Positions 1-57,000 of a DNA stretch of 57,000 nt are shown one piece after another. This stretch comes from Oscillospiraceae bacterium. Its GTDB lineage: Bacteria; Bacillota; Clostridia; Oscillospirales; Oscillospiraceae. The notes beneath the pieces were generated by a model. That model saw nothing but the letters and a program-made list of their open reading frames with translations. It ran no database searches and had not been told where the DNA came from. Where the stretch lies: assembly GCA_017436955.1 (NCBI GenBank), contig JAFSCD010000017.1:1-57000 (forward strand), read 5' to 3'. How positions within the stretch are numbered: position 1 is the stretch's first letter; each line of letters opens with the position of its first letter. The position numbers and the translations under genes are program-made.

Positions 1-1
1 C

Positions 2-1039
2 ATCGACGAGATCGACGCCGTGGGCCGCACCCGTGACAGCCGCTACAACTACAACGAGCAGACCCTGAATCAGCTTCTGGGCGAGATCGACGGCTTCGAT
101 TCCACCAAGGGCATCGTATGTCTGGCCGCCACCAACCGTCCCGAGATCCTGGACAAGGCTCTGCTGCGTCCCGGCCGGTTTGACCGCCGGATCATTGTGG
201 ACCGTCCCAATCTGCAGGGTCGTCTGGACACCCTGAAGGTGCATACCCGTAAGATCAAGCTGGCAGAGGACGTGGATCTGCGCAAGATCGCCCACGCCAC
301 CGCCGGCGCTGTGGGTGCCGACCTGGCAAATCTGGTCAACGAAGCTGCCCTGCGTGCCGTGCGTCACAACCGGGTGATGGTCAATCAGGAGGACCTGCTG
401 GTCTCCTTTGAGACCGTCATCGCCGGCACCGAGAAGAAGAACACCGTTCTGTCCGATACGGAAAAGCGGCTGGTCGCCTATCACGAGGTAGGTCACGCAC
501 TGGTTTCCGCTTTGGAAAAGGGCAAGGATCCCGTCACCAAGATCACCATCGTCCCCCACACCACCGGCGCGCTGGGCTACACCATGTACACCCCCGAGGA
601 GGAAAAGCACCTCACCACCAAGAGCGAGCTGCTGATCCGCCTGCGCTCCTTGCTGGGCGGTCGTGCGGCAGAGGAGCTGGTGTTCTGCGAGCAGACCACC
701 GGCGCCCACAACGACATCCAGCAAGCCACCGCTCTGGCACGGAATATGGTGACCCAATACGGTATGAGCGAGGAATTCGGTCTGATGGCCACCACACAGG
801 TCACCCACGAATATCTGGAAACGCCGGCATTTGCCGACTGCGCACCGGAGACCGCCGCGCTGGTGGATCGGGTGGTCAAGCGGCTGCTGGACGAAGCCTA
901 CGCCGATGCCAAAAAGCTGCTGTCCGGGCATCGGGCGCTGCTGGACGAAATCTCCGAATATCTCCTGACGAAAGAGACCATCACCGGCGAAGAACTGATG
1001 ACCTTCGTAAAGGCACATCAGAATAAGGACGAAGAATAA
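2..1039 (+). CDS. ftsH: ATP-dependent zinc metalloprotease FtsH, C-terminal part (5' end outside window)
   Basis: Membrane-anchored AAA+ protease that degrades misassembled membrane proteins and some regulators. The frame is open at the window edge and starts inside the Walker B region (IDEIDAVGR), so the transmembrane segments and Walker A lie upstream. Visible are the AAA second region of homology (RPGRFDRR), the M41 zinc site HEVGH (about 482-496) and the downstream NDIQQAT segment carrying the third metal ligand of the family. It ends in a short charged tail with a TAA stop. A well-formed promoter for the next gene lies directly after the stop. Confidence 0.96.
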   Translation: MDEIDAVGRTRDSRYNYNEQTLNQLLGEIDGFDSTKGIVCLAATNRPEILDKALLRPGRFDRRIIVDRPNLQGRLDTLKVHTRKIKLAEDVDLRKIAHATAGAVGADLANLVNEAALRAVRHNRVMVNQEDLLVSFETVIAGTEKKNTVLSDTEKRLVAYHEVGHALVSALEKGKDPVTKITIVPHTTGALGYTMYTPEEEKHLTTKSELLIRLRSLLGGRAAEELVFCEQTTGAHNDIQQATALARNMVTQYGMSEEFGLMATTQVTHEYLETPAFADCAPETAALVDRVVKRLLDEAYADAKKLLSGHRALLDEISEYLLTKETITGEELMTFVKAHQNKDEE

Positions 1040-1049
1040 TATTTTCCTC

Positions 1050-1078
1050 TTGTTTTTTTATAAAACAGAAGGTATAAT
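1050..1078 (+). promoter_or_regulatory. Sigma-A-type promoter of the DUF1858 gene
   Basis: TTGTTT, 17-nt spacer, TATAAT, about 30 nt before the DUF1858 start codon. Confidence 0.65.
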
Positions 1079-1108
1079 AGCTAAAGAATTGTAACAGGAG
1101 GTCATATT

Positions 1109-1333
1109 ATGGCTGTTAAGATCGAAAAGCAAACCATTATCGGTGAGGTTCTGGACATCGCCCCTCACGCCGCTCCGCTGTTCCTGGCGATCGGTATGCA
1201 CTGTCTGGGCTGCCCCGCTTCCCGGGGTGAGACCGTGGAGGAAGCCTGCATGGTACACGGCATTGACTGCGACGAGTTCCTGGCCCAGCTGAACCATTTC
1301 CTGGAGGCTTACGAAGCCAATCAGGGCGAATAA
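1109..1333 (+). CDS. DUF1858 domain protein
   Basis: A 74-residue protein matching the DUF1858 / hybrid-cluster-associated disulfide family. It has the hallmark GMHCLGCP motif (a CxxC pair) near residues 31-36, followed by ETVEEAC. The family is proposed to be redox-active or metal-binding, but its role is not established. An AGGAGG site precedes the ATG, it has its own promoter, and it is closed by a strong hairpin terminator, so it is probably a monocistron between ftsH and trmK. The family assignment is firm; the function is not known. Confidence 0.85.
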   Translation: MAVKIEKQTIIGEVLDIAPHAAPLFLAIGMHCLGCPASRGETVEEACMVHGIDCDEFLAQLNHFLEAYEANQGE

Positions 1334-1341
1334 AACCGGCT

Positions 1342-1377
1342 ATGCCATCCCGACTTTGCCGGGATGGCATTTCTTTT
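1342..1377 (+). terminator. Intrinsic terminator after the DUF1858 gene
   Basis: Perfect 11-bp stem (1342-1352 with 1360-1370), 7-nt loop, then TTCTTTT. It runs up to the ribosome site of trmK. Confidence 0.85.
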
Positions 1378-1389
1378 AGGAGTATACTT

Positions 1390-2049
1390 ATGAAGCTTCC
1401 CATTTCCCACCGGCTTCTTGCCTGCGCAGGCTTTGTGCGCAAGGGCGCGCGGATCGCCGACGTGGGCTGTGACCACGGCTATCTTTCCATCCATCTTCTG
1501 CGTGAAGGCATCGCCGACGGCGCCATTTGCTCCGATGTGCGGCCGCAGCCGCTGCAATCTGCCAGGCGCAACGCGCAAAAGTACGGTCTGCAGGATAAAA
1601 TGGAATTTTACCTGTCCGACGGTGTGCAAAGCATTCCCCAAAATTTCGACACCCTGATCTGCGCCGGAATGGGCGCGGATACCATAGTGTCCATTTTGGA
1701 GGCTGCGCCTTGGCTGCGCAGCAGCAGCTACCGGCTGATCTTGCAGTGCCAATCCAAAACACCGATGCTCCGCAAATACCTTTCGGATGCCGGCTTTTCC
1801 ATTGTGCGTGAGGCGGTTTTGCGGGACGGCAGATTCCTCTATACGGTTATGGAGGTCATTTTCGACCCGGAGCAGCCCCGGCTGACCCCGGCACAGTGCT
1901 ACCTGCCTGCCGTGCTTTCCGGTCAGGAGGTCAGCGCCTATCGTCAATGGGTCATCGGCGGGCTGAAGATCGCCGCCGAACATCAAACGGATGGACAAAA
2001 GAAAGAGATTTTACGAGAACTGGAGGATACTTATGACTACAGTGAATGA
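1390..2049 (+). CDS. trmK: tRNA (adenine(22)-N1)-methyltransferase
   Basis: SAM-dependent enzyme that methylates N1 of A22 in tRNA (TrmK/YqfN family, 219 residues). The class I methyltransferase glycine motif is clear (IADVGCDHGYLSIHL, near residues 18-32), and CAGMGAD follows. I use ATG 1390 rather than the in-frame ATG at 1342, because AGGAG lies just upstream of 1390 and the earlier ATG lies inside the terminator stem. Its end overlaps the nif3-like gene by 17 bp, the same trmK-yqfO pairing known in Bacillus, which implies co-transcription and coupled translation. Confidence 0.93.
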   Translation: MKLPISHRLLACAGFVRKGARIADVGCDHGYLSIHLLREGIADGAICSDVRPQPLQSARRNAQKYGLQDKMEFYLSDGVQSIPQNFDTLICAGMGADTIVSILEAAPWLRSSSYRLILQCQSKTPMLRKYLSDAGFSIVREAVLRDGRFLYTVMEVIFDPEQPRLTPAQCYLPAVLSGQEVSAYRQWVIGGLKIAAEHQTDGQKKEILRELEDTYDYSE

Positions 2050-2803
2050 CATTCTGCAATTTATGGAGACCGTTGCGCCTATGGCTCTGAAAATGCCCTG
2101 GGACAATGCCGGTCTGCTCTGCGGCAGCCGCTCCACCCCCGTTACCAAAATTTTGGTGGCTCTCGATCCTTTCGAGCACGTCTGCGACGAGGCCGCCCAA
2201 TGGGGCGCCCAGCTGATCGTTACCCATCATCCCGTTATTTTCGATCCCCAGCGCTCGGTGGTGGACGATAACAGCGTTGGTCGCTGCATCCTGAAGCTGT
2301 GCCGTAACGGTATCAGCGCCATCAACGCCCACACCAATCTGGATCAGGCGCCCGGCGGTGTCAACGATATTCTGGCGCAGGTTCTGGGCTTGCAAAACAT
2401 CGAAACCATCTGTGAAAACGATATGCAGCTGCTGCGCCGCGGTGAGGTCGACGTGCAAAGTCTGGAAACCTTCCTGGCAACCGTCAAGAAAAAGCTGCAC
2501 TGTGAGGGGCTTCGTTACGTCAGCAGCGGCAGGAGCGTTCACAAGGTCGCCGTTGGCGGCGGCGCCTGCGGCGGCGAGCTGTGGCAGGCATACCGCGCCG
2601 GCTGTGACACCTTCGTTACTGCCGACGTGAAATACAATCAGTTCTGGGATGCCCACGATTTCGGCATGAACATCATCGACGCCGGTCATTTCTGCACGGA
2701 AAACCCGGTGTGCCGCTACCTCGCCGATAAAATTGCCGCGGCTTTCCCCGATGTAGAGGTAAAAATCTCCGAAACCCACGCTGATTGCGTGAAATACTAT
2801 TGA
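2033..2803 (+). CDS. Nif3-like dinuclear metal center protein (YqfO/GTP cyclohydrolase 1 type 2 homologue)
   Basis: A 256-residue Nif3/DUF34 family protein. It has the metal-ligand motif VTHHPVIF about residue 64 and the C-terminal DAGHF segment that completes the dinuclear site. The biochemical role is unsettled even though databases often call it GTP cyclohydrolase 1 type 2. The chosen ATG is preceded by GGAGG inside the end of trmK; the in-frame upstream ATG (1991) would add a charged stretch not typical of the family. It is the second gene of the trmK operon. Confidence 0.9.
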   Translation: MTTVNDILQFMETVAPMALKMPWDNAGLLCGSRSTPVTKILVALDPFEHVCDEAAQWGAQLIVTHHPVIFDPQRSVVDDNSVGRCILKLCRNGISAINAHTNLDQAPGGVNDILAQVLGLQNIETICENDMQLLRRGEVDVQSLETFLATVKKKLHCEGLRYVSSGRSVHKVAVGGGACGGELWQAYRAGCDTFVTADVKYNQFWDAHDFGMNIIDAGHFCTENPVCRYLADKIAAAFPDVEVKISETHADCVKYY

Positions 2804-2828
2804 TTTTTGTGAAAACCAATGCTAAAAT
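2800..2828 (+). promoter_or_regulatory. Promoter of the yebC-like gene
   Basis: TTGATT, 17-nt spacer, TAAAAT, overlapping the end of the nif3-like gene. Confidence 0.6.
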
Positions 2829-2865
2829 AAATTGAATTTTTAGAGAAACGGAAGGAAGAATCTTT

Positions 2866-3597
2866 ATGTCCGGACATTCCAAATGGCATAACATCCAAAA
2901 GACCAAGGGCGCGCAGGACGCCAAGCGTGCTGCCGCTTTTACCAAAATTGCGAAAGAGCTGATCGTTGCGGTGAAGGAAGGCGGCGGTATTACCGATCCT
3001 GCCAACAATTCCCGTCTGGCAACCGTTATCACCAAGGCCAAGGCTGCCAATATGCCCAACGATAACATCCGGCGTTGCCTGGAGAAGGCCAGCGGCGCCG
3101 GCGGCGGCGACAGCTACGAATCCATCACCTACGAAGGCTACGGTCCCGGCGGCGTTGCCGTCATCGTGGAGACTATGACCGATAACCGTAACCGCACCGC
3201 AGGCTCCATGCGCCACCATTTCGACAAGTACGGCGGCAACCTGGGCGCATCCGGCTGTGTCAGCTGGTCTTTCGACAAGAAGGGCGTGCTGGTAATCGAC
3301 AATGAGGACGGCGATTACGAGGAAGACGAGGTTATGATGGACGCTATGGACAGCGGTGCCGATGATTTCGAGGCCGATGGCGACGTGTTCACCATCTACA
3401 CTGATCCCGACGACTTCAATGCCGTTGCGGAAGCGCTGGGCAAGAAGTACACCTTCGTATCCGCACAGATCGAGATGGTCCCCCAGAACTATCAGAAGCT
3501 GGAAAGCGAGGAGCATATCAAGCTGATGGAAAAGCTCATCGAGGTCATGGAAGATGACGACGATGTGCAGAACATCTGGCACAACTGGGAAGAGTAA
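2866..3597 (+). CDS. YebC/PmpR family protein
   Basis: A 243-residue member of the YebC/PmpR (TACO1) family. The N-terminus MSGHSKWHNIQ and the NMPNDNI, EGYGPGG and TDNRNRT blocks are diagnostic. Members have been described as DNA-binding regulators, and more recently as ribosome-associated factors easing translation of proline stretches. Full length, AAGGAAG site before the ATG, own promoter and a strong terminator. Which of the two described functions applies cannot be told from sequence. Confidence 0.93.
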   Translation: MSGHSKWHNIQKTKGAQDAKRAAAFTKIAKELIVAVKEGGGITDPANNSRLATVITKAKAANMPNDNIRRCLEKASGAGGGDSYESITYEGYGPGGVAVIVETMTDNRNRTAGSMRHHFDKYGGNLGASGCVSWSFDKKGVLVIDNEDGDYEEDEVMMDAMDSGADDFEADGDVFTIYTDPDDFNAVAEALGKKYTFVSAQIEMVPQNYQKLESEEHIKLMEKLIEVMEDDDDVQNIWHNWEE

Positions 3598-3609
3598 TTG
3601 AAAAGCAAC

Positions 3610-3644
3610 TCCGGCGGAGTAAAATTCACTCCGCCGGATTTTTT
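3610..3644 (+). terminator. Intrinsic terminator of the yebC-like gene
   Basis: Perfect 11-bp GC-rich stem (3610-3620 with 3628-3638), 7-nt loop, six T. Confidence 0.9.
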
Positions 3645-3812
3645 GTAGGGACGACCCTTGCGGTCGCCCGCAATCAATGCCCCCCTCCGACGAGGGTGCA
3701 GTGCATACCGTAGGGCGGGGGCTTGCTCCCGCCGCTTCGTAGGGGCGGCCATTGGCCGTCCGTTACCGCAGCGCGATATTCAGCAAGCGGACGAGCGATG
3801 CTCGCCCCTACA
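3645..3812. repeat. Cluster of GTAGGG(G)C-type palindromic repeats (family A)
   Basis: Four consecutive short units, each starting GTAGGG or ending CCCCTAC and folding into a small hairpin: 3645-3670, 3711-3740, 3740-3763 and 3790-3812. Stems differ between copies but stay complementary, for example CGACC/GGTCG and GGCC/GGCC. The same header recurs near 7078, 7240, 37790 and 55735-55850. There is no coding potential; this accounts for most of the 257-bp gap. Confidence 0.75.
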
Positions 3813-3816
3813 TATA

Positions 3817-3848
3817 AACACACCCCGGAGATTTCTCCGGGGTGTGTT
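3817..3848 (-). terminator. Hairpin terminator of the surface protein gene
   Basis: 14-bp stem (3817-3830 with 3835-3848) with an ATTT loop, just past the leftward stop at 3855. The U-tract on the minus strand is weak (TTTATATG). Confidence 0.7.
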
Positions 3849-3854
3849 GTGCTA

Positions 3855-6650
3855 TTATTTTACGGTCAGTTTCACCTTATTGGTGTAGACGGTATTGCCA
3901 CCGCTGTCCTTCACACGGCAGCGGTAGTAGTTGCCGTTGTGGGAGGTCTTGGCGGTGAAGCTGAAGGTTGCCTTTTTGGCGCTGCTGCTGGAGCAGTTCT
4001 TCCAGGTCTTGCCGCCATCTGTGGACACCTGCCACTGATAGGTCTTACTTGCGCCGGTGGCTTCCACCTCGAATTTTGCGGTCTTGCCCTTGGTTACGGT
4101 CTTATTGACCGGCTGTTCGGTGATGCCCAGCACGTACAATTTCACCGCATCGGTGTAGACCGTATTGCCTCCGTTGTCCTTGATCCGGCAGCGGTAATAG
4201 TTTCCGCTGTGGCTGGTCTTGGATGTAAAGGTGAAGGTCGCCTTTTTAGCGGAGCTGGAGCTGCAGTTCTTCCAGGTCTTTCCGTCGGTGGATACCTGCC
4301 ACTGGTAGGTCTTTCCTGCGCCGGTGGCCTTCACCGTAAACTTTACGGTGCTGCCGGTCTTGACCTTCTGGGTCTTGGGCTGGGTCGTCACGCCCAGCAC
4401 GTACAGCCGGACGGTGTCCGTGTAAATCACATTTCCTTCGCCATCCGTGATCTTACAGCGGTAATAATTGCTGCTGTGGGAGGTCTTGGATGTGAAGCTA
4501 AAGGTAGCCTTTGTGGCGCTGCTGCTGGAACAATTCTTCCACGTCTTTCCGTTGGAGGAGCTCTGCCACTGATATTTCAGCCCATCGCCGGTAGCCTTCA
4601 CGGTGTACTTGACCGTCTTGCCAACCGCCACCTTTTGGGTCTTGGGCTGGGTCAGAATGCCAAATTTCACAGCGCCGCAGGCGCACTTGTTGCTGGCGTC
4701 ATAGCTATGGCCGTTTGCAACGCCCTCTGTAGCGCCACAGATGCCGCAGGTCTTCGGATCTGTACAAGTTGCTGCATTGTAGCTATGGGTAACAACACGA
4801 GTTTCTCCGCAGCGGTTACAGCTGGTATCGCATTTATTGGTATAGGTGTGTCCAAAGACAATTCTGGTGCTGCCGCACAGATCGCAATCCGTGTCGCAAA
4901 CGTTGGTATATTGGTGATACTGAACGGAAGCTGCCTGAAGCTTTTCGTTACACTGATCAATACCTATCGCGTTCCATTGCGCCTGCGTTCCGCAATACGT
5001 AACGTTGGTAAATCCGGAGCAGGAGCCGAAGGCAGATTCTTCTATGACCGCTACGCTGCCGGGAATCACAACGGACCTCAGGCCGGTACACTGGTAAAAC
5101 GTGGCTTTGCTGATCTTCGTTACGCCATTGGGAATTGTCAGGGTCGTCAGGCTGGGGCAGTTTGAAAACGCAAACATATCGATGAGCGTAATGCTGTCCG
5201 GGAGAGAAACATTACGCAGATTATCGCATCGTGAGAACGTCGAAATGTTGATCGTAGTAACGCCGTCCGGGATAGAAATATCGGTCAGGCTGCTGCATTT
5301 GTAGAATGCAGTGGTACCAATGCTGGTCAATCCTTCCGGCAGTGTAATGCTGTTCAAATTACTGCAGCCGTAGAATGCTTCGCTGCCGATGCTGCTTACG
5401 CCGTAGGGAATCGTAACGCCGGTCAGGTTGGTGCAGTCCTTGAATGCCGCGTCTCCAATTGCCGTCACCCGGCAGCCGCCCAGGTAGTACGGAATGGTAA
5501 TGTTGCCGCTGGTGGACGTATCGCAGCCGGTGACCGTTGCTTTGCCGTCGGATATGGTATAAGTAAGGTAATCCGGATCCGCGCCTTCCGGTTCAGAAGG
5601 AATCGTGGGACTCTGGCTGGGGGTCACGGTATTGGCTTCACGTTCATACTGATACAGTTCAAATTCCGGGATATACGCCGCTCCGCCAATACCGCTCGTC
5701 AGCTGCACCTGCATACTGTAAACCATATAGGTCTGATCGAACTCGCCGTAAAAAGAATCCTGACCGGAGCTTGTACCCCAGCCGGTATCATAGCTGCCGA
5801 TCTGCTCCAGAGGACCGTCGGGGGTCTTCCGGACGGAAATGGTAAAACGTCTGGGGAAGCAATCGTTTCCGCGGGCCAGATACAGGGCGAAATGATCCAC
5901 CGCTGTGGGCTCGTTATCCGCAGTTGTAAGATCAATATTCAGCGTGCCGGGGAACTGGAAATTCTGCAGAAACGTGCTCTTATCTCCATCAACCGCGAAA
6001 GAGGCCGGATTGCTGGTGTCAGGGAAGTTAGCCGTTACACGACCGGTCAGGTCGATTTTTTCAGACAGCTTATCGGTAACCACCTCAAACAAAGAGACCT
6101 CACCCAGCTTGCACTGACCACGCCAGGTCTGGCATCGGTTGATCAAAATACGAACCTGCGTCGTGCCCACGGGTGCGAAGGTGTACATTTTCGTCCGCAC
6201 GCCGCTATCAAAGGGATTGGAGCTCACAGAGAGAACTTCCACCCATTCGCCATTGACCATTGCCTGAACATCAAAGTCGGTCATATCATTGCCGGTGCTG
6301 CTATGGCCAACAATCTCAATGCCGCCGATCGCGGTCAGCTTATCCAAAGTCATTACCACTGCAAGGAGGCCGTCAGCGCTCGTCTTATTGCTGTAGCCGG
6401 ATCTGAGATACCAGCCGTCGGTTACGCACTCGCCGTCGCCGCCGTCCAAAAATTCACCTGCTGTTGTTCCGCCTTTGTATGCGCCAAATCGGGTCGTGAG
6501 CCTTGAAGGAGACACGATCTTGTAGGTTATGCCCTGCTGAATCGCACCGGTAGGCGCAGACACCTCACCGGTTGCCGCAGCGGAAATCACCGGAACAAAA
6601 CTGACGATCATTGCAATAACCAGCAACAAACACAAATAACGATTCTTCAT
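3855..6650 (-). CDS. Secreted multidomain surface protein: discoidin-like x2, BspA leucine-rich repeats, Cys-rich repeats, Ig-like x3
   Basis: 931 residues. An N-terminal signal peptide (MKNRYLCLLLVIAMIVSF, cleavage near AAA) is followed by two galactose-binding/discoidin-like folds (about 37-190 and 197-333). Next come a BspA-type LRR_5 array (about 360-555; GCSNLNSITLPEGLTSIG-like units), three cysteine-rich CxxxCxxCG repeats (about 573-657) and three near-identical Ig-like domains of about 90 residues (YQWQVSTDGKTW, HSGNYYRCR). There is no LPXTG signal or terminal membrane helix, so the anchoring mode is unclear. ATG 6650 is preceded by AAGGAGG. Its promoter carries a dyad shared with the divergent XRE regulator. 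The role is inferred to be adhesion or glycan binding; the ligand is unknown. Confidence 0.85.
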   Translation of the reverse strand: MKNRYLCLLLVIAMIVSFVPVISAAATGEVSAPTGAIQQGITYKIVSPSRLTTRFGAYKGGTTAGEFLDGGDGECVTDGWYLRSGYSNKTSADGLLAVVMTLDKLTAIGGIEIVGHSSTGNDMTDFDVQAMVNGEWVEVLSVSSNPFDSGVRTKMYTFAPVGTTQVRILINRCQTWRGQCKLGEVSLFEVVTDKLSEKIDLTGRVTANFPDTSNPASFAVDGDKSTFLQNFQFPGTLNIDLTTADNEPTAVDHFALYLARGNDCFPRRFTISVRKTPDGPLEQIGSYDTGWGTSSGQDSFYGEFDQTYMVYSMQVQLTSGIGGAAYIPEFELYQYEREANTVTPSQSPTIPSEPEGADPDYLTYTISDGKATVTGCDTSTSGNITIPYYLGGCRVTAIGDAAFKDCTNLTGVTIPYGVSSIGSEAFYGCSNLNSITLPEGLTSIGTTAFYKCSSLTDISIPDGVTTINISTFSRCDNLRNVSLPDSITLIDMFAFSNCPSLTTLTIPNGVTKISKATFYQCTGLRSVVIPGSVAVIEESAFGSCSGFTNVTYCGTQAQWNAIGIDQCNEKLQAASVQYHQYTNVCDTDCDLCGSTRIVFGHTYTNKCDTSCNRCGETRVVTHSYNAATCTDPKTCGICGATEGVANGHSYDASNKCACGAVKFGILTQPKTQKVAVGKTVKYTVKATGDGLKYQWQSSSNGKTWKNCSSSSATKATFSFTSKTSHSSNYYRCKITDGEGNVIYTDTVRLYVLGVTTQPKTQKVKTGSTVKFTVKATGAGKTYQWQVSTDGKTWKNCSSSSAKKATFTFTSKTSHSGNYYRCRIKDNGGNTVYTDAVKLYVLGITEQPVNKTVTKGKTAKFEVEATGASKTYQWQVSTDGGKTWKNCSSSSAKKATFSFTAKTSHNGNYYRCRVKDSGGNTVYTNKVKLTVK

Positions 6651-6731
6651 ACTAATTCCTCCTTGAGCTTTTTCCATAATTATACAGCACCCCTCTCCGA
6701 AAAGTCAAGTGTATTTGGTGGGTGCACACTT

Positions 6732-6760
6732 ATTATAGTAAATTTATTTACTAAAGTCAA
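6732..6760 (-). promoter_or_regulatory. Promoter of the surface protein gene
   Basis: Minus strand TTGACT (6755-6760), 17-nt spacer, TATAAT (6732-6737). Operator dyad O1 sits in the spacer. Confidence 0.75.
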
Positions 6761-6777
6761 TAGTAAATAAATTTACT
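6737..6777. promoter_or_regulatory. Paired operator dyads O1 (6737-6752) and O2 (6762-6777)
   Basis: O1 is AGTAAATTTATTTACT and O2 is AGTAAATAAATTTACT. Each is an AGTAAAT-N2-ATTTACT palindrome, they are exact reverse complements of each other, and their centres are 25 bp apart. O1 lies between -35 and -10 of the surface gene promoter; O2 overlaps the -35 (TTTACT, 6772-6777) of the rightward XRE promoter (-10 TAAAAT at 6794-6799). The likely ligand is the adjacent XRE protein. Confidence 0.7.
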
Positions 6778-6818
6778 TGCTATACTAGTGATATAAAATA
6801 TTACCGGGTGGTGAGGAT

Positions 6819-7055
6819 ATGCGGACATTTACAGAGTATCTACGGGGATTGCGTGAGGATAACGACTTGACCCAGCAGCAGATCGCCGATGTTTTGGGCA
6901 CTTCCCAGACCATGTATGCCCGCTATGAACGGGGCGCCAACGAAATGCCCATCCACCACCTTGTAACCCTCTGCAAATTCTACAATGTTTCCGCCGATTA
7001 CCTGCTTGGCACCACGCCTAACCCCAAGCGGAAGCAAAAAGCCGCTGAAAAGTAG
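6819..7055 (+). CDS. XRE-family HTH transcriptional regulator
   Basis: A 78-residue single-domain Cro/C1-type HTH protein. The helix-turn-helix is clear (LTQQQIADVLGTSQTMYARYERG, about residues 17-39), followed by the usual CKFYNVSADYLLG. There is no sensor domain, and the tail is basic. It is divergent from the surface protein gene across a 168-bp region with two identical dyads. I infer that it represses both its own gene and the surface gene; the signal is unknown. Confidence 0.9.
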   Translation: MRTFTEYLRGLREDNDLTQQQIADVLGTSQTMYARYERGANEMPIHHLVTLCKFYNVSADYLLGTTPNPKRKQKAAEK

Positions 7056-7267
7056 GACACTGCTTTCGGCGTGTATGTAGGGGCGATTCACGAATTGGTC
7101 GAAGCCCCGGCCCCTTCTATGAGGGGGCTGTCAGCCGAACAGGCTGACTAGGGGAGTGTCCTTCACAATTACGACACTCCCTCCGACCTCGCTATCGCTC
7201 GGCCACCTCCCCCAAAGGAGGAGGCAAGGGTGCGCCCGTAGGGGCAATTTGCGAATAGTCTGCTATG

Positions 7268-7292
7268 TCCTTCCCTTTGGGAAGGATTTTTT
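7268..7292 (+). terminator. Intrinsic terminator before miaB
   Basis: 8-bp stem TCCTTCCC / GGGAAGGA with a TTT loop, then six T. Confidence 0.75.
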
Positions 7293-7301
7293 ATTTTTCC
7301 C

Positions 7302-7330
7302 TTGCAAAAAGGGCAGAAAAATGGTATTAT
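7302..7330 (+). promoter_or_regulatory. miaB promoter
   Basis: TTGCAA, 17-nt spacer, TATTAT, about 36 nt before the miaB ATG. It probably drives the miaB-mutS-mutL cluster. Confidence 0.65.
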
Positions 7331-7365
7331 TTTATATTGAGATGGTATATTCCGGAGGATCGAGA

Positions 7366-8769
7366 ATGAACACCAAAACTACCGTTATTTCTGAAGAAGA
7401 ACTGAATAAACAGTTCGCCTTTTGTGATAAGATCAGCGCCTACTGGCACGATAAAAATATAACCCCCGTCGCCTACGTGGAGACCTACGGCTGTCAGCAA
7501 AACGAAGCCGAATCCGAGAAACTTCGGGGCTATCTGATGCAGTCCGGCTACGCCATTGGCAATGAGGCCGAAGGCGCGGATGTGGTGATTATGAACACCT
7601 GTGCCATTCGCGAACACGCGGAGCAGCGTGTTTTCGGCAATCTTGGCGCGCTGACCCACACCAAGCGCCGCCACCAGGGACAGAAAGTTTTCCTCTGCGG
7701 CTGTATGGCAGGAGAAACCAAAGTCTCCGACCGGATCAAAAAGAGTTATCCCCATGTGGACGGCGTCTTCTCCACCCATCATCTGTGGCAGTTCCCGGAG
7801 ATCTTGTGGAATGTGCTGAGCAAGGGTAAGCGCCAGTTTTACATTGAAGACGAGCCCGGCTCCATTGCCGAGGGCATCCCCCAGGCGCGGGATAACACCC
7901 TAAAAAGCTGGGTATCCATTATGTACGGCTGCAACAATTTCTGCACCTACTGCATCGTGCCCTACGTCCGCGGTCGGGAGCGCAGCCGCAAAAAAGAGGA
8001 TATTCTGGCAGAATGCCGCGCTCTCTTAGAAGCCGGCAGCAAAGAAATTACCCTCTTGGGCCAGAATGTCAACTCCTACGGCAAAGACCTCTACGACGAT
8101 TTCGACTTTGCCGATCTGCTGGCGGCTATTGCCGAGATTCCCGGCGAATTCCTGATCCGCTTTATGACCAGCCATCCCAGAGATGCCGGCAAAAAGCTAT
8201 TCGACACCATGGCAGCTTCCCCGAAGATCGCCAAGCAGCTGCATCTTCCCTTCCAGTCCGGCTCTTCCCGGGTGCTGAAGGCAATGAACCGCCATTACGA
8301 CCGGGAAAAGTATTTAGAGCTTGTCACTTATGCCAAGCAGGTGATGCCGGAGCTGGTGCTGACGTCGGACGTGATCGTGGGCTTTCCCGGCGAGACTGAG
8401 GAGGAATTCGAGCAGACCATTTCCCTCATTGAAACCGTACATTACGACTCTCTCTTTACCTTCATCTTTTCCCCCCGTCCCGGCACGCCGGCGGCGAATA
8501 TGGAAGATCCTACTCCCAAGGAAGAGAAAAACCGCCGTTTTGATCGGCTTTGCGCGGTACAAAATGCCATTTCCGAGCAAATTCACGCAAATTATATTGG
8601 CAGAACCTTCCGCTGTCTGATCGATGGTATGGACAAGGATCTGCTCACCGCCCGGACCGAGGGCGGCCGCCTTGTCCGCTTGGAGGGCGACAAAAATCTC
8701 ATCGGCACTTTTGCTGACGTTACCATCACCGGCTCTACTACCTGGAGCTTGACCGGCAAATTGAAATAA
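7366..8769 (+). CDS. miaB: tRNA-2-methylthio-N6-dimethylallyladenosine synthase
   Basis: Radical-SAM methylthiotransferase that converts i6A37 to ms2i6A37 in tRNA. 467 residues: an N-terminal UPF0004 domain (YGCQQNEAES) with its cluster cysteines, then the radical-SAM CxxxCxxC (YGCNNFCTYCIVPYVRGRE), then a C-terminal TRAM-type RNA-binding region. ATG 7366 is preceded by GGAGG; the longer open frame upstream reads through repeats and is not coding. It shares a cluster with mutS, mutL and miaA, and MiaA makes its substrate. Confidence 0.96.
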   Translation: MNTKTTVISEEELNKQFAFCDKISAYWHDKNITPVAYVETYGCQQNEAESEKLRGYLMQSGYAIGNEAEGADVVIMNTCAIREHAEQRVFGNLGALTHTKRRHQGQKVFLCGCMAGETKVSDRIKKSYPHVDGVFSTHHLWQFPEILWNVLSKGKRQFYIEDEPGSIAEGIPQARDNTLKSWVSIMYGCNNFCTYCIVPYVRGRERSRKKEDILAECRALLEAGSKEITLLGQNVNSYGKDLYDDFDFADLLAAIAEIPGEFLIRFMTSHPRDAGKKLFDTMAASPKIAKQLHLPFQSGSSRVLKAMNRHYDREKYLELVTYAKQVMPELVLTSDVIVGFPGETEEEFEQTISLIETVHYDSLFTFIFSPRPGTPAANMEDPTPKEEKNRRFDRLCAVQNAISEQIHANYIGRTFRCLIDGMDKDLLTARTEGGRLVRLEGDKNLIGTFADVTITGSTTWSLTGKLK

Positions 8770-8788
8770 GAAAAAAGGAGTGGTTATC

Positions 8789-11392
8789 ATGGCCACCAAG
8801 CCAAACGAACCGACCCCGATGCAGCGGCAGTATCTGCAGATCAAAGAGAATAATCAGGATTGCATCCTGTTCTTTCGTCTGGGCGATTTTTACGAAATGT
8901 TCAACGAGGATGCCCAGATCGCATCCCGGGAGCTGGATCTGACTCTGACCACCCGTGACCGCGGCAAGCCCAAGGAGGAACAGACCCCTATGTGCGGCGT
9001 TCCTTACCACAGCGTGGACGCCTATATCGCCCGTCTGGTACAAAAGGGCTACAAGGTAGCCATCTGCGAGCAGATGAGCGACCCTGCACTGACCAAGGGT
9101 CTGGTGGAACGGGAGATCACCCGCATCGTCACCCCCGGCACCGTTACGGAAAGCTGTATGCTGGAGGAAAGCCGGAACAACTACTACGCCTGCCTTTACG
9201 GCGGTGAGCGGTTTGGTCTGGCATTTTGCGATATTTCCACCGGCGCGTTTTACGCCACCGTCTGTAATGATGCCGCTGCCGCCATTTCGGAGCTGGGTCG
9301 GTTTTCCCCTGCGGAGATCCTTCGCCTGGGCGAAAATGTCCACACCCCCGCCTTTGACGATTGTCTGCTGCGGCGCTTAAACTGCTGCGTCAACGAGGGA
9401 AACGTGACTGCCTTTTCCCGTGAGCAGGCCGAGGAGCTGCTGCAGAGCCATTTCTGCGCCACGCTGTCCGCATTGAATCTGACCGGTCTGCCGGAGGCCA
9501 TCTGCGCCGCCGGTACGCTGCTGCACACGCTTTTGACCCTGCAGAAGAACGACCTTGCCCACATCCGCACCCTGGAATACTACACCTCCGGCAAGTTTAT
9601 GGAGCTGGATATGGATGCCCGGCGCAATCTGGAGCTGACCGAAACGATGCGTGCCAAGGAAAAGAAGGGAAGCCTGCTGTGGGTGTTGGACAAGACCCAC
9701 ACCGCCATGGGCGGCAGAATGCTGCGCTCCTGGCTGGAAAAGCCCCTGCTGGACCCCGTTGAGATCGGTCGCCGCCACAGCGCCGTGGAGGAATTGGTAA
9801 ACGCCACCATTATCCGCGGCGAGCTGATCGAGGCGCTGAAGGATGTTTCCGACCTGGAGCGTGTGATGACGAGGATCGTCACCGGCACCGTTAACTGCCG
9901 TGACCTTTTGGGTATCGCCCGTGGACTTCGCGCGCTGCCGGAGGTGAAGGCACAGCTGCAAAAGCTGGAGTCTCCCCTGCTGCGCCGTCTGGAGCAGGCC
10001 ATTGATCCGCTGACCGAGTGCGCTGACCGCATCGAAGCCACCATCGTGGACGAGCCTCCCCTGACCGTCCGGGAAGGCGGCATCATCCGCAAGGGCGCTG
10101 ATCCGGAGGCTGACCGCCTGCGTGACATTATGGACGGCGGCAAGAATATCATCGCCACCATCGAAACCGCAGAACGGGAAAAGACCGGCATCCGCACCCT
10201 GAAGGTTGGCTTCAACCGGGTGTTCGGCTACTATATCGAGGTCTCCAAATCCTTTGTGGAGCAGGTACCCGACCACTATATCCGCAAGCAGACCCTTGCC
10301 AACTGCGAGCGCTACATCACCCAGGAGCTGAAAGAGCTGGAGGACCAGGTGCTGGGCGCCAAGGATCGGCTCACCGCGCTGGAGTATCAGATCTTCACCC
10401 AGCTTCGGGAGTATCTGGCGCAGCAGGCTGACCGGGTGCAGATGTCCGCATCGGCAGTTGCCTGTGCCGATACGCTGTGCGCACTGGCAAGCGTAGCGGT
10501 GCAGCGCGGTTATTGCCGCCCGGAGATCACTCTGGACAACGAGATCCGCATCGTGGACGGACGCCATCCGGTGGTGGAAGTGATGCTCAAGGACTCTCTG
10601 TTCGTTCCCAACGATACCCAGTTGGGTGCAGGTGATCAGCAGGTCGCCATCATCACCGGTCCCAATATGGCAGGTAAATCCACCTATATGCGGCAGGTGG
10701 CGCTGATCGTGCTGATGGCGCAGATCGGCTCTTTCGTACCGGCGCGCAGCGCCAGGATCGGTCTGGTGGACCGGGTGTTTACCCGTATCGGCGCCAGCGA
10801 CGATCTGGCTTCCGGTCAGTCTACCTTCATGGTGGAAATGTCCGAGGTGGCATCCATTTTGAAATACGCCACCAGCCGCTCCCTCCTGATCCTGGACGAG
10901 ATCGGTCGCGGTACCTCCACCTATGACGGTATGGCCATTGCCCGGGCGGTGCTGGAATATGCCGCCAACGAAAAGAAGCTGGGTGCCAAGACCCTCTTTG
11001 CCACCCATTATCACGAGCTTTCCACGTTGGAAACCGTGCTGCCCAACGTTAAGAATTACAACATCGCCGTCAAAAAGCGGGGCGACCAGATGATCTTCCT
11101 GCGCAAGATCGTACCCGGTGCCACCGATGACAGCTACGGCGTGGAGGTTGCCAAGCTGGCAGGTCTGCCGGGTGCCGTTATCACCCGGGCAAGACAGATC
11201 CTGGAGGAACTGGAGCAGGAAAACGGCGTGGTACATACGCCCACCGCAGTTGCGGAGCCGGACGATCAGATCAGTATGCTGGATCTGACCGGTGCCCAGA
11301 TCCGTGCGGCGCTGGAAGCCATTTCCGTAGAGACTCTGACCCCCATTGAGGCTATGAACGAGCTGTACAAGCTGAAGAAAATGTTAAACTGA
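8789..11392 (+). CDS. mutS: DNA mismatch repair protein MutS
   Basis: Mismatch-recognition ATPase, 867 residues, full length. It has the N-terminal mismatch-binding FYEMF motif (about residue 35), the Walker A GPNMAGKST (about 624) and the Walker B/signature LILDEIGRGTSTYDG (about 700). ATG 8789 has AAGGAG 8 nt upstream; the GTG at 8780 overlaps that site and is not preferred. It lies 19 bp after miaB, so it is likely in the same operon, and is followed by a CPBP gene and mutL. Confidence 0.97.
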   Translation: MATKPNEPTPMQRQYLQIKENNQDCILFFRLGDFYEMFNEDAQIASRELDLTLTTRDRGKPKEEQTPMCGVPYHSVDAYIARLVQKGYKVAICEQMSDPALTKGLVEREITRIVTPGTVTESCMLEESRNNYYACLYGGERFGLAFCDISTGAFYATVCNDAAAAISELGRFSPAEILRLGENVHTPAFDDCLLRRLNCCVNEGNVTAFSREQAEELLQSHFCATLSALNLTGLPEAICAAGTLLHTLLTLQKNDLAHIRTLEYYTSGKFMELDMDARRNLELTETMRAKEKKGSLLWVLDKTHTAMGGRMLRSWLEKPLLDPVEIGRRHSAVEELVNATIIRGELIEALKDVSDLERVMTRIVTGTVNCRDLLGIARGLRALPEVKAQLQKLESPLLRRLEQAIDPLTECADRIEATIVDEPPLTVREGGIIRKGADPEADRLRDIMDGGKNIIATIETAEREKTGIRTLKVGFNRVFGYYIEVSKSFVEQVPDHYIRKQTLANCERYITQELKELEDQVLGAKDRLTALEYQIFTQLREYLAQQADRVQMSASAVACADTLCALASVAVQRGYCRPEITLDNEIRIVDGRHPVVEVMLKDSLFVPNDTQLGAGDQQVAIITGPNMAGKSTYMRQVALIVLMAQIGSFVPARSARIGLVDRVFTRIGASDDLASGQSTFMVEMSEVASILKYATSRSLLILDEIGRGTSTYDGMAIARAVLEYAANEKKLGAKTLFATHYHELSTLETVLPNVKNYNIAVKKRGDQMIFLRKIVPGATDDSYGVEVAKLAGLPGAVITRARQILEELEQENGVVHTPTAVAEPDDQISMLDLTGAQIRAALEAISVETLTPIEAMNELYKLKKMLN

Positions 11393-11393
11393 T

Positions 11394-12083
11394 ATGAAAT
11401 TTCCGATTTTTCTCCCCGCGCGCAAAGAAATATCCTGGGGCTGGCGGTATCTGGCTTTTGAGATCGTATTTCTGGGATATTTTCTGAGCATCGTGATCCA
11501 TTTTTTCGCGCTGCCCTGGGGCAGCAGAGAGCTGAATCTTTGCTACTTTTTCCTGAACTTTGCTGTGGCGCTGTTTATCTTCCGCCATTTTCTGCGCGGC
11601 ACCGCGATCACCGCAGCGAAGCGGATCCCGGCGATCTTGCTGGGCGCCGTAGCAGGCTTTTTCGTGTACTATATCCTGTCCACGGCGGTGAATATCGCCA
11701 TTGTTGCCATTGAGCCCACCTTTTTCAACGTAAATAACCAGAATCTGTCCGAGATCAGCAACCGGTACTATTGGCTCACCGCCTTTTGCACTGTGATCCT
11801 GGTGCCCGTTACGGAGGAGCTTTTGCACCGGGGTGCCGTCTTTGGGGGCTTGTACAAGAAAAACCGGGTGGCAGCTTACTGCGTATCCACCCTGGTATTC
11901 GCGCTGGTGCATATCACCGCCTATATCGGCTATTTTGAGCCGAAAACCTTGCTGCTTTGCTATTTGCAGTACATTCCGGCAGGTCTTTGTCTGGCTGCTG
12001 CCTATGACCTGACCGGCTGTATCGTCACACCCATTCTGATCCACGCCGCCATCAATGCGGTGGGGATCCTCGCCATGAGGTGA
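11394..12083 (+). CDS. CPBP-family intramembrane metalloprotease
   Basis: 229-residue multi-helix membrane protein of the CPBP/Abi (CAAX-protease-like) family. All three family motifs are visible: EELLHR (Glu about 141-142), FALVH, and a C-terminal HAAIN. It starts 1 bp after the mutS stop with no strong ribosome site of its own, and its stop overlaps the mutL leader, suggesting translational coupling. Members act in protein processing, bacteriocin immunity or unknown roles. Placement between mutS and mutL is unusual and says nothing clear about its substrate. Confidence 0.88.
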   Translation: MKFPIFLPARKEISWGWRYLAFEIVFLGYFLSIVIHFFALPWGSRELNLCYFFLNFAVALFIFRHFLRGTAITAAKRIPAILLGAVAGFFVYYILSTAVNIAIVAIEPTFFNVNNQNLSEISNRYYWLTAFCTVILVPVTEELLHRGAVFGGLYKKNRVAAYCVSTLVFALVHITAYIGYFEPKTLLLCYLQYIPAGLCLAAAYDLTGCIVTPILIHAAINAVGILAMR

Positions 12084-12088
12084 TTTCT

Positions 12089-13969
12089 ATGCCGAAGATC
12101 ATTCAATTATCGACCCACGTTGCCAATTTAATCGCCGCCGGCGAGGTGGTGGAGCGTCCTGCCAGTGTTGTAAAAGAGCTGCTGGAAAACGCGGTGGATG
12201 CCGGCGCATCCAAGATCACCGTCGAGATCCGTGACGGCGGTATGACCTTCCTGCGTGTCACCGACAACGGCTGCGGTATGGAAGCGGAAGATGCAAAAAC
12301 CGCCTTTTTGCGCCACGCGACCTCCAAACTGCGCACCGCAGAGGACCTGGCTGCCATTTCCACAATGGGCTTCCGTGGCGAAGCGCTGGCAGCGATCGCT
12401 TCCGTCAGCCGTATCGACCTGATGACCAGTACCGCCGGCGCCGTTTCCGGCACCAGTCTGCATCTGGAAGCCGGTATCATCACCGAGGAATCCGAAGCCG
12501 GCTGCCCCCAGGGTACCACCATTATCGTCCGGGATCTGTTTTACAACACCCCGGCACGGATGAAATTTATGAAATCCGACACCGTCGAAGGCGGCAGAGT
12601 TTCCGCCGCGGTGCAGCTGCAGGCGCTGGCGCACCCGGAGGTGGCATTCACCTTCATCCGTGACGGCAAGCAGATCCTCTCCACCCCCGGCTCCGGTGCG
12701 CTGGAGGCGGCTGTTTACTGCGTCTACGGCAGAGACAGCGCCCGGATGGCAAAGGTGGACAGCCGTTGGGACGGCTACACCCTGACCGGCTTCGTATCCA
12801 AGCCCACCGATGCCCGTCCCAGCCGCAATATGCAGACCTTTTTCGTCAATGACCGCCCGGTGCGCTCCAAGCTGTTGATCTCCGCGCTGGAGGAAGCCTA
12901 CCGCAATCAGCTGATGGTGGGCAAATTCCCGGCCTGCGTGCTGCATCTGCGCTTGCCCGCCAACGCGGTGGACGTGAACGTGCATCCTGCCAAGACGGAG
13001 GTTAAATTCCTGGCGGAAAAGGCAGTTTTTGATTGCGTTCACTATGGCGTGCTGGCTGCGCTGAATCAGCAGACAGACCGCCCTCAGGTACAGTTCAAAA
13101 ACGAACCCAAGCCTGCCGTTCCGGCCTACAAGCCCCCGGCACCGCCTGCAAAGCCGGCAGCGCCGAAGCAGGAGACCTTCTTCCGCACTATGACGGCAGA
13201 AGAATACCGCAATTTCTCCGCAGCCGTTCAGACCGCGCCCCAGCCCAAGCCTGCGGCAGCGGTGGCGACCATTGCCGCTGTGGAGCGGCAGAAGAGCCTT
13301 CCTCTGCGGGAAAATGTAATGCTGCCGCAGATCACACCGCCGGCGCCGAAAACGCCGGCAGCTACCGAGCCGGAGCAGACCGCTATGCCTATGCCGGAGG
13401 AGATCCCCTGGCGTATGGTTGGCGAGCTTTACAATTCCTATATCATCGTGGAGCAGGGTGAGGACGCCTTCCTCATCGACAAGCACGCCGCCCACGAGCG
13501 CATCCTCTTCGAAAAGCTGAAGGCCAATCAGGAAGCCATCACGCCACAACTGCTTCTGACCCCCGTGCCGGTGCAGCTGCGTGCCGATGCGGCAGCGGAG
13601 CTGCTGAATAACGCCTCGCTGTTGCGCGAGCTGGGCTTTGAGATCGAAGAATTCGGTGACGGCACCGTTTTGCTGCGGCAGATTCCCATGGACTTAAGTC
13701 CCGAAGGCGCAGCGGAAGCTGCGGAGGCCATCGCTGCCGACCTGATGAGCGGTCGCCGGGAGAAAACGGACACCGTCCGGGATGAAATTCTGCACACCGT
13801 TGCCTGCAAGGCGGCTATCAAGGCCGGCTGGCTCAATGATCCCAAGGAGCTTCTGGCGCTGGTCAAGCAGGTTATGGAAAGAGAAGACCTGAAATACTGC
13901 CCCCACGGTCGTCCCATCTGCGTTACCTTAAGCAAAAAGCAGCTGGAAAAGCAATTCAAGAGAACGTAA
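12089..13969 (+). CDS. mutL: DNA mismatch repair protein MutL (endonuclease type)
   Basis: 626 residues. An N-terminal GHKL ATPase (ELLENAVDAGAS, DNGCGM, GFRGEAL) is followed by a long proline/alanine-rich linker (about 340-430) and the C-terminal dimerisation/endonuclease domain. The nuclease motif DKHAAHERILFE (starting about residue 464) and the CPHGRP zinc motif (about 604) indicate the nicking type of MutL found in bacteria without MutH. ATG 12089 is favoured over GTG 12080 because GAGGTG lies at the right distance. Confidence 0.96.
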   Translation: MPKIIQLSTHVANLIAAGEVVERPASVVKELLENAVDAGASKITVEIRDGGMTFLRVTDNGCGMEAEDAKTAFLRHATSKLRTAEDLAAISTMGFRGEALAAIASVSRIDLMTSTAGAVSGTSLHLEAGIITEESEAGCPQGTTIIVRDLFYNTPARMKFMKSDTVEGGRVSAAVQLQALAHPEVAFTFIRDGKQILSTPGSGALEAAVYCVYGRDSARMAKVDSRWDGYTLTGFVSKPTDARPSRNMQTFFVNDRPVRSKLLISALEEAYRNQLMVGKFPACVLHLRLPANAVDVNVHPAKTEVKFLAEKAVFDCVHYGVLAALNQQTDRPQVQFKNEPKPAVPAYKPPAPPAKPAAPKQETFFRTMTAEEYRNFSAAVQTAPQPKPAAAVATIAAVERQKSLPLRENVMLPQITPPAPKTPAATEPEQTAMPMPEEIPWRMVGELYNSYIIVEQGEDAFLIDKHAAHERILFEKLKANQEAITPQLLLTPVPVQLRADAAAELLNNASLLRELGFEIEEFGDGTVLLRQIPMDLSPEGAAEAAEAIAADLMSGRREKTDTVRDEILHTVACKAAIKAGWLNDPKELLALVKQVMEREDLKYCPHGRPICVTLSKKQLEKQFKRT

Positions 13970-13972
13970 ATA

Positions 13973-14015
13973 CCCCCCTTGTGTAAAGGGAGCCTTGGGT
14001 GCTGCTGCACAGCAC
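13973..14015. repeat. Partial family B repeat between mutL and miaA
   Basis: CCCCCCTTGTGTAAAGGGAGCC followed by a GGTGCTGC/GCAGCACC hairpin. The first part matches repeats at 43431 and 44131. Confidence 0.6.
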
Positions 14016-14037
14016 CATAATAAGGAGGTAATCGGTC

Positions 14038-14973
14038 TTGAACAAAATGATATGCATCGCCGGGCCGACGGCCTCCGGAAAGACTGCCCTTGCCGTAGCG
14101 CTGGCAAAGGAATTGGACGGCGAGGTGGTATCCTGCGACTCTATGCAGGTCTATCGCCGTATGAACATTGGCACGGCGAAGCCCACTTTCGAGGAAATGC
14201 AGGGCATCCCTCACTATATGCTGGACATTGCCGAGCCGGATGAAGATTTTTCCGTCAGCCGCTACTGCGAAATGGCAGCTCCCATCGTGGACGATATTCT
14301 CGCCCGGGGCAAGACCGCTATCATCGCCGGCGGTACGGGACTTTATATGGACTCCCTGATCAAGGGCAACGCCTTCGCCCCCTTCCCCTCCACCGGTATG
14401 CGTAAAAAACTGGAAGCGCAAGCCGACGCCGAGGGTATGGAAGCGATGCTGTCACTGCTGCAAAGCATTGACCCGGAAGCCGCCGCACGGCTGCACCTGA
14501 AAGACCGCAAGCGGATCATCCGGGCGCTGGAGGTATACTACGAAACCGGGCAGTCTATCACAGAGCATAACCGCAGAACCCAGAAAATTCCACCGAAATA
14601 CACGCCGTTATGGCTGGGTCTGGATTTTGAAGACCGGGCGCAACTGTACAGCCGCATTGACCGCCGTGTGGATAAGATGCTGGATGACGGCTTGATCCAG
14701 GAGGTCGTCTCGCTGCTGCAGGAGGGAATCCCTGCGGATTGCACAGCGATGCAGGCCATCGGCTACAAGGAATTCATTGATGCGCTGGACGCGAAGATCA
14801 GCTTTTCGGAAGCAGCCGACCGGGTTCGGCAATCTTCCCGGCATTACGCCAAGCGGCAACTGACCTGGTTCCGCCGGAACAGCCAAATGCATTGGCTCAC
14901 CCGCAGGGCTGATGACGATTTCGGGAAAATTTTGGAGTGTGCCCGACAGGTTATTTACGAATTCGACAATTAA
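14038..14973 (+). CDS. miaA: tRNA dimethylallyltransferase
   Basis: Adds the isopentenyl group to A37 of tRNA, making the substrate of MiaB. 311 residues. The P-loop GPTASGKT (about 9-16), DSMQVYRRMNIGTAKPT and GGTGLY motifs are intact. I use the TTG at 14038 because AAGGAGG lies about 9 nt upstream; the next ATG (14047) would be too far from it. It precedes hfq, as in many bacteria. Confidence 0.95.
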   Translation: MNKMICIAGPTASGKTALAVALAKELDGEVVSCDSMQVYRRMNIGTAKPTFEEMQGIPHYMLDIAEPDEDFSVSRYCEMAAPIVDDILARGKTAIIAGGTGLYMDSLIKGNAFAPFPSTGMRKKLEAQADAEGMEAMLSLLQSIDPEAAARLHLKDRKRIIRALEVYYETGQSITEHNRRTQKIPPKYTPLWLGLDFEDRAQLYSRIDRRVDKMLDDGLIQEVVSLLQEGIPADCTAMQAIGYKEFIDALDAKISFSEAADRVRQSSRHYAKRQLTWFRRNSQMHWLTRRADDDFGKILECARQVIYEFDN

Positions 14974-15020
14974 AAAATGCTAACATATGTATGTCATTAT
15001 GAAAAAAAGAGGGGATACAT

Positions 15021-15251
15021 ATGTCAGACAATTATAATTTGCAGGATGCTATTCTTCAGGAGGTACGTCGGGATAAGGTGCCGGTGACGCTGTTCCTGAT
15101 GAACGGCTTCCAACTCCGTGGGACCATCGTCGGTTTTGACAGCTTCGTGGTGGTTTTGGTCAGCGAGGGTCGGCAGCAGATGATCTACAAGCACGCCATC
15201 TCTACCCTTGCGCCTATGAAGCAGATCAAAGCCGCAGGTCCAATCACCTAA
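15021..15251 (+). CDS. hfq: RNA chaperone Hfq
   Basis: 76-residue Sm-like protein that forms a hexamer binding sRNAs and mRNAs. The Sm1 region (VPVTLFLMNGFQLRGTIVGFD) and the Sm2 YKHAIST motif are conserved; only a short tail follows, as in Gram-positive Hfq. It lies 47 bp after miaA, with its own ribosome site, and is followed by a hairpin. Confidence 0.97.
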   Translation: MSDNYNLQDAILQEVRRDKVPVTLFLMNGFQLRGTIVGFDSFVVVLVSEGRQQMIYKHAISTLAPMKQIKAAGPIT

Positions 15252-15256
15252 ACACC

Positions 15257-15285
15257 AAAGGGCGACGGAGTAACCGTCGCCCTTT
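15257..15285 (+). terminator. Hairpin after hfq
   Basis: 12-bp stem AAAGGGCGACGG / CCGTCGCCCTTT with a 5-nt loop. There is no long T-run beyond the stem, so termination may be partial. Confidence 0.6.
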
Positions 15286-15308
15286 GACTATAGAAAGAGG
15301 AAAATGCT

Positions 15309-16115
15309 ATGAATATTGCCATTGTGACCGGTGCATCCTCCGGTATGGGACGGGAATTCGTCCTGCAGTTAAAAGACTATGTCAGTGTAGACGAGATCTG
15401 GGTCATCGCCCGGCGGCAGGCAGCGCTGGAGACGCTGAAGGAAGAATCCGCCGTTCCCGTGCGCCCCATCGTGCTGGATCTGGTGGACAGTGAGAGCTTC
15501 TGCAAATTCGCTGCCCTTCTGGAGGCGGAAAAGCCCAATGTGAAGCTGCTGGTCAACGCCGCCGGTTTTGGTAAATTCGGTGACTTCCGCAAGGTCGATC
15601 CCGTTGACGACTGCCATATGCTGGACTTAAACTGTAAGGCGCTGGTGATGATGACCCGGATCACCCTGCCCTATATGCAGCGCGGCAGCCATATTCTGCA
15701 GCTGGACAGCCTTTCCGCTTTCCAGCCCGTTCCTTACATCGCCACCTACGGCGCCACCAAAGCGTTTGTCCTGAGCTATTCCCGTGCCATCAGCCGGGAG
15801 CTGAAAAGCAGCGGCATCCGGGTAATGGCGATGAATCCCGGCTGGGTCAAGACCGAATTTTTCAACCACGCCTGCCAGACCAATGACGGCGAGGTGCAGT
15901 ATTACAATCATCTTTACGAAGCCAAGGATGTAGTCGCCACCGGTCTGAAGGATCTGTACAAGACCAAAAAGGACTATTCCGTCCACGGTCTGCCCATCAA
16001 GGGTCAGGTGCTTCTGGTGAAGCTGGTGCCCCATCGCTTCGTGATGAGCATCTGGCTGGCGCAGCAGAAAAAAGCGAAAAACAACAAAAACCTTACCGTG
16101 GAGGGTCGCAAATGA
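15309..16115 (+). CDS. SDR-family oxidoreductase
   Basis: 268-residue classical short-chain dehydrogenase. It has the N-terminal nucleotide motif TGASSGMG (about 7-14), NAAGFG, and the catalytic Ser/Tyr/Lys pattern with YGATK. Substrate not predictable; this subgroup (membrane-neighbouring, with a basic C-terminus) is often annotated only as SDR. It overlaps the next gene by 4 bp (ATGA), so the two are co-translated. Confidence 0.88.
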   Translation: MNIAIVTGASSGMGREFVLQLKDYVSVDEIWVIARRQAALETLKEESAVPVRPIVLDLVDSESFCKFAALLEAEKPNVKLLVNAAGFGKFGDFRKVDPVDDCHMLDLNCKALVMMTRITLPYMQRGSHILQLDSLSAFQPVPYIATYGATKAFVLSYSRAISRELKSSGIRVMAMNPGWVKTEFFNHACQTNDGEVQYYNHLYEAKDVVATGLKDLYKTKKDYSVHGLPIKGQVLLVKLVPHRFVMSIWLAQQKKAKNNKNLTVEGRK

Positions 16116-16981
16116 GAAAGTTAACCGCCATCGTTTTGCTGCTTTGCCTGCTGCTCTGCGGCTGCGCGCAGCAGCAGCCCGCCGGTCAAACAGTGGCCCC
16201 GGTGCAGGAGCAGCTTTGGGTGCATTTCATCGACGTGGGTCAGGCGGACAGTATTCTTCTGGAGTGTGACGGCAAATTTGCCCTGGTCGACGGCGGCAAC
16301 GATGCCGACGGCGGATCGATAGCCGCTTATCTGCAGATGCAAGGCGTTGAAAAGCTGGATCTGGTGGTAGCCACCCATCCCCACGAGGATCACATCGGCG
16401 GATTGGCCGATGTAATCGACGCATTCCCGGTGGATGCCGTTTGGTCTTCCTCCATTCCCAACAACACCAACGCTGTACGCAATTTCCTCAAGAGCGTGAG
16501 CCACCGGGGTCTGGAGGTAGTGCAGCCTGCGGTGGGTCAGGTCTTTACATTGGGCACAGCCACCATCACCGTGCTGGGTCCCGTAAAGGAATATGAGGAT
16601 CTGAACAATTTGTCCCTGGTTCTGATGGTACAGCACGGCAACAACCGTTTCCTGCTGACCGGTGATATGGAGCGCGAAGCGGAAAACGATCTGGTGGAAA
16701 GCGGTGCCGACCTGAAGGCCGACGTGCTGAAGGTAGGTCATCACGGCAGCGAAAGCTCCACCGGCTACATCTTCCTGCGTGAGGTGATGCCCACCTACGG
16801 CATCATCAGCTGCGGCAAGGACAATTCCTACGGGCATCCCCACGAGGATCCGCTGTCCCGTCTGCGGGACGCGGAGGTCATGGTGCTGCGCACCGACGAA
16901 TGTGAAACCATTATCGCCCGGTCTGACGGTACGGATATTTACCTGCTGTGGGGCGAAGAACACCTGCAAAACGCGGCATAA
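16112..16981 (+). CDS. MBL-fold hydrolase lipoprotein, ComEC C-terminal-like
   Basis: 289 residues with a lipoprotein signal (LLLCLLLCGC, lipobox Cys at about 19), so it is probably tethered outside the membrane. The metallo-beta-lactamase motif THPHEDHIGG is intact, as are a later GD and GHHGS. The fold matches the beta-lactamase domain of the competence protein ComEC (FIDVGQADSILLE). No ComEC membrane channel is present, so a role in DNA uptake is only one possibility; extracellular nuclease or phosphodiesterase activity is another. Confidence 0.85.
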   Translation: MRKLTAIVLLLCLLLCGCAQQQPAGQTVAPVQEQLWVHFIDVGQADSILLECDGKFALVDGGNDADGGSIAAYLQMQGVEKLDLVVATHPHEDHIGGLADVIDAFPVDAVWSSSIPNNTNAVRNFLKSVSHRGLEVVQPAVGQVFTLGTATITVLGPVKEYEDLNNLSLVLMVQHGNNRFLLTGDMEREAENDLVESGADLKADVLKVGHHGSESSTGYIFLREVMPTYGIISCGKDNSYGHPHEDPLSRLRDAEVMVLRTDECETIIARSDGTDIYLLWGEEHLQNAA

Positions 16982-16991
16982 TCACGCAAAA

Positions 16992-17018
16992 CGGCCCCCT
17001 TGTGAAAAGGGGGCTGTC
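16992..17018. repeat. Short family B repeat fragment
   Basis: GGCCCCCTTGTGAAAAGGGGGCTGTC, a hairpin matching the first half of the family B element. Confidence 0.5.
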
Positions 17019-17026
17019 AATAATGC

Positions 17027-17066
17027 AACCCCGGAATGCAGCAGCATTCCGGGGTTGAATTTTTGT
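17027..17066. terminator. Shared terminator between the MBL gene and asd
   Basis: Perfect 13-bp stem AACCCCGGAATGC / GCATTCCGGGGTT with a 4-nt loop and a T-rich tail on the plus strand, between convergent genes. Confidence 0.8.
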
Positions 17067-17067
17067 T

Positions 17068-18069
17068 TTACTTCAGCAGCAGTTCTGCGATCTGGACGGC
17101 GTTGGTAGCCGCACCCTTGCGCACCTGATCGCCGCAGCACCACAGTGCCAGACCGCAGGGATCGGTAATATCCTTGCGGATACGACCCACAAAGACCAGA
17201 TCCTGATCGGTGGTCTCCAGCGGCATGGGGTACTGCTTTGCGCCCAGGTCATCCACCAGCTTACAGCCGGGTGCCTTTGCGATGACCTCTCTTGCCTGCT
17301 CAACGCTCACAGGAACGTCAAAATGGCAGGAAACAGAAATGGAATGGCTGCGAATGACCGGCACACGCACGCAGGTGCAGGTAACGTTCAGCTCCGGCAG
17401 ATGCATGATCTTTCTGCCCTCGTTGTGCAGCTTCATTTCCTCGCTGGTGTAGCCATTTTCCTGACCGCCGCCGATCTGGGGGATCAGATTGTAAGCGATC
17501 TGGTGGGAGAACACCTTGGGCTCATAGGTTTCGCCCACACGCAGGGCTTCCACCTCTTCCATCAGCTCCACAGGACCGCCGGCGCCTGCGCCGGAAACCG
17601 CCTGATATGTAGACGCCACCATGCTGCGGATGGGAGAAATGCTGTTGAGGGCATTGACCGCGGTAACGGTGATGATGGTGGAGCAGTTGGGATTGGAGAT
17701 GATGCCGCTGTGCCACTTCACATCCTCAGGATTGACCTCCGGCACCACCAGGGGCACCTTGGGATCCATACGGAATGCGGAAGAATTATCCACAAATACG
17801 GCGCCGGCGGCGATGATCGCCGGGGCAAACTTTTTCGCAATATCGTTTTCCGCAGCGCCCAGCACGATGTCCACGCCGGTAAAGGCTGCATCACACGCCT
17901 CCTGAATCACAACGTCCTCGCCGTTGAATTTCAGGGTCTTGCCTGCGCTGCGTGCGCTGGCAAGGGGGATCAGCTTGCCTACAGGGAACTTGCGCTCCTG
18001 CAGAATTTTGATCATTTCCTGTCCCACGGCGCCGGTGGCGCCCAGAACAGCAACGGTATAAGTTTTCAT
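17068..18069 (-). CDS. asd: Aspartate-semialdehyde dehydrogenase
   Basis: NADPH-dependent reduction of aspartyl phosphate to aspartate semialdehyde, the branch point to lysine/diaminopimelate and to threonine/methionine. 333 residues. The N-terminal GATGAVGQEM nucleotide motif and the active-site SNPNCSTI with the catalytic Cys are visible. Last gene of the hom-lysC-asd operon, 24 bp after lysC, with GGAGG before the start. Confidence 0.96.
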   Translation of the reverse strand: MKTYTVAVLGATGAVGQEMIKILQERKFPVGKLIPLASARSAGKTLKFNGEDVVIQEACDAAFTGVDIVLGAAENDIAKKFAPAIIAAGAVFVDNSSAFRMDPKVPLVVPEVNPEDVKWHSGIISNPNCSTIITVTAVNALNSISPIRSMVASTYQAVSGAGAGGPVELMEEVEALRVGETYEPKVFSHQIAYNLIPQIGGGQENGYTSEEMKLHNEGRKIMHLPELNVTCTCVRVPVIRSHSISVSCHFDVPVSVEQAREVIAKAPGCKLVDDLGAKQYPMPLETTDQDLVFVGRIRKDITDPCGLALWCCGDQVRKGAATNAVQIAELLLK

Positions 18070-18093
18070 AGTTTTACCTCCAGGGGATTGAGA

Positions 18094-19410
18094 TTACTTT
18101 GCGAAGCTGTTGTACAGCACGCGGATGGCCTCGGCAAAATCGTCATTGCTGACACCTAGGATGATATTCAGTTCGTCAGGACCTTGGTTGATCATACGGA
18201 TGTTGATACCTGCTTCACCCAGAGCGGCAAACAGCTTGCCGGAAATACCGGGGCGACCCTTCATATGGCGACCGACAGCGGCAACCACGGCGATCTGATC
18301 GTGAACGTCCACCGTATCGGGATTGACCTCTGCCTGAATTTCCTGCAGAACATCGTACAGATGGGGTGCCAGCGCATCGGTCTCCAGCACCACGGAAACA
18401 TTGTCGATGCCGTTGGGTACATAGTCGATGGAGATGCTATGGCGCTCCAGAACGGTGAGGATCTTGCGCAGAATACCAACCTCGTTACTAAGGCCGCGCT
18501 TGGAAATGGAGATGATGGAAAAGTTCTTCTTGCCGGTGATGCCGGTGATAAACCGGTCGGGGTTCACCGGGGTGTCGAAGCCTTCCTTGATCATGGTGCC
18601 GGCATCGCCGGGAGCATTGGTGTTGCGGATGTTCAGGGGGATGCTCTTCTCCCGGACGGGGAAGATGGTTCCCTCGTGCAGCACCTGGGCGCCGGAATAG
18701 CTCAGCTCACGCAGCTCGTCATAGGTGACCTCGGGAATGGTCTCGGGATTATCCACGATCCGGGGATCTGCCATCAGAATACCGGAAACATCGGTCCAGT
18801 TCTCATAGATGTCCGCATCCAGCGCCGCTGCTGCCAGCGCGCCGGTAATGTCGCTGCCGCCACGGGTGAAGGTTTTGATGTTGCCATCGGGCATTTTGCC
18901 GTAGAAGCCGGGGATCACAACACACCCGCCACCTGCCAGCGCCTTCAGCGCGGCATAGGACTTTTCCTTATCCACGGTGCCGTCCATTTTGAAGAACACC
19001 CAATCCGCCGCATCCACGAACTTGAAGCCCAGATAGGCCGCCATCAGCTTGGCGGAGAAATACTCGCCGCGGCTTGCCAGCTCATCCTGGGAAATTGCCT
19101 TCTTATCCAGCCGGTGCTTCAGCACGTCCAGCTCGTCATCGATCTCCACCGTAATGCCCAGATCCGCGCGGATCTGCTGATAACGGCTCTTGATCATATC
19201 AAAGACCCGGCTGCAGTCCACGCCGTACTGGGAGTGGGCGTGGCACAGATACAAAAGGTCTGTGATCTTGTGATCGTCGCCAAAGCGCTTGCCGGCGGCG
19301 GAAACCACCACTACCCGGCGAGCAGGATCATCCAAAATAATATCCCGAATTTTACGGTACTGACCGGCATCCGCCATAGAGGAGCCGCCAAATTTTACTA
19401 CCTTTAACAT
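18094..19410 (-). CDS. lysC: Aspartate kinase
   Basis: Phosphorylates aspartate, the first step of the aspartate pathway. 438 residues: a kinase domain (VKFGGSSMAD at the start, FTRGGSDITGA in the middle) and two C-terminal ACT domains, which in this family bind the feedback amino acid. It lies 18 bp after hom. Whether lysine or threonine inhibits it cannot be read from the sequence; linkage to hom suggests threonine, as an inference only. Confidence 0.95.
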   Translation of the reverse strand: MLKVVKFGGSSMADAGQYRKIRDIILDDPARRVVVVSAAGKRFGDDHKITDLLYLCHAHSQYGVDCSRVFDMIKSRYQQIRADLGITVEIDDELDVLKHRLDKKAISQDELASRGEYFSAKLMAAYLGFKFVDAADWVFFKMDGTVDKEKSYAALKALAGGGCVVIPGFYGKMPDGNIKTFTRGGSDITGALAAAALDADIYENWTDVSGILMADPRIVDNPETIPEVTYDELRELSYSGAQVLHEGTIFPVREKSIPLNIRNTNAPGDAGTMIKEGFDTPVNPDRFITGITGKKNFSIISISKRGLSNEVGILRKILTVLERHSISIDYVPNGIDNVSVVLETDALAPHLYDVLQEIQAEVNPDTVDVHDQIAVVAAVGRHMKGRPGISGKLFAALGEAGINIRMINQGPDELNIILGVSNDDFAEAIRVLYNSFAK

Positions 19411-19428
19411 ACCGTTTCCCTCTTTTCT

Positions 19429-20559
19429 TTACAGTGCCTTCCGGGGCAGAGCCGCAATAAAGGCATCGGGGTTTGCTTTCAGCCAATCGTGCATTTTCTG
19501 CACGCTGACGGGCTTGGTAACGATGGCCTTACCCCAGGTTTCTTCCGTATTTTCCTCCAGCCAGCTATCCACCTTTCCGCGGACATAGTAGCTGTACTTT
19601 TCTTCGTTGCACACGCCGACCTTCTTGCCGTAGGCGCAGTAGAAGCCTCTGCCGCTTAAGAAATCCGCGCAGTCCTGCACCACATTATATGCCGTGGGAT
19701 AGCGACCTGCGCCCTGACCGAAAAAGCTCTGGCGACCGGAAATATCGCCGGCAAGGGTGATCAGGTTGTAGTTCATAGGCACAGCGGCTTCGGGATCTGT
19801 CAGCGGAATCAGCGTGGGCTGCACATAGGCGGCATACACGCCGTCGATATACTTGCCGGTGGAGATCAGCTTGCACAGAAGACCGTGCTTCTTAAAGGTA
19901 TCCATATCCTTCTTGGTGATGTTGCGGATGCCGGCGGCAGGAATTCCGGTAATATCCAGGCTCACGCCGAAAGCCACGTTGGCGGACACGATCAGCTTGT
20001 GCCAGGTGTCGATGCCGTCGATATCTGTGGAGGGGTCAGCCTCCGCATAGCCCAGCGCCTGGGCACGACCCAGCGCTTCTTCATAGCTCAAGTCCATCCG
20101 TGCCATAGCATCCAGGATATAGTTGCAGGTGCCGTTCATAATGCCGCCTACATAGTGGACGGCTTCCACACGGCGCACACGCTCCAGCTCGCTGAGCCAG
20201 CCGATGCCGCCGCCTACGGATGCGGTGCAGCGAAGGTATACGCCCTTCTCCTGGGCCAGAGGCAGCAGCTCGTCATAGTATGTAGCCATCATCGCCTTGT
20301 TGGCGGTGGCAACGTTCTTGCCGGCCTCGATGGCAGCCTTCACATACTCGAAGGCAGGGTGCAGACCGCCGATGGCTTCCACCACGGTGTCGATGCTCTC
20401 ATCGTTCAAAATATCGTTAAAATCGTGGGTAACTTCCGCGTCGGGAAGCTGCAGCTCACGGCGGCACAGCACACGCACCACCTGCATATCCGCTCTGGCA
20501 GAGGTCAGCTCATACACGCCCTTGCCCACGGTACCAAAACCAAGTAATCCGATTCGCAT
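19429..20559 (-). CDS. hom: Homoserine dehydrogenase, short form
   Basis: Reduces aspartate semialdehyde to homoserine. 376 residues, with the Rossmann motif GFGTVGKGVYEL and the catalytic-domain EADPSTDIDGIDTWHK segment. Many Hom proteins have a C-terminal ACT domain and run past 400 residues; this one ends with a short tail, so feedback control probably rests on the kinase. First gene of the operon; AGGAGG before the ATG. Confidence 0.94.
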   Translation of the reverse strand: MRIGLLGFGTVGKGVYELTSARADMQVVRVLCRRELQLPDAEVTHDFNDILNDESIDTVVEAIGGLHPAFEYVKAAIEAGKNVATANKAMMATYYDELLPLAQEKGVYLRCTASVGGGIGWLSELERVRRVEAVHYVGGIMNGTCNYILDAMARMDLSYEEALGRAQALGYAEADPSTDIDGIDTWHKLIVSANVAFGVSLDITGIPAAGIRNITKKDMDTFKKHGLLCKLISTGKYIDGVYAAYVQPTLIPLTDPEAAVPMNYNLITLAGDISGRQSFFGQGAGRYPTAYNVVQDCADFLSGRGFYCAYGKKVGVCNEEKYSYYVRGKVDSWLEENTEETWGKAIVTKPVSVQKMHDWLKANPDAFIAALPRKAL

Positions 20560-20618
20560 AGAAATATCCTCCTGCGTATATTATCCAAAAGGACAACACT
20601 TTCCTTTTTAACCCATAC

Positions 20619-20648
20619 AGTATATCACAGCACCCGGAACAATCGCAA
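20619..20648 (-). promoter_or_regulatory. Promoter of the hom-lysC-asd operon
   Basis: Minus strand TTGCGA (20643-20648), 18-nt spacer, TATACT (20619-20624). The leader of about 55 nt shows no T-box or terminator/antiterminator pair. Confidence 0.55.
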
Positions 20649-20764
20649 GTATTTTCGTGAAAAAACATCGCTTTTATGCAGAAAGTGAAGAATCCTCCCC
20701 TCATGGCAGAGAAACTTATGCAAAATCGTTTCCAACATTCAAACTTTCGATGCAAACGCAATCT

Positions 20765-20843
20765 CTGCCCCTTCTTTGAGGGAGGCAAGGCTGCAGCCAA
20801 GTTCCGCTAGAGAATAACAAACGGGCGACCGCAAGGATCGCCC
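20765..20843. repeat. Repeat fragments and mgtE terminator hairpin
   Basis: A family B fragment (TGCCCCTTCTTTGAGGGAGGCAAGG) is followed by GGGCGACC...GGATCGCCC (20823-20843), which matches the family A unit at 3651-3670 and sits where a terminator for mgtE is expected. The rest of the 296-bp gap, besides the hom promoter, shows nothing recognisable. Confidence 0.55.
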
Positions 20844-20855
20844 ATTTCATATTCA

Positions 20856-22235
20856 TCATACGCCCAAAAGGGATTTTGCTACCAGGAAATAGACCAGCAG
20901 CGACAGTGCATCCACGATGGTGGAAATAAAGGGGCTTGCCATGACCGCCGGGTCTAATTTCAGCACCTTGGCGACCATCGGCAGGCAGCAGCCCACCAGC
21001 TTCGCCAGCACCACCGTTGCCGCCAGTGTCAGGCACACCACCGCATTGACCATCAGGGTAATATCCTCGTTACCCATCAGCAGATGATCCACCAGCCAGA
21101 TCTTGGCGAAGCACACCACCGCCAGCGCGATGCCGCACAGAATCGCTGTGCGCAGCTCTTTCCAGATCACAGTGCCGATGTCGGCAAACCGCAGCTCATC
21201 CAGGCTCAACGCACGGATCACCGTAACGGAGGACTGTGCGCCGGAGTTACCGCCGGTACCCATCAGCATAGGAATAAAAGCGGTCAGCGCCACCTGGGCA
21301 GCCAATGCGCCCTCAAAAGCGGTGATGATCAAGCCCGTAAAGGTTGCCGACACCATCAGCAGCATCAGCCAGGGAATTCTGTTCTTGAAAAGGTCAAAGG
21401 CCGAGCTGCGCAGATAGGTCTTTTCCGACGGCAGCATACCGCCCATGATCTCCATATCCTCGGTGGTCTCTTCTTCGATGACGTCCATAGCATCGTCGAA
21501 GGTGATGATGCCCACCATTCTGTCCTCGCCATCCACCACCGGCAGCGCCAGGAAATTATACTTGGCCAGCATACGCGCCACTTCTTCCTGGTCGGTGAGG
21601 GTGCTGACGGAGATCACATTGGTTGACATAATATCTGTGATCTTCAGCTCGTCATCCTCTGCCAGCAGCAGATCCTTCACCGTCACGATGCCCTGCAGCT
21701 TTCTGTCCTTGGCGGTGACGTAGCAGGTGTAAATGGTCTCCTTGTCCACGCCCTGACGGCGAATACGAAGGATGGCCTCCTCCACCGTCATTTCCGGTCG
21801 CAGGGAAACATATTCCGTGGTCATCAGCGAGCCGGCGGAATTATCGGGATACCGCAGGATCTGATTGATGGATTTGCGCATTTCCGGATCGGCCTGCTTC
21901 AGGATGCGCTTGACCACATTGGCAGGCATTTCCTCCACTAGGTCGGCCGCGTCGTCCACATACAGCTCGTCCACGATCTCCTTCAGCTCGTTATCGGAAA
22001 AGCTGCGGATCAGCAGTTCCTGGGCCTCCGGCTCCATTTCCACGAAGGTCTCTGCCGCCAATTCCTTGGGCAGCAGGCGGAAGATCAGCGGGATCTTCTC
22101 CTCCTCCACATCGTAGAAAAGCTCCGCAATATCACTGGGATACATCACCAGCAGCAAGTCCCGCAGCGCGGCATATTTCTTTTCCTCCAGCATCTTTTGG
22201 AGGGCTTTGGTTACAATGTCAAATTTTTCTGCCAT
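20856..22235 (-). CDS. mgtE: Magnesium transporter MgtE
   Basis: Mg2+ channel/transporter of the inner membrane. 459 residues: an N-terminal acidic helical domain (YPSDIAELFYDVEEE), two CBS domains that sense cytosolic Mg2+ (ITDIMSTNVISVSTLTDQEEVARMLAKY), then about five membrane helices with the pore segment IPMLMGTGGNSGAQSS. ATG 22235 has AGGAGG upstream; the longer open frame reads into the leader. The gene has a consensus promoter and a translated-looking leader ORF, described separately. No M-box riboswitch was recognised. Confidence 0.95.
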   Translation of the reverse strand: MAEKFDIVTKALQKMLEEKKYAALRDLLLVMYPSDIAELFYDVEEEKIPLIFRLLPKELAAETFVEMEPEAQELLIRSFSDNELKEIVDELYVDDAADLVEEMPANVVKRILKQADPEMRKSINQILRYPDNSAGSLMTTEYVSLRPEMTVEEAILRIRRQGVDKETIYTCYVTAKDRKLQGIVTVKDLLLAEDDELKITDIMSTNVISVSTLTDQEEVARMLAKYNFLALPVVDGEDRMVGIITFDDAMDVIEEETTEDMEIMGGMLPSEKTYLRSSAFDLFKNRIPWLMLLMVSATFTGLIITAFEGALAAQVALTAFIPMLMGTGGNSGAQSSVTVIRALSLDELRFADIGTVIWKELRTAILCGIALAVVCFAKIWLVDHLLMGNEDITLMVNAVVCLTLAATVVLAKLVGCCLPMVAKVLKLDPAVMASPFISTIVDALSLLVYFLVAKSLLGV

Positions 22236-22295
22236 GATGCATTTCCTCCTGTTTACTAAATTTGAAACAAAAGGCAAATACACCGACTGAATCGA

Positions 22296-22361
22296 TTACA
22301 GGCACACCACGGCCCGCATTCTACTTCGGCCAGGTATATTGCCACTATTACCGGTTTCCAT
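22296..22361 (-). CDS. Candidate leader ORF upstream of mgtE (21 codons)
   Basis: A short ORF from ATG 22361, preceded by AAAGGAGGG at ideal spacing (a ribosome site as good as that of mgtE). It begins METGNSGNIP and ends RAVVCL. It lies on the mgtE transcript, starting about 30 nt after the promoter, and stops about 60 nt before the mgtE start. No family recognised. It could be a regulatory leader peptide or chance; the strong ribosome site is the main argument. Confidence 0.45.
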   Translation of the reverse strand: METGNSGNIPGRSRMRAVVCL

Positions 22362-22391
22362 GGTGTCCCTCCTTTTCGTGGATTTGTTTCT

Positions 22392-22451
22392 ATTTTACGC
22401 CTGATTTTCCGGCTTGTCAACCTTGACGGCAGGACTTTCCTGACGTAAAAT
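22392..22451. promoter_or_regulatory. Back-to-back divergent promoters of mgtE and the GNAT gene
   Basis: Leftward: TTGACA (22415-22420 on the complement), 17-nt spacer, TAAAAT (22392-22397). Rightward: TTGACG (22423-22428), 17-nt spacer, TAAAAT (22446-22451). The two -35 boxes are separated by only 2 bp. Confidence 0.75.
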
Positions 22452-22483
22452 AGATTTAATGAATTTTTCCCGGAGGTATCTAT

Positions 22484-23065
22484 ATGATCCGCAAGGCTAC
22501 CGTGGCAGACGTGCCGGCGATGCTGGAGATCTACGCGCCCCACGTCCTGACCACCACCAATTCTTTTGAATATGAAGTCCCCTCGGTGGAGACCTTTACC
22601 GACCGGCTGGTAAGCTACACCAAGCAATTCCCCTGGCTGGTCTGGGAGGAAAACGGCGCTGTCAAAGGTTACGCCTATGCCAGCCTGCCCTTCTCCCGAC
22701 CCGGCTACCGCTGGTGCTGCGAGGTATCCATCTATCTGGCACCGGATATCCAGCGCAAGGGTGTTGGCAAGACCCTCTATGCGGTGCTGGAGCACATCCT
22801 CTGGCAGCAGGGCTACCGGACCATTTACTCTGTCGTCACCGGCACAAACACCGGCTCTGTGGCGTTTCACAAGAAAGTGGGCTATGCGGTTTTCGCCGTA
22901 TTTCCCAACTGTGGCTACAAGCTGGGGCAGAATCTGGATGTGATCTGGCTGCAAAAGCAGTCAAATATCGGCGAAATGCCCACTGAATTCCCCGTTCCCT
23001 GGACATCTGTTGTGGAAAATGACGAAAAGCTAACGGATATTTTAGCCATTTTTTCCCTTTCTTAA
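22484..23065 (+). CDS. GNAT-family N-acetyltransferase (phosphinothricin acetyltransferase-like)
   Basis: 193-residue acetyl-CoA-dependent acetyltransferase. The N-terminus (IRKATVADVPAMLEIYAPHV), SFEYEVPS and the acetyl-CoA loop DIQRKGVGKTLY resemble the Pat/bar-type GNATs that acetylate small amino compounds such as methionine sulfoximine-like molecules. Substrate not determinable. Good GGAGG site; own promoter, divergent from mgtE. Confidence 0.85.
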   Translation: MIRKATVADVPAMLEIYAPHVLTTTNSFEYEVPSVETFTDRLVSYTKQFPWLVWEENGAVKGYAYASLPFSRPGYRWCCEVSIYLAPDIQRKGVGKTLYAVLEHILWQQGYRTIYSVVTGTNTGSVAFHKKVGYAVFAVFPNCGYKLGQNLDVIWLQKQSNIGEMPTEFPVPWTSVVENDEKLTDILAIFSLS

Positions 23066-23138
23066 ACAGTAAAAATATGGTATGCTAATGGTGGATGATT
23101 CTAACCCGCAACTAACTTTTATGTAAGGAGTAAGCTAT

Positions 23139-24329
23139 ATGTTCTTTCAGAAGAAACGTTGTATCGCAATGCTGCTGGCCGGCGGTCAGGGCAGCCGTCT
23201 GAAGGTGCTGACGGAGAATACCGCCAAGCCTGCAGTGCCCTTTGGCGGTAAGTACCGCATCATTGACTTTCCCCTTTCCAACTGCGTCAACTCCGGCATT
23301 GATACCGTAGGCATCCTGACCCAGTATCAGCCTCTGGAGCTGAATGAATACATCGGCAACGGTCAGCCCTGGGGCTTAAACAAGACCCATAGCTGCGCCC
23401 AGGTGCTGCCCCCCTACGAGCGCCACGACAAGAAGAGCGGCTGGTACAAGGGCACTGCCAACGCCATCTATCAGAATATTGATTTTATTGACCGTTTCGA
23501 CCCGGAGTATGTGGTGGTGCTTTCCGGCGACCATATCTACAAAATGGACTACGCCGCCATGGTTGCCTATCACGAAAAACATAACGCCTCCTGCACCATC
23601 GCCGTGCGTACCGTACCGCTGGAGGAGGCCTCCCGCTTCGGCATCCTGAACACCAATCCCGACAACTCTATCTACGAGTTTGAGGAGAAGCCCAAGGTGC
23701 CCAAGTCCACCAACGCATCCATGGGCATCTATGTGTTTAACTGGAGCATCCTGCGCCAGGCGCTGATCAATGACGAGGAGGATCCCAATTCCTCCAACGA
23801 TTTCGGCAAGAACATCATCCCCACCCTCTTAAATGCCGGTCACAAGATGATGGCTTACATCTTCGACGGCTACTGGAAGGATGTGGGTACCATCGACTCT
23901 TTGTGGGAAGCCAATATGGAGCTGCTGGGCAAGAACCCGGAATTCGATATCCGCGGCGACGAGCATACCAAGATCTATGCCCGTAACAGCGCCCTGCCCT
24001 CCTCTTACATCGACGAAGAAGCCAGAACCGTCAACTGCTTCATTGCGGAAGGCTCCGAGGTCTACGGTACCGTCCGCCACAGTGTCATCTCCGTTGGCTG
24101 CACCATCGGTGAGGACGCACTGGTGGAGGACAGCGTGGTAATGCCCGGCGTTGTCATCGAGCCCGGTGCCATCGTCCGCCACGCCATTTTGGGTGAAAAC
24201 AGCCGCATCGGCAAGAACGCCGTGGTTGGCGGTGCCTTCAAGCCCAACGAAAAGAAAAAGATCAGCGTCACCTCCAAGGGTGCCGTCGTAGAAGCCAACA
24301 CCGTGCTGCTGCCCGGTGATATGCTGTAA
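23139..24329 (+). CDS. glgC: Glucose-1-phosphate adenylyltransferase, catalytic subunit
   Basis: Makes ADP-glucose from glucose-1-phosphate and ATP, the committed step of glycogen synthesis. 396 residues. The nucleotidyltransferase signature [12 protein letters not shown], substrate motif [15 protein letters not shown] and catalytic [10 protein letters not shown] are intact, followed by a left-handed beta-helix C-terminus. AAGGAG precedes the start. First of three tightly spaced glg genes. Confidence 0.96.
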
Positions 24330-24342
24330 GGAGGTAGCTATT

Positions 24343-25452
24343 ATGAACGTAATGGGTATTATTTTTACAAACGACGCTTCTCTGGGTGCGCTGACCGATA
24401 AACGTACCATGGCCAGCCTCCCCTTCGGCGGTCGCTACCGCCAGGTAGACTTCGCGCTGAGCAATATGTCCGCTGCCGGCATCCGGCATATTGGCATTTT
24501 CTCCCGCCACAATTATCAGTCCCTGATGAATCATATCGGCGCCGGCGAAGAATGGGGTCTGGAGCTGGAAGAAGGCGGTCTTGAGTATCTGACGCCCTTC
24601 TCCATGTCCACCACTGACATCTACCGCGGCAAGCTGGATGCCCTGCACTCGGTTATGAGTATTCTGGAAAAAAGCCGGGAGGAATACGTTGTCCTCATCG
24701 ACTCCGCGATCATTTCCAATATCGACCTGAAGCACGTGATCAAGTGCCACATCGAAAGCGGAAAGGATATCACCGTAGTCACCAAGACCGGCATCGCCAA
24801 CGGCAAGAAGCAGCTGGATCTGGCGGTGAAGGTGGATGAAAACGGCGAAGCCACCGATATCGCTGTTGACTACGTGGCTCCTGCCGATTATCTGGCGTCC
24901 ATGGATATCTTCGTGCTGAGCAAAAAGTGGCTGGTGCAGCGGATCAAAGAGCATATCGCACGGAATCTGTTCCACATGGACCGGGATCTGGTGCTGGGTC
25001 TGTGGCAGAAAAACGCCGCCACCATCCACGTATATCAGTTCCCCGGCATTGCGATGTACAATGAATCTGTGGAAGAATACTTCCGCAACAGCATGGCGCT
25101 GATCGACAAAAAGACCCGCCACGATATGTTTGGCTATAATCATCCCGTATTCACCCGTGTCCGGGACCGTGTCCCCAGCTTTTACGGCGAGAACTGCGAG
25201 GTTGAGAACTGCGTGGTGGCGGATGGCTGCATCCTGGAAGGCGAAGTGGAAAATTCCATTTTGTTCCGTAACGTTACCATCTGCGAGGGTGCGGAAGTGG
25301 AAGACTGCATCATTATGAACGATACCGTGGTCGGCGAGGGTGCCGAGTTGAAGTACGTCATTCTGGATAAGGACGTCACCGTCCGTCCCGGTGCCAAGCT
25401 CTGCGGCACACCCAGCAATCCCATCATCGTCAAAAGAGGAGAAACCGTATGA
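24343..25452 (+). CDS. glgD: Glucose-1-phosphate adenylyltransferase, GlgD regulatory-type subunit
   Basis: 369 residues, homologous to GlgC but degenerate at the catalytic motif: the AGGxGxRL signature is replaced by TNDASLGALT and the SGDH region by LIDSAIISN. That is the pattern of GlgD, the partner subunit in Firmicutes that boosts GlgC activity. ATG 24343 follows AAGGAGG; it starts 13 bp after glgC and overlaps glgA by 4 bp. Confidence 0.94.
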   Translation: MNVMGIIFTNDASLGALTDKRTMASLPFGGRYRQVDFALSNMSAAGIRHIGIFSRHNYQSLMNHIGAGEEWGLELEEGGLEYLTPFSMSTTDIYRGKLDALHSVMSILEKSREEYVVLIDSAIISNIDLKHVIKCHIESGKDITVVTKTGIANGKKQLDLAVKVDENGEATDIAVDYVAPADYLASMDIFVLSKKWLVQRIKEHIARNLFHMDRDLVLGLWQKNAATIHVYQFPGIAMYNESVEEYFRNSMALIDKKTRHDMFGYNHPVFTRVRDRVPSFYGENCEVENCVVADGCILEGEVENSILFRNVTICEGAEVEDCIIMNDTVVGEGAELKYVILDKDVTVRPGAKLCGTPSNPIIVKRGETV

Positions 25453-26894
25453 AGATCGCCATTGTGGCTTCCGAAGGCGCACCCTATATCAAGTCCGGCG
25501 GTCTGGGCGATGTGATGGAGGCGCTGCCCTCCGCGCTTGCCCGTATTCCCGGCAACGAGGTGGTGCTGATCCTTCCCTATTATAACAAGATCAAGCACGA
25601 TCCCAACCGGAAGGTGGAGCAGCTCAAGTACTTCAATGTCCAGCTTGGCTGGCGTGAGCAGTACTGCGGCGTGATGAAGCTCTGCGACCGCGATGACGGT
25701 GTTCAGGTACTGTTTATCGACAACGATTACTATTTCGGCAACCGCACCGGCGCCATTTACGGCGACGGCGACGATTGCGAGCGGTACGCCTTCTTCTCCA
25801 AGGCCTGTCTGGACACGCTGGACGCGCTGGGATTCTATCCCGATGTGATCCAGTGCAACGACTGGCAGACGGCGCTGGTGCCTATCTACCTCAGCGCCAG
25901 CTACCATCACCGCTTCCCCTACACCAAATGTATGTACACCATCCACAACATCGAGTATCAGGGCTGGGCGCCCGGTAATTTCTTCGATGATGTGCTGGGT
26001 CTGCCGTGGCATTTCCGCAACCGGCTGGATATGAACAACTCTGTCAACCTGATGAAGGGTGCCATTGAGACCTGCCATATGCTGACCACCGTTTCCCAGA
26101 CCTATTCCCGTGAGCTGATGTATCCGTACTACGCCCACGGTCTGGACGGCGTCATTGCCAACGCCGCCTGGAAACTGACCGGCATCACCAACGGTATTGA
26201 CTGCAACACCTTCAACCCCGAGACCGACCCCAATCTGCCTGCCCACTACAACGCCGATACCCTGGGCGAAGGCAAGGCCGTTTGCAAGGTCAGGCTGCAG
26301 GAGGAGGTGGGTCTGCCCGTAGATCCGGACACGCCGCTGATGGTAATGGTTACACGGCTTGCCGGGCATAAGGGTCTGGATCTGCTGTGCTATATCGCCC
26401 GCAGGCTCCTGTGGGAGGAAAAATGCCAGCTTCTGATCCTGGGTACCGGTGAATACCAGTATGAGCATTTCTTCCGGGAGCTGAGCGAGGAATTCCCCGA
26501 CCGTGTGGCTGCGAAGATCACCTTCAATTTAGGTCTGGCGGCACGGATCTACGCCGGCGGCGACATCTACCTGATGCCCTCCAAATCCGAGCCCTGCGGC
26601 TTAAGCCAGATGAACGCCATGCGCTACGGCACCGTTCCGGTGGTACACGCCACCGGCGGTCTGAAGGACACCGTTCCTCCCTGCGACGAGAACGGCGAGG
26701 GTGGTCTGGGCTTTACCTTCCAGAGCTACAACGGCGACGATTTCTACGCCACCGTCAAGCGCTGTCTTTCGCTCTACAACCGGGATCGGGATGCATTCCG
26801 GGCTCTGCAGGAGCGGGATATGCGCCAGGATTTCAGTTGGGACAAGCCTGCCGCCCGCTATATGGAGCTGTTCCATCAAATGCTGGGTAAATAA
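25449..26894 (+). CDS. glgA: Glycogen synthase (ADP-glucose)
   Basis: Elongates alpha-1,4-glucan from ADP-glucose. GT5 family, 481 residues. The N-terminal KSGGLGDV (ADP-glucose binding) and the C-terminal SKSEPCGLSQMNAMRYGTVPVV retaining-GT motif are present. It overlaps glgD by ATGA and ends the glg operon ahead of a strong terminator. No branching enzyme or phosphorylase lies in this cluster. Confidence 0.96.
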   Translation: MKIAIVASEGAPYIKSGGLGDVMEALPSALARIPGNEVVLILPYYNKIKHDPNRKVEQLKYFNVQLGWREQYCGVMKLCDRDDGVQVLFIDNDYYFGNRTGAIYGDGDDCERYAFFSKACLDTLDALGFYPDVIQCNDWQTALVPIYLSASYHHRFPYTKCMYTIHNIEYQGWAPGNFFDDVLGLPWHFRNRLDMNNSVNLMKGAIETCHMLTTVSQTYSRELMYPYYAHGLDGVIANAAWKLTGITNGIDCNTFNPETDPNLPAHYNADTLGEGKAVCKVRLQEEVGLPVDPDTPLMVMVTRLAGHKGLDLLCYIARRLLWEEKCQLLILGTGEYQYEHFFRELSEEFPDRVAAKITFNLGLAARIYAGGDIYLMPSKSEPCGLSQMNAMRYGTVPVVHATGGLKDTVPPCDENGEGGLGFTFQSYNGDDFYATVKRCLSLYNRDRDAFRALQERDMRQDFSWDKPAARYMELFHQMLGK

Positions 26895-26901
26895 AAAATA
26901 C

Positions 26902-26941
26902 GCTCCGACCTGTGACTGCGATTGTAGGTCGGAGCTTTTTT
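26902..26941 (+). terminator. Terminator of the glgCDA operon
   Basis: 10-bp stem GCTCCGACCT / AGGTCGGAGC, 14-nt loop, six T. Confidence 0.88.
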
Positions 26942-26950
26942 GCTTTTTTC

Positions 26951-26979
26951 TTGCTTGTTGGCGGAATTTGTGGTACAGT
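26951..26979 (+). promoter_or_regulatory. Promoter of the GH13 gene
   Basis: TTGCTT, 17-nt spacer, TACAGT, about 30 nt before the ATG. Confidence 0.55.
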
Positions 26980-27009
26980 ATGAGAAAGATTTATTGAGAG
27001 GAGATCGCT

Positions 27010-28851
27010 ATGCGGATTTTGTTTGACAGCAAGCTGCAGCAGTTCAAAGACCCCTTCGGCACACTGCTGCCGGAGCAGAATTGCACGCTGCGCATCCATA
27101 TCCCCTCCCAGCTGCAGGCGGTCAAGACCGAGTGCCGCTTCAGCGGTCCGGACGGCGAGAGCATTATGACCGTGCCGATGGAAAAGCAGGGGCAAATCGG
27201 CGCTTACGACATTTTCCGCGGTGATTTTTGCTTCCGGCAGCCCGGTCTTTACTTCTACTGTTTCTATATCCACAAGCCCATTGGCGGCTTCCGTCTGTTC
27301 AAATTCGGCGACGATACCAATATGGAAGCCGGTGACCTGTGGCAGGTCAGCTGCATCCCTGCGGATTTTTCCGTTCCGGATTGGGCGCAGGGCGCCACGA
27401 TGTACCAGATCTTTCCCGACCGTTTTTGCAGATCTGGTGACACCGATCTTACCGGCAAGCTGGAGCCTTACACCGTCCACGAGGATTGGAACGAGGAGGT
27501 CCACTGGCAGCCGGACCGGCAGGGTCGGGTGCTGAACAACGATTTCTACGGTGGCAACTTCAAGGGCATCACGCAAAAGCTGGACTATATCGCCTCGCTG
27601 GGCGTTACGGTGCTGTACCTGAATCCCATCAGCAAGAGCTTTTCCAACCACCGCTATGATACCGGCGACTACAAGACCCCCGATCCTATGCTGGGCACGC
27701 TGGCGGATTTTACCGAAATGTGCGATGCCGCCCACCAACGGGGCATCCGGGTGATCCTGGACGGCGTATTCTCCCACACCGGCTCCAACAGCCTGTATTT
27801 CGACAAAGACCGCACCTTCGGCGGCAACGGCGCCTACAATTCCCAAAACTCTCCCTACTATAGCTGGTATCAGTTCAAAAGCTGGCCGAATGACTATAAC
27901 AGCTGGTGGGGCTTTGACACCCTGCCTACGGTCAACAAGCTGGATCCCAAATTTATACAGTATATCATTACGGGCGATGACAGCGTGATTTCCCACTGGC
28001 TGAACGCCGGCTGCGATGGCTTCCGGCTGGATGTGGCGGATGAATTGCCCACAGAATTTTTGTCCATTCTAAAGACCCACCTGCGCAAGCTGCGACCTGA
28101 CGCCTTGCTGCTGGGCGAGGTGTGGGAGGACGCTTCCAACAAGCGCGCCTACGGCATCAGCCGCCGCTATTTTGTGGACGGGCAGCTGGACAGCGTAATG
28201 AATTATCCCTTCCGCACCGCAATTTTGCATTTTCTGGAGGGCAAGGATGACGGCAAGGCGCTTGCCAACACCGTCCGCGCCATTCAGGAGAATTATCCGC
28301 CCCAGGTGCTGCTTGCCAATATGAATCTGCTTGGCACCCACGACAGCGCCCGTATCCTGACGGCGCTGGTGGATGATTTTGCCGGCAGCCGGGCAGAGCA
28401 GGCCGCCCGACACTTGACGATGCAGCAGTATCAAACCGCCCGGCAACGGCTGCTGATGGCATCCTTCCTGCAGTATATGCTGCCGGGAATGCCCAGCCTT
28501 TACTACGGCGACGAGGTGGGTATGGAGGGCTGCAAAGATCCCTTCAACCGCCGACCCTATCCCTGGGGGCAGGAGGATCCCATTTTGCTGGAGCATTTTA
28601 CGCGGCTTGGTCAGCTGCGTAAGGAACACGAGGCTCTGCGAAAGGGTGATCTGACCTTCTTTGAAGCCGGTGACGGCAAGCTGGGCTTCAGCCGCAGCTG
28701 CGGCGGCAAACGGCTGCGCATCTACCTGAACCGCAGCGATGAAAGCTGGGATGTGCCCGGCAACAAACTGCTGTTCGGCAGTGGCACGCAGATTTCCGCT
28801 CCCACCTGGTTGACCCTCTCCCCTATGGGCTTCTGCGTAACAGAAGAATAA
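27010..28851 (+). CDS. GH13 alpha-glucan hydrolase (neopullulanase/maltogenic amylase-like)
   Basis: 613 residues. An N-terminal beta-sandwich (about 1-120) precedes the (beta/alpha)8 barrel. The GH13 catalytic set is visible: DGVFSHTG, nucleophile in DGFRLDVADE, acid/base in LLGEVWED and the HD pair in LGTHDSAR. There is no signal peptide, so it acts in the cytoplasm, probably trimming glycogen or maltodextrins beside the glg operon. Exact specificity (alpha-1,4 versus 1,6) cannot be settled. AGGAG before the start. Confidence 0.9.
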   Translation: MRILFDSKLQQFKDPFGTLLPEQNCTLRIHIPSQLQAVKTECRFSGPDGESIMTVPMEKQGQIGAYDIFRGDFCFRQPGLYFYCFYIHKPIGGFRLFKFGDDTNMEAGDLWQVSCIPADFSVPDWAQGATMYQIFPDRFCRSGDTDLTGKLEPYTVHEDWNEEVHWQPDRQGRVLNNDFYGGNFKGITQKLDYIASLGVTVLYLNPISKSFSNHRYDTGDYKTPDPMLGTLADFTEMCDAAHQRGIRVILDGVFSHTGSNSLYFDKDRTFGGNGAYNSQNSPYYSWYQFKSWPNDYNSWWGFDTLPTVNKLDPKFIQYIITGDDSVISHWLNAGCDGFRLDVADELPTEFLSILKTHLRKLRPDALLLGEVWEDASNKRAYGISRRYFVDGQLDSVMNYPFRTAILHFLEGKDDGKALANTVRAIQENYPPQVLLANMNLLGTHDSARILTALVDDFAGSRAEQAARHLTMQQYQTARQRLLMASFLQYMLPGMPSLYYGDEVGMEGCKDPFNRRPYPWGQEDPILLEHFTRLGQLRKEHEALRKGDLTFFEAGDGKLGFSRSCGGKRLRIYLNRSDESWDVPGNKLLFGSGTQISAPTWLTLSPMGFCVTEE

Positions 28852-28852
28852 A

Positions 28853-28881
28853 AAATCCTCCCCAAGCGGGGAGGATTTTTA
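28853..28881. terminator. Bidirectional terminator between the GH13 and NCS2 permease genes
   Basis: 11-bp stem AAATCCTCCCC / GGGGAGGATTT with an AAGC loop, A-tract and T-tract on either side, between convergent genes. Confidence 0.88.
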
Positions 28882-28893
28882 TGTTGCTGTCAG

Positions 28894-30300
28894 TTAGATG
28901 GTGCCGTAGACAAACTTAAAGACGAACAGCAGTGCAATGATCGTAACTGCAATATCCTTCTTGGTGTACTTGCCGGTGAACAGGGTGATCAGTACATAGG
29001 CAATCGCGCCGATGCCGATGCCGTTGGCGATGGAGTAAGTCAGAGGCATCATAACAAAGGTCAGGAATGCGGGAACCGCACTTCTCATATCTTCCATATC
29101 GACCTTTGCAAAGTTCTTCATCATCAGAACGCCGACGAAGATCAGCGCAGGCGCGGTAGCAGCACCGGGAATGATGCTGGCAATGGGAGACAGAAACAGA
29201 CATGCCGCGAAGCACAGAGCGGTAACCAGGCTGGTCAGACCGGTTCTGCCGCCGGCGGCAACGCCGGATGCGGACTCAACGAAGGTGGTGACGGTGGAAG
29301 TGCCGCAGACAGCGCCGGCAACGGTAGCGATGGAATCGCAGGCCATAGACTTGTCAATGTCGATGGGATCACCGTTCTCATCCAGCATATCTGCCTCGGA
29401 AGCAGCGCCGTACAGTGTGCCGATGGTGTCGAACATATCCACCAGGCAGAAGGTAACGATCAGCATGATTGCGGAGAAGATGCCGCCCAGCATCTCGCCG
29501 CCGAAGGCGTTGGTCCAGGATTCAGCCTTGAATACGCCGGTGATACCGATCTCCGCGAAGTCCTTGAAGGGCTGCAGCACGGAGGTGGTCTCAAAGCTGG
29601 GCAGAGTCCAGGTGGCCAGATAGTAAATAACGGAGGTCAAAACGATGCCCAGCAGGACAGCGCCCTTCACCTTCAGCTTCGTCAGGACAGCGATGATCAG
29701 GAAGCCCACCAGCGCGATCACCGCAGGCGCAACATCTGCCCACGCCACGCCCTGCAGCTTGACAAACTGCACCAGGGTGTACGGATTATCCTGAACGATA
29801 CCGACATTCTGGAAGCCGATAAACGCGATAAACAGACCGATACCGGCAGGGATAGCCTTCTTGATACATTCGGGCATAGCCTTGGCGATATAGCTGCGGG
29901 CACCGGTAACAGACAGCAGCAGGAAGATCAGACCGGAAACCAGGATGATGACCAGACCGGTCTGGTAGCCGCTGATGGTGTTGCCTTCTGCGCCCTTGAT
30001 GACCTCGGGCAGCACGAAGGAGGTAAAGAAGAAGGAATTCAGACCCATACCGCAGGACTGCGCGAAGGGCATCCTTGCATAGAAAGCAAACAGCAGAGTG
30101 CCGATAACAGAGGCCACGATGGTCGCAATATAAACTGCATTCCAGATCTTGTCAATACCGGGTACGCCGAAGCTGAAGCCGACGATCTGATTGGGGTTCA
30201 CCACCAGAATATACGCCATCGCAAAGAAGGTGGTCAGACCCGCAATGATCTCGGTTCTTACATTGGAGCCGCGCTGGGAAATTTTGAAGAACTTGTTCAT
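28894..30300 (-). CDS. NCS2-family purine permease (hypoxanthine/guanine type)
   Basis: 468-residue integral membrane protein with 12 or more hydrophobic segments, matching the AzgA/PbuG branch of NCS2 (TTFFAMAYILVVNPNQI at the start, SCGMGLNSFF, ESASGVAAGGRTGLTS). It imports purine bases with a proton or cation. ATG 30300 has GGAGAG 6 nt upstream; ATG 30306 would abut it. The promoter is clear, and the short leader has no purine riboswitch core. Confidence 0.92.
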   Translation of the reverse strand: MNKFFKISQRGSNVRTEIIAGLTTFFAMAYILVVNPNQIVGFSFGVPGIDKIWNAVYIATIVASVIGTLLFAFYARMPFAQSCGMGLNSFFFTSFVLPEVIKGAEGNTISGYQTGLVIILVSGLIFLLLSVTGARSYIAKAMPECIKKAIPAGIGLFIAFIGFQNVGIVQDNPYTLVQFVKLQGVAWADVAPAVIALVGFLIIAVLTKLKVKGAVLLGIVLTSVIYYLATWTLPSFETTSVLQPFKDFAEIGITGVFKAESWTNAFGGEMLGGIFSAIMLIVTFCLVDMFDTIGTLYGAASEADMLDENGDPIDIDKSMACDSIATVAGAVCGTSTVTTFVESASGVAAGGRTGLTSLVTALCFAACLFLSPIASIIPGAATAPALIFVGVLMMKNFAKVDMEDMRSAVPAFLTFVMMPLTYSIANGIGIGAIAYVLITLFTGKYTKKDIAVTIIALLFVFKFVYGTI

Positions 30301-30337
30301 GTACATCTCTCCTATATTTAGTGTTGGGAACGAAAGT

Positions 30338-30365
30338 ATTATACCACATCTTGGAAAAATTACAA
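30338..30365 (-). promoter_or_regulatory. Promoter of the NCS2 permease gene
   Basis: Minus strand TTGTAA, 16-nt spacer, TATAAT. Confidence 0.65.
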
Positions 30366-30385
30366 GAACTTATTGCAATAAATAT

Positions 30386-30407
30386 CCCCGCCGAGTGATC
30401 GGCGGGG
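30386..30407 (-). terminator. Terminator of the oadB-oadG pair
   Basis: 9-bp stem CCCCGCCGA / TCGGCGGGG with a 4-nt loop; ATATTTATTG follows on the minus strand. Confidence 0.7.
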
Positions 30408-30413
30408 TATCGT

Positions 30414-30575
30414 TTACTCTTTGGTGGGCAGCGCGCTGACGATCTTGGTCGTCAGGATGATCACACCGATGATCACGAAGATCACCAGCATACCGATGCC
30501 CATATATTTCAGATTGTCCACAAAAGCCATGGGGTTGAATTCCAGATTCACAGCCGCTTCCGTCAACATAGTCAT
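30414..30575 (-). CDS. oadG: OadG-like gamma subunit of a sodium-pump decarboxylase
   Basis: 53-residue protein with one membrane helix: an acidic N-terminus with NPMAFVDNLKYMGIGML, then the hydrophobic run VIFVIIGVIIL, then a short polar tail. Size, topology and position directly after the beta subunit fit the small gamma/OadG subunit, which tethers and stabilises the complex. GGGAGG ribosome site overlaps the end of oadB. Assignment rests mainly on context. Confidence 0.7.
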   Translation of the reverse strand: MTMLTEAAVNLEFNPMAFVDNLKYMGIGMLVIFVIIGVIILTTKIVSALPTKE

Positions 30576-30579
30576 ATTC

Positions 30580-31698
30580 TTAACCTCCCATCAAGTTGGC
30601 AGCAATATTCAGTATAATGCCGCCGGCGATCACCGATGCGATCTGTCCGGAAACATTGACGCCGATGGAGTGCATCAGCAGGAAGTTCTGGGGGTCTTCC
30701 TTCAGCGCCATCTTATGCACGATACGACCGGACATAGGGAATGCGGAAATGCCGGCTGCGCCGATCATGGGGTTGATCTTCTTCTTCAGGAACAGATTCA
30801 GGAGCTTGGCGAACAGCACGCCGCCGGCGGTGTCCACAATGAACGCCACCAGACCCAGACCCATGATCACAAGAGTATCCACCTGCAGGAACTTTTCCGC
30901 CGTCATATTGAAGGCAACGCTGATGCCCAGGAAAATGGTGATCAGGTTTGCCAGCACATTCTGCGCGGTGTCGGACAGGCTGTTGAGCACGCCGCACTCC
31001 CGGATCAGGTTGCCGAACATCAGGAAGCCGATCAGCGCGGTAGCCTGGGGAATGATGGCAGAGACCACGATGGTGATGATGATGGGGAACAAAATGCGGG
31101 TGCGCTTGCTGACGGACTTCTGCTCATAGGGCATCCGGATCATGCGCTCCTTCTTGGTGGTCAGCAGCTTGATCACCGGCGGTTGGATCACCGGCACCAG
31201 CGCCATATAGGAGTATGCCGCCACGGTGATCGCGCCGACATACTGGGAGCCCAGCTTGTTGGCAACGGCGATGGAGGTAGGACCGTCAGCCGCACCGATG
31301 ATGGCGATAGAGAAAAAGTCCCGGAAATCGGGGAAGAACATACTTGCCATACACAGTGTAAAGAAAATGCCGAACTGGGCAGCCGCGCCGAACAGCATCA
31401 GCTTGGGATTCGTCAGCAGCGGACCAAAGTCGATCATCGCGCCAATGCCGATGAACAGCAGCAGCGGAAACAGCTCGTTGGCAATACCGGCGTTGTACAG
31501 CGTCTGGATAGGTCCTACCAGCGCATCGGAGAAAGGAATGTTCACCAAGATCGCGCCGAAGCCCATAGGCAGCAGCAGCGAAGGCTCCATTTCCTTGACG
31601 ATGGCCAGGTAGACCAGCAGGCAGCCAATGGCGATCATAACGCCCTGTTGCCAGCTGAAATCCAGCAGGTTCTTGTAGAGAATTTCAAAGTTTTCCAT
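30580..31698 (-). CDS. oadB: Sodium-translocating decarboxylase beta subunit
   Basis: 372-residue membrane protein of the OadB/GcdB/MmdB family, which couples decarboxylation of carboxybiotin to Na+ export. Family blocks visible include IGAMIDFGPLLTNP, GAADGPTSIAVANKLG and GNLIRECGVLNSLSDTAQN. The carboxyltransferase and biotin-carrier subunits are not in this window, so the substrate (oxaloacetate, methylmalonyl-CoA or glutaconyl-CoA) is unknown. Own promoter and AGGAGG site. Confidence 0.93.
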   Translation of the reverse strand: MENFEILYKNLLDFSWQQGVMIAIGCLLVYLAIVKEMEPSLLLPMGFGAILVNIPFSDALVGPIQTLYNAGIANELFPLLLFIGIGAMIDFGPLLTNPKLMLFGAAAQFGIFFTLCMASMFFPDFRDFFSIAIIGAADGPTSIAVANKLGSQYVGAITVAAYSYMALVPVIQPPVIKLLTTKKERMIRMPYEQKSVSKRTRILFPIIITIVVSAIIPQATALIGFLMFGNLIRECGVLNSLSDTAQNVLANLITIFLGISVAFNMTAEKFLQVDTLVIMGLGLVAFIVDTAGGVLFAKLLNLFLKKKINPMIGAAGISAFPMSGRIVHKMALKEDPQNFLLMHSIGVNVSGQIASVIAGGIILNIAANLMGG

Positions 31699-31742
31699 TA
31701 TGTATCCTCCTAAAGGGATTCGCGCAAACTTATCTACTGCAA

Positions 31743-31770
31743 ATTATACCATTTGTTTGGAAAAATGCAA
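31743..31770 (-). promoter_or_regulatory. Promoter of oadB-oadG
   Basis: Minus strand TTGCAT, 16-nt spacer, TATAAT. Confidence 0.7.
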
Positions 31771-31808
31771 CATTCAGATACTTAATTTATTCTTATTTTT
31801 GCAACAAA

Positions 31809-31831
31809 AGCCGCCGGCAGAGCCGGCGGCT
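31809..31831 (-). terminator. Terminator of the uracil permease gene
   Basis: 10-bp stem AGCCGCCGGC / GCCGGCGGCT with a 3-nt loop, then TTTTGTTGC on the minus strand. Confidence 0.8.
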
Positions 31832-31845
31832 GATGATGATTCGTC

Positions 31846-33167
31846 TTACTCTTCCTTTGCCTTGGACAGCAGCAGGTTCACGATGATGCCCAGGATCAAA
31901 GCGCAGGCGATAGCGGTCAGGGTCACGGGGCCGATCGCCAGTGCCATACCGCCGATGCCGGGGATCAGAATGGAGGCGACCACGAACAGATTCTTGTGCT
32001 GATTCAGATCCACCTTCTGGATCATCTTCAGACCGGAAACGGCGATGAAGCCGTACAGCGTGATGCAGACGCCGCCCATCACGCAGCCGGGAATGGAATC
32101 CAGGAACGCCACGAAGGGACCGAAGAAGGAGATAACGATGCACATAACTGCAGCGGTGGTGATGGTGATGATAGAAGCATTCCGGGTAATGGCAACACAG
32201 CCGACGGACTCGCCGTAGGTGGTGTTGGGGCAGCCACCGAAGAATGCGCCTACCATAGAGCCAACGCCGTCACCCAGCAGGGTACGATGCAGACCGGGCT
32301 CGGTCAGCAGATCCGCATCAATGATGGTGGACAGATTCTTATGGTCAGCGATATGCTCCGCAAAGACCACGAATGCAACGGGAACATAGGCAACCGCCAC
32401 GGTTGCGATATATGCGCCGTCGATCTCCTTCACGCCCTTGAGCGCTTCCATGAAGGTAAAATCGGGAATTGCGAAGATCTCCACATTCTGGAACAGCGCA
32501 AAATCAATAACGGGAATGCCGCAAACCGTAAAGATGACGGCCACAGCATAGCCGGCCAGGATGCCGATGATGAAGGGGATCAGCTTTGTCATCTTCTTGC
32601 CATAGGTCGCAACCAGGACAACCACAAGCAGGGTCACCATGGCGCAGACCAGAGATGCCCAGATGGGGCGGTCATAACGAAGGAGCCGTTGGAATCCTGC
32701 GGACCGTAGGAGAACACGTCCTTGACAGCAGCGCCGGCAAGGGAAAGACCGATCAGCGCAACAGTGGGTCCGATAACCACGGGAGGCATCAGCTTGTTGA
32801 TCCAGTTAACACCGGCCAGCTTGACCACAGCAGCGATAACAACATACACCAGACCTGCCAACACAGCGCCCAGGATGATACCGGCAAAGCCTGCGGCAGC
32901 AGAAGCGGCGCCTGCAAAGGCGGCGACCATAGAGCCAATAAACGCGAAGGAGGAGCCCAGGAATACAGGGCTGCGGAACTTGGTGAAGAGCTGATATACC
33001 AAAGTGCCCACGCCGGCACCGAACAGTGCAGCAGCGGAGGACATACCGTTACCCACGATCGCGGGAACGGCGATGGTAGCTGCCAGAATGGCAAGCACCT
33101 GCTGGAATGCGAAGATCAGGAGCTGTGCGAACTTAGGTTTGTCTTTAATGCCGTAAACAAGATTCAT
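31846..33167 (-). pseudogene. uraA: Uracil/xanthine permease (NCS2, UraA-type) broken by one frameshift
   Basis: The N-terminal frame (33167 down to about 32676; MNLVYGIKDKPKFAQLL, FLGSSFAFIGSM) and the C-terminal frame (about 32676 down to 31846; YGKKMTKLIPFIIG, NTTYGESVGCVAITRNASI) together give a normal-length UraA of about 440 residues. They are in different frames. The switch falls at 32671-32678, where restoring one base next to GTTATGAC yields continuous YDRPIWASLV. No other damage is visible, so it could be a real recent mutation or a sequencing/assembly error. Promoter, ribosome site and terminator are intact. Confidence 0.85.
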
Positions 33168-33200
33168 TTTTATACCTCCTATGGATTTTTTCCGCTGTTT

Positions 33201-33229
33201 ATTCTAGCACCGGCTTGTCGAAAACGCAA
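33201..33229 (-). promoter_or_regulatory. Promoter of the uracil permease gene
   Basis: Minus strand TTGCGT, 17-nt spacer, TAGAAT. No PyrR-type attenuator was recognised in the short leader. Confidence 0.55.
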
Positions 33230-33315
33230 GTATTTTCCGGCAGAAAAATCTATATTTTGTGTCTTGTCTTTTCTTTCAGCCGCAGATGGTGTAGTTTCGC
33301 TCCCCTATTGCGCAA

Positions 33316-33345
33316 AAAAGCCGCTGACTCTCGTCAGCGGCTTTT
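33316..33345 (-). terminator. Terminator of the AGCS symporter gene
   Basis: 13-bp stem AAAAGCCGCTGAC / GTCAGCGGCTTTT with a 4-nt loop and T-run on the minus strand. Confidence 0.88.
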
Positions 33346-33349
33346 GAAC

Positions 33350-34768
33350 TTATCCAAGTCTTTCCGGGTTCTTTGCAAAGTGATCCTTTGTCAGCTTTGC
33401 CACCACGCCGGACAGCGCGAACAGCGCGATAAAGTTGGGGATCGCCATCAAGCCGTTAAAGGTGTCCGCCAGATTCCAAACCACCTTCAAAGAGGTAGTG
33501 GTACCCACGATGACCATGGCGGAGAAGATAAGCTGGTACACCTTGGACGCCTTCACGCCAAACAGATATTCCACGCAGCGGGTGCCGTACAGCGCCCAGC
33601 CCAAAATGGTGGAAAACGCAAACAGGAACAGCGCCACTGCCACAAACAGAGCGGCAACCTTCTGTCCGAAAATGGTGGCAAGCGCAGCGGTGATCAGCTC
33701 GGAGCTGATCTCCTTGCCAAACTCGATGGGAATGCCGCTGATGATAATTGCCAGACCCGTCAGCGTGCAGATCACCAGCGTATCCGCAAACACCTCAAAG
33801 ATGCCGTAAAGACCCTGCTTGACCGGGCTGTCGGTATCCGCAGCCGCGTGGGCGATACCGGCGGAGCCAAGACCTGCTTCGTTGGAGAAGGCGCTGCGCT
33901 TTAAGCCCCAGGTCAGGGCTTCCTTGATAGCGATGCCGCAGGCAGCGCCGCAGACAGCCTGCGGTGTGAACGCGCCCACAAAGATCAGCCGGAACGCATT
34001 GCCGATATTGCCGATGTTCACGCCGATAACCACCAGCGTGCCAACGATGTAGAAAAGGCTCATAAAGGGTACCAGCAGCTCCGCGGTCTTGCCGATGCGC
34101 TTGATGCCGCCCAGCAGGGTAACGCCGCAGAATACCGCGATCACGACACCCACGATGATGCTGATGAGCTTCTCGCTATCGGCAGCCGCCGGGGCAAATG
34201 CGGTAATGGCGTTGTTTACGGAGGTGGAAATGCTGTTGGCCTGGGACAGGTTGCCGATACCGAAGGAAGCCAGCGCAGCCAGGGCAGCAAACGCCACCGC
34301 CAGCCATTTCCAATTTTTGCCCAGACCGTTGGTGATGTAATACATCGGACCGCCGACCCAATCGCCCTTCTCATTCTTCTGCCGGAACTTGATGGAAAGG
34401 ACGACCTCGCAGTATTTAATGATCATACCCAGCAGCGCAGCGATCCACAGCCAGAAGATCGCGCCGTAGCCGCCCATGGCGATCGCCTGACTGGTGCCGA
34501 TAATATTACCGGTGCCAACGGTGGCAGCCAGCGCCGTGGTGACCGCCTGGAAGGGAGTAACGGCGCCCTTGTCCGCGGAGCGCTTCTGAAACACTTTGCC
34601 GATGGTATGCTTCAGCGCGTAGCCCAGCTTGGCAAACTGAAGTCCTCTGTTGCGGACAGTGAAGAAAATACCGCCCAGCAGTACGCAGGGAAGCAGGATA
34701 TACATCCACGCCACCGTATTCAGCGGTCCGGTAAAGAAATTGATGATCGCATCCAAAATTGCTTTCAT
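33350..34768 (-). CDS. Sodium:alanine symporter family protein (AGCS)
   Basis: 472-residue multi-helix transporter. Family signatures include the TALAATVGTGNIIGTSQAI region, GGPMYYI and SNEAGLGSAGIAHAAAD. It imports alanine or glycine with Na+. ATG 34768 is preceded by AGGAGGGG; the upstream extension in the open frame lies in the promoter region and is not coding. Single-gene unit. Confidence 0.94.
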   Translation of the reverse strand: MKAILDAIINFFTGPLNTVAWMYILLPCVLLGGIFFTVRNRGLQFAKLGYALKHTIGKVFQKRSADKGAVTPFQAVTTALAATVGTGNIIGTSQAIAMGGYGAIFWLWIAALLGMIIKYCEVVLSIKFRQKNEKGDWVGGPMYYITNGLGKNWKWLAVAFAALAALASFGIGNLSQANSISTSVNNAITAFAPAAADSEKLISIIVGVVIAVFCGVTLLGGIKRIGKTAELLVPFMSLFYIVGTLVVIGVNIGNIGNAFRLIFVGAFTPQAVCGAACGIAIKEALTWGLKRSAFSNEAGLGSAGIAHAAADTDSPVKQGLYGIFEVFADTLVICTLTGLAIIISGIPIEFGKEISSELITAALATIFGQKVAALFVAVALFLFAFSTILGWALYGTRCVEYLFGVKASKVYQLIFSAMVIVGTTTSLKVVWNLADTFNGLMAIPNFIALFALSGVVAKLTKDHFAKNPERLG

Positions 34769-34799
34769 AATACCCCTCCTGTTTTTATTGCTGTATACA

Positions 34800-34828
34800 A
34801 TTATACAGTGTAGCGTGCAAAAATGCAA
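34800..34828 (-). promoter_or_regulatory. Promoter of the AGCS symporter gene
   Basis: Minus strand TTGCAT, 17-nt spacer, TATAAT. Confidence 0.7.
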
Positions 34829-34831
34829 TAA

Positions 34832-34861
34832 AAATTCCCACCGAGTAATCGGTGGGAATTT
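34832..34861 (-). terminator. Terminator of the first DUF4234 gene
   Basis: 13-bp stem AAATTCCCACCGA / TCGGTGGGAATTT with a GTAA loop and T-rich minus-strand tail. Confidence 0.85.
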
Positions 34862-34871
34862 ATTATGGAAA

Positions 34872-35297
34872 TTAGCCGTTGACGTTGTAGTCGGCGTTCA
34901 TCAGGTTGACAGCCTTAAACAGCTTGTGCATATACACCAGAGGGCCAATGCCGATCAGGCTGCCCAGGATGCACCAGCCCCAGAAGGAGCCAGCACCGAA
35001 GCTGTAGCCGATACCGCGGCGCTTCAACTCGTTGCCGATTCTGTCAGAAATGTTGTGGGACCAGACCAGACCGCCGATGCCCAGGGTGATGGGTGCGACG
35101 ATGAAGGTCATCAGCAGATAGTGCATGGTCTTTCTGCCGTCATACTTGGAGGCTACCAGATTGACCTCATCGGCAAGTACGGTCATCACGACCAGAGGAT
35201 AAATGCCGAAGGTGATGATGCCCAGCAGGATGGTCTTGATCAGACCCTTATTGGTCTTCAGCTGGTATGCGGGAGCGGAATTGTAGGTATTTTCCAT
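34872..35297 (-). CDS. DUF4234 membrane protein
   Basis: 141 residues. Hydrophobic segments (GLIKTILLGIITFGIYPLVVM; TFIVAPITLGIGGLVW; FWGWCILGSLIGIGPLVY) surround a soluble KRRGIGYSFG loop, followed by KLFKAVNLMNADYN. This matches DUF4234, small membrane proteins of unknown function. AAGGAG precedes ATG 35297. A shorter DUF4234 protein is encoded at 42402-42731. Single gene with its own promoter and terminator. Confidence 0.82.
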   Translation of the reverse strand: MENTYNSAPAYQLKTNKGLIKTILLGIITFGIYPLVVMTVLADEVNLVASKYDGRKTMHYLLMTFIVAPITLGIGGLVWSHNISDRIGNELKRRGIGYSFGAGSFWGWCILGSLIGIGPLVYMHKLFKAVNLMNADYNVNG

Positions 35298-35357
35298 TTT
35301 AAGATCTCCTTTCTGATGGCCGGAAGATATGAACAAATTGTTAACCGGCCTGGATCT

Positions 35358-35386
35358 AGCATAGCACGCGGTGCCGGTTTTGTCAA
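35358..35386 (-). promoter_or_regulatory. Promoter of the first DUF4234 gene
   Basis: Minus strand TTGACA, 17-nt spacer, TATGCT. Confidence 0.7.
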
Positions 35387-35415
35387 TCGAAATGTGTAAA
35401 TGCGCACCGGGGCGC

Positions 35416-36669
35416 TTACCTTTCGTACAGCTTGGGGAATGTCCGTTTATCCGGACCGTAGAGGAAGGCGTACGCGACGGCGCACACAGCTCCGCAGAGG
35501 ATAAACACGATCCAGATCAGCCGGTAATCGCTGGAGGTCCAGATCAGCATAAAGCTGATCAAATACTGGGTCAGGGACGAAAATACGGAATGTACCACCG
35601 AGGAGATCCCGCCGACCCGACCCCGATGGGATGCCGGGATCCGCCGGGAAGAATAGGGATTGCTGCCCAGCACCGTAATGACCTCGCCCAGCGTAAACAC
35701 GAACATTCCGGCAAAAAGCACCGCCGTTGCCGTATTGACGGAGAAAAACCCGATGCCGGCTACAAACAGAACAAGCCCCAGTATGGTTTTGGGGATCTCT
35801 GTGAATCTGCGCAGCAAAACGGTGAAGATGGGCGTAAACACGATCACCACGAAGCCGTTGAGCGAATTCAAATAGCCGTAAACGGCAGCGCCGGCCTCGC
35901 CCATGGCATCCTTCAACTGCAGCGGCAGCAGAATTCCCACCAAATTTGCCGGCATAGAGGCAAAGCAGCCCAAAAGCAGCATATAGATCAGCACCGGTCT
36001 CTGGCGCAGCACCGTCAGCACCGATACCTTTTCATCCACCGGCTGCTCATACTCGCTGTAATGGGTCTGCAGCTCCCGGGCATCCTGGGAAATGGCGTTT
36101 TGGGGATGTACGAAGAAGATGATCAGCACTGTGGATATCAGCACCGCCACACCGTTGAGACAAAATGCCAGCCGGACAAACCTCTCAAACAGTATGCCTG
36201 CCACGCTGGCGCCCACCACATAGCCCAAATTAAAGCCCAGATAGGACAGCGAATAGGCCGTTGCCCGTTGTTTGGAGGTAGAGTAGTCCGCATTCAGCGC
36301 ATCGTAGGCCGGGGATTCAATGGTCTGGAACAGACCGGCCATAAACAGGATCACCGCCGTGCCGATGGTCAGCGGCAGGATCGCCGCCAGCAGATAAAAG
36401 CCGATGGTCAGAAAGTCGAAAACGATGATAATTTTCTTCCGGCTGAAGCGGTCTGCCAGCTTGCCGCCCAGCAGCGCCGCCGGAAAGGACAGCACCGATG
36501 CCGTTGCGATCAGCAAGGTGGAGGTGCCGTCGGAAAGCCCCAGCTTGGTCGTGAGGAAAAATGTCAGCATGGGCCATACGAAGGAGCCCATCGCCGTCAC
36601 CAGCTTGCCGAAAAACAGGATGTAGATCTCCCTTTTCAGTCCGGCGTACTGGGATAAAAGATGCTTCAT
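35416..36669 (-). CDS. MFS transporter
   Basis: 417-residue major facilitator protein with about 12 membrane helices. The loop 2-3 signature is visible as GGKLADRFSRKKIII (about 70-84). An N-terminal MKHLLSQYAGLKREIYILFFGKL start fits drug/metabolite exporters of the DHA1 type, but the substrate is unknown. It lies 39 bp after the flavin reductase-like gene, with AGGAG before the ATG, and is probably co-transcribed with it. Confidence 0.9.
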   Translation of the reverse strand: MKHLLSQYAGLKREIYILFFGKLVTAMGSFVWPMLTFFLTTKLGLSDGTSTLLIATASVLSFPAALLGGKLADRFSRKKIIIVFDFLTIGFYLLAAILPLTIGTAVILFMAGLFQTIESPAYDALNADYSTSKQRATAYSLSYLGFNLGYVVGASVAGILFERFVRLAFCLNGVAVLISTVLIIFFVHPQNAISQDARELQTHYSEYEQPVDEKVSVLTVLRQRPVLIYMLLLGCFASMPANLVGILLPLQLKDAMGEAGAAVYGYLNSLNGFVVIVFTPIFTVLLRRFTEIPKTILGLVLFVAGIGFFSVNTATAVLFAGMFVFTLGEVITVLGSNPYSSRRIPASHRGRVGGISSVVHSVFSSLTQYLISFMLIWTSSDYRLIWIVFILCGAVCAVAYAFLYGPDKRTFPKLYER

Positions 36670-36708
36670 TATGTAACTCCTGCGGCTGTGCCAAAGGGCG
36701 CAGCCGGT

Positions 36709-37635
36709 TTATTTTCTGTTCTTTTCTTTGGCGCGCTTGTCGTTGATGATCTGCATATGCTCTGCGGTGATCAGCTCCACGCCGTTTTCCCGCGCCCAAT
36801 CCACGCAGCCACGCAGCACCAGGGGCAGGAACACTCTGGGCACGCCCAGCACGGTCTGCAGAGCATCATCGGTGAATTTGATCTTGTCATCCACCCGGTC
36901 AGCCGCATAACGGACAGATTCCAGAGATGCCTGCCGCATCTGCAGCAGCTCGGCACGCATTCTGGTCTTTCTGTGGAACCAGAAATTCTTGGAATCCCGA
37001 TAGCCGTAGTCCACCGGAAGTCCGGGGAAATCCTTGGCACGCACGCCGTTGATGATGGCGTCACGGTACTTTTTCTTCATCAGGATCTTATCCACGCGCA
37101 GGATAAAATGAGCGCCGAATTTGCTGGTGATGCCGTTAAAATCGTGGTAGGGACCTTCATAGCCGTTCAGCTCACCGGGCAGATCCTTGTCTGCGCCGTC
37201 CAGTTCACGCATCCAGGTACATTCGATGGCCTGGATGGCATCGGTCAGCACCATAGGACGCAGCTCGCCGGTCTCCTCCTCGATAATGCCCTTTTCCAGC
37301 TTGAATTTGCACTTAGGCATCTTTTCGGAGGGCTTGTCGCCGGGCCAGGACAGCTTCACCGCCTCCTTAAAGGTGGACGGCTTGTCGTCGATAAAATTCA
37401 ATGTACACTTACCGTTGCGCAGGATGTTCTGGGCGGTATTGGAGGAATTGCGGCAGCACAGCAGCATGGCGTAATAATCCTTGCCTGCCACATAGTACGG
37501 CTGCACCAGAGAGTAAGGACCCAGCGTGGTGCTGCCGTCCTCGCATAAGGTGCTGATGATCACCGTGGGCATAGGAAAAAACAGCGAGGTCTGATAGAAA
37601 TTGTCGACAATACGAAGATTTTCAAAGCTGCTCAT
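36709..37635 (-). CDS. Flavin reductase-like FMN-binding protein with PCP_red-like C-terminus
   Basis: 308 residues. The N-terminal ~200 resemble the split-barrel flavin reductase/FMN-binding domain (PTVIISTLCEDGSTTLGPYSLVQPYYVAGKDYYAMLLC). The C-terminal ~55 residues (FTDDALQTVLGVPRVFLPLV, then CVDWARENG and ITAEHM) look like a PCP_red-type helical domain. This suggests an FMN-dependent redox or flavin-sensing role. The reaction is unknown and the C-terminal assignment is tentative. Own promoter; the MFS gene follows. Confidence 0.68.
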   Translation of the reverse strand: MSSFENLRIVDNFYQTSLFFPMPTVIISTLCEDGSTTLGPYSLVQPYYVAGKDYYAMLLCCRNSSNTAQNILRNGKCTLNFIDDKPSTFKEAVKLSWPGDKPSEKMPKCKFKLEKGIIEEETGELRPMVLTDAIQAIECTWMRELDGADKDLPGELNGYEGPYHDFNGITSKFGAHFILRVDKILMKKKYRDAIINGVRAKDFPGLPVDYGYRDSKNFWFHRKTRMRAELLQMRQASLESVRYAADRVDDKIKFTDDALQTVLGVPRVFLPLVLRGCVDWARENGVELITAEHMQIINDKRAKEKNRK

Positions 37636-37667
37636 ACAAACTCTCCTTTTCTTTTATTTGTAAATTT

Positions 37668-37695
37668 ATTATACCATATCCAAATAGAAAAGCAA
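37668..37695 (-). promoter_or_regulatory. Promoter of the flavin reductase-like gene
   Basis: Minus strand TTGCTT, 16-nt spacer, TATAAT. Confidence 0.65.
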
Positions 37696-37724
37696 TCCCT
37701 TCCGCTTTGGAGTAGCGGCCCATA

Positions 37725-37852
37725 TACCCTCCCCTGGGGGTATGGGACGGAGAACCCGTCCCATACATTGATATTTGTAGGTTATGCGCGTAGGGGTAGA
37801 TGCCCACATCGACCCACAGAAAAGCCCTGCCTCGATAAAAAGGCAGGGCGTC
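37725..37852. repeat. Palindromic intergenic repeats (family A)
   Basis: Hairpins TATGGGACGGAGAACCCGTCCCATA (37739-37764) and GTAGGGGTAGATGCCCACATCGACCC (near 37790), the latter matching the 55780 copy. Then CCCTGCCTCGATAAAAAGGCAGGG (37826-37850), which may terminate the leftward XRE gene. Confidence 0.6.
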
Positions 37853-37853
37853 A

Positions 37854-38063
37854 TTATTCATCCGTAAACCGCACCACATCATTCGGTGTGCATTTCAGAA
37901 TGGCACATATCTTTTCCAAGGTTAGGAGGGTAATATTGTTGCCCTTTTTCAGCGAATCCAAAGTTTTATTGTCGATTCCGGCTTTCAAAAGACTGTATTG
38001 TGAAAAGCCTTTGCGCTGCATCGTTTCCCACAGCGGCGTATAATCCAACACACCCCTCACCAC
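37854..38063 (-). CDS. XRE/Cro-C1-family small regulator
   Basis: Up to 69 residues. The HTH is visible as FSQYSLLKAGIDNKTLDSLKKGNNITLLTLEKICAIL-type sequence (about 19-56), ending in LKCTPNDVVRF. It lacks any sensor domain. Start is ambiguous: GTG at 38063, 38060 or 38051, or TTG at 38048, with GAGGGG best placed for the last. It is divergent from a small hypothetical gene across an 8-nt-spaced inverted repeat that is a likely operator. Confidence 0.82.
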   Translation of the reverse strand: MVRGVLDYTPLWETMQRKGFSQYSLLKAGIDNKTLDSLKKGNNITLLTLEKICAILKCTPNDVVRFTDE

Positions 38064-38110
38064 CTTTCTGTTTCTTTAGAAACATTATAGGTTTATTTTT
38101 CACTTTTCAG

Positions 38111-38141
38111 TATTGTGGAGTTAATCACAATATGCTATACT
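38111..38141 (+). promoter_or_regulatory. Promoter and dyad in the XRE/hypothetical divergent region
   Basis: TTGTGG (38113-38118), 17-nt spacer, TATACT (38136-38141). The perfect inverted repeat TATTGTG-N8-CACAATA (38111-38117, 38126-38132) covers the -35. A TATAAT for the leftward XRE gene lies at 38084-38089. Confidence 0.6.
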
Positions 38142-38165
38142 GTTCTTTAGAAAGGAGTGGTATTG

Positions 38166-38402
38166 GTGAATAAGGCTGCAACAGATCTATATAAGGCGCC
38201 ACATATCAACGAATATGCAGACCTTAACCTGCTAGACCTTAGCGAGTATTGTGCGGCACTGGAAGAAAGGGTATATGCCATCGCCAAAGTATTACCAACT
38301 GGGCAGCGGCAGATTATCGAGGCATATATCAGCGCGCGGGATGATTTAGAAATCGAAACTGTGAAAACCGCCTTGCGCTGGGGAAAACGGCATTACAAAT
38401 AA
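38166..38402 (+). CDS. Small hypothetical protein divergent from XRE regulator
   Basis: 78 residues, acidic and alpha-helical in look (LLDLSEYCAALEERVYAIAK, then QRQIIEAYISARDDLEIETVK). GTG 38166 is chosen because AAAGGAG lies 8 nt upstream; the GTG at 38157 overlaps that site. No family recognised with certainty. Its promoter carries a dyad shared with the divergent XRE gene, so it is probably regulated by it; the pair could be a relic of a mobile element. Confidence 0.65.
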   Translation: MNKAATDLYKAPHINEYADLNLLDLSEYCAALEERVYAIAKVLPTGQRQIIEAYISARDDLEIETVKTALRWGKRHYK

Positions 38403-38520
38403 CAGCCACGCCGCATCTACCGACGGGGAGACTTTTTAAGGAAACCTTAAAACACAAAACCGAAAAACCGTGCTAGTATGGTGTTATCAAAGGGGCAATC
38501 CCGGAAAGCGAAGAGAGAGT

Positions 38521-39267
38521 ATGAAAGCGTTTTTCGCCTGGCTGTTCAGCCAGAACAATTCCAGCCTGCAAATCGGGCTGTTTGACCAGTGGCATTTTCT
38601 GTACCTTTTCATCGTGTTCGGCGGCACGCTGGCGCTGGCGCTGATCGGCCGGAAATCCCCCACGAAAAAGGCATTCCTCCCAAAGCTGATGGCCTACCTG
38701 ACGGTGGGGCTGTACATCGCTGACTTTTTCATTATGCCGCTGTCCGACAGCTATGACGGCATCAGCGCCTACAAGCTGCCCTTCAACATCTGCACCATTA
38801 TGGCGATTATGGTGCCCTTCGTACAGTTTAACCCCAAATTCGCCAAGATCCGGCAGCCGGTGGTGACCCTTTCCATCGCCTCCAGCCTGATGTGGATGTG
38901 CTATCCCGGCACCGCTCTGGGCGGTCAGCCGCCTTTCTGCTACCTGATTTTCCAGACCTTTATGTACCACGGCTTCCTCTTCTGCTGGGGCGTGCTGAAT
39001 CTCGCCTACGGCGATGTGGTGTATGACATTCGCAAGATCTGGAAGGAATTTGTTGGCATTTTGATGATCCTGGTCTGGGCAGCCTTCGGCAACGCCGTCT
39101 ACGACCGGAGCTACAACTGGTTTTTCATCGAGACCAGCATCTTCCCCTTCCTGCCGGATAAGATCATGCCCGTTGCGGTGGTATTCTCCGTATTCGGCGT
39201 GTGCCTGGTGATCTACGGCATCAACTTTGCGCTGAAGGCAATCTGCAAAAAGAAAGTTCCTGCTTAA
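38521..39267 (+). CDS. YwaF/TIGR02206-like integral membrane protein
   Basis: 248 residues with about six to seven hydrophobic segments. The N-terminal QWHFLYLFIVFGGTLALALIG, the PFNICTIMAIM segment and the late YDRSYNWFFIETS resemble the YwaF/TMEM164 family of unknown function. ATG 38521 has only a modest GAGAG ribosome site. It is followed by a hairpin that also contains the promoter of the next gene. Confidence 0.72.
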   Translation: MKAFFAWLFSQNNSSLQIGLFDQWHFLYLFIVFGGTLALALIGRKSPTKKAFLPKLMAYLTVGLYIADFFIMPLSDSYDGISAYKLPFNICTIMAIMVPFVQFNPKFAKIRQPVVTLSIASSLMWMCYPGTALGGQPPFCYLIFQTFMYHGFLFCWGVLNLAYGDVVYDIRKIWKEFVGILMILVWAAFGNAVYDRSYNWFFIETSIFPFLPDKIMPVAVVFSVFGVCLVIYGINFALKAICKKKVPA

Positions 39268-39277
39268 AAATTTATAT

Positions 39278-39313
39278 GCACCCCTTGACATTTTCGTCAA
39301 GGGGTGCTATAGT
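39278..39313 (+). promoter_or_regulatory. Hairpin overlapping a consensus promoter
   Basis: 12-bp stem GCACCCCTTGAC / GTCAAGGGGTGC (39278-39307). Its left arm contains TTGACA (39285-39290), which pairs with TATAGT (39308-39313) across a 17-nt spacer. It may serve both as 3' hairpin of the YwaF-like gene and as promoter of the 68-residue gene. Confidence 0.65.
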
Positions 39314-39319
39314 CTGTGT

Positions 39320-39444
39320 ACACCCGGCGCACGTATAATTTGCTTATTCTGAGAAAGGCTACAAATTCCTTAGGGAAATTGTACCCATTCGCAGGATAGG
39401 CTTTTTTTCTGCCTTCCTGACTATATTTTTCAGGAGGAAACTCT
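39320..39444 (+). promoter_or_regulatory. Structured 5' leader with SD-occluding hairpin
   Basis: About 125-nt leader. It holds a 10-bp stem with one mismatch (TACAAATTCC / GGAAATTGTA, 39359-39382) and a T-rich stretch. A TCCTGA / TCAGGA hairpin (39415-39420 with 39430-39435) then covers half of the AGGAGG at 39432-39437. It matches no riboswitch I know. Confidence 0.45.
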
Positions 39445-39651
39445 ATGAGCTACTACTCTGACCCCACCGCGGCCCGTGCGCTGGGCCCCATCAACCGCGA
39501 ATTCTCCAAGTACATAAAAAGAGCCAAGCGGCTGTGCCGGCTCTACAAGAAGGGTCGGATCTCCGCCGACGCCTTCGACAAGGCCCACGCCGAGTTCCGG
39601 GGCATTTACAAGCATATCCTGGACAAGGCGCTGGCAGGCGAATACGAATAA
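39445..39651 (+). CDS. Small basic hypothetical protein
   Basis: 68 residues: MSYYSDPTAARALGPINREF followed by a lysine/arginine-rich helix (KYIKRAKRLCRLYKKG) and a C-terminal helix (IYKHILDKALAGEYE). Strong AGGAGG site, strong promoter, clean terminator, so it is clearly a real gene. No family recognised; the charge pattern could suit nucleic-acid or ribosome binding, which is a guess. Confidence 0.75.
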   Translation: MSYYSDPTAARALGPINREFSKYIKRAKRLCRLYKKGRISADAFDKAHAEFRGIYKHILDKALAGEYE

Positions 39652-39655
39652 GCGA

Positions 39656-39685
39656 AAATCCCCACCGGTTTCCCGGTGGGGATTT
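39656..39685. terminator. Bidirectional terminator after the 68-residue gene
   Basis: Perfect 13-bp stem AAATCCCCACCGG / CCGGTGGGGATTT with a TTTC loop, between convergent genes, T-run on both strands. Confidence 0.88.
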
Positions 39686-39690
39686 GCTTT

Positions 39691-40425
39691 TTACCACTCG
39701 CCGTAATAGGCGTCTTCGTATTGCATATATTCCTGCGCGATCTGCACGAAGGTCGTGACCAGCTCCGCAGGCACGCTGTACATGGCGCTGACGCCGTTGG
39801 CTTCCGCCACCACATAGTACAGACCGGACGCAACGCAAATATCTACCATCGGCGTTCTGAACAGCAGATCGTCAGAGCACATATACAGGTAGATGCGGTA
39901 ATCCCAACGCATGGAAGCGCCGGCAGGCATGATCTGCGGCTCCTGGGTCTCCAGCACCTGCCAGACGGCGTCCAGCTGCTGCCGGGTCAGCACCGTAGAG
40001 ATTTCCTTCCCCGTATTGAAATCATAGCTCCAGTACGCGCAAGTATCCGCTTCATAGCCGTTTACAATGCGGTCATACACCGCATCGTAGGCGTCGGCAC
40101 GGCAATAGTAAACGGTTCCCACGTCCATATAATTCGACAGAAACACCCCGTCGTCGCTGATATCCAGATAGTCGCCCATCATGGAGGTCAGCAGCAGCGG
40201 CACTTCGCTTTCCACCGCATACAGCTCCGTGTATTCGCTAAATGTAGGGGTCAGTTCCTCACACTGGGGCAGCAGCTTATACAATGCGCCGTTCAGCTCA
40301 ATCTCGCCATCTTTCGTATAGACAGCGCGGCTTGCACGCACATCCTCCAGCATACTACAGCCGCAAAGGGACAGACACAGCGCAAGCACTGCCATCAGGC
40401 ACAAAATTCTTCTTGCTTTTTTCAC
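39691..40425 (-). CDS. Putative lipoprotein of the GntR-ABC operon
   Basis: 244 residues. GTG start at 40425 after AAGGAGG; N-terminal KKARRILCLMAVLALCLSLCGCS gives a lipobox cysteine at about residue 23, so it is exported and lipid-anchored. The rest is a soluble domain with many acidic and aromatic residues and no recognised family. It is the last gene of a GntR-ATPase-permease operon, 12 bp after the permease, and may be an accessory sensor or substrate-contact protein for the ABC system. Confidence 0.75.
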   Translation of the reverse strand: MKKARRILCLMAVLALCLSLCGCSMLEDVRASRAVYTKDGEIELNGALYKLLPQCEELTPTFSEYTELYAVESEVPLLLTSMMGDYLDISDDGVFLSNYMDVGTVYYCRADAYDAVYDRIVNGYEADTCAYWSYDFNTGKEISTVLTRQQLDAVWQVLETQEPQIMPAGASMRWDYRIYLYMCSDDLLFRTPMVDICVASGLYYVVAEANGVSAMYSVPAELVTTFVQIAQEYMQYEDAYYGEW

Positions 40426-40437
40426 AGCGCTTCCTCC

Positions 40438-41247
40438 TTACTCCAGATTCAGCTTCCGGGTGATGATCCGCTTGACTATGAAAAATTCCACGGCGGTGAA
40501 CAATGCCGTCAGCACGATGCCGATCCACATACCGATATGGACAGAGGCGGCGAAATGCTCCATGATCCACAGCGCCACCGGCTCCAGTGCGCCGGTCTCG
40601 CCCAAAACGGTAAACACGATGGTGATCACCGTGGTCACGATCTGGGTCAGCACATAGTAGGCAAAGTACGCGCCCACAGCCGCCAGAATACGGTTCTTCT
40701 TAAACAGCTGACCGATGGCGATGAAGGTGTAGTACAGCCCCACGCCGCTGAAGCAGGCCAGCAGGAGCAGCAGCACATACTCCAGACCCACGGTGATCAT
40801 ATGACTGCCCACAAGCTCATAGAGATTCTTCAGCAGATAGTCGGCAGCCAGCCAGAGCTCCTTCAGCACCTCGCCGGCGGTAACGATGCAACCGGACAGC
40901 AGCACCACCACAAAGGTAAGAATGTTCATACTCACCGCGGCGATCGCCTTGACACAGATGTGCTGGCTGGGCGTTACCGGCAGCGTAAAGGTCAGATAGC
41001 CTTCCGCGGTAAACAGATTCCGGTAAAACCGCAGGATGCCCAGCACGAAAGAGAAGCCGAAGGCAGCGGCTACGGAAACGCCGTAAGTAATAAAGGAAAA
41101 TACGCTGACGATCTTATACGCCACGGTATCGGCTTCAAACAGCTGAATGATCCGGTTGGCAGCAGCCATGGTCAGCAGGATAACATAGACAATGCTCATG
41201 ACCCGTACATAGGACAGGTACTCGTGCTTAAACAGTTTCTTTACCAT
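40438..41247 (-). CDS. ABC-2-type transporter permease
   Basis: 269 residues with six hydrophobic segments (MSIVYVILLTMAAANRII; FSFITYGVSVAAAFGFSFVLGIL; AAVSMNILTFVVVLLSGCIV and others). It resembles YtrC/ABC-2 permeases. Its start overlaps the stop of the ATPase gene by 7 bp, so the two form one exporter. No substrate can be inferred; YtrA-type operons often respond to cell-wall-active compounds. Confidence 0.87.
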   Translation of the reverse strand: MVKKLFKHEYLSYVRVMSIVYVILLTMAAANRIIQLFEADTVAYKIVSVFSFITYGVSVAAAFGFSFVLGILRFYRNLFTAEGYLTFTLPVTPSQHICVKAIAAVSMNILTFVVVLLSGCIVTAGEVLKELWLAADYLLKNLYELVGSHMITVGLEYVLLLLLACFSGVGLYYTFIAIGQLFKKNRILAAVGAYFAYYVLTQIVTTVITIVFTVLGETGALEPVALWIMEHFAASVHIGMWIGIVLTALFTAVEFFIVKRIITRKLNLE

Positions 41248-41939
41248 TTGAACACCTCCCGGAACAGTTCGTCCACGCTCTTTTCGTGTTCGGTGCGGAT
41301 TTCGTCCACCGTGCTTTGCAGTACGATCTCGCCGTTTTTCAGGAAGATGACCTCATCCAGGATCTGCTCGATGTCCGCAATCAGGTGGGTGGAAATAATC
41401 ACGGTAGCCTCGGGGTTATAGTTGTTGATGATGGTGGAGATCACATAGTCCCGGGCGGCAGGATCCACACCGGCGATGGGCTCATCCAGCACGTAAAGTC
41501 TGGCCTTGCGGCTCATCACCAGGATCAGGCAGACCTTCTCCTTATTGCCCTTGGACAGAGTCTTCAGCTTCCGCTCCGGGGCAATATCCAGCCGTGACAG
41601 CATTTCGTATGCCACCTCGGGCTGGAAATCCTCGTAAAAGTCCGCAAAATAGCTTACGATCTGCTTTACCGTCATCCAGGAATTCAGATAGCTGTTATCC
41701 GGCAGATACGCCACCTGCTTTTTTGTTTCCACGCCGATCTTCTGACCGCCGATCCGGATTTCGCCCTTGGTGGGGGTCAGCAAACCGTTCAGCAGCTTGA
41801 TAAGCGTAGTCTTTCCGGAACCGTTGGGTCCCAACAAGCCCACAATTTTACCGCTGTCCAGCGTGAAGCTGATGTTCTTCAGGGCGTTAACGTTGCCGTA
41901 GGTCTTGCTCAAATTGGTGCAACAGACGATCTCACTCAT
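41241..41939 (-). CDS. ABC transporter ATP-binding protein (YtrB-like)
   Basis: 232 residues. Walker A LLGPNGSGKTT (about 33-43), a signature region LSKGNKEKVCLILVMS (a degenerate LSGGQ, as in YtrB/BcrA-like ATPases), Walker B LYVLDEPIAGVDP, and a final H-loop (ISTHLI). ATG 41939 follows AAGGAG and overlaps the gntR stop (ATGA). Pairs with the adjacent permease. Confidence 0.93.
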   Translation of the reverse strand: MSEIVCCTNLSKTYGNVNALKNISFTLDSGKIVGLLGPNGSGKTTLIKLLNGLLTPTKGEIRIGGQKIGVETKKQVAYLPDNSYLNSWMTVKQIVSYFADFYEDFQPEVAYEMLSRLDIAPERKLKTLSKGNKEKVCLILVMSRKARLYVLDEPIAGVDPAARDYVISTIINNYNPEATVIISTHLIADIEQILDEVIFLKNGEIVLQSTVDEIRTEHEKSVDELFREVFKW

Positions 41940-42295
41940 TCTTTCCACTCCTTTACGTATTCTTTCACGGCGGCGCTGTCCATGCCCAGGATGCGCATCG
42001 CCTCAAAATAGTCGGCAGTTTTCTTCGCCAAAATGTCGTCCAGCACTTCCCTGGCGTGGGCAATATTCTCGCCTACGAACCAGCCGGAGCCGCGCACAGA
42101 GTAAAGAACGCCCCGTCCTTCCAGCTCCTCCAGAGAGCGCTGCACGGTATTGGGATTGACGCCTGCCGCCACCGCGATCTCCCGTACAGAGAGGATCTTC
42201 TCGTGGGGCGCAAACTGACCTGCTGCCACACGAAGGCATAGCTGTTCGCAGATCTGCGGACAAATGGGACGGTTTTTATCAATGATCCAATCCAC
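41936..42295 (-). CDS. GntR-family (YtrA-type) transcriptional regulator
   Basis: 119 residues: an N-terminal winged helix (ICPQICEQLCLRVAAGQF; VREIAVAAGVNPNTVQRSLEELEGRGVLYSVRGSGWFV) and only a short helical tail, the YtrA subfamily. GTG start at 42295 after AGGAG. First gene of a four-gene operon with ABC ATPase, permease and lipoprotein; expected to repress its own promoter through the GTACTA...TAGTAC site. Confidence 0.93.
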   Translation of the reverse strand: MDWIIDKNRPICPQICEQLCLRVAAGQFAPHEKILSVREIAVAAGVNPNTVQRSLEELEGRGVLYSVRGSGWFVGENIAHAREVLDDILAKKTADYFEAMRILGMDSAAVKEYVKEWKE

Positions 42296-42308
42296 AAAGT
42301 CACTCCTT

Positions 42309-42343
42309 TCTATAACTGTACTACCTCACTAATACAATAGTAC
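42309..42343 (-). promoter_or_regulatory. Promoter and likely YtrA-type operator of the gntR-ABC operon
   Basis: Minus strand TTGTAT (42332-42337), 17-nt spacer, TATAGA (42309-42314). The inverted repeat GTACTA-N14-TAGTAC (42318-42343) spans the spacer and the -35. Confidence 0.65.
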
Positions 42344-42360
42344 GCTATCCGCAAGAAAAA

Positions 42361-42392
42361 GTCAACCCCCATTCTTGCGAATGAGGGTTGAC
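42361..42392 (-). terminator. Terminator of the second DUF4234 gene
   Basis: Stem GTCAACCC-C-CATTC / GAATG-A-GGGTTGAC with one mismatch; T-run on the minus strand. Confidence 0.8.
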
Positions 42393-42401
42393 AAAGATGT
42401 A

Positions 42402-42731
42402 TTAAGCAGCCAGCTTGTTCAGGTCGTTCTGGATCATGCAGAGGGGAACGATGCCCAGACCAACCAGACCCAGCACCAGGTACAGGATGGAGTTGTCATT
42501 GTGCGCGAAGCCCTTGGCGTTCAGACCTTCGGAGAATTTCTTCTCAACCAGCATAAAGCCGACGAAGGGCAGGAACAGCATCAGGATGATCTCCAGCAGA
42601 GCGTTGTCGGCGCTATCCTTGACGGAAACGGCCTCACGGGTCAGCATAATGATCCAGTAGATGCCGTAGATGCCGCAGGTAACGATGGTCAGGATGATGG
42701 CGGTAACGATGTTGCGGGGTTTGATATTCAT
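42402..42731 (-). CDS. Short DUF4234-like membrane protein
   Basis: 109 residues, three hydrophobic segments: IVTAIILTIVTCGIYGIYWIIML, LEIILMLFLPFVGFMLV and ILYLVLGLVGLGIVPLCMI. The N-terminal TCGIYGIYW is the DUF4234 hallmark, and it is related to the protein at 34872-35297. Function unknown. Own promoter and terminator, between gntR and a divergent DUF2752 gene. Confidence 0.8.
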   Translation of the reverse strand: MNIKPRNIVTAIILTIVTCGIYGIYWIIMLTREAVSVKDSADNALLEIILMLFLPFVGFMLVEKKFSEGLNAKGFAHNDNSILYLVLGLVGLGIVPLCMIQNDLNKLAA

Positions 42732-42767
42732 AGTCTTTTCTCCTTTTTTGTTTTTGGGATGGATCCA

Positions 42768-42795
42768 TTTTAGCAGATTGTTCGTGACTTGTCAA
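42768..42795 (-). promoter_or_regulatory. Promoter of the second DUF4234 gene
   Basis: Minus strand TTGACA and TAAAAT at 16-17 nt spacing. A rightward TATAAT for the DUF2752 gene lies near 42838-42843. Confidence 0.65.
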
Positions 42796-42873
42796 CATTT
42801 GTCTTTTTTGGGTGGTTGTTTTTTCGGTGCTTTCTGCTATAATAATGGGTATCTTGCAAAAGGAACTGTTATT

Positions 42874-43239
42874 ATGAAACGAAAAGCGGTAATTTTGGGG
42901 GTCAGCCTGGGTATTCTGGCAGTGGGCGTGGTGCTGGCGTACCTGATACATAAGGGTCTGCGCATCCCCTGCCTTTTCCACCGGGTAACCGGGCTGCTTT
43001 GCCCCGGCTGTGGCAACACCCGGGCGACCATGGCGCTGCTGCGGTTGGATATCAAGGCAATGCTGGGCTACAACCTGACCTATCCCCTGCAGATATTCTA
43101 TGTTGCACGCCTGTATTTTGTGTGCGCGAAAAATTACATTCAGGGCGGTCGCTTTGCCTATCGCGCCAAGCCGGATTGGGTGGACATTTCCTGCCTGGCG
43201 ATCATCCTTATCTGGGCGATCATACGCAATCTTCTGTAA
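42874..43239 (+). CDS. DUF2752 membrane protein
   Basis: 121 residues. The N-terminal helix ILGVSLGILAVGVVLAYLI is followed by the family signature IPCLFHRVTGLLCPGCGNTR, with the CPGCG motif, and a C-terminal helix LAIILIWAIIRNLL. DUF2752 proteins are small membrane proteins of unknown function. ATG 42874 lies after AAAAGGAA; the longer open frame upstream runs antisense to the DUF4234 gene. Its terminator appears to be split by an insertion. Confidence 0.88.
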   Translation: MKRKAVILGVSLGILAVGVVLAYLIHKGLRIPCLFHRVTGLLCPGCGNTRATMALLRLDIKAMLGYNLTYPLQIFYVARLYFVCAKNYIQGGRFAYRAKPDWVDISCLAIILIWAIIRNLL

Positions 43240-43242
43240 AAT

Positions 43243-43257
43243 AAAAATCCCCACCGG
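43243..43257 (+). terminator. Left half of a disrupted terminator
   Basis: AAAAATCCCCACCGG directly after DUF2752, identical to the left arm of the intact terminator at 39656-39668, but without its partner. A matching right arm GGTGGGGATTTTTTT lies at 44297-44311. Confidence 0.55.
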
Positions 43258-43430
43258 TTGGGCGATATTCTTAAGGGAAAACTGGATAGAATTTCTGGGA
43301 GGTCAATATGACCTCCCAGTTTTCGTGCAGATGTGGGTCTGGGCAACCGCCCAGTTTCGTATCCGGCGGACAGCCGGATGCTCTGCTTGCCACAGACAGA
43401 AGTAAAAGAGTATAATTTTCAGCTGCACCA

Positions 43431-43490
43431 AAGGCTCCCTTGTGTAAAGGGAGCTGGCAAAAATCTATTTGATTTTTGACTGAGGGATTG
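43431..43490 (+). repeat. Family B repeat, left copy flanking the GNAT gene
   Basis: AAGGCTCCCTTGTGTAAAGG at the start, GACTGAGGGATTG at the end. Inverted relative to 44131-44184; the middle segment differs. Confidence 0.75.
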
Positions 43491-43493
43491 CCG

Positions 43494-43522
43494 TTGCATA
43501 ATATGCGTTGATATGATAGTAT
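43494..43522 (+). promoter_or_regulatory. Possible promoter of the second GNAT gene
   Basis: TTGCAT, 17-nt spacer, TAGTAT. Confidence 0.4.
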
Positions 43523-43569
43523 GTTAGCAAACCGTTTGCAAAACTTGAATTTGACGAGGTGATAAGACC

Positions 43570-44067
43570 ATGGACTATTCTATTGAACGAGTCAAGCTTG
43601 GTGATGAAGCAACATTGGCATTCATACAGACAGAAAGTTGGAAAGCTGGATTTAAGGATATTCTAAATCCCGACACTCTGCTACGATGCACCCAAGTCGA
43701 TAAAGCGACTACAATGTACCGTCGGCTGTTGGAGCAAAATATCGGAAATGGATATCTGTTGAAAGTTGAGGGAAACCCACACTGCATCGCATGGTGGGAT
43801 GCCACTCGTGAAAAGGATATGTCTGGCTATGCCGAACTCATTTGTATACATAGTTTGCAAAACCAATGGAGAAAAGGGTATGGCAGTAAGATGATGGACG
43901 CCGTACTGCACGATATTACCGCTGCAGGCTATTCAAAGGTTATGCTTTGGGTCTTTGAAGAGAACACAAGAGCAAGACGTTTCTACGAAGCACACGGATT
44001 TACAACCAGCGGTAAAGTGAAGCCAAACATTGAGCCGAAAGAAATATGTTACGAAAAGAATCTTTAA
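43570..44067 (+). CDS. GNAT-family N-acetyltransferase (likely acquired)
   Basis: 165 residues. N-terminal substrate region (RVKLGDEATLAFIQTESWKAGFKDIL) and the C-terminal GNAT fold (NQWRKGYGSKMMDAVLHD for acetyl-CoA, then VFEENTRARRFYEAHGF). Substrate unknown. Base composition and codon use are visibly AT-richer than the neighbours (many GAA, ATT, AAA codons), and it sits between inverted repeats inside a disrupted terminator, which together suggest horizontal acquisition. Ribosome site GAGGTG. Confidence 0.85.
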   Translation: MDYSIERVKLGDEATLAFIQTESWKAGFKDILNPDTLLRCTQVDKATTMYRRLLEQNIGNGYLLKVEGNPHCIAWWDATREKDMSGYAELICIHSLQNQWRKGYGSKMMDAVLHDITAAGYSKVMLWVFEENTRARRFYEAHGFTTSGKVKPNIEPKEICYEKNL

Positions 44068-44130
44068 GGATTCCGTTCAGCCAACTCCAATTCATCGAAC
44101 AGAAATAGAATTCATCACTCTACTGTAAAA

Positions 44131-44184
44131 CAATCCCTCAGTCAGCCTGATCGGCTGACAGTTCCCTTTACACAAGGGAGCCTT
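44131..44184 (-). repeat. Family B repeat, right copy flanking the GNAT gene
   Basis: On the minus strand it reads AAGGCTCCCTTGTGTAAAGG, then a CTGTCAGCC / GGCTGAC hairpin, then TGAGGGATTG. Opposite orientation to 43431-43490. Confidence 0.75.
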
Positions 44185-44296
44185 CGCTCTATTGCACAAC
44201 TGCACAAAAAATGCCTGCACAGCTTCCACGAGTGGTCTGTGCAGGCATCTTTAATCATTTTACAATTACTTTTCTCCGTTAAGGACATCACGCTTT

Positions 44297-44311
44297 GGTG
44301 GGGATTTTTTT
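44297..44311 (-). terminator. Right half of a disrupted terminator
   Basis: GGTGGGGATTTTTTT, at the stop of cpsD, complementary to the orphan arm at 43243-43257. On the minus strand it leaves cpsD with only one stem arm. Confidence 0.5.
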
Positions 44312-45059
44312 ATTCTTCGGTTTTTTCCGTTTCGTCGGTGACCGCCTTGCCGTAGCGACCGTAGCGACCGTACTGACCGTAGCGACCGTACTTGCCGTAG
44401 CTGCCGTAGCGACCGTAGCCCTGGGCGGTGGGGTCAATCTTGTTCAGAATGACACCCAGGATGGGGCAGGAGGTCTTTTCCAGCTGCTCCTTCACACGCT
44501 GTGCAAAGCGGTAGCTGATGGCATTGGACTCGATAACCATAACCAGGCCGTCGCAGGACTCCGCGATAATGGCGCTGTCGATAACATTGCCAACGGGAGG
44601 CGTATCCACGATAACATAATCATAGCTTGCTCTGAGCTTTTCCAGCAATTCCTTGAAGCTGCTCTCACCCAGCAGTTCTGCAGGGTTGGGAGGGAAGCCG
44701 CCGGTCAGGATCATATCCAGGCCCTCGTGATCGGTGGTGCAGATCAGGTCCTCAAAGCTGGTCATACCGGACAGGTAATACGCCAGACCGTCCTTTTCTT
44801 TATCGCCGGCCAGATGAATCTTACCCAGCAGCGTGGAATTACGCAGGTCACCATCAATCAGGATGACCTTCTTATGTGCCTCCGCAAGGGAAAGCGCCAG
44901 ATTCAAGCTGACGGTACTTTTGCCCTCGTTGGGGGTGCAGCTGGTGATGGCAATCACCTTCTTGTCACGACCGCAGAAGAACAGATTGGTACGAAGAGAC
45001 TTATAAGCCTCTTCTACGGGGAAGGTAAGCTTCTGATACTTGATTCTGATGTCAGTCAT
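44310..45059 (-). CDS. cpsD: CpsD/CapB-family tyrosine-protein kinase
   Basis: 249-residue cytoplasmic bacterial tyrosine kinase that works with the membrane partner encoded upstream to control capsular/exopolysaccharide assembly. Walker A SCTPNEGKST (about 40-49), Walker A' KKVILIDGDLRNS and Walker B VIVDTPPV are present. The C-terminus is a tyrosine cluster (GYGRYGSYGKYGRYGQYGRY and further), the autophosphorylation tail. Start shares one base with the stop of the wzz-like gene (TAATG). Confidence 0.94.
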   Translation of the reverse strand: MTDIRIKYQKLTFPVEEAYKSLRTNLFFCGRDKKVIAITSCTPNEGKSTVSLNLALSLAEAHKKVILIDGDLRNSTLLGKIHLAGDKEKDGLAYYLSGMTSFEDLICTTDHEGLDMILTGGFPPNPAELLGESSFKELLEKLRASYDYVIVDTPPVGNVIDSAIIAESCDGLVMVIESNAISYRFAQRVKEQLEKTSCPILGVILNKIDPTAQGYGRYGSYGKYGRYGQYGRYGRYGKAVTDETEKTEE

Positions 45060-45778
45060 TATTTACGTCCCCCTCTCTTTTTCTTCTTGGTGTTGGGCTC
45101 ATTGGTAGGAATGGAAGCCAGCACATTCAGGCCCAGGTAATGCTCTACATCATCGGTGTCCTTAATGGTATCGTTGGAATAGTGCTGCAGCAGCACAACC
45201 GCGATTGCCAGCAGGCAGCCCAGTGCGCCGCCCAGAATCACATTGTTGCGGGTGTTGGGTGTGCTGGGAGAGGTGGGGTAGCTGGCGGTATCGACCACGG
45301 TAACCGTTTCAACCTTCATAACGTCCACGATCTTCTTGGCGGAAATCACGCGGATGGCTTCCGCCAGGCGCTGTGCCATCACGGGATCGGGGTCTTTGAC
45401 AACGATGGTAACGATACGGGTATCGTCATCGGTCTCCACAGAAATCTTGCCCTGAACAGCACTGGCGCTGATCTCCAGACCAAGCTGGGCCTTCACCTGC
45501 TCGGCTACGTCACGGCTCTTGATGATGCGGGCGTAGTCCTTCGTCAGGTGGGTACTGACCTGGAAGTCAGAGGACGACAGCTTGTCATCGTTCTGCTTGG
45601 ACAGAACGAAAATGGTGGTGGAGGATTGATATTGGGGGGTAATGAGCAACTTGGTGCCCAGCAGGAAGGCGGATGCTACCACCAGACCGCACAGCAAAAT
45701 GACGATCCATCTTTTGATCAGGACGTCAAATACATCTTTGGCGGTTACTTCCAGCTTTCTTTCGTGATTCTCATTCAT
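45059..45778 (-). CDS. Wzz/YveK-family chain-length determinant (kinase activator)
   Basis: 239 residues. Two membrane helices (IVILLCGLVVASAFLLG near 30; VILGGALGCLLAIAVVLL near 185) flank an extracytoplasmic domain, and a short cytoplasmic tail ends in KKKKRGGRK. This is the CpsC/CapA/YveK modulator that activates CpsD. Overlaps cpsB by 8 bp. Confidence 0.92.
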   Translation of the reverse strand: MNENHERKLEVTAKDVFDVLIKRWIVILLCGLVVASAFLLGTKLLITPQYQSSTTIFVLSKQNDDKLSSSDFQVSTHLTKDYARIIKSRDVAEQVKAQLGLEISASAVQGKISVETDDDTRIVTIVVKDPDPVMAQRLAEAIRVISAKKIVDVMKVETVTVVDTASYPTSPSTPNTRNNVILGGALGCLLAIAVVLLQHYSNDTIKDTDDVEHYLGLNVLASIPTNEPNTKKKKRGGRK

Positions 45779-46508
45779 ATCGATTCGCTATGCTCCTCTC
45801 AACTATTTCCGTAGGGTTAACGCACATTATCTGATCCCGATAATCGGCACCCATTATTTTCTCTATATACGCGGCACACTTGCCGATGTTCACCTTGCGG
45901 TCTGTCAGGTCGTGGGCATCGCTGCCGATGAAATGGACGAGATCCTGCTGCATGGCTTTTTTGCAAAACCGCTTCCAGAAAAAGCCGTCCTCACCGATAA
46001 TACTGCCGGCGCTCATCTGAATGTAGATGCCCATATCCACCAGCCGGCGCAGCAGCTCCATATCCTTGCGGATGGCAGCGCAGCGCTCCGCGTGGGCGAT
46101 GATGGGAGCAAAGCCCCTGTTCATCACGGCGTGGCACCGATCCAGAATATATTTCTTTTCCGCAGTCTCGGAGAACTCCAGCAGCACGAACTCGGTGCCG
46201 CCCAGGGTGGCACATCTGCCGCTCTTGATCTCCTCCGCCACGTCCATACTGACGTGGATCTCGCAGCCCAAACGCAAACGCAGCTCCGGCAGCTCCTGCT
46301 TCGCCCGCGCCTGCAATATTTCAAAATGCTCTCGAATAACTTCAGCGGAACATTCAAACATATTCTTGCGGAAATGGGGCGTCAGGTAAACCGTGCGCAC
46401 ACCGTCATCATACTCCTGCCGCAGCAGCTGCAGCGACGCTTCCAGCTCTTTCGGACCGTCGTCCACACCGTAGAGCAGATGGCAGTGCATATCAAAATAA
46501 TTCGACAT
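45771..46508 (-). CDS. cpsB: CpsB/CapC-family manganese-dependent tyrosine phosphatase
   Basis: 245-residue PHP-fold phosphatase that dephosphorylates CpsD. The metal motifs DMHCHLLYGVDDGP (N-terminus), HAERC and GSDAHDL are intact. ATG 46508 follows GGAGG at 5 nt; the GTG at 46514 overlaps the ribosome site. First gene of the cpsB-wzz-cpsD module; no glycosyltransferase gene lies nearby. Confidence 0.94.
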   Translation of the reverse strand: MSNYFDMHCHLLYGVDDGPKELEASLQLLRQEYDDGVRTVYLTPHFRKNMFECSAEVIREHFEILQARAKQELPELRLRLGCEIHVSMDVAEEIKSGRCATLGGTEFVLLEFSETAEKKYILDRCHAVMNRGFAPIIAHAERCAAIRKDMELLRRLVDMGIYIQMSAGSIIGEDGFFWKRFCKKAMQQDLVHFIGSDAHDLTDRKVNIGKCAAYIEKIMGADYRDQIMCVNPTEIVERSIANRYE

Positions 46509-46624
46509 ACGCACCTCCGGTTTGCATAGTTACGCATTTTAGACATACCGTAGAGCATTATAGCATAGAAATTCTGCGATTGCTAGATGTTTTTGCAAAA
46601 TTTTTACGTATTATATAATTTTTT

Positions 46625-46648
46625 ACCCCATCGGATAACCGATGGGGT
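46625..46648 (-). other. Hairpin after the uridine kinase-like gene
   Basis: Perfect 10-bp stem ACCCCATCGG / CCGATGGGGT with an ATAA loop, 7 bp past the leftward stop. An A-run rather than a U-run follows in the transcript, so it is not a canonical terminator. The cpsB promoter region (TATAAT about 46555-46562 on the minus strand) follows. Confidence 0.55.
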
Positions 46649-46654
46649 GTTCAT

Positions 46655-47701
46655 TCAGATTTGAATCGTCATATCGCAGCGCTGTTTGATGCCGGTTTTG
46701 TCAAAATACGCGTTTTCCAGGGGTATCCACCGGGTAAAAAACTGCTGTGCCGTTTCGCTGCCGTTGCGGTGCAGGATCCGCTGCCGCTGCAGCGCCGGGT
46801 CGATATCCAAAAACACGGAAAAATCGTAGAATTCCGCCAGCGCCGGGTGCATCGCATAGGCGCCCTCCAGGATCACCAGCTTTTGGGGGCTTACCTGCTT
46901 TGCATCGCCCAGGGTCATCGTGGCGCAGTCGAAGCTGCGATAGGTGATCGTCTCTCCCCTTTCCAGCGGCAGCAGAATCTCCGCAAGAACGCGCTCCCGA
47001 TCCACATTTCCGCCGATCTCGGCATAGCGTTCAGCGGTTCGCTGCTCCGGCCGCAGGAAAAAGTCATCCATGTGGAACACGGTGCAGGGGTAAAGCTGCT
47101 GCAGCAGCCGGCTCAGGGTAGTTTTTCCGCTGCCGCTGCCGCCGTCAATGGCGATGACGGTTCTTTTCTCCCGCGGCAGCTTATCCAGCGCCGAAAGCAG
47201 CGGCAAAAAGGGGATGAATTGGCTGGCGATCACCCTGTAAGCAGGGTGATATGCTTCGCGGAAAACATCGGAATGGCGCACCGCCGGGTAGCCCTCGGCT
47301 TCCCACCGGGCAGCCTCCGCTTCAAACACCGCCGCATCGAAGGGCAGTACGCCCTCCCGTGCCAGCTCGCCGGCAATTTCCAGCTTTTCCTGCAGCGCTG
47401 ACCGCCCGTTTTCCTCCTGCCGGGCAGACAGCACAAAGAGCCTGCCCAACGTTTCTGCCTGCAGACCGCCCTTCAGCAGCCACAGCGGCACACGGCAGTA
47501 TGCGCTGTCCAGCGGCTCGATCTGCGCCTGCCGGACGCCGGCACGAAACTCGCTTTCGATGCGCGCCGTGGCATTTTCCAGAGACGTCACAAGATGCTCG
47601 CAGCCAAAAGCGCTTTGGTGTATAAACTTAAAAACGTCCTGAATCTGCAGCCGCGGATACGCCCTGACGTGCTGTATCAGCAGCTCTTTTGTCTGTGCCA
47701 T
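46655..47701 (-). CDS. Uridine kinase-like P-loop protein with a novel N-terminal domain
   Basis: 348 residues. The C-terminal ~180 are a nucleoside kinase-type P-loop domain (VIAIDGGSGSGKTTLSRLL, then FHMDDFFLRPEQR, and VILEGAYAMHP). The N-terminal ~165 (MAQTKELLIQHVRAYPRLQI; FKFIHQSAFGCEHLV) are helical and not recognised. ATG 47701 follows GAGGTGAT; the longer open frame upstream overlaps the HAD gene antisense-like and is not used. It is 19 bp after the HAD gene, so it is likely the second gene of that operon. Substrate not certain. Confidence 0.8.
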   Translation of the reverse strand: MAQTKELLIQHVRAYPRLQIQDVFKFIHQSAFGCEHLVTSLENATARIESEFRAGVRQAQIEPLDSAYCRVPLWLLKGGLQAETLGRLFVLSARQEENGRSALQEKLEIAGELAREGVLPFDAAVFEAEAARWEAEGYPAVRHSDVFREAYHPAYRVIASQFIPFLPLLSALDKLPREKRTVIAIDGGSGSGKTTLSRLLQQLYPCTVFHMDDFFLRPEQRTAERYAEIGGNVDRERVLAEILLPLERGETITYRSFDCATMTLGDAKQVSPQKLVILEGAYAMHPALAEFYDFSVFLDIDPALQRQRILHRNGSETAQQFFTRWIPLENAYFDKTGIKQRCDMTIQI

Positions 47702-47720
47702 CTTGATCACCTCTTCTTTG

Positions 47721-48413
47721 CTACAACGCAAAATATTCTTCCAAATGACGGACGCGGTGGACGTGGGGGTCGCTTTCAAAGCGGTCATCGTCCTGCCAGT
47801 GATCCAGCCAGACCACCTCCATATCCGCCCCACGGGCGCCTGCCACGTCGGAATCCGGGTCATCGCCCACGAACAGACATTCCCCATTCGTTACGCCCAG
47901 CAGCTTTGCGGCGTAATCAAATATCCGTCTGTCCGGCTTGTGGATGCCCAGCTGCGCCGAATATACCACGGCATCGAAAAGGTGCTCAATGCCCAACGCC
48001 GCCACCTTTTTGCGCTGATGCGCCAAAAGCTCCGGCACCACATTGGTAATAATGGCCGTTTTCAGCCCCCGGGCTTTCAGCTTCTTTATGATCCCCACCG
48101 CTTCCTGCGATGGCGAAACAAAATCCCGCATATGGGCGTAATAGTAGTCGATACACTGCTGCCGGACATAGGGCTTATCCGACGGATAACGCGCCAAAAG
48201 CGCCTGAAACGCATCCTCGTGGGTCATACTGTTGCGCTTGACCCGGGTCATCATATAGCCAACGGCTTCTGCTATAAATTCCTCACTGCGGTCTGGATAA
48301 AGGCACTGCCGGAACATACCCGGAAACACCTGCCGGGCAGTATCCCGACGGCTGTAGAGGGTCTCATCCAGATCCCACAGCACCGCCTTCTTCGTGCTGT
48401 CAAAGGTCGCCAT
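47721..48413 (-). CDS. HAD-family hydrolase
   Basis: 230 residues. Motif I DLDETL with nucleophile Asp14 and Asp16, motif II ITNVV, and motif IV VGDDPDSDVAGARGADM give a complete HAD phosphatase of the YjjG/pyrimidine 5'-nucleotidase-like type with a helical cap. ATG 48413 follows GAGGTGAGG. First gene of a two-gene operon with the uridine kinase-like gene, which makes a nucleotide-related substrate plausible. Confidence 0.9.
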   Translation of the reverse strand: MATFDSTKKAVLWDLDETLYSRRDTARQVFPGMFRQCLYPDRSEEFIAEAVGYMMTRVKRNSMTHEDAFQALLARYPSDKPYVRQQCIDYYYAHMRDFVSPSQEAVGIIKKLKARGLKTAIITNVVPELLAHQRKKVAALGIEHLFDAVVYSAQLGIHKPDRRIFDYAAKLLGVTNGECLFVGDDPDSDVAGARGADMEVVWLDHWQDDDRFESDPHVHRVRHLEEYFAL

Positions 48414-48432
48414 TTCCTCACCTCTTTTTGCT

Positions 48433-48461
48433 ATTATAGCACATCTTTGCTTCCTTTGCAA
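48433..48461 (-). promoter_or_regulatory. Promoter of the HAD-kinase operon
   Basis: Minus strand TTGCAA, 17-nt spacer, TATAAT. Confidence 0.7.
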
Positions 48462-48510
48462 AAGAATCCGTCAACGCTGCGTATTTTCTTCATTTTATGC
48501 CGATATTGGT

Positions 48511-48540
48511 TTGACTACCGCTCGAAAGATGTGGTATAAT
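48511..48540 (+). promoter_or_regulatory. Promoter of the TIR-NACHT gene
   Basis: TTGACT (48511-48516), 18-nt spacer, TATAAT (48535-48540), about 30 nt before the start codon. Strong and without visible operator. Confidence 0.72.
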
Positions 48541-48570
48541 GGTAAAAATATCACAATGGAGGGGACAGTT

Positions 48571-51500
48571 TTGAAGATTTTTATCAGCTACGGTCACGAG
48601 GATCATACCCAGGTAGTGGATCTTCTGTTTGATGCCCTGATCCAGGCAGGTCACGAGCCCTGGAAGGACGACCGCTACGAAGGCAACAGCGGCATCCCCG
48701 CAGGCCGTGATTTTACGCAGATCATCTACCAGGCCATTGACGATTCTGAATTTGTGATCGCCTTTGTCACCAATGTGACCCAGGACAAGCAGTACTGCCG
48801 TGATGAGCGGCAGCGCGCCTACAACAAAAAGGGCAACCACTTTATCCAGATCCGTATGGACTATGCCGATATTACCCTGGGCAACTCCTTAAGCTATATT
48901 GAAATGTCGGATGTGATCAGCAGCAACGGTCAGCTCAACCAGCGGCTGTTTGAGGACAAGCTGAAGTCCCTGTTTGCCGCCTTCCGGGATCCTGCCAGCT
49001 TTGCCGCAGGTGGTTTTACGCCCTGGGCAAAATTCGACACCCACCTGAAGGTACAGGGCGCGCTCCCTTACCACGAGTTTATTGCCTCTTTGGACAAAGA
49101 GGATTTCGTCGGCCGTCAATGGCTGCTGGAAAAATGCAAAAGCTGGGTGATGGACAGCTCTATCCCCTGCCGGCTGTTCGTGATTCTGGGCGAAGCCGGT
49201 ACCGGCAAGACCGCCTTTGTGCGGCATCTGGCAGCGGATGCGGAGCTGGTGCGCTCGGTACATATCTGCGTATACGACCGGCAGAGCACCCGTACCGTCA
49301 GAGAGACCCTGAAGGATCTTGCCTACGTACTGGCGCAGAATAACAGCCGCTACTTCGATTTCCTGAAGATGCGTGACTTTGACCAGCTTCAGGATATGAC
49401 GGTGGACGGTCTGTTTGAATTTCTGTTCGTGGAGCCGCTGAAAACCGAAAACCAGAAATACCTGCTGGTGATCGACGGCTTGGACGAAATGGAGGAAAAT
49501 ACCGGCTTCAAGCCGCTGATGCGGCTGTTCCGGCAGTATGCCCATCACCTCAATCCCAACATCTCCTTCCTGGTCACCGGCCGCCCCGACACATATATCA
49601 CCGACATGCTGAAAACCGTTGCCGCCGGTAAGCCTATGGAAAGCGTGCTGCTGGATAAGAACGCCAGCAAGGAAGACCTGCAGTATTTCATCGAGTCCAA
49701 GCTGAAGCAGCTGGACTGCTACAGCGAGAGCCTTGCCGGCAAGCTGCTGGAGGCCTGCGACGGCAATTTTGAGTATCTGTCGCTGTTGTTCCGGGAAGCT
49801 CTGGAGGAAGGTCTGCGGGTGTTTGACGGTATGAAAATCCCCCGGGGTCTGAACGAGCGCTACGCCCAGTATCTGGACAGAAGAATGGAAATGCTGGACT
49901 GCACACGCCTGAGCAAGGAGCAGCGGCTGCTGCTTTCCGCGCTGTGCATCGCCTATGAGCCGCTGCCCGTTTCCGTGCTTTGCGCCATCACCGCCCTGGA
50001 GGATTACGACGTTTTCGATGAGCTGGCGCTGTTTGGCTCGCTGATCCGTCAAATCGACGCCAACAGCAGCGACCCCCGGATCTGCCTGTTCACCAAGAGC
50101 TTCCGGGATTTCCTGCTGGGCAGACAGTTTACAAAATACTGCGCCGACCACAAGCTGGGTACCCGGCTGTTTGCGCAGTACCTGATGGATAAATGCACTA
50201 CGGAAAAGGCACTGCAGAAGTATCCTTATCTGGATCAGTACGGCTTTGCGCATCTTCTGCGCTATGCTGAAGAGGAGCCGGAAGCGGTCAGGGAGTACTG
50301 CAAGCAGCTGGAAGCTGCCGGCATCGACCTGAATCAACGGCTTGCCAATGCCCTGCATCAGGGCGATTCCTCCACGATCCGCAGCTACTGGCAGTTCGGC
50401 AGAGAAATCGGCAGCCTGGCTACCGTCATCACCTACCTGAAGGGCAGGCGCAGTGCGGATGCCCTGACCGAGTTTATTGCCATTTACAGGGAAGAAGGTT
50501 ATGCCTCCCGGGCAGCAACGCTGGAAGCCGACATCCTGCTGTGGAACCCCTCGCCGGAGGTATACAAGCAGGCGGCGGCTCTGTATATGGAGTCACTGGA
50601 GCTGGAGGAGAAGCAGCATGAAGCCAATCCCACCTACCGCAGCCGCCGGAACCTTTCCGTTTCCTGTAACCGGCTGGGTGATGTTTGCCAGCGGCAGCAG
50701 ACCCCCGAGGGCTTTGCCCAGGCAGAACAATGGTTCCGCAGGGCGCTGGCATTCTGCGAGGAGAATTATCAGGAAAATCCCGGCTACCAGAGTCGCCGTG
50801 ACCTTTTCATCGACTACAGCAATATGGGCGACCTTGCCAAGCGCAAGCAGACGCCGGAAGGCGACGCAGAAGCCGAGGAGTGGTACCAGAAGGCGTTGGA
50901 GCTCTGCCTGCAAAACCATCAGGAGAAGCCCTGCTACGAAAGCCGCCGTGACCTTGCCATCCGCTACAACCGCTTAAGTGAGCTTGCCCGGCGTAAGCTG
51001 ACCCCGGAGGGCGATGCAGAGGCAGAAAAGCTGTGCCGTGAGGCTTTGGCTCTGTCGGAGCAGAATCTCCGTGACAACCCCAGCTTTGAAAGCCGCCGGG
51101 ATCTTGCCATCGAATACAGCACCCTGGGCGATATGGCGCAGCGCAAGAACACCCCGGAGGGTAATGCACAAGCCGAGCAATGGTACCGCAAGGCGCTGGA
51201 TATGGACGAGCAGAATTACAAGGCAACGCCCAACTATGAAAGCCAGCGAAGCCTTATGGTGCGCTACAGCCGTCTGGGTGAGCTTGCACAGCGCAAGCAG
51301 ACGCCGGAGGACGATGACCAGGCAGAACAATGGTTCCGTAAGGTCCTGGATATCTGCGAGCAGAACTATCAGGCCAACCCCGGCTATGAAACGCTGCGGG
51401 ATCTGTCCATCGTCTACAACCGTCTGGGCGACCTTTGCCAGCGCAAGCAGACTCCGGAGGGCTATGCGGAAGCGGAAGACTGGTTCCGCAAGGCGCTGGA

Positions 51501-54378
51501 TCTGGTTAAGCAAAACTATGAGAGCAATCCCAGCTATGACAGCCGCCGCGGTCTGATCATCCGCTACAACCGTCTGGGCGACCTTGCCCAGCGCAGGAAC
51601 ACCCCGGAAGCCGATCAGGAAGCAGAGGCGTGGTACAAAAAAGCGCTGGAGCTGTCCGAGGAGAACTATCGCTCCAACCCCAACTACGAAAGTCTGCGGG
51701 ATATATCCATCGACTATAACCGTCTGGGCGACCTTTGTATGCGCAAGCTGACCCCGGAGGGCCTGGCACAGGCTGCCGAGTGGTTCCAGAAGGCGCTGAA
51801 GATTTACGAGGACAACCACAACACCAATCCCAATTACGAAAGCCGGCGTGACCTTGCCATCTGCTACAACCGTCTGGGTGATGTTTCCCGGCGCCGGCAG
51901 ACCCCGGAGGGTGATGCGCAGGCGCAGCATTGGTACGAGCAGGCCGTTGCGCTGTGCAAAAAGAATTTCCAGACAAATCCCACCTTTGAAAGCCGTCGGG
52001 ATCTTTCCATTGACTATAACAATCTGGGTGACCTTTGTCAGCGCAAAAATACGCCGGAAGGCTACGCCCAGGCCGAGCAATGGTATAAGGCCGCGCTGGA
52101 AATGGACGAGCAGAATCACAACGCCAACCCCAGCTATGACAGCCGGCGCAGCCTGATCATCCGCTACAACCGTCTGGGCGACCTTGCCCTGCGCAAGCAA
52201 TCCCCCGAGGGCGACGCTCAGGCCGAGCAGTGGTTCCGTAAGGCTATGGAGCTGTGCCAGCAAAATCTGGACAGCAATCCCAGCTACGAAAGCCGTCGGG
52301 ATCTTTTCATCGACTACAGCAATCTGGGTGATCTTTACCAGCGCAAGCAGACGCCGGAAGCCGATGCCGAAGCGGAAAAATACTACCGTAAGGCTATGGA
52401 GCTGTGTCAGCAAAATCTGGATTCCAATCCCGGCTTTGAAAGTCAGCGGGATCTTTCCACCTGCTACAACCTTTTGGGCATTCTGGCGCAGCGCAAGCAG
52501 ACGCCGGAAGGCTATGCCCGGGCAGAGCAGTGGTACCGCAAGGCTCTGGAGCTGACGGAGCGGAATCATAACACCAACCCCAGCTATGACACCCGGCGCA
52601 GCCTGATCATCCGCTACAACCGTCTGGGTGACCTTGCCCTGCGCAAGCTGACCGCCGCAGGCAAATCGGAAGCGGAAGCATGGTATCGCAAAGCGCTGGA
52701 TTTCTGCGAGCAGAACCACGAAGCCTATCCCGGCTACGAAAGCAAGCGGGATCTTTCCATCGGCTATATCAATCTGGGCGATTTGATACAGTTCAAGCAA
52801 ACGCCGGAGGCAGAGGCCGAGGCGGAGGACTATTTCCGTAAATCCCTGGAGCTGTGCGAGGAAAACGACCGCACCAATCCCAGCTACGACAGTCGCCGCA
52901 GCCTGATGCTCCGCTACAACCGTCTGGGCGATCTGGCAAAGCGCCGGCAGACCCCGGCGGGTAACGAAGAGGCAGAGCAGTGGTTCCGCAAAGCCCTGGA
53001 GCTGGGCGAGCAAAACTGCAAGGAATATCCCAACTACGAAAGTCGCCGGGATCTTTCCATCATTTACAACCGCCTGGGCGACCTGAGCCTGCAGAAGAAA
53101 ACCTCTGCCGGCATTACGGAAGCGGAAGAATGGTTCCAAAAGGCGCTGGCGATCGACGAAGAGAACTATAAAAACAGCCCCAGCTACGAAAGCCGCCGGG
53201 GTCTGATCATCCGGTATAACCGTTTGGCCGATCTGTGCATGTACAGGCACACCGCCGAAGGTGATGCCCAGGCAGAGGAGCTGTATCAAAAGACAACAGA
53301 CCTGGCAGAGCAGAATCTCAAGATCAACCCCAGCTATGAAAGCCGCCGGGATCTTGCCATTGCTTACAACCGTCTGGGTGATCTTTATCTGCGCAAGAAC
53401 ACGCTGGAAGCAAGCACGCAGGCCGAGCGGATGTTCCTGCGGGCGCTGGATCTTGCCAAGCAGAATCACAGTACCAACCCCGGTATTGAAAGCCTGCAGG
53501 ATCTGCTCCGGGACTACAACCGTCTGGCAGAACTGTCGCAGCGCAAGAATACCCCCGCAGGCTTTGCGCAGGCAGACAAATGGTTCCGGAAGGCGCTGGA
53601 GATGGACGAGGAGGTTTTCGCCGCCGCGCCCACCTACCAAAACCGCCGTGAGCTGATCATCCGCTGTCAGCGTCTGGGCGATCTTTGCCAGCGCAGGAAT
53701 ACCACGGAAAGCACTGCGGAAGCAAATCAGTTTTATCAAAGAGCGCTGCAGCTGAGCGAACAAAACTACGCGGAAAATCCCTGCTACGAAAGCCGCCGGG
53801 ATCTGGCGATCAGCTGCAACCGTGTGGGCGACCAGGAGCTGCGCAAGAAAACGGAGGAAGGCAACGCCGCGGCAGAGCCTTTGTTCCGCAAGGCTCTGGA
53901 GCTGGCAGAAATCAACATTCAGGCAAATCCCATGGTCGAAAGCCAGCGGGATCTGGCGCTGGATTACAACCGCATCGGCGAGCTTTGCCAGCGCAAAAAC
54001 ACCCCTGAAGGTCTGGTAGAGGCAGAAACCTGGTTCCGCAGGGCGATGATCCTCTTTGAGCGCAACTACCAGATCGCCCCCGGTATCCAGACCCGTCGGG
54101 AGCTTTCCCTCGTCTACAACCGCTTGGGTGATCTGGCAAAGCAGAAGCAAACGCCCGAGGGTAACGCCGCCGCCGAGCAATGGTACCGGAATATGCTGGT
54201 GCTGGATGAGCAGAACCACCAGCTTATGCCCAGCGCGCAGAGCCGGCACGATCTGAGCATCACATACAGCAGACTGGCTGCGATCGTCATTCGCAAGGGC
54301 TATCCGGACGGTCTGGCAGAGGCCTGCCAATGGATGAACAAGCGCCTGGCGCCCTTCTTCAAGAAGCAGGAAAGCTAA
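48571..54378 (+). CDS. TIR-NACHT STAND NTPase with 25 TPR-like repeats
   Basis: 1935 residues. (1) TIR domain about 1-135: KIFISYGHED at the start and YCRDERQRA, in which C-x-x-E puts a candidate catalytic Glu at residue 79. (2) NACHT/STAND NTPase about 180-420: FVGR, Walker A GEAGTGKT (about 207), Walker B LLVIDGLDEM (about 300) and FLVTGRPD, then a helical winged-helix-like region to about 660. (3) Residues 667-1916: 25 contiguous 50-residue TPR-like units. TTG 48571 is chosen because GGAGGGG lies 6 nt upstream; ATG 48556 overlaps that site. I infer an NLR-like sensor whose repeats bind a trigger and whose TIR acts on NAD or a related nucleotide; defence function is not shown. Confidence 0.88.
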   Translation: MKIFISYGHEDHTQVVDLLFDALIQAGHEPWKDDRYEGNSGIPAGRDFTQIIYQAIDDSEFVIAFVTNVTQDKQYCRDERQRAYNKKGNHFIQIRMDYADITLGNSLSYIEMSDVISSNGQLNQRLFEDKLKSLFAAFRDPASFAAGGFTPWAKFDTHLKVQGALPYHEFIASLDKEDFVGRQWLLEKCKSWVMDSSIPCRLFVILGEAGTGKTAFVRHLAADAELVRSVHICVYDRQSTRTVRETLKDLAYVLAQNNSRYFDFLKMRDFDQLQDMTVDGLFEFLFVEPLKTENQKYLLVIDGLDEMEENTGFKPLMRLFRQYAHHLNPNISFLVTGRPDTYITDMLKTVAAGKPMESVLLDKNASKEDLQYFIESKLKQLDCYSESLAGKLLEACDGNFEYLSLLFREALEEGLRVFDGMKIPRGLNERYAQYLDRRMEMLDCTRLSKEQRLLLSALCIAYEPLPVSVLCAITALEDYDVFDELALFGSLIRQIDANSSDPRICLFTKSFRDFLLGRQFTKYCADHKLGTRLFAQYLMDKCTTEKALQKYPYLDQYGFAHLLRYAEEEPEAVREYCKQLEAAGIDLNQRLANALHQGDSSTIRSYWQFGREIGSLATVITYLKGRRSADALTEFIAIYREEGYASRAATLEADILLWNPSPEVYKQAAALYMESLELEEKQHEANPTYRSRRNLSVSCNRLGDVCQRQQTPEGFAQAEQWFRRALAFCEENYQENPGYQSRRDLFIDYSNMGDLAKRKQTPEGDAEAEEWYQKALELCLQNHQEKPCYESRRDLAIRYNRLSELARRKLTPEGDAEAEKLCREALALSEQNLRDNPSFESRRDLAIEYSTLGDMAQRKNTPEGNAQAEQWYRKALDMDEQNYKATPNYESQRSLMVRYSRLGELAQRKQTPEDDDQAEQWFRKVLDICEQNYQANPGYETLRDLSIVYNRLGDLCQRKQTPEGYAEAEDWFRKALDLVKQNYESNPSYDSRRGLIIRYNRLGDLAQRRNTPEADQEAEAWYKKALELSEENYRSNPNYESLRDISIDYNRLGDLCMRKLTPEGLAQAAEWFQKALKIYEDNHNTNPNYESRRDLAICYNRLGDVSRRRQTPEGDAQAQHWYEQAVALCKKNFQTNPTFESRRDLSIDYNNLGDLCQRKNTPEGYAQAEQWYKAALEMDEQNHNANPSYDSRRSLIIRYNRLGDLALRKQSPEGDAQAEQWFRKAMELCQQNLDSNPSYESRRDLFIDYSNLGDLYQRKQTPEADAEAEKYYRKAMELCQQNLDSNPGFESQRDLSTCYNLLGILAQRKQTPEGYARAEQWYRKALELTERNHNTNPSYDTRRSLIIRYNRLGDLALRKLTAAGKSEAEAWYRKALDFCEQNHEAYPGYESKRDLSIGYINLGDLIQFKQTPEAEAEAEDYFRKSLELCEENDRTNPSYDSRRSLMLRYNRLGDLAKRRQTPAGNEEAEQWFRKALELGEQNCKEYPNYESRRDLSIIYNRLGDLSLQKKTSAGITEAEEWFQKALAIDEENYKNSPSYESRRGLIIRYNRLADLCMYRHTAEGDAQAEELYQKTTDLAEQNLKINPSYESRRDLAIAYNRLGDLYLRKNTLEASTQAERMFLRALDLAKQNHSTNPGIESLQDLLRDYNRLAELSQRKNTPAGFAQADKWFRKALEMDEEVFAAAPTYQNRRELIIRCQRLGDLCQRRNTTESTAEANQFYQRALQLSEQNYAENPCYESRRDLAISCNRVGDQELRKKTEEGNAAAEPLFRKALELAEINIQANPMVESQRDLALDYNRIGELCQRKNTPEGLVEAETWFRRAMILFERNYQIAPGIQTRRELSLVYNRLGDLAKQKQTPEGNAAAEQWYRNMLVLDEQNHQLMPSAQSRHDLSITYSRLAAIVIRKGYPDGLAEACQWMNKRLAPFFKKQES
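50569..54318 (+). repeat. 25 tandem 150-bp repeats encoding TPR-like units
   Basis: Units start at 50569 and every 150 bp to 54169, with no insertions or deletions. Each encodes 50 residues containing W[YF]RKALEL, NPSYESRRDL, YNRLGDL and RKQTPEG in that order. Some units (numbers 7, 11, 14, 16, 18 counting from 1) carry an alternative RR[SG]L[IM][IL]RYNRL segment, pointing to block duplications. Confidence 0.92.
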
Positions 54379-54385
54379 ATACAAC

Positions 54386-54419
54386 AAAAAACCGTTCCTC
54401 GAAAGAGGAACGGTTTTTT
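54386..54419. terminator. Bidirectional terminator between the TIR-NACHT and YbjN genes
   Basis: Stem AAAAACCGTTCCTC / GAGGAACGGTTTTT with a GAAA loop and T-runs on both strands. Confidence 0.9.
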
Positions 54420-54450
54420 ATTGCTTGTAAGTGTTACCCGGCTATGTAAC

Positions 54451-54864
54451 TCAAGGGTTGCCCCACAGATACTTTGCGAAGGTGGGATATGCATCGTCAG
54501 TGATGTTGACAACGCGGCGAACCAGAGACAGGCACTCCTTGCCGCAGGTCTCGGGGTCGATATAAGCGTCGATAGAAGCAGCAACATCGGAGTCATCGTC
54601 GATGCAGTACTTGACCCAACGGTAGGTCTTGTTGACCTCGTTGCAAGCCATCAGGCCGGCAGCTTCCTTGCCCTTGAAGTTGCCGATCTCCCAGCACTTG
54701 AACTGAACCAGGGGATCGCCGTCTTCATCAAAGAATACCAGAACGGGGATGTGCTTCAGGTTGTCACCGTTGTAGGTAACTCTGACGCAGTGCTCGTTGA
54801 TCTCTTCGTATCTGACGCCTTCGCTGTCCATATAACGCATAAACAGGTTCTTGTAGTTAGCCAT
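54451..54864 (-). CDS. YbjN domain-containing protein
   Basis: 137 residues. The pattern MANYKNLFMRYMDSEGVRYEE, then VRVTYNGDNL and the late RRVVNITDDAYPTFAKYLWG fits the YbjN/sensory-type type III secretion chaperone-like fold, cytoplasmic and of unknown function. AGGAGG before the ATG. It is convergent with the TIR-NACHT gene and shares its terminator; a functional tie is not implied. Confidence 0.7.
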   Translation of the reverse strand: MANYKNLFMRYMDSEGVRYEEINEHCVRVTYNGDNLKHIPVLVFFDEDGDPLVQFKCWEIGNFKGKEAAGLMACNEVNKTYRWVKYCIDDDSDVAASIDAYIDPETCGKECLSLVRRVVNITDDAYPTFAKYLWGNP

Positions 54865-54913
54865 AAATTTTTCCTCCTAAACGTTTTCTGTTCCGTGAAT
54901 GGATCACACTGTA

Positions 54914-54942
54914 ATTTTACCATAGGCAATTTGCATTGTCCA
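54914..54942 (-). promoter_or_regulatory. Promoter of the YbjN gene
   Basis: Minus strand TGGACA, 17-nt spacer, TAAAAT. Confidence 0.55.
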
Positions 54943-55031
54943 GTATAAATTCGGATATTGCACTATTTTCGTTTATTTTCCATAATTTGCTCCGGGATTC
55001 TTGTTCAAACTGGCAGTGCCGCTCCGGAATC

Positions 55032-55577
55032 TTACTTGTTGCAGACCGTGCAGGTGGAGTCGGACACATGCTTGGAGGGATTCTGCGCATTCACCAGCGC
55101 CAAATAGATCTCCACACAATGCGCCTCGGTGATTTTATCCTTGTTGTCCTTCAGCGTCAAAGCGAGGCTCAATTTTGAACCGCCTGCCTGCAGTAATGTG
55201 GACAGATCATCCTTTCCGCTCATAAACATACCGATCGCTTCGCCGAATTTACTGGGCGTCAGACCCCAAATATTCTTATCCGTGTTGTAATCCGATCTGT
55301 TGGCTGCATAGTCACAGAAATCGCTGATGATCTCTTTTCTCTTGGCAATACTGATTCCGCCATAGGTATCCTTTGCAATCGTCTTATAGGTAGATTTCGT
55401 GGCATCGCCTACGCCAAGCTCGATGGTTCTGCCATACTTGGTGAAGCCCCAGCTTGCCGGCACAACATAAGGAACAAAGTCGGCCTTATTGACAATGTTG
55501 AAGATATTATCGGTGCAGACCTTTTTGGAGGTGTTGTTGGGCACGCTGTTTGCCATGGAGGTAGGCACACCGTTGGG
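55032..55577 (-). pseudogene. C-terminal remnant of a class 3 lipase-like protein
   Basis: The frame from about 55577 down to 55032 encodes about 180 residues. They include DNIFNIVNKADFVPYVVPASWGF, where NxxD-x-VP resembles the catalytic-Asp region of class 3 lipases, and a late ITEAHCVEIYLALV, which could hold the catalytic His. The GxSxG nucleophile part and any signal peptide are missing: upstream the frame runs straight into intergenic repeats (55577 onward), with no ribosome site at any candidate start. Most likely a truncated gene. The lipase assignment rests on two motifs and is moderate. Confidence 0.6.
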
Positions 55578-55865
55578 GCGAGCATCACTCGTCCGAAAGG
55601 CTTCCCCTGGGGGAAGCTGTCGCCGCAGGCGACTGATGAGGGGAAAACTTTTTTGCCGCAGCAAACGCTGCGGTTATTGCCCTCATCCGCTTCGCATACG
55701 CTCAGCACCTTCTCCCGGGAGAAGGCTTTTACGGGCGATTCGTGAATCGCCCCTACGGACGCACTGAATGCTTGCATGTAGGGGTCGATGCCCACATCGA
55801 TCCGTTTTTCTTTTTTCGGGCGGATGTGGGCATCCGCCCCTACGAATTCTACCGAACTGCGTACA
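55577..55865. repeat. Cluster of family A and B repeats truncating the lipase-like gene
   Basis: In order: GGGGCGAGCATCACTCGTCC (family A, as at 3790); GGCTTCCCCTGGGGGAAGC with GTCGCC/GGCGAC and TGATGAGGGG (family B); an inverted family B copy to 55730; GGGCGATTCGTGAATCGCCCCTAC (55734-55757); GTAGGGGTCGATGCCCACATCGA (55780 region); and GGGCGGATGTGGGCATCCGCCCCTAC (55820-55845). No gene is present. Confidence 0.75.
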
Positions 55866-55868
55866 AAA

Positions 55869-55894
55869 ATCCCCGTGGATTTCTCCACGGGGAT
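55869..55894 (-). terminator. Hairpin beside the duplicated ppdK 3' end
   Basis: 11-bp stem ATCCCCGTGGA / TCCACGGGGAT with a TTTC loop, TTTTTG on the minus strand. Position suggests it was the original ppdK terminator. Confidence 0.75.
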
Positions 55895-55906
55895 CTTGTT
55901 ATTGGA

Positions 55907-55931
55907 AATTAGCCCTTGATAGCAGCCTGGG
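55907..55931. repeat. Left copy of a 25-bp direct repeat of the ppdK 3' end
   Basis: Starts AATTAGCCCTTGATAGC and ends CAGCCTGGG; identical to 56439-56463. On the minus strand it encodes QAAIKG plus the stop, as in ppdK. Confidence 0.85.
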
Positions 55932-55965
55932 TTGCAGGCATCAATGAGCGGGAGTGCACGACTGC

Positions 55966-56334
55966 CTACTTTTTGAAACGCTGCTTATCACCCAGCTTGT
56001 AAGCTGTTGCATCTCCGTATTTGGGCCAGTTGTCAATATCCTCTTGCGGTAACACTTGCCTTACTCTAAAATCTTCGCAAACCACTTCTGCCAAGGATGA
56101 ACAGTTTCCTGTGTGACGCAAGAAACAGTTGTCACATTTTCGTTCTGCCGTATTGTTTTGCTTTTTCCTTGGCTCAGCATAAAAAATGCTATTTACGGCA
56201 GAAAAAGGGTATCGGCATTTCAAGCCATTGTATGCTACCCGAAAGTAATCCGCCCCTACTTCTATTACTTCAACCGTTTCCTCAACGCCCGTTTCCTTGT
56301 TGATTCCCCATAGGATTTGACCGACAGAAACCAT
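55966..56334 (-). CDS. Hypothetical protein with a Cys cluster, in a duplication-flanked insert
   Basis: 122 residues: an N-terminal small beta-type region (MVSVGQILWGINKETGVEET; VIEVGADYFRVAYNG), a basic middle, and RKCDNCFLRHTGNC with three closely spaced cysteines that could bind metal. AGGGAG before the ATG and a near-consensus promoter upstream. Visibly AT-richer than ppdK next to it. It lies between two copies of the ppdK 3' end, suggesting insertion. Function unknown. Confidence 0.7.
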   Translation of the reverse strand: MVSVGQILWGINKETGVEETVEVIEVGADYFRVAYNGLKCRYPFSAVNSIFYAEPRKKQNNTAERKCDNCFLRHTGNCSSLAEVVCEDFRVRQVLPQEDIDNWPKYGDATAYKLGDKQRFKK

Positions 56335-56366
56335 ATTCTTCCTACTCCCTTTTGGACTTCGTTATA

Positions 56367-56395
56367 ATTATACATAGAAAATGCTTTCCTTGCAA
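56367..56395 (-). promoter_or_regulatory. Promoter of the 122-residue gene
   Basis: Minus strand TTGCAA, 17-nt spacer, TATAAT. Confidence 0.7.
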
Positions 56396-56396
56396 C

Positions 56397-56432
56397 AATA
56401 AAATCACCGCTCCAAAGAGCGGTGATTTTATT
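56397..56432 (-). terminator. Present terminator of ppdK
   Basis: 16-bp stem AATAAAATCACCGCTC / GAGCGGTGATTTTATT with a CAAA loop, 8 bp beyond the ppdK stop. Confidence 0.88.
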
Positions 56433-56438
56433 GTTAGT

Positions 56439-56463
56439 AATTAGCCCTTGATAGCAGCCTGGG
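56439..56463. repeat. Right copy of the 25-bp direct repeat (genuine ppdK 3' end)
   Basis: Identical to 55907-55931; contains the ppdK stop codon (56441-56443 on the complement). Confidence 0.85.
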
Positions 56464-57000
56464 CGGCGGCGAGGCGGGCGATGGGCACACGGAAGGGGCT
56501 ACAAGACACGTAGTCCAGACCGATCTTGTGGCAGAACTCAACGGAGACGGGGTCGCCGCCGTGCTCACCACAGATGCCGTAGTGCAGCTTGTTGCCGGTA
56601 GCCTTTGCCTTGGCGATAGCCATCTCCATCAGCTGACCAACACCGTTCTGATCCAGCTTGGCGAAGGGATCGCTCTCGTAGATCTTGGACTTGTAGTAAG
56701 CCTCCAGGAACTTGCCGGCATCGTCACGGCTGAAGCCGAAGGTCATCTGGGTCAGGTCGTTGGTGCCGAAGCAGAAGAACTCTGCCTCCTGGGCGATCTC
56801 GCCTGCGGTCAGACAAGCTCTGGGGATCTCGATCATGGTGCCGACCTCATACTTCAGCTCGATGCCGGCAGCGGCGATCTCAGCGTCAGCGGTCTTGACC
56901 ACAACATCCTTCACGTACTTCAGTTCCTTCACATCGCCAACCAGAGGAATCATGATCTCGGGGACCATGGTCCAGTCGGGGTGAGCCTTCTTGGTGTTGA
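56441..57000 (-). CDS. ppdK: Pyruvate, phosphate dikinase, C-terminal part (5' end outside window)
   Basis: Interconverts pyruvate, ATP and phosphate with phosphoenolpyruvate, AMP and pyrophosphate, central to glycolysis/gluconeogenesis in anaerobes. About 186 C-terminal residues of the PEP/pyruvate-binding barrel: [30 protein letters not shown] and the catalytic-Cys motif [10 protein letters not shown], then [21 protein letters not shown]. The frame continues past the window edge ([10 protein letters not shown]). Its 3' end is duplicated at 55907-55931. Confidence 0.96.

Follow-up and report, generated by a model that had tools for sequence, protein, structure and literature searches.

The window analysed here, 57,000 nucleotides of an Oscillospiraceae genome (contig JAFSCD010000017.1), carries a gene for a TIR-NACHT-TPR protein whose features are collected in Table 1. 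Translation starts at a TTG codon, and the gene stands alone because both adjoining genes, one for a HAD hydrolase (47721-48461) and one for a YbjN-like protein (54451-54864), lie on the opposite strand. An earlier, sequence-only reading of a single-gene protein with a TIR domain, a NACHT domain and 25 TPR units, without partner genes, is confirmed on each of these points. The promoter-like site upstream is a consensus match only, since such sites are about twice as common in the region as in shuffled sequence (6 versus a shuffle mean of 2.4); terminator-like hairpins number 13 in the region versus a shuffle mean of 6.9.

Table 1. Features of the TIR-NACHT-TPR gene, in window coordinates
Feature	Position	Strand	Remark
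Promoter-like site TTGACT-18-TATAAT, TG preceding second hexamer	48511..48540	+	11/12 consensus matches
Shine-Dalgarno GGAGGGG	48558..48564	+	Read from sequence; six bases 5' of the TTG start
CDS, TIR-NACHT-TPR protein of 1935 aa	48571..54378	+	Open frame of 1935 codons
TIR domain, residues 1-140	48571..48990	+	
Codon of Glu79, candidate catalytic residue	48805..48807	+	Invariant in 8/8 aligned sequences
NACHT/STAND NTPase core, residues about 183-347	49117..49611	+	Pfam NPHP3_N and NACHT
Walker A GEAGTGKT, residues 207-214	49189..49212	+	G207, G210, G212, K213 invariant in 8/8
Walker B-type motif IDGLDE, residues 301-306	49471..49488	+	I301, D302, L304, D305, E306 invariant in 8/8
Mostly helical region past the NTPase, residues 351-685	49621..50625	+	Model confidence low before residue ~520
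TPR array, 25 units each exactly 50 residues long, residues 686-1935	50626..54375	+	Indel-free
Terminator-like hairpin, 15 pairs	54386..54419	+	Consensus match only

Four Pfam models exceed their cut-offs in the protein (TIR_2, NPHP3_N, NACHT and TPR_12), and with the repeat analysis they place an effector at the N terminus, an NTPase in the centre and repeats at the C terminus of one polypeptide. The C-terminal repeats are the presumed sensor. Matches of Pfam IMS_C and of NCBIfam FimS, RbfA and CreA to the repeats were dropped, as no stretch passed alone and the NCBIfam matches lay far below their cut-offs. An antisense open reading frame of 1137 residues (50974-54387) was also dropped as a gene; it is taken to be a side effect of the repeats.

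The candidate catalytic glutamate of the TIR domain, E79, is kept throughout the alignment of eight sequences, as is D78; C76 is replaced in one distant relative, L038. E79 aligns to the WCWDE stretch of Cat1 in a weak match (E 0.01); in other TIRs the glutamate at the equivalent position is catalytic. Pfam ThsB_TIR scores 21.6 bits, barely above its cut-off of 21.2, and NCBIfam ThcB4 reaches 23.7 against a cut-off of 220. The domain is a putative NAD-cutting TIR that would cleave NAD+. The NTPase also proved intact, with the key residues of both Walker motifs and R338 invariant in all eight sequences; degeneration of the TIR glutamate or of Walker A was looked for and is absent from them. The NTPase part of the structure model is poor (pLDDT blocks 45-67), and no NACHT entry was prominent in the structure comparison made with it. 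The helical region that follows includes a half TPR unit at residues 660-684.

The repeat domain has the extent and number of units first read from the sequence. On average, the 25 units are 50% identical in protein and 63% in DNA. Their identity at codon positions 1, 2 and 3 (68, 69 and 52%) is what purifying selection on a coding array should produce. Fourfold sites are 57% identical between units against 32% expected from composition, and the units are therefore not saturated. Recent copying of units is ruled out, the best pair being 76% identical in DNA. A PDB sequence search with 10 units gave no match.

Relatives were sought with six peptide patterns in one genome per species (genome_contigs, 84,980 species), a method that detects close relatives only. 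The scan returned 39 stretches, four of which encode relatives (L005, L006, L007 and L008) in MAGs recorded as Clostridiales, Ruminococcus, Oscillospiraceae or Clostridia. These proteins are 51-54% identical to the window protein over residues 1-706 and are 1275, 879, 983 and 1275 residues long, respectively. A unit HMM finds 12, 4, 6 and 12 full units in them and 25 in the window protein, with a leading half unit in the window protein, L005 and L006. The very long arm is a property of the window copy, and its relatives carry arms of 4 to 12 full units. Distant relatives occur once in G294 (L038; 2 of 300 family genomes matched, own genome included) and twice in G876 (L036 and L037; 2 of 398 phylum genomes, own included). 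Because the unit HMM finds 2 units in L037 and none in L036 or L038, the 50-residue unit is a trait of the close family.

The other 135 genomes searched in the genus (136 with its own) gave no match and the order sample of 394 genomes matched in the own genome only, in samples from genus to phylum that overlap and that include many incomplete MAGs in their absence counts. A tblastn search with the first 643 residues against phages and plasmids gave no match, and four scans of viral contigs returned no relatives. Presence is patchy, one syntenic genome (G724) is without the gene, and horizontal acquisition appears probable. Contig 16 of the own genome encodes a second TIR and long-TPR protein (L039:8670-11147), which matches TIR_2, has uniform 42-residue TPRs and gives no NACHT match.

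A comparison of the two closest relatives, L005 and L008, separates the switch from the arm. Calculated for this one pair with our own script, dN/dS is 0.14 in the TIR, 0.10 in the NACHT domain, 0.28 in residues 351-660 and 0.40 in the repeats, with identities of 87, 91, 77 and 62%, respectively. The dS values of these parts are similar. Measured against silent change, the repeats evolve about four times as fast as the NTPase. The pattern fits a constant switch joined to a faster-changing arm, whether that arm is under looser constraint or driven to change. The value of 0.40 in the repeats denotes net purifying selection, and relaxed constraint would give the same pattern as diversifying selection.

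The neighbours of the window gene are housekeeping and capsule genes (Pfam). Enrichment of defence genes around homologues, proposed as a check on an immune role, was not found: the neighbours scanned around the window copy, L005, L007 and L008 include nothing recognised as a defence gene. No ThsA-type partner was recognised among the 18 Pfam-scanned neighbours at 35416-56334, 6 of which have no Pfam match. In G724, of the same genus, the capsule genes, a HAD-udk pair and a ppdk-like gene all lie within 6 kb; the pair is inverted there, and the contig ends at the ppdk-like gene. This interval holds three other small genes and neither a TIR-NACHT-TPR gene nor a YbjN-like gene, and the comparison therefore marks the window stretch 48.5-56.4 kb as variable. 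The variable slot adjoining the ppdk-like gene of G724 holds a SLOG-like gene (L030:9796-10290(-)) of the YspA family, whose 23.8 bits fall short of the 27.7 cut-off. In the window, a perfect 25-base direct repeat (55907-55931 and 56439-56463) flanks a 122-aa open reading frame; its second copy lies at the ppdk-like gene's 3' end, and it is perhaps an insertion scar.

Among the close relatives, L006 adjoins phage replication genes of Sak4-like (7e-75), primase (1.4e-301) and RusA-like (2.6e-7) types. A second TIR gene (L006:1-1352(-)), divergent from the relative, lies on its opposite side and is cut by the end of the 9165-base contig. An upstream MFS gene is common to L005 and L008, and L007 lies next to a peptidase gene and a hydrolase-type gene.

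Two distant relatives are associated with RyR domains. In L038 (9809-13249) a single protein runs TIR-NACHT-TPR-RyR, its C-terminal RyR matching at E 9.8e-28, and a separate, divergent RyR gene (G294:C4:55229-55498(-)) lies just upstream. At the second locus (L036:3497-12411), a TIR gene, a channel-like TrkA_N-RyR gene, an unidentified gene and the TIR-NACHT-TPR gene follow one another on one strand. A gene resembling an IS110-type transposase by eye lies downstream of L036, and about 14 kb away is a second TIR-NACHT-TPR copy (L037:4465-6863) cut by the contig end. In the available text of a 2026 preprint (PMC13232231), RyR-domain proteins of phages are reported to cleave 2'cADPR and 3'cADPR, which are TIR products, or to sequester them; on this ground, some TIRs of the TIR-NACHT-TPR proteins may act by signalling and not just by depleting NAD. 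The gene arrangement suggests that L038 and its divergent neighbour are a TIR-to-RyR nucleotide signalling pair, in which the RyR domain of this sister lineage would read or clear the TIR product.

RyR matches above cut-off occur in 5 of the 7 genomes searched versus 0 of 14 control genomes. They are absent from G1173 and G1176, the genomes of L005 and L008, and those in the genomes of L006 and L007 lie elsewhere. The own genome has an RyR gene on contig 12 and on contig 14, in an identical row of genes and away from the TIR-NACHT-TPR gene. This row (L050:3013-11148 on contig 14, repeated at the end of contig 12) consists of a Card1-like gene (weak, 25.2 bits against a cut-off of 26.4), an AAA-peptidase M41 fusion, a 947-aa protein with no Pfam match and the small RyR gene, and is a candidate signalling or defence operon.

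A comparison with known systems places the protein within an existing design. Thoeris ThsB and Cat1 resemble it in the TIR fold and the Glu region, to which the window protein adds a NACHT domain and TPRs; it gives no CARF match in the Pfam scan. Nephrocystin-3 type proteins share the order of an NPHP3_N-type NTPase followed by TPRs, although Nephrocystin-3 is a ciliary protein of eukaryotes and lacks a TIR. PADLOC gives four matches to the window protein at E 0.01 or better, none of them Avs; L038 has a weak Avs1b match over its NTPase (E 6e-5). The Avs/AVAST proteins, as far as the accessible text of the sources describes them, likewise unite an effector, a STAND NTPase and a repeat sensor in a single protein. 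Avs5 follows this effector-STAND-sensor plan with a repeat domain required for activation (PMC12931631, accessible part); its effector is a Sir2 domain, of NAD type, where the window protein has a TIR. The accessible parts of PMC8195603 and PMC7159879 also describe TPRs and TIR effectors on STAND NTPases.

The accessible text of PMC9153377 describes TIR-NBD proteins with LRR, WD40 or TPR domains in plants and bacteria, TIR-NBD-TPR being the third TIR architecture. These bacterial and plant proteins (the plant TNPs) have a domain order identical to that of the window protein, although plant TNPs carry NB-ARC and the window protein NACHT/NPHP3_N. With bacterial TIR-NBD-TPR already in print there, the earlier suggestion that the protein is possibly undescribed went too far where the architecture is concerned. 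No named bacterial family with 50-residue TPR units was found in the literature searched, and a search excluding subscription papers on Avs and bNACHT found no paper on this TIR-NACHT-TPR family. The protein belongs to a rare unnamed family within the known TIR-NBD-TPR design, with an unusually long array in the window copy, and neither the family nor its arm of variable length appears to have been studied.

These features are probably best explained by a single-gene, horizontally acquired STAND immune sensor of the NLR type, in which an invader protein bound by the TPRs would trigger oligomerisation and switch on an NAD+-cleaving TIR. At rest, the protein would be kept closed by the C-terminal solenoid and an ADP-bound NTPase. 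Binding of a protein from a phage or another invader along the TPR superhelix would open it, ATP binding would drive oligomerisation, and the clustered TIRs would be activated through Glu79 to cleave NAD+, so that growth stops or the cell dies ahead of invader spread. The number and sequence of the TPR units would set recognition, while TIR and NACHT stay constant. The immune role first proposed is borne out in part: intact motifs, patchy presence, the empty site, the phage genes beside L006 and the faster arm speak for it, and the lack of defence-gene enrichment against it. The invader need not be a lytic phage. L006 adjoins phage replication genes in the manner of prophage-borne defences, which would suit a guard against other mobile elements such as superinfecting prophages or conjugative plasmids, but this is one locus of five, on a short contig, and such a guard is distinctly unlikely.

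The output of the TIR could also differ. Instead of depleting NAD+, it might make a nucleotide signal of the cyclic ADP-ribose type, read or cleared by an RyR or channel-like protein. The RyR arrangements at L038 and L036 and the binding or hydrolysis of 2'cADPR and 3'cADPR by phage RyR proteins (PMC13232231, available text) point this way. However, Pfam detects no RyR domain in the window protein, no RyR gene was found in the stretches fetched around the window gene and L005-L008, the link consists of two loci, and several of these genomes carry small RyR genes anyway; such signalling is possible but unlikely here. Highly improbable are a regulatory STAND protein with no immune role and a TIR protein directed at an animal host. 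The surrounding housekeeping and capsule genes and the sheep rectum named in the record of one relative could be cited for such readings; the sequence begins directly with the TIR fold, a signal peptide is absent by eye, and the patchy presence and empty site also argue against them.

Bacterial NLR-like proteins bear on the origin of plant and animal immune receptors. A family that joins a constant switch to arms of 4 to 25 units lends itself to studying how array length determines recognition, and the RyR link in relatives offers a testable TIR-to-RyR signalling route inside bacteria. That the whole forms one prokaryotic NLR family, with a recognition arm tuned in length by gain or loss of units (4 to 25), a fixed TIR output and an RyR-coupled cyclic ADP-ribose signal in sister lineages, is very unlikely; if true, it would mean that the product of a TIR receptor is read by a calcium-channel-type domain inside bacteria.
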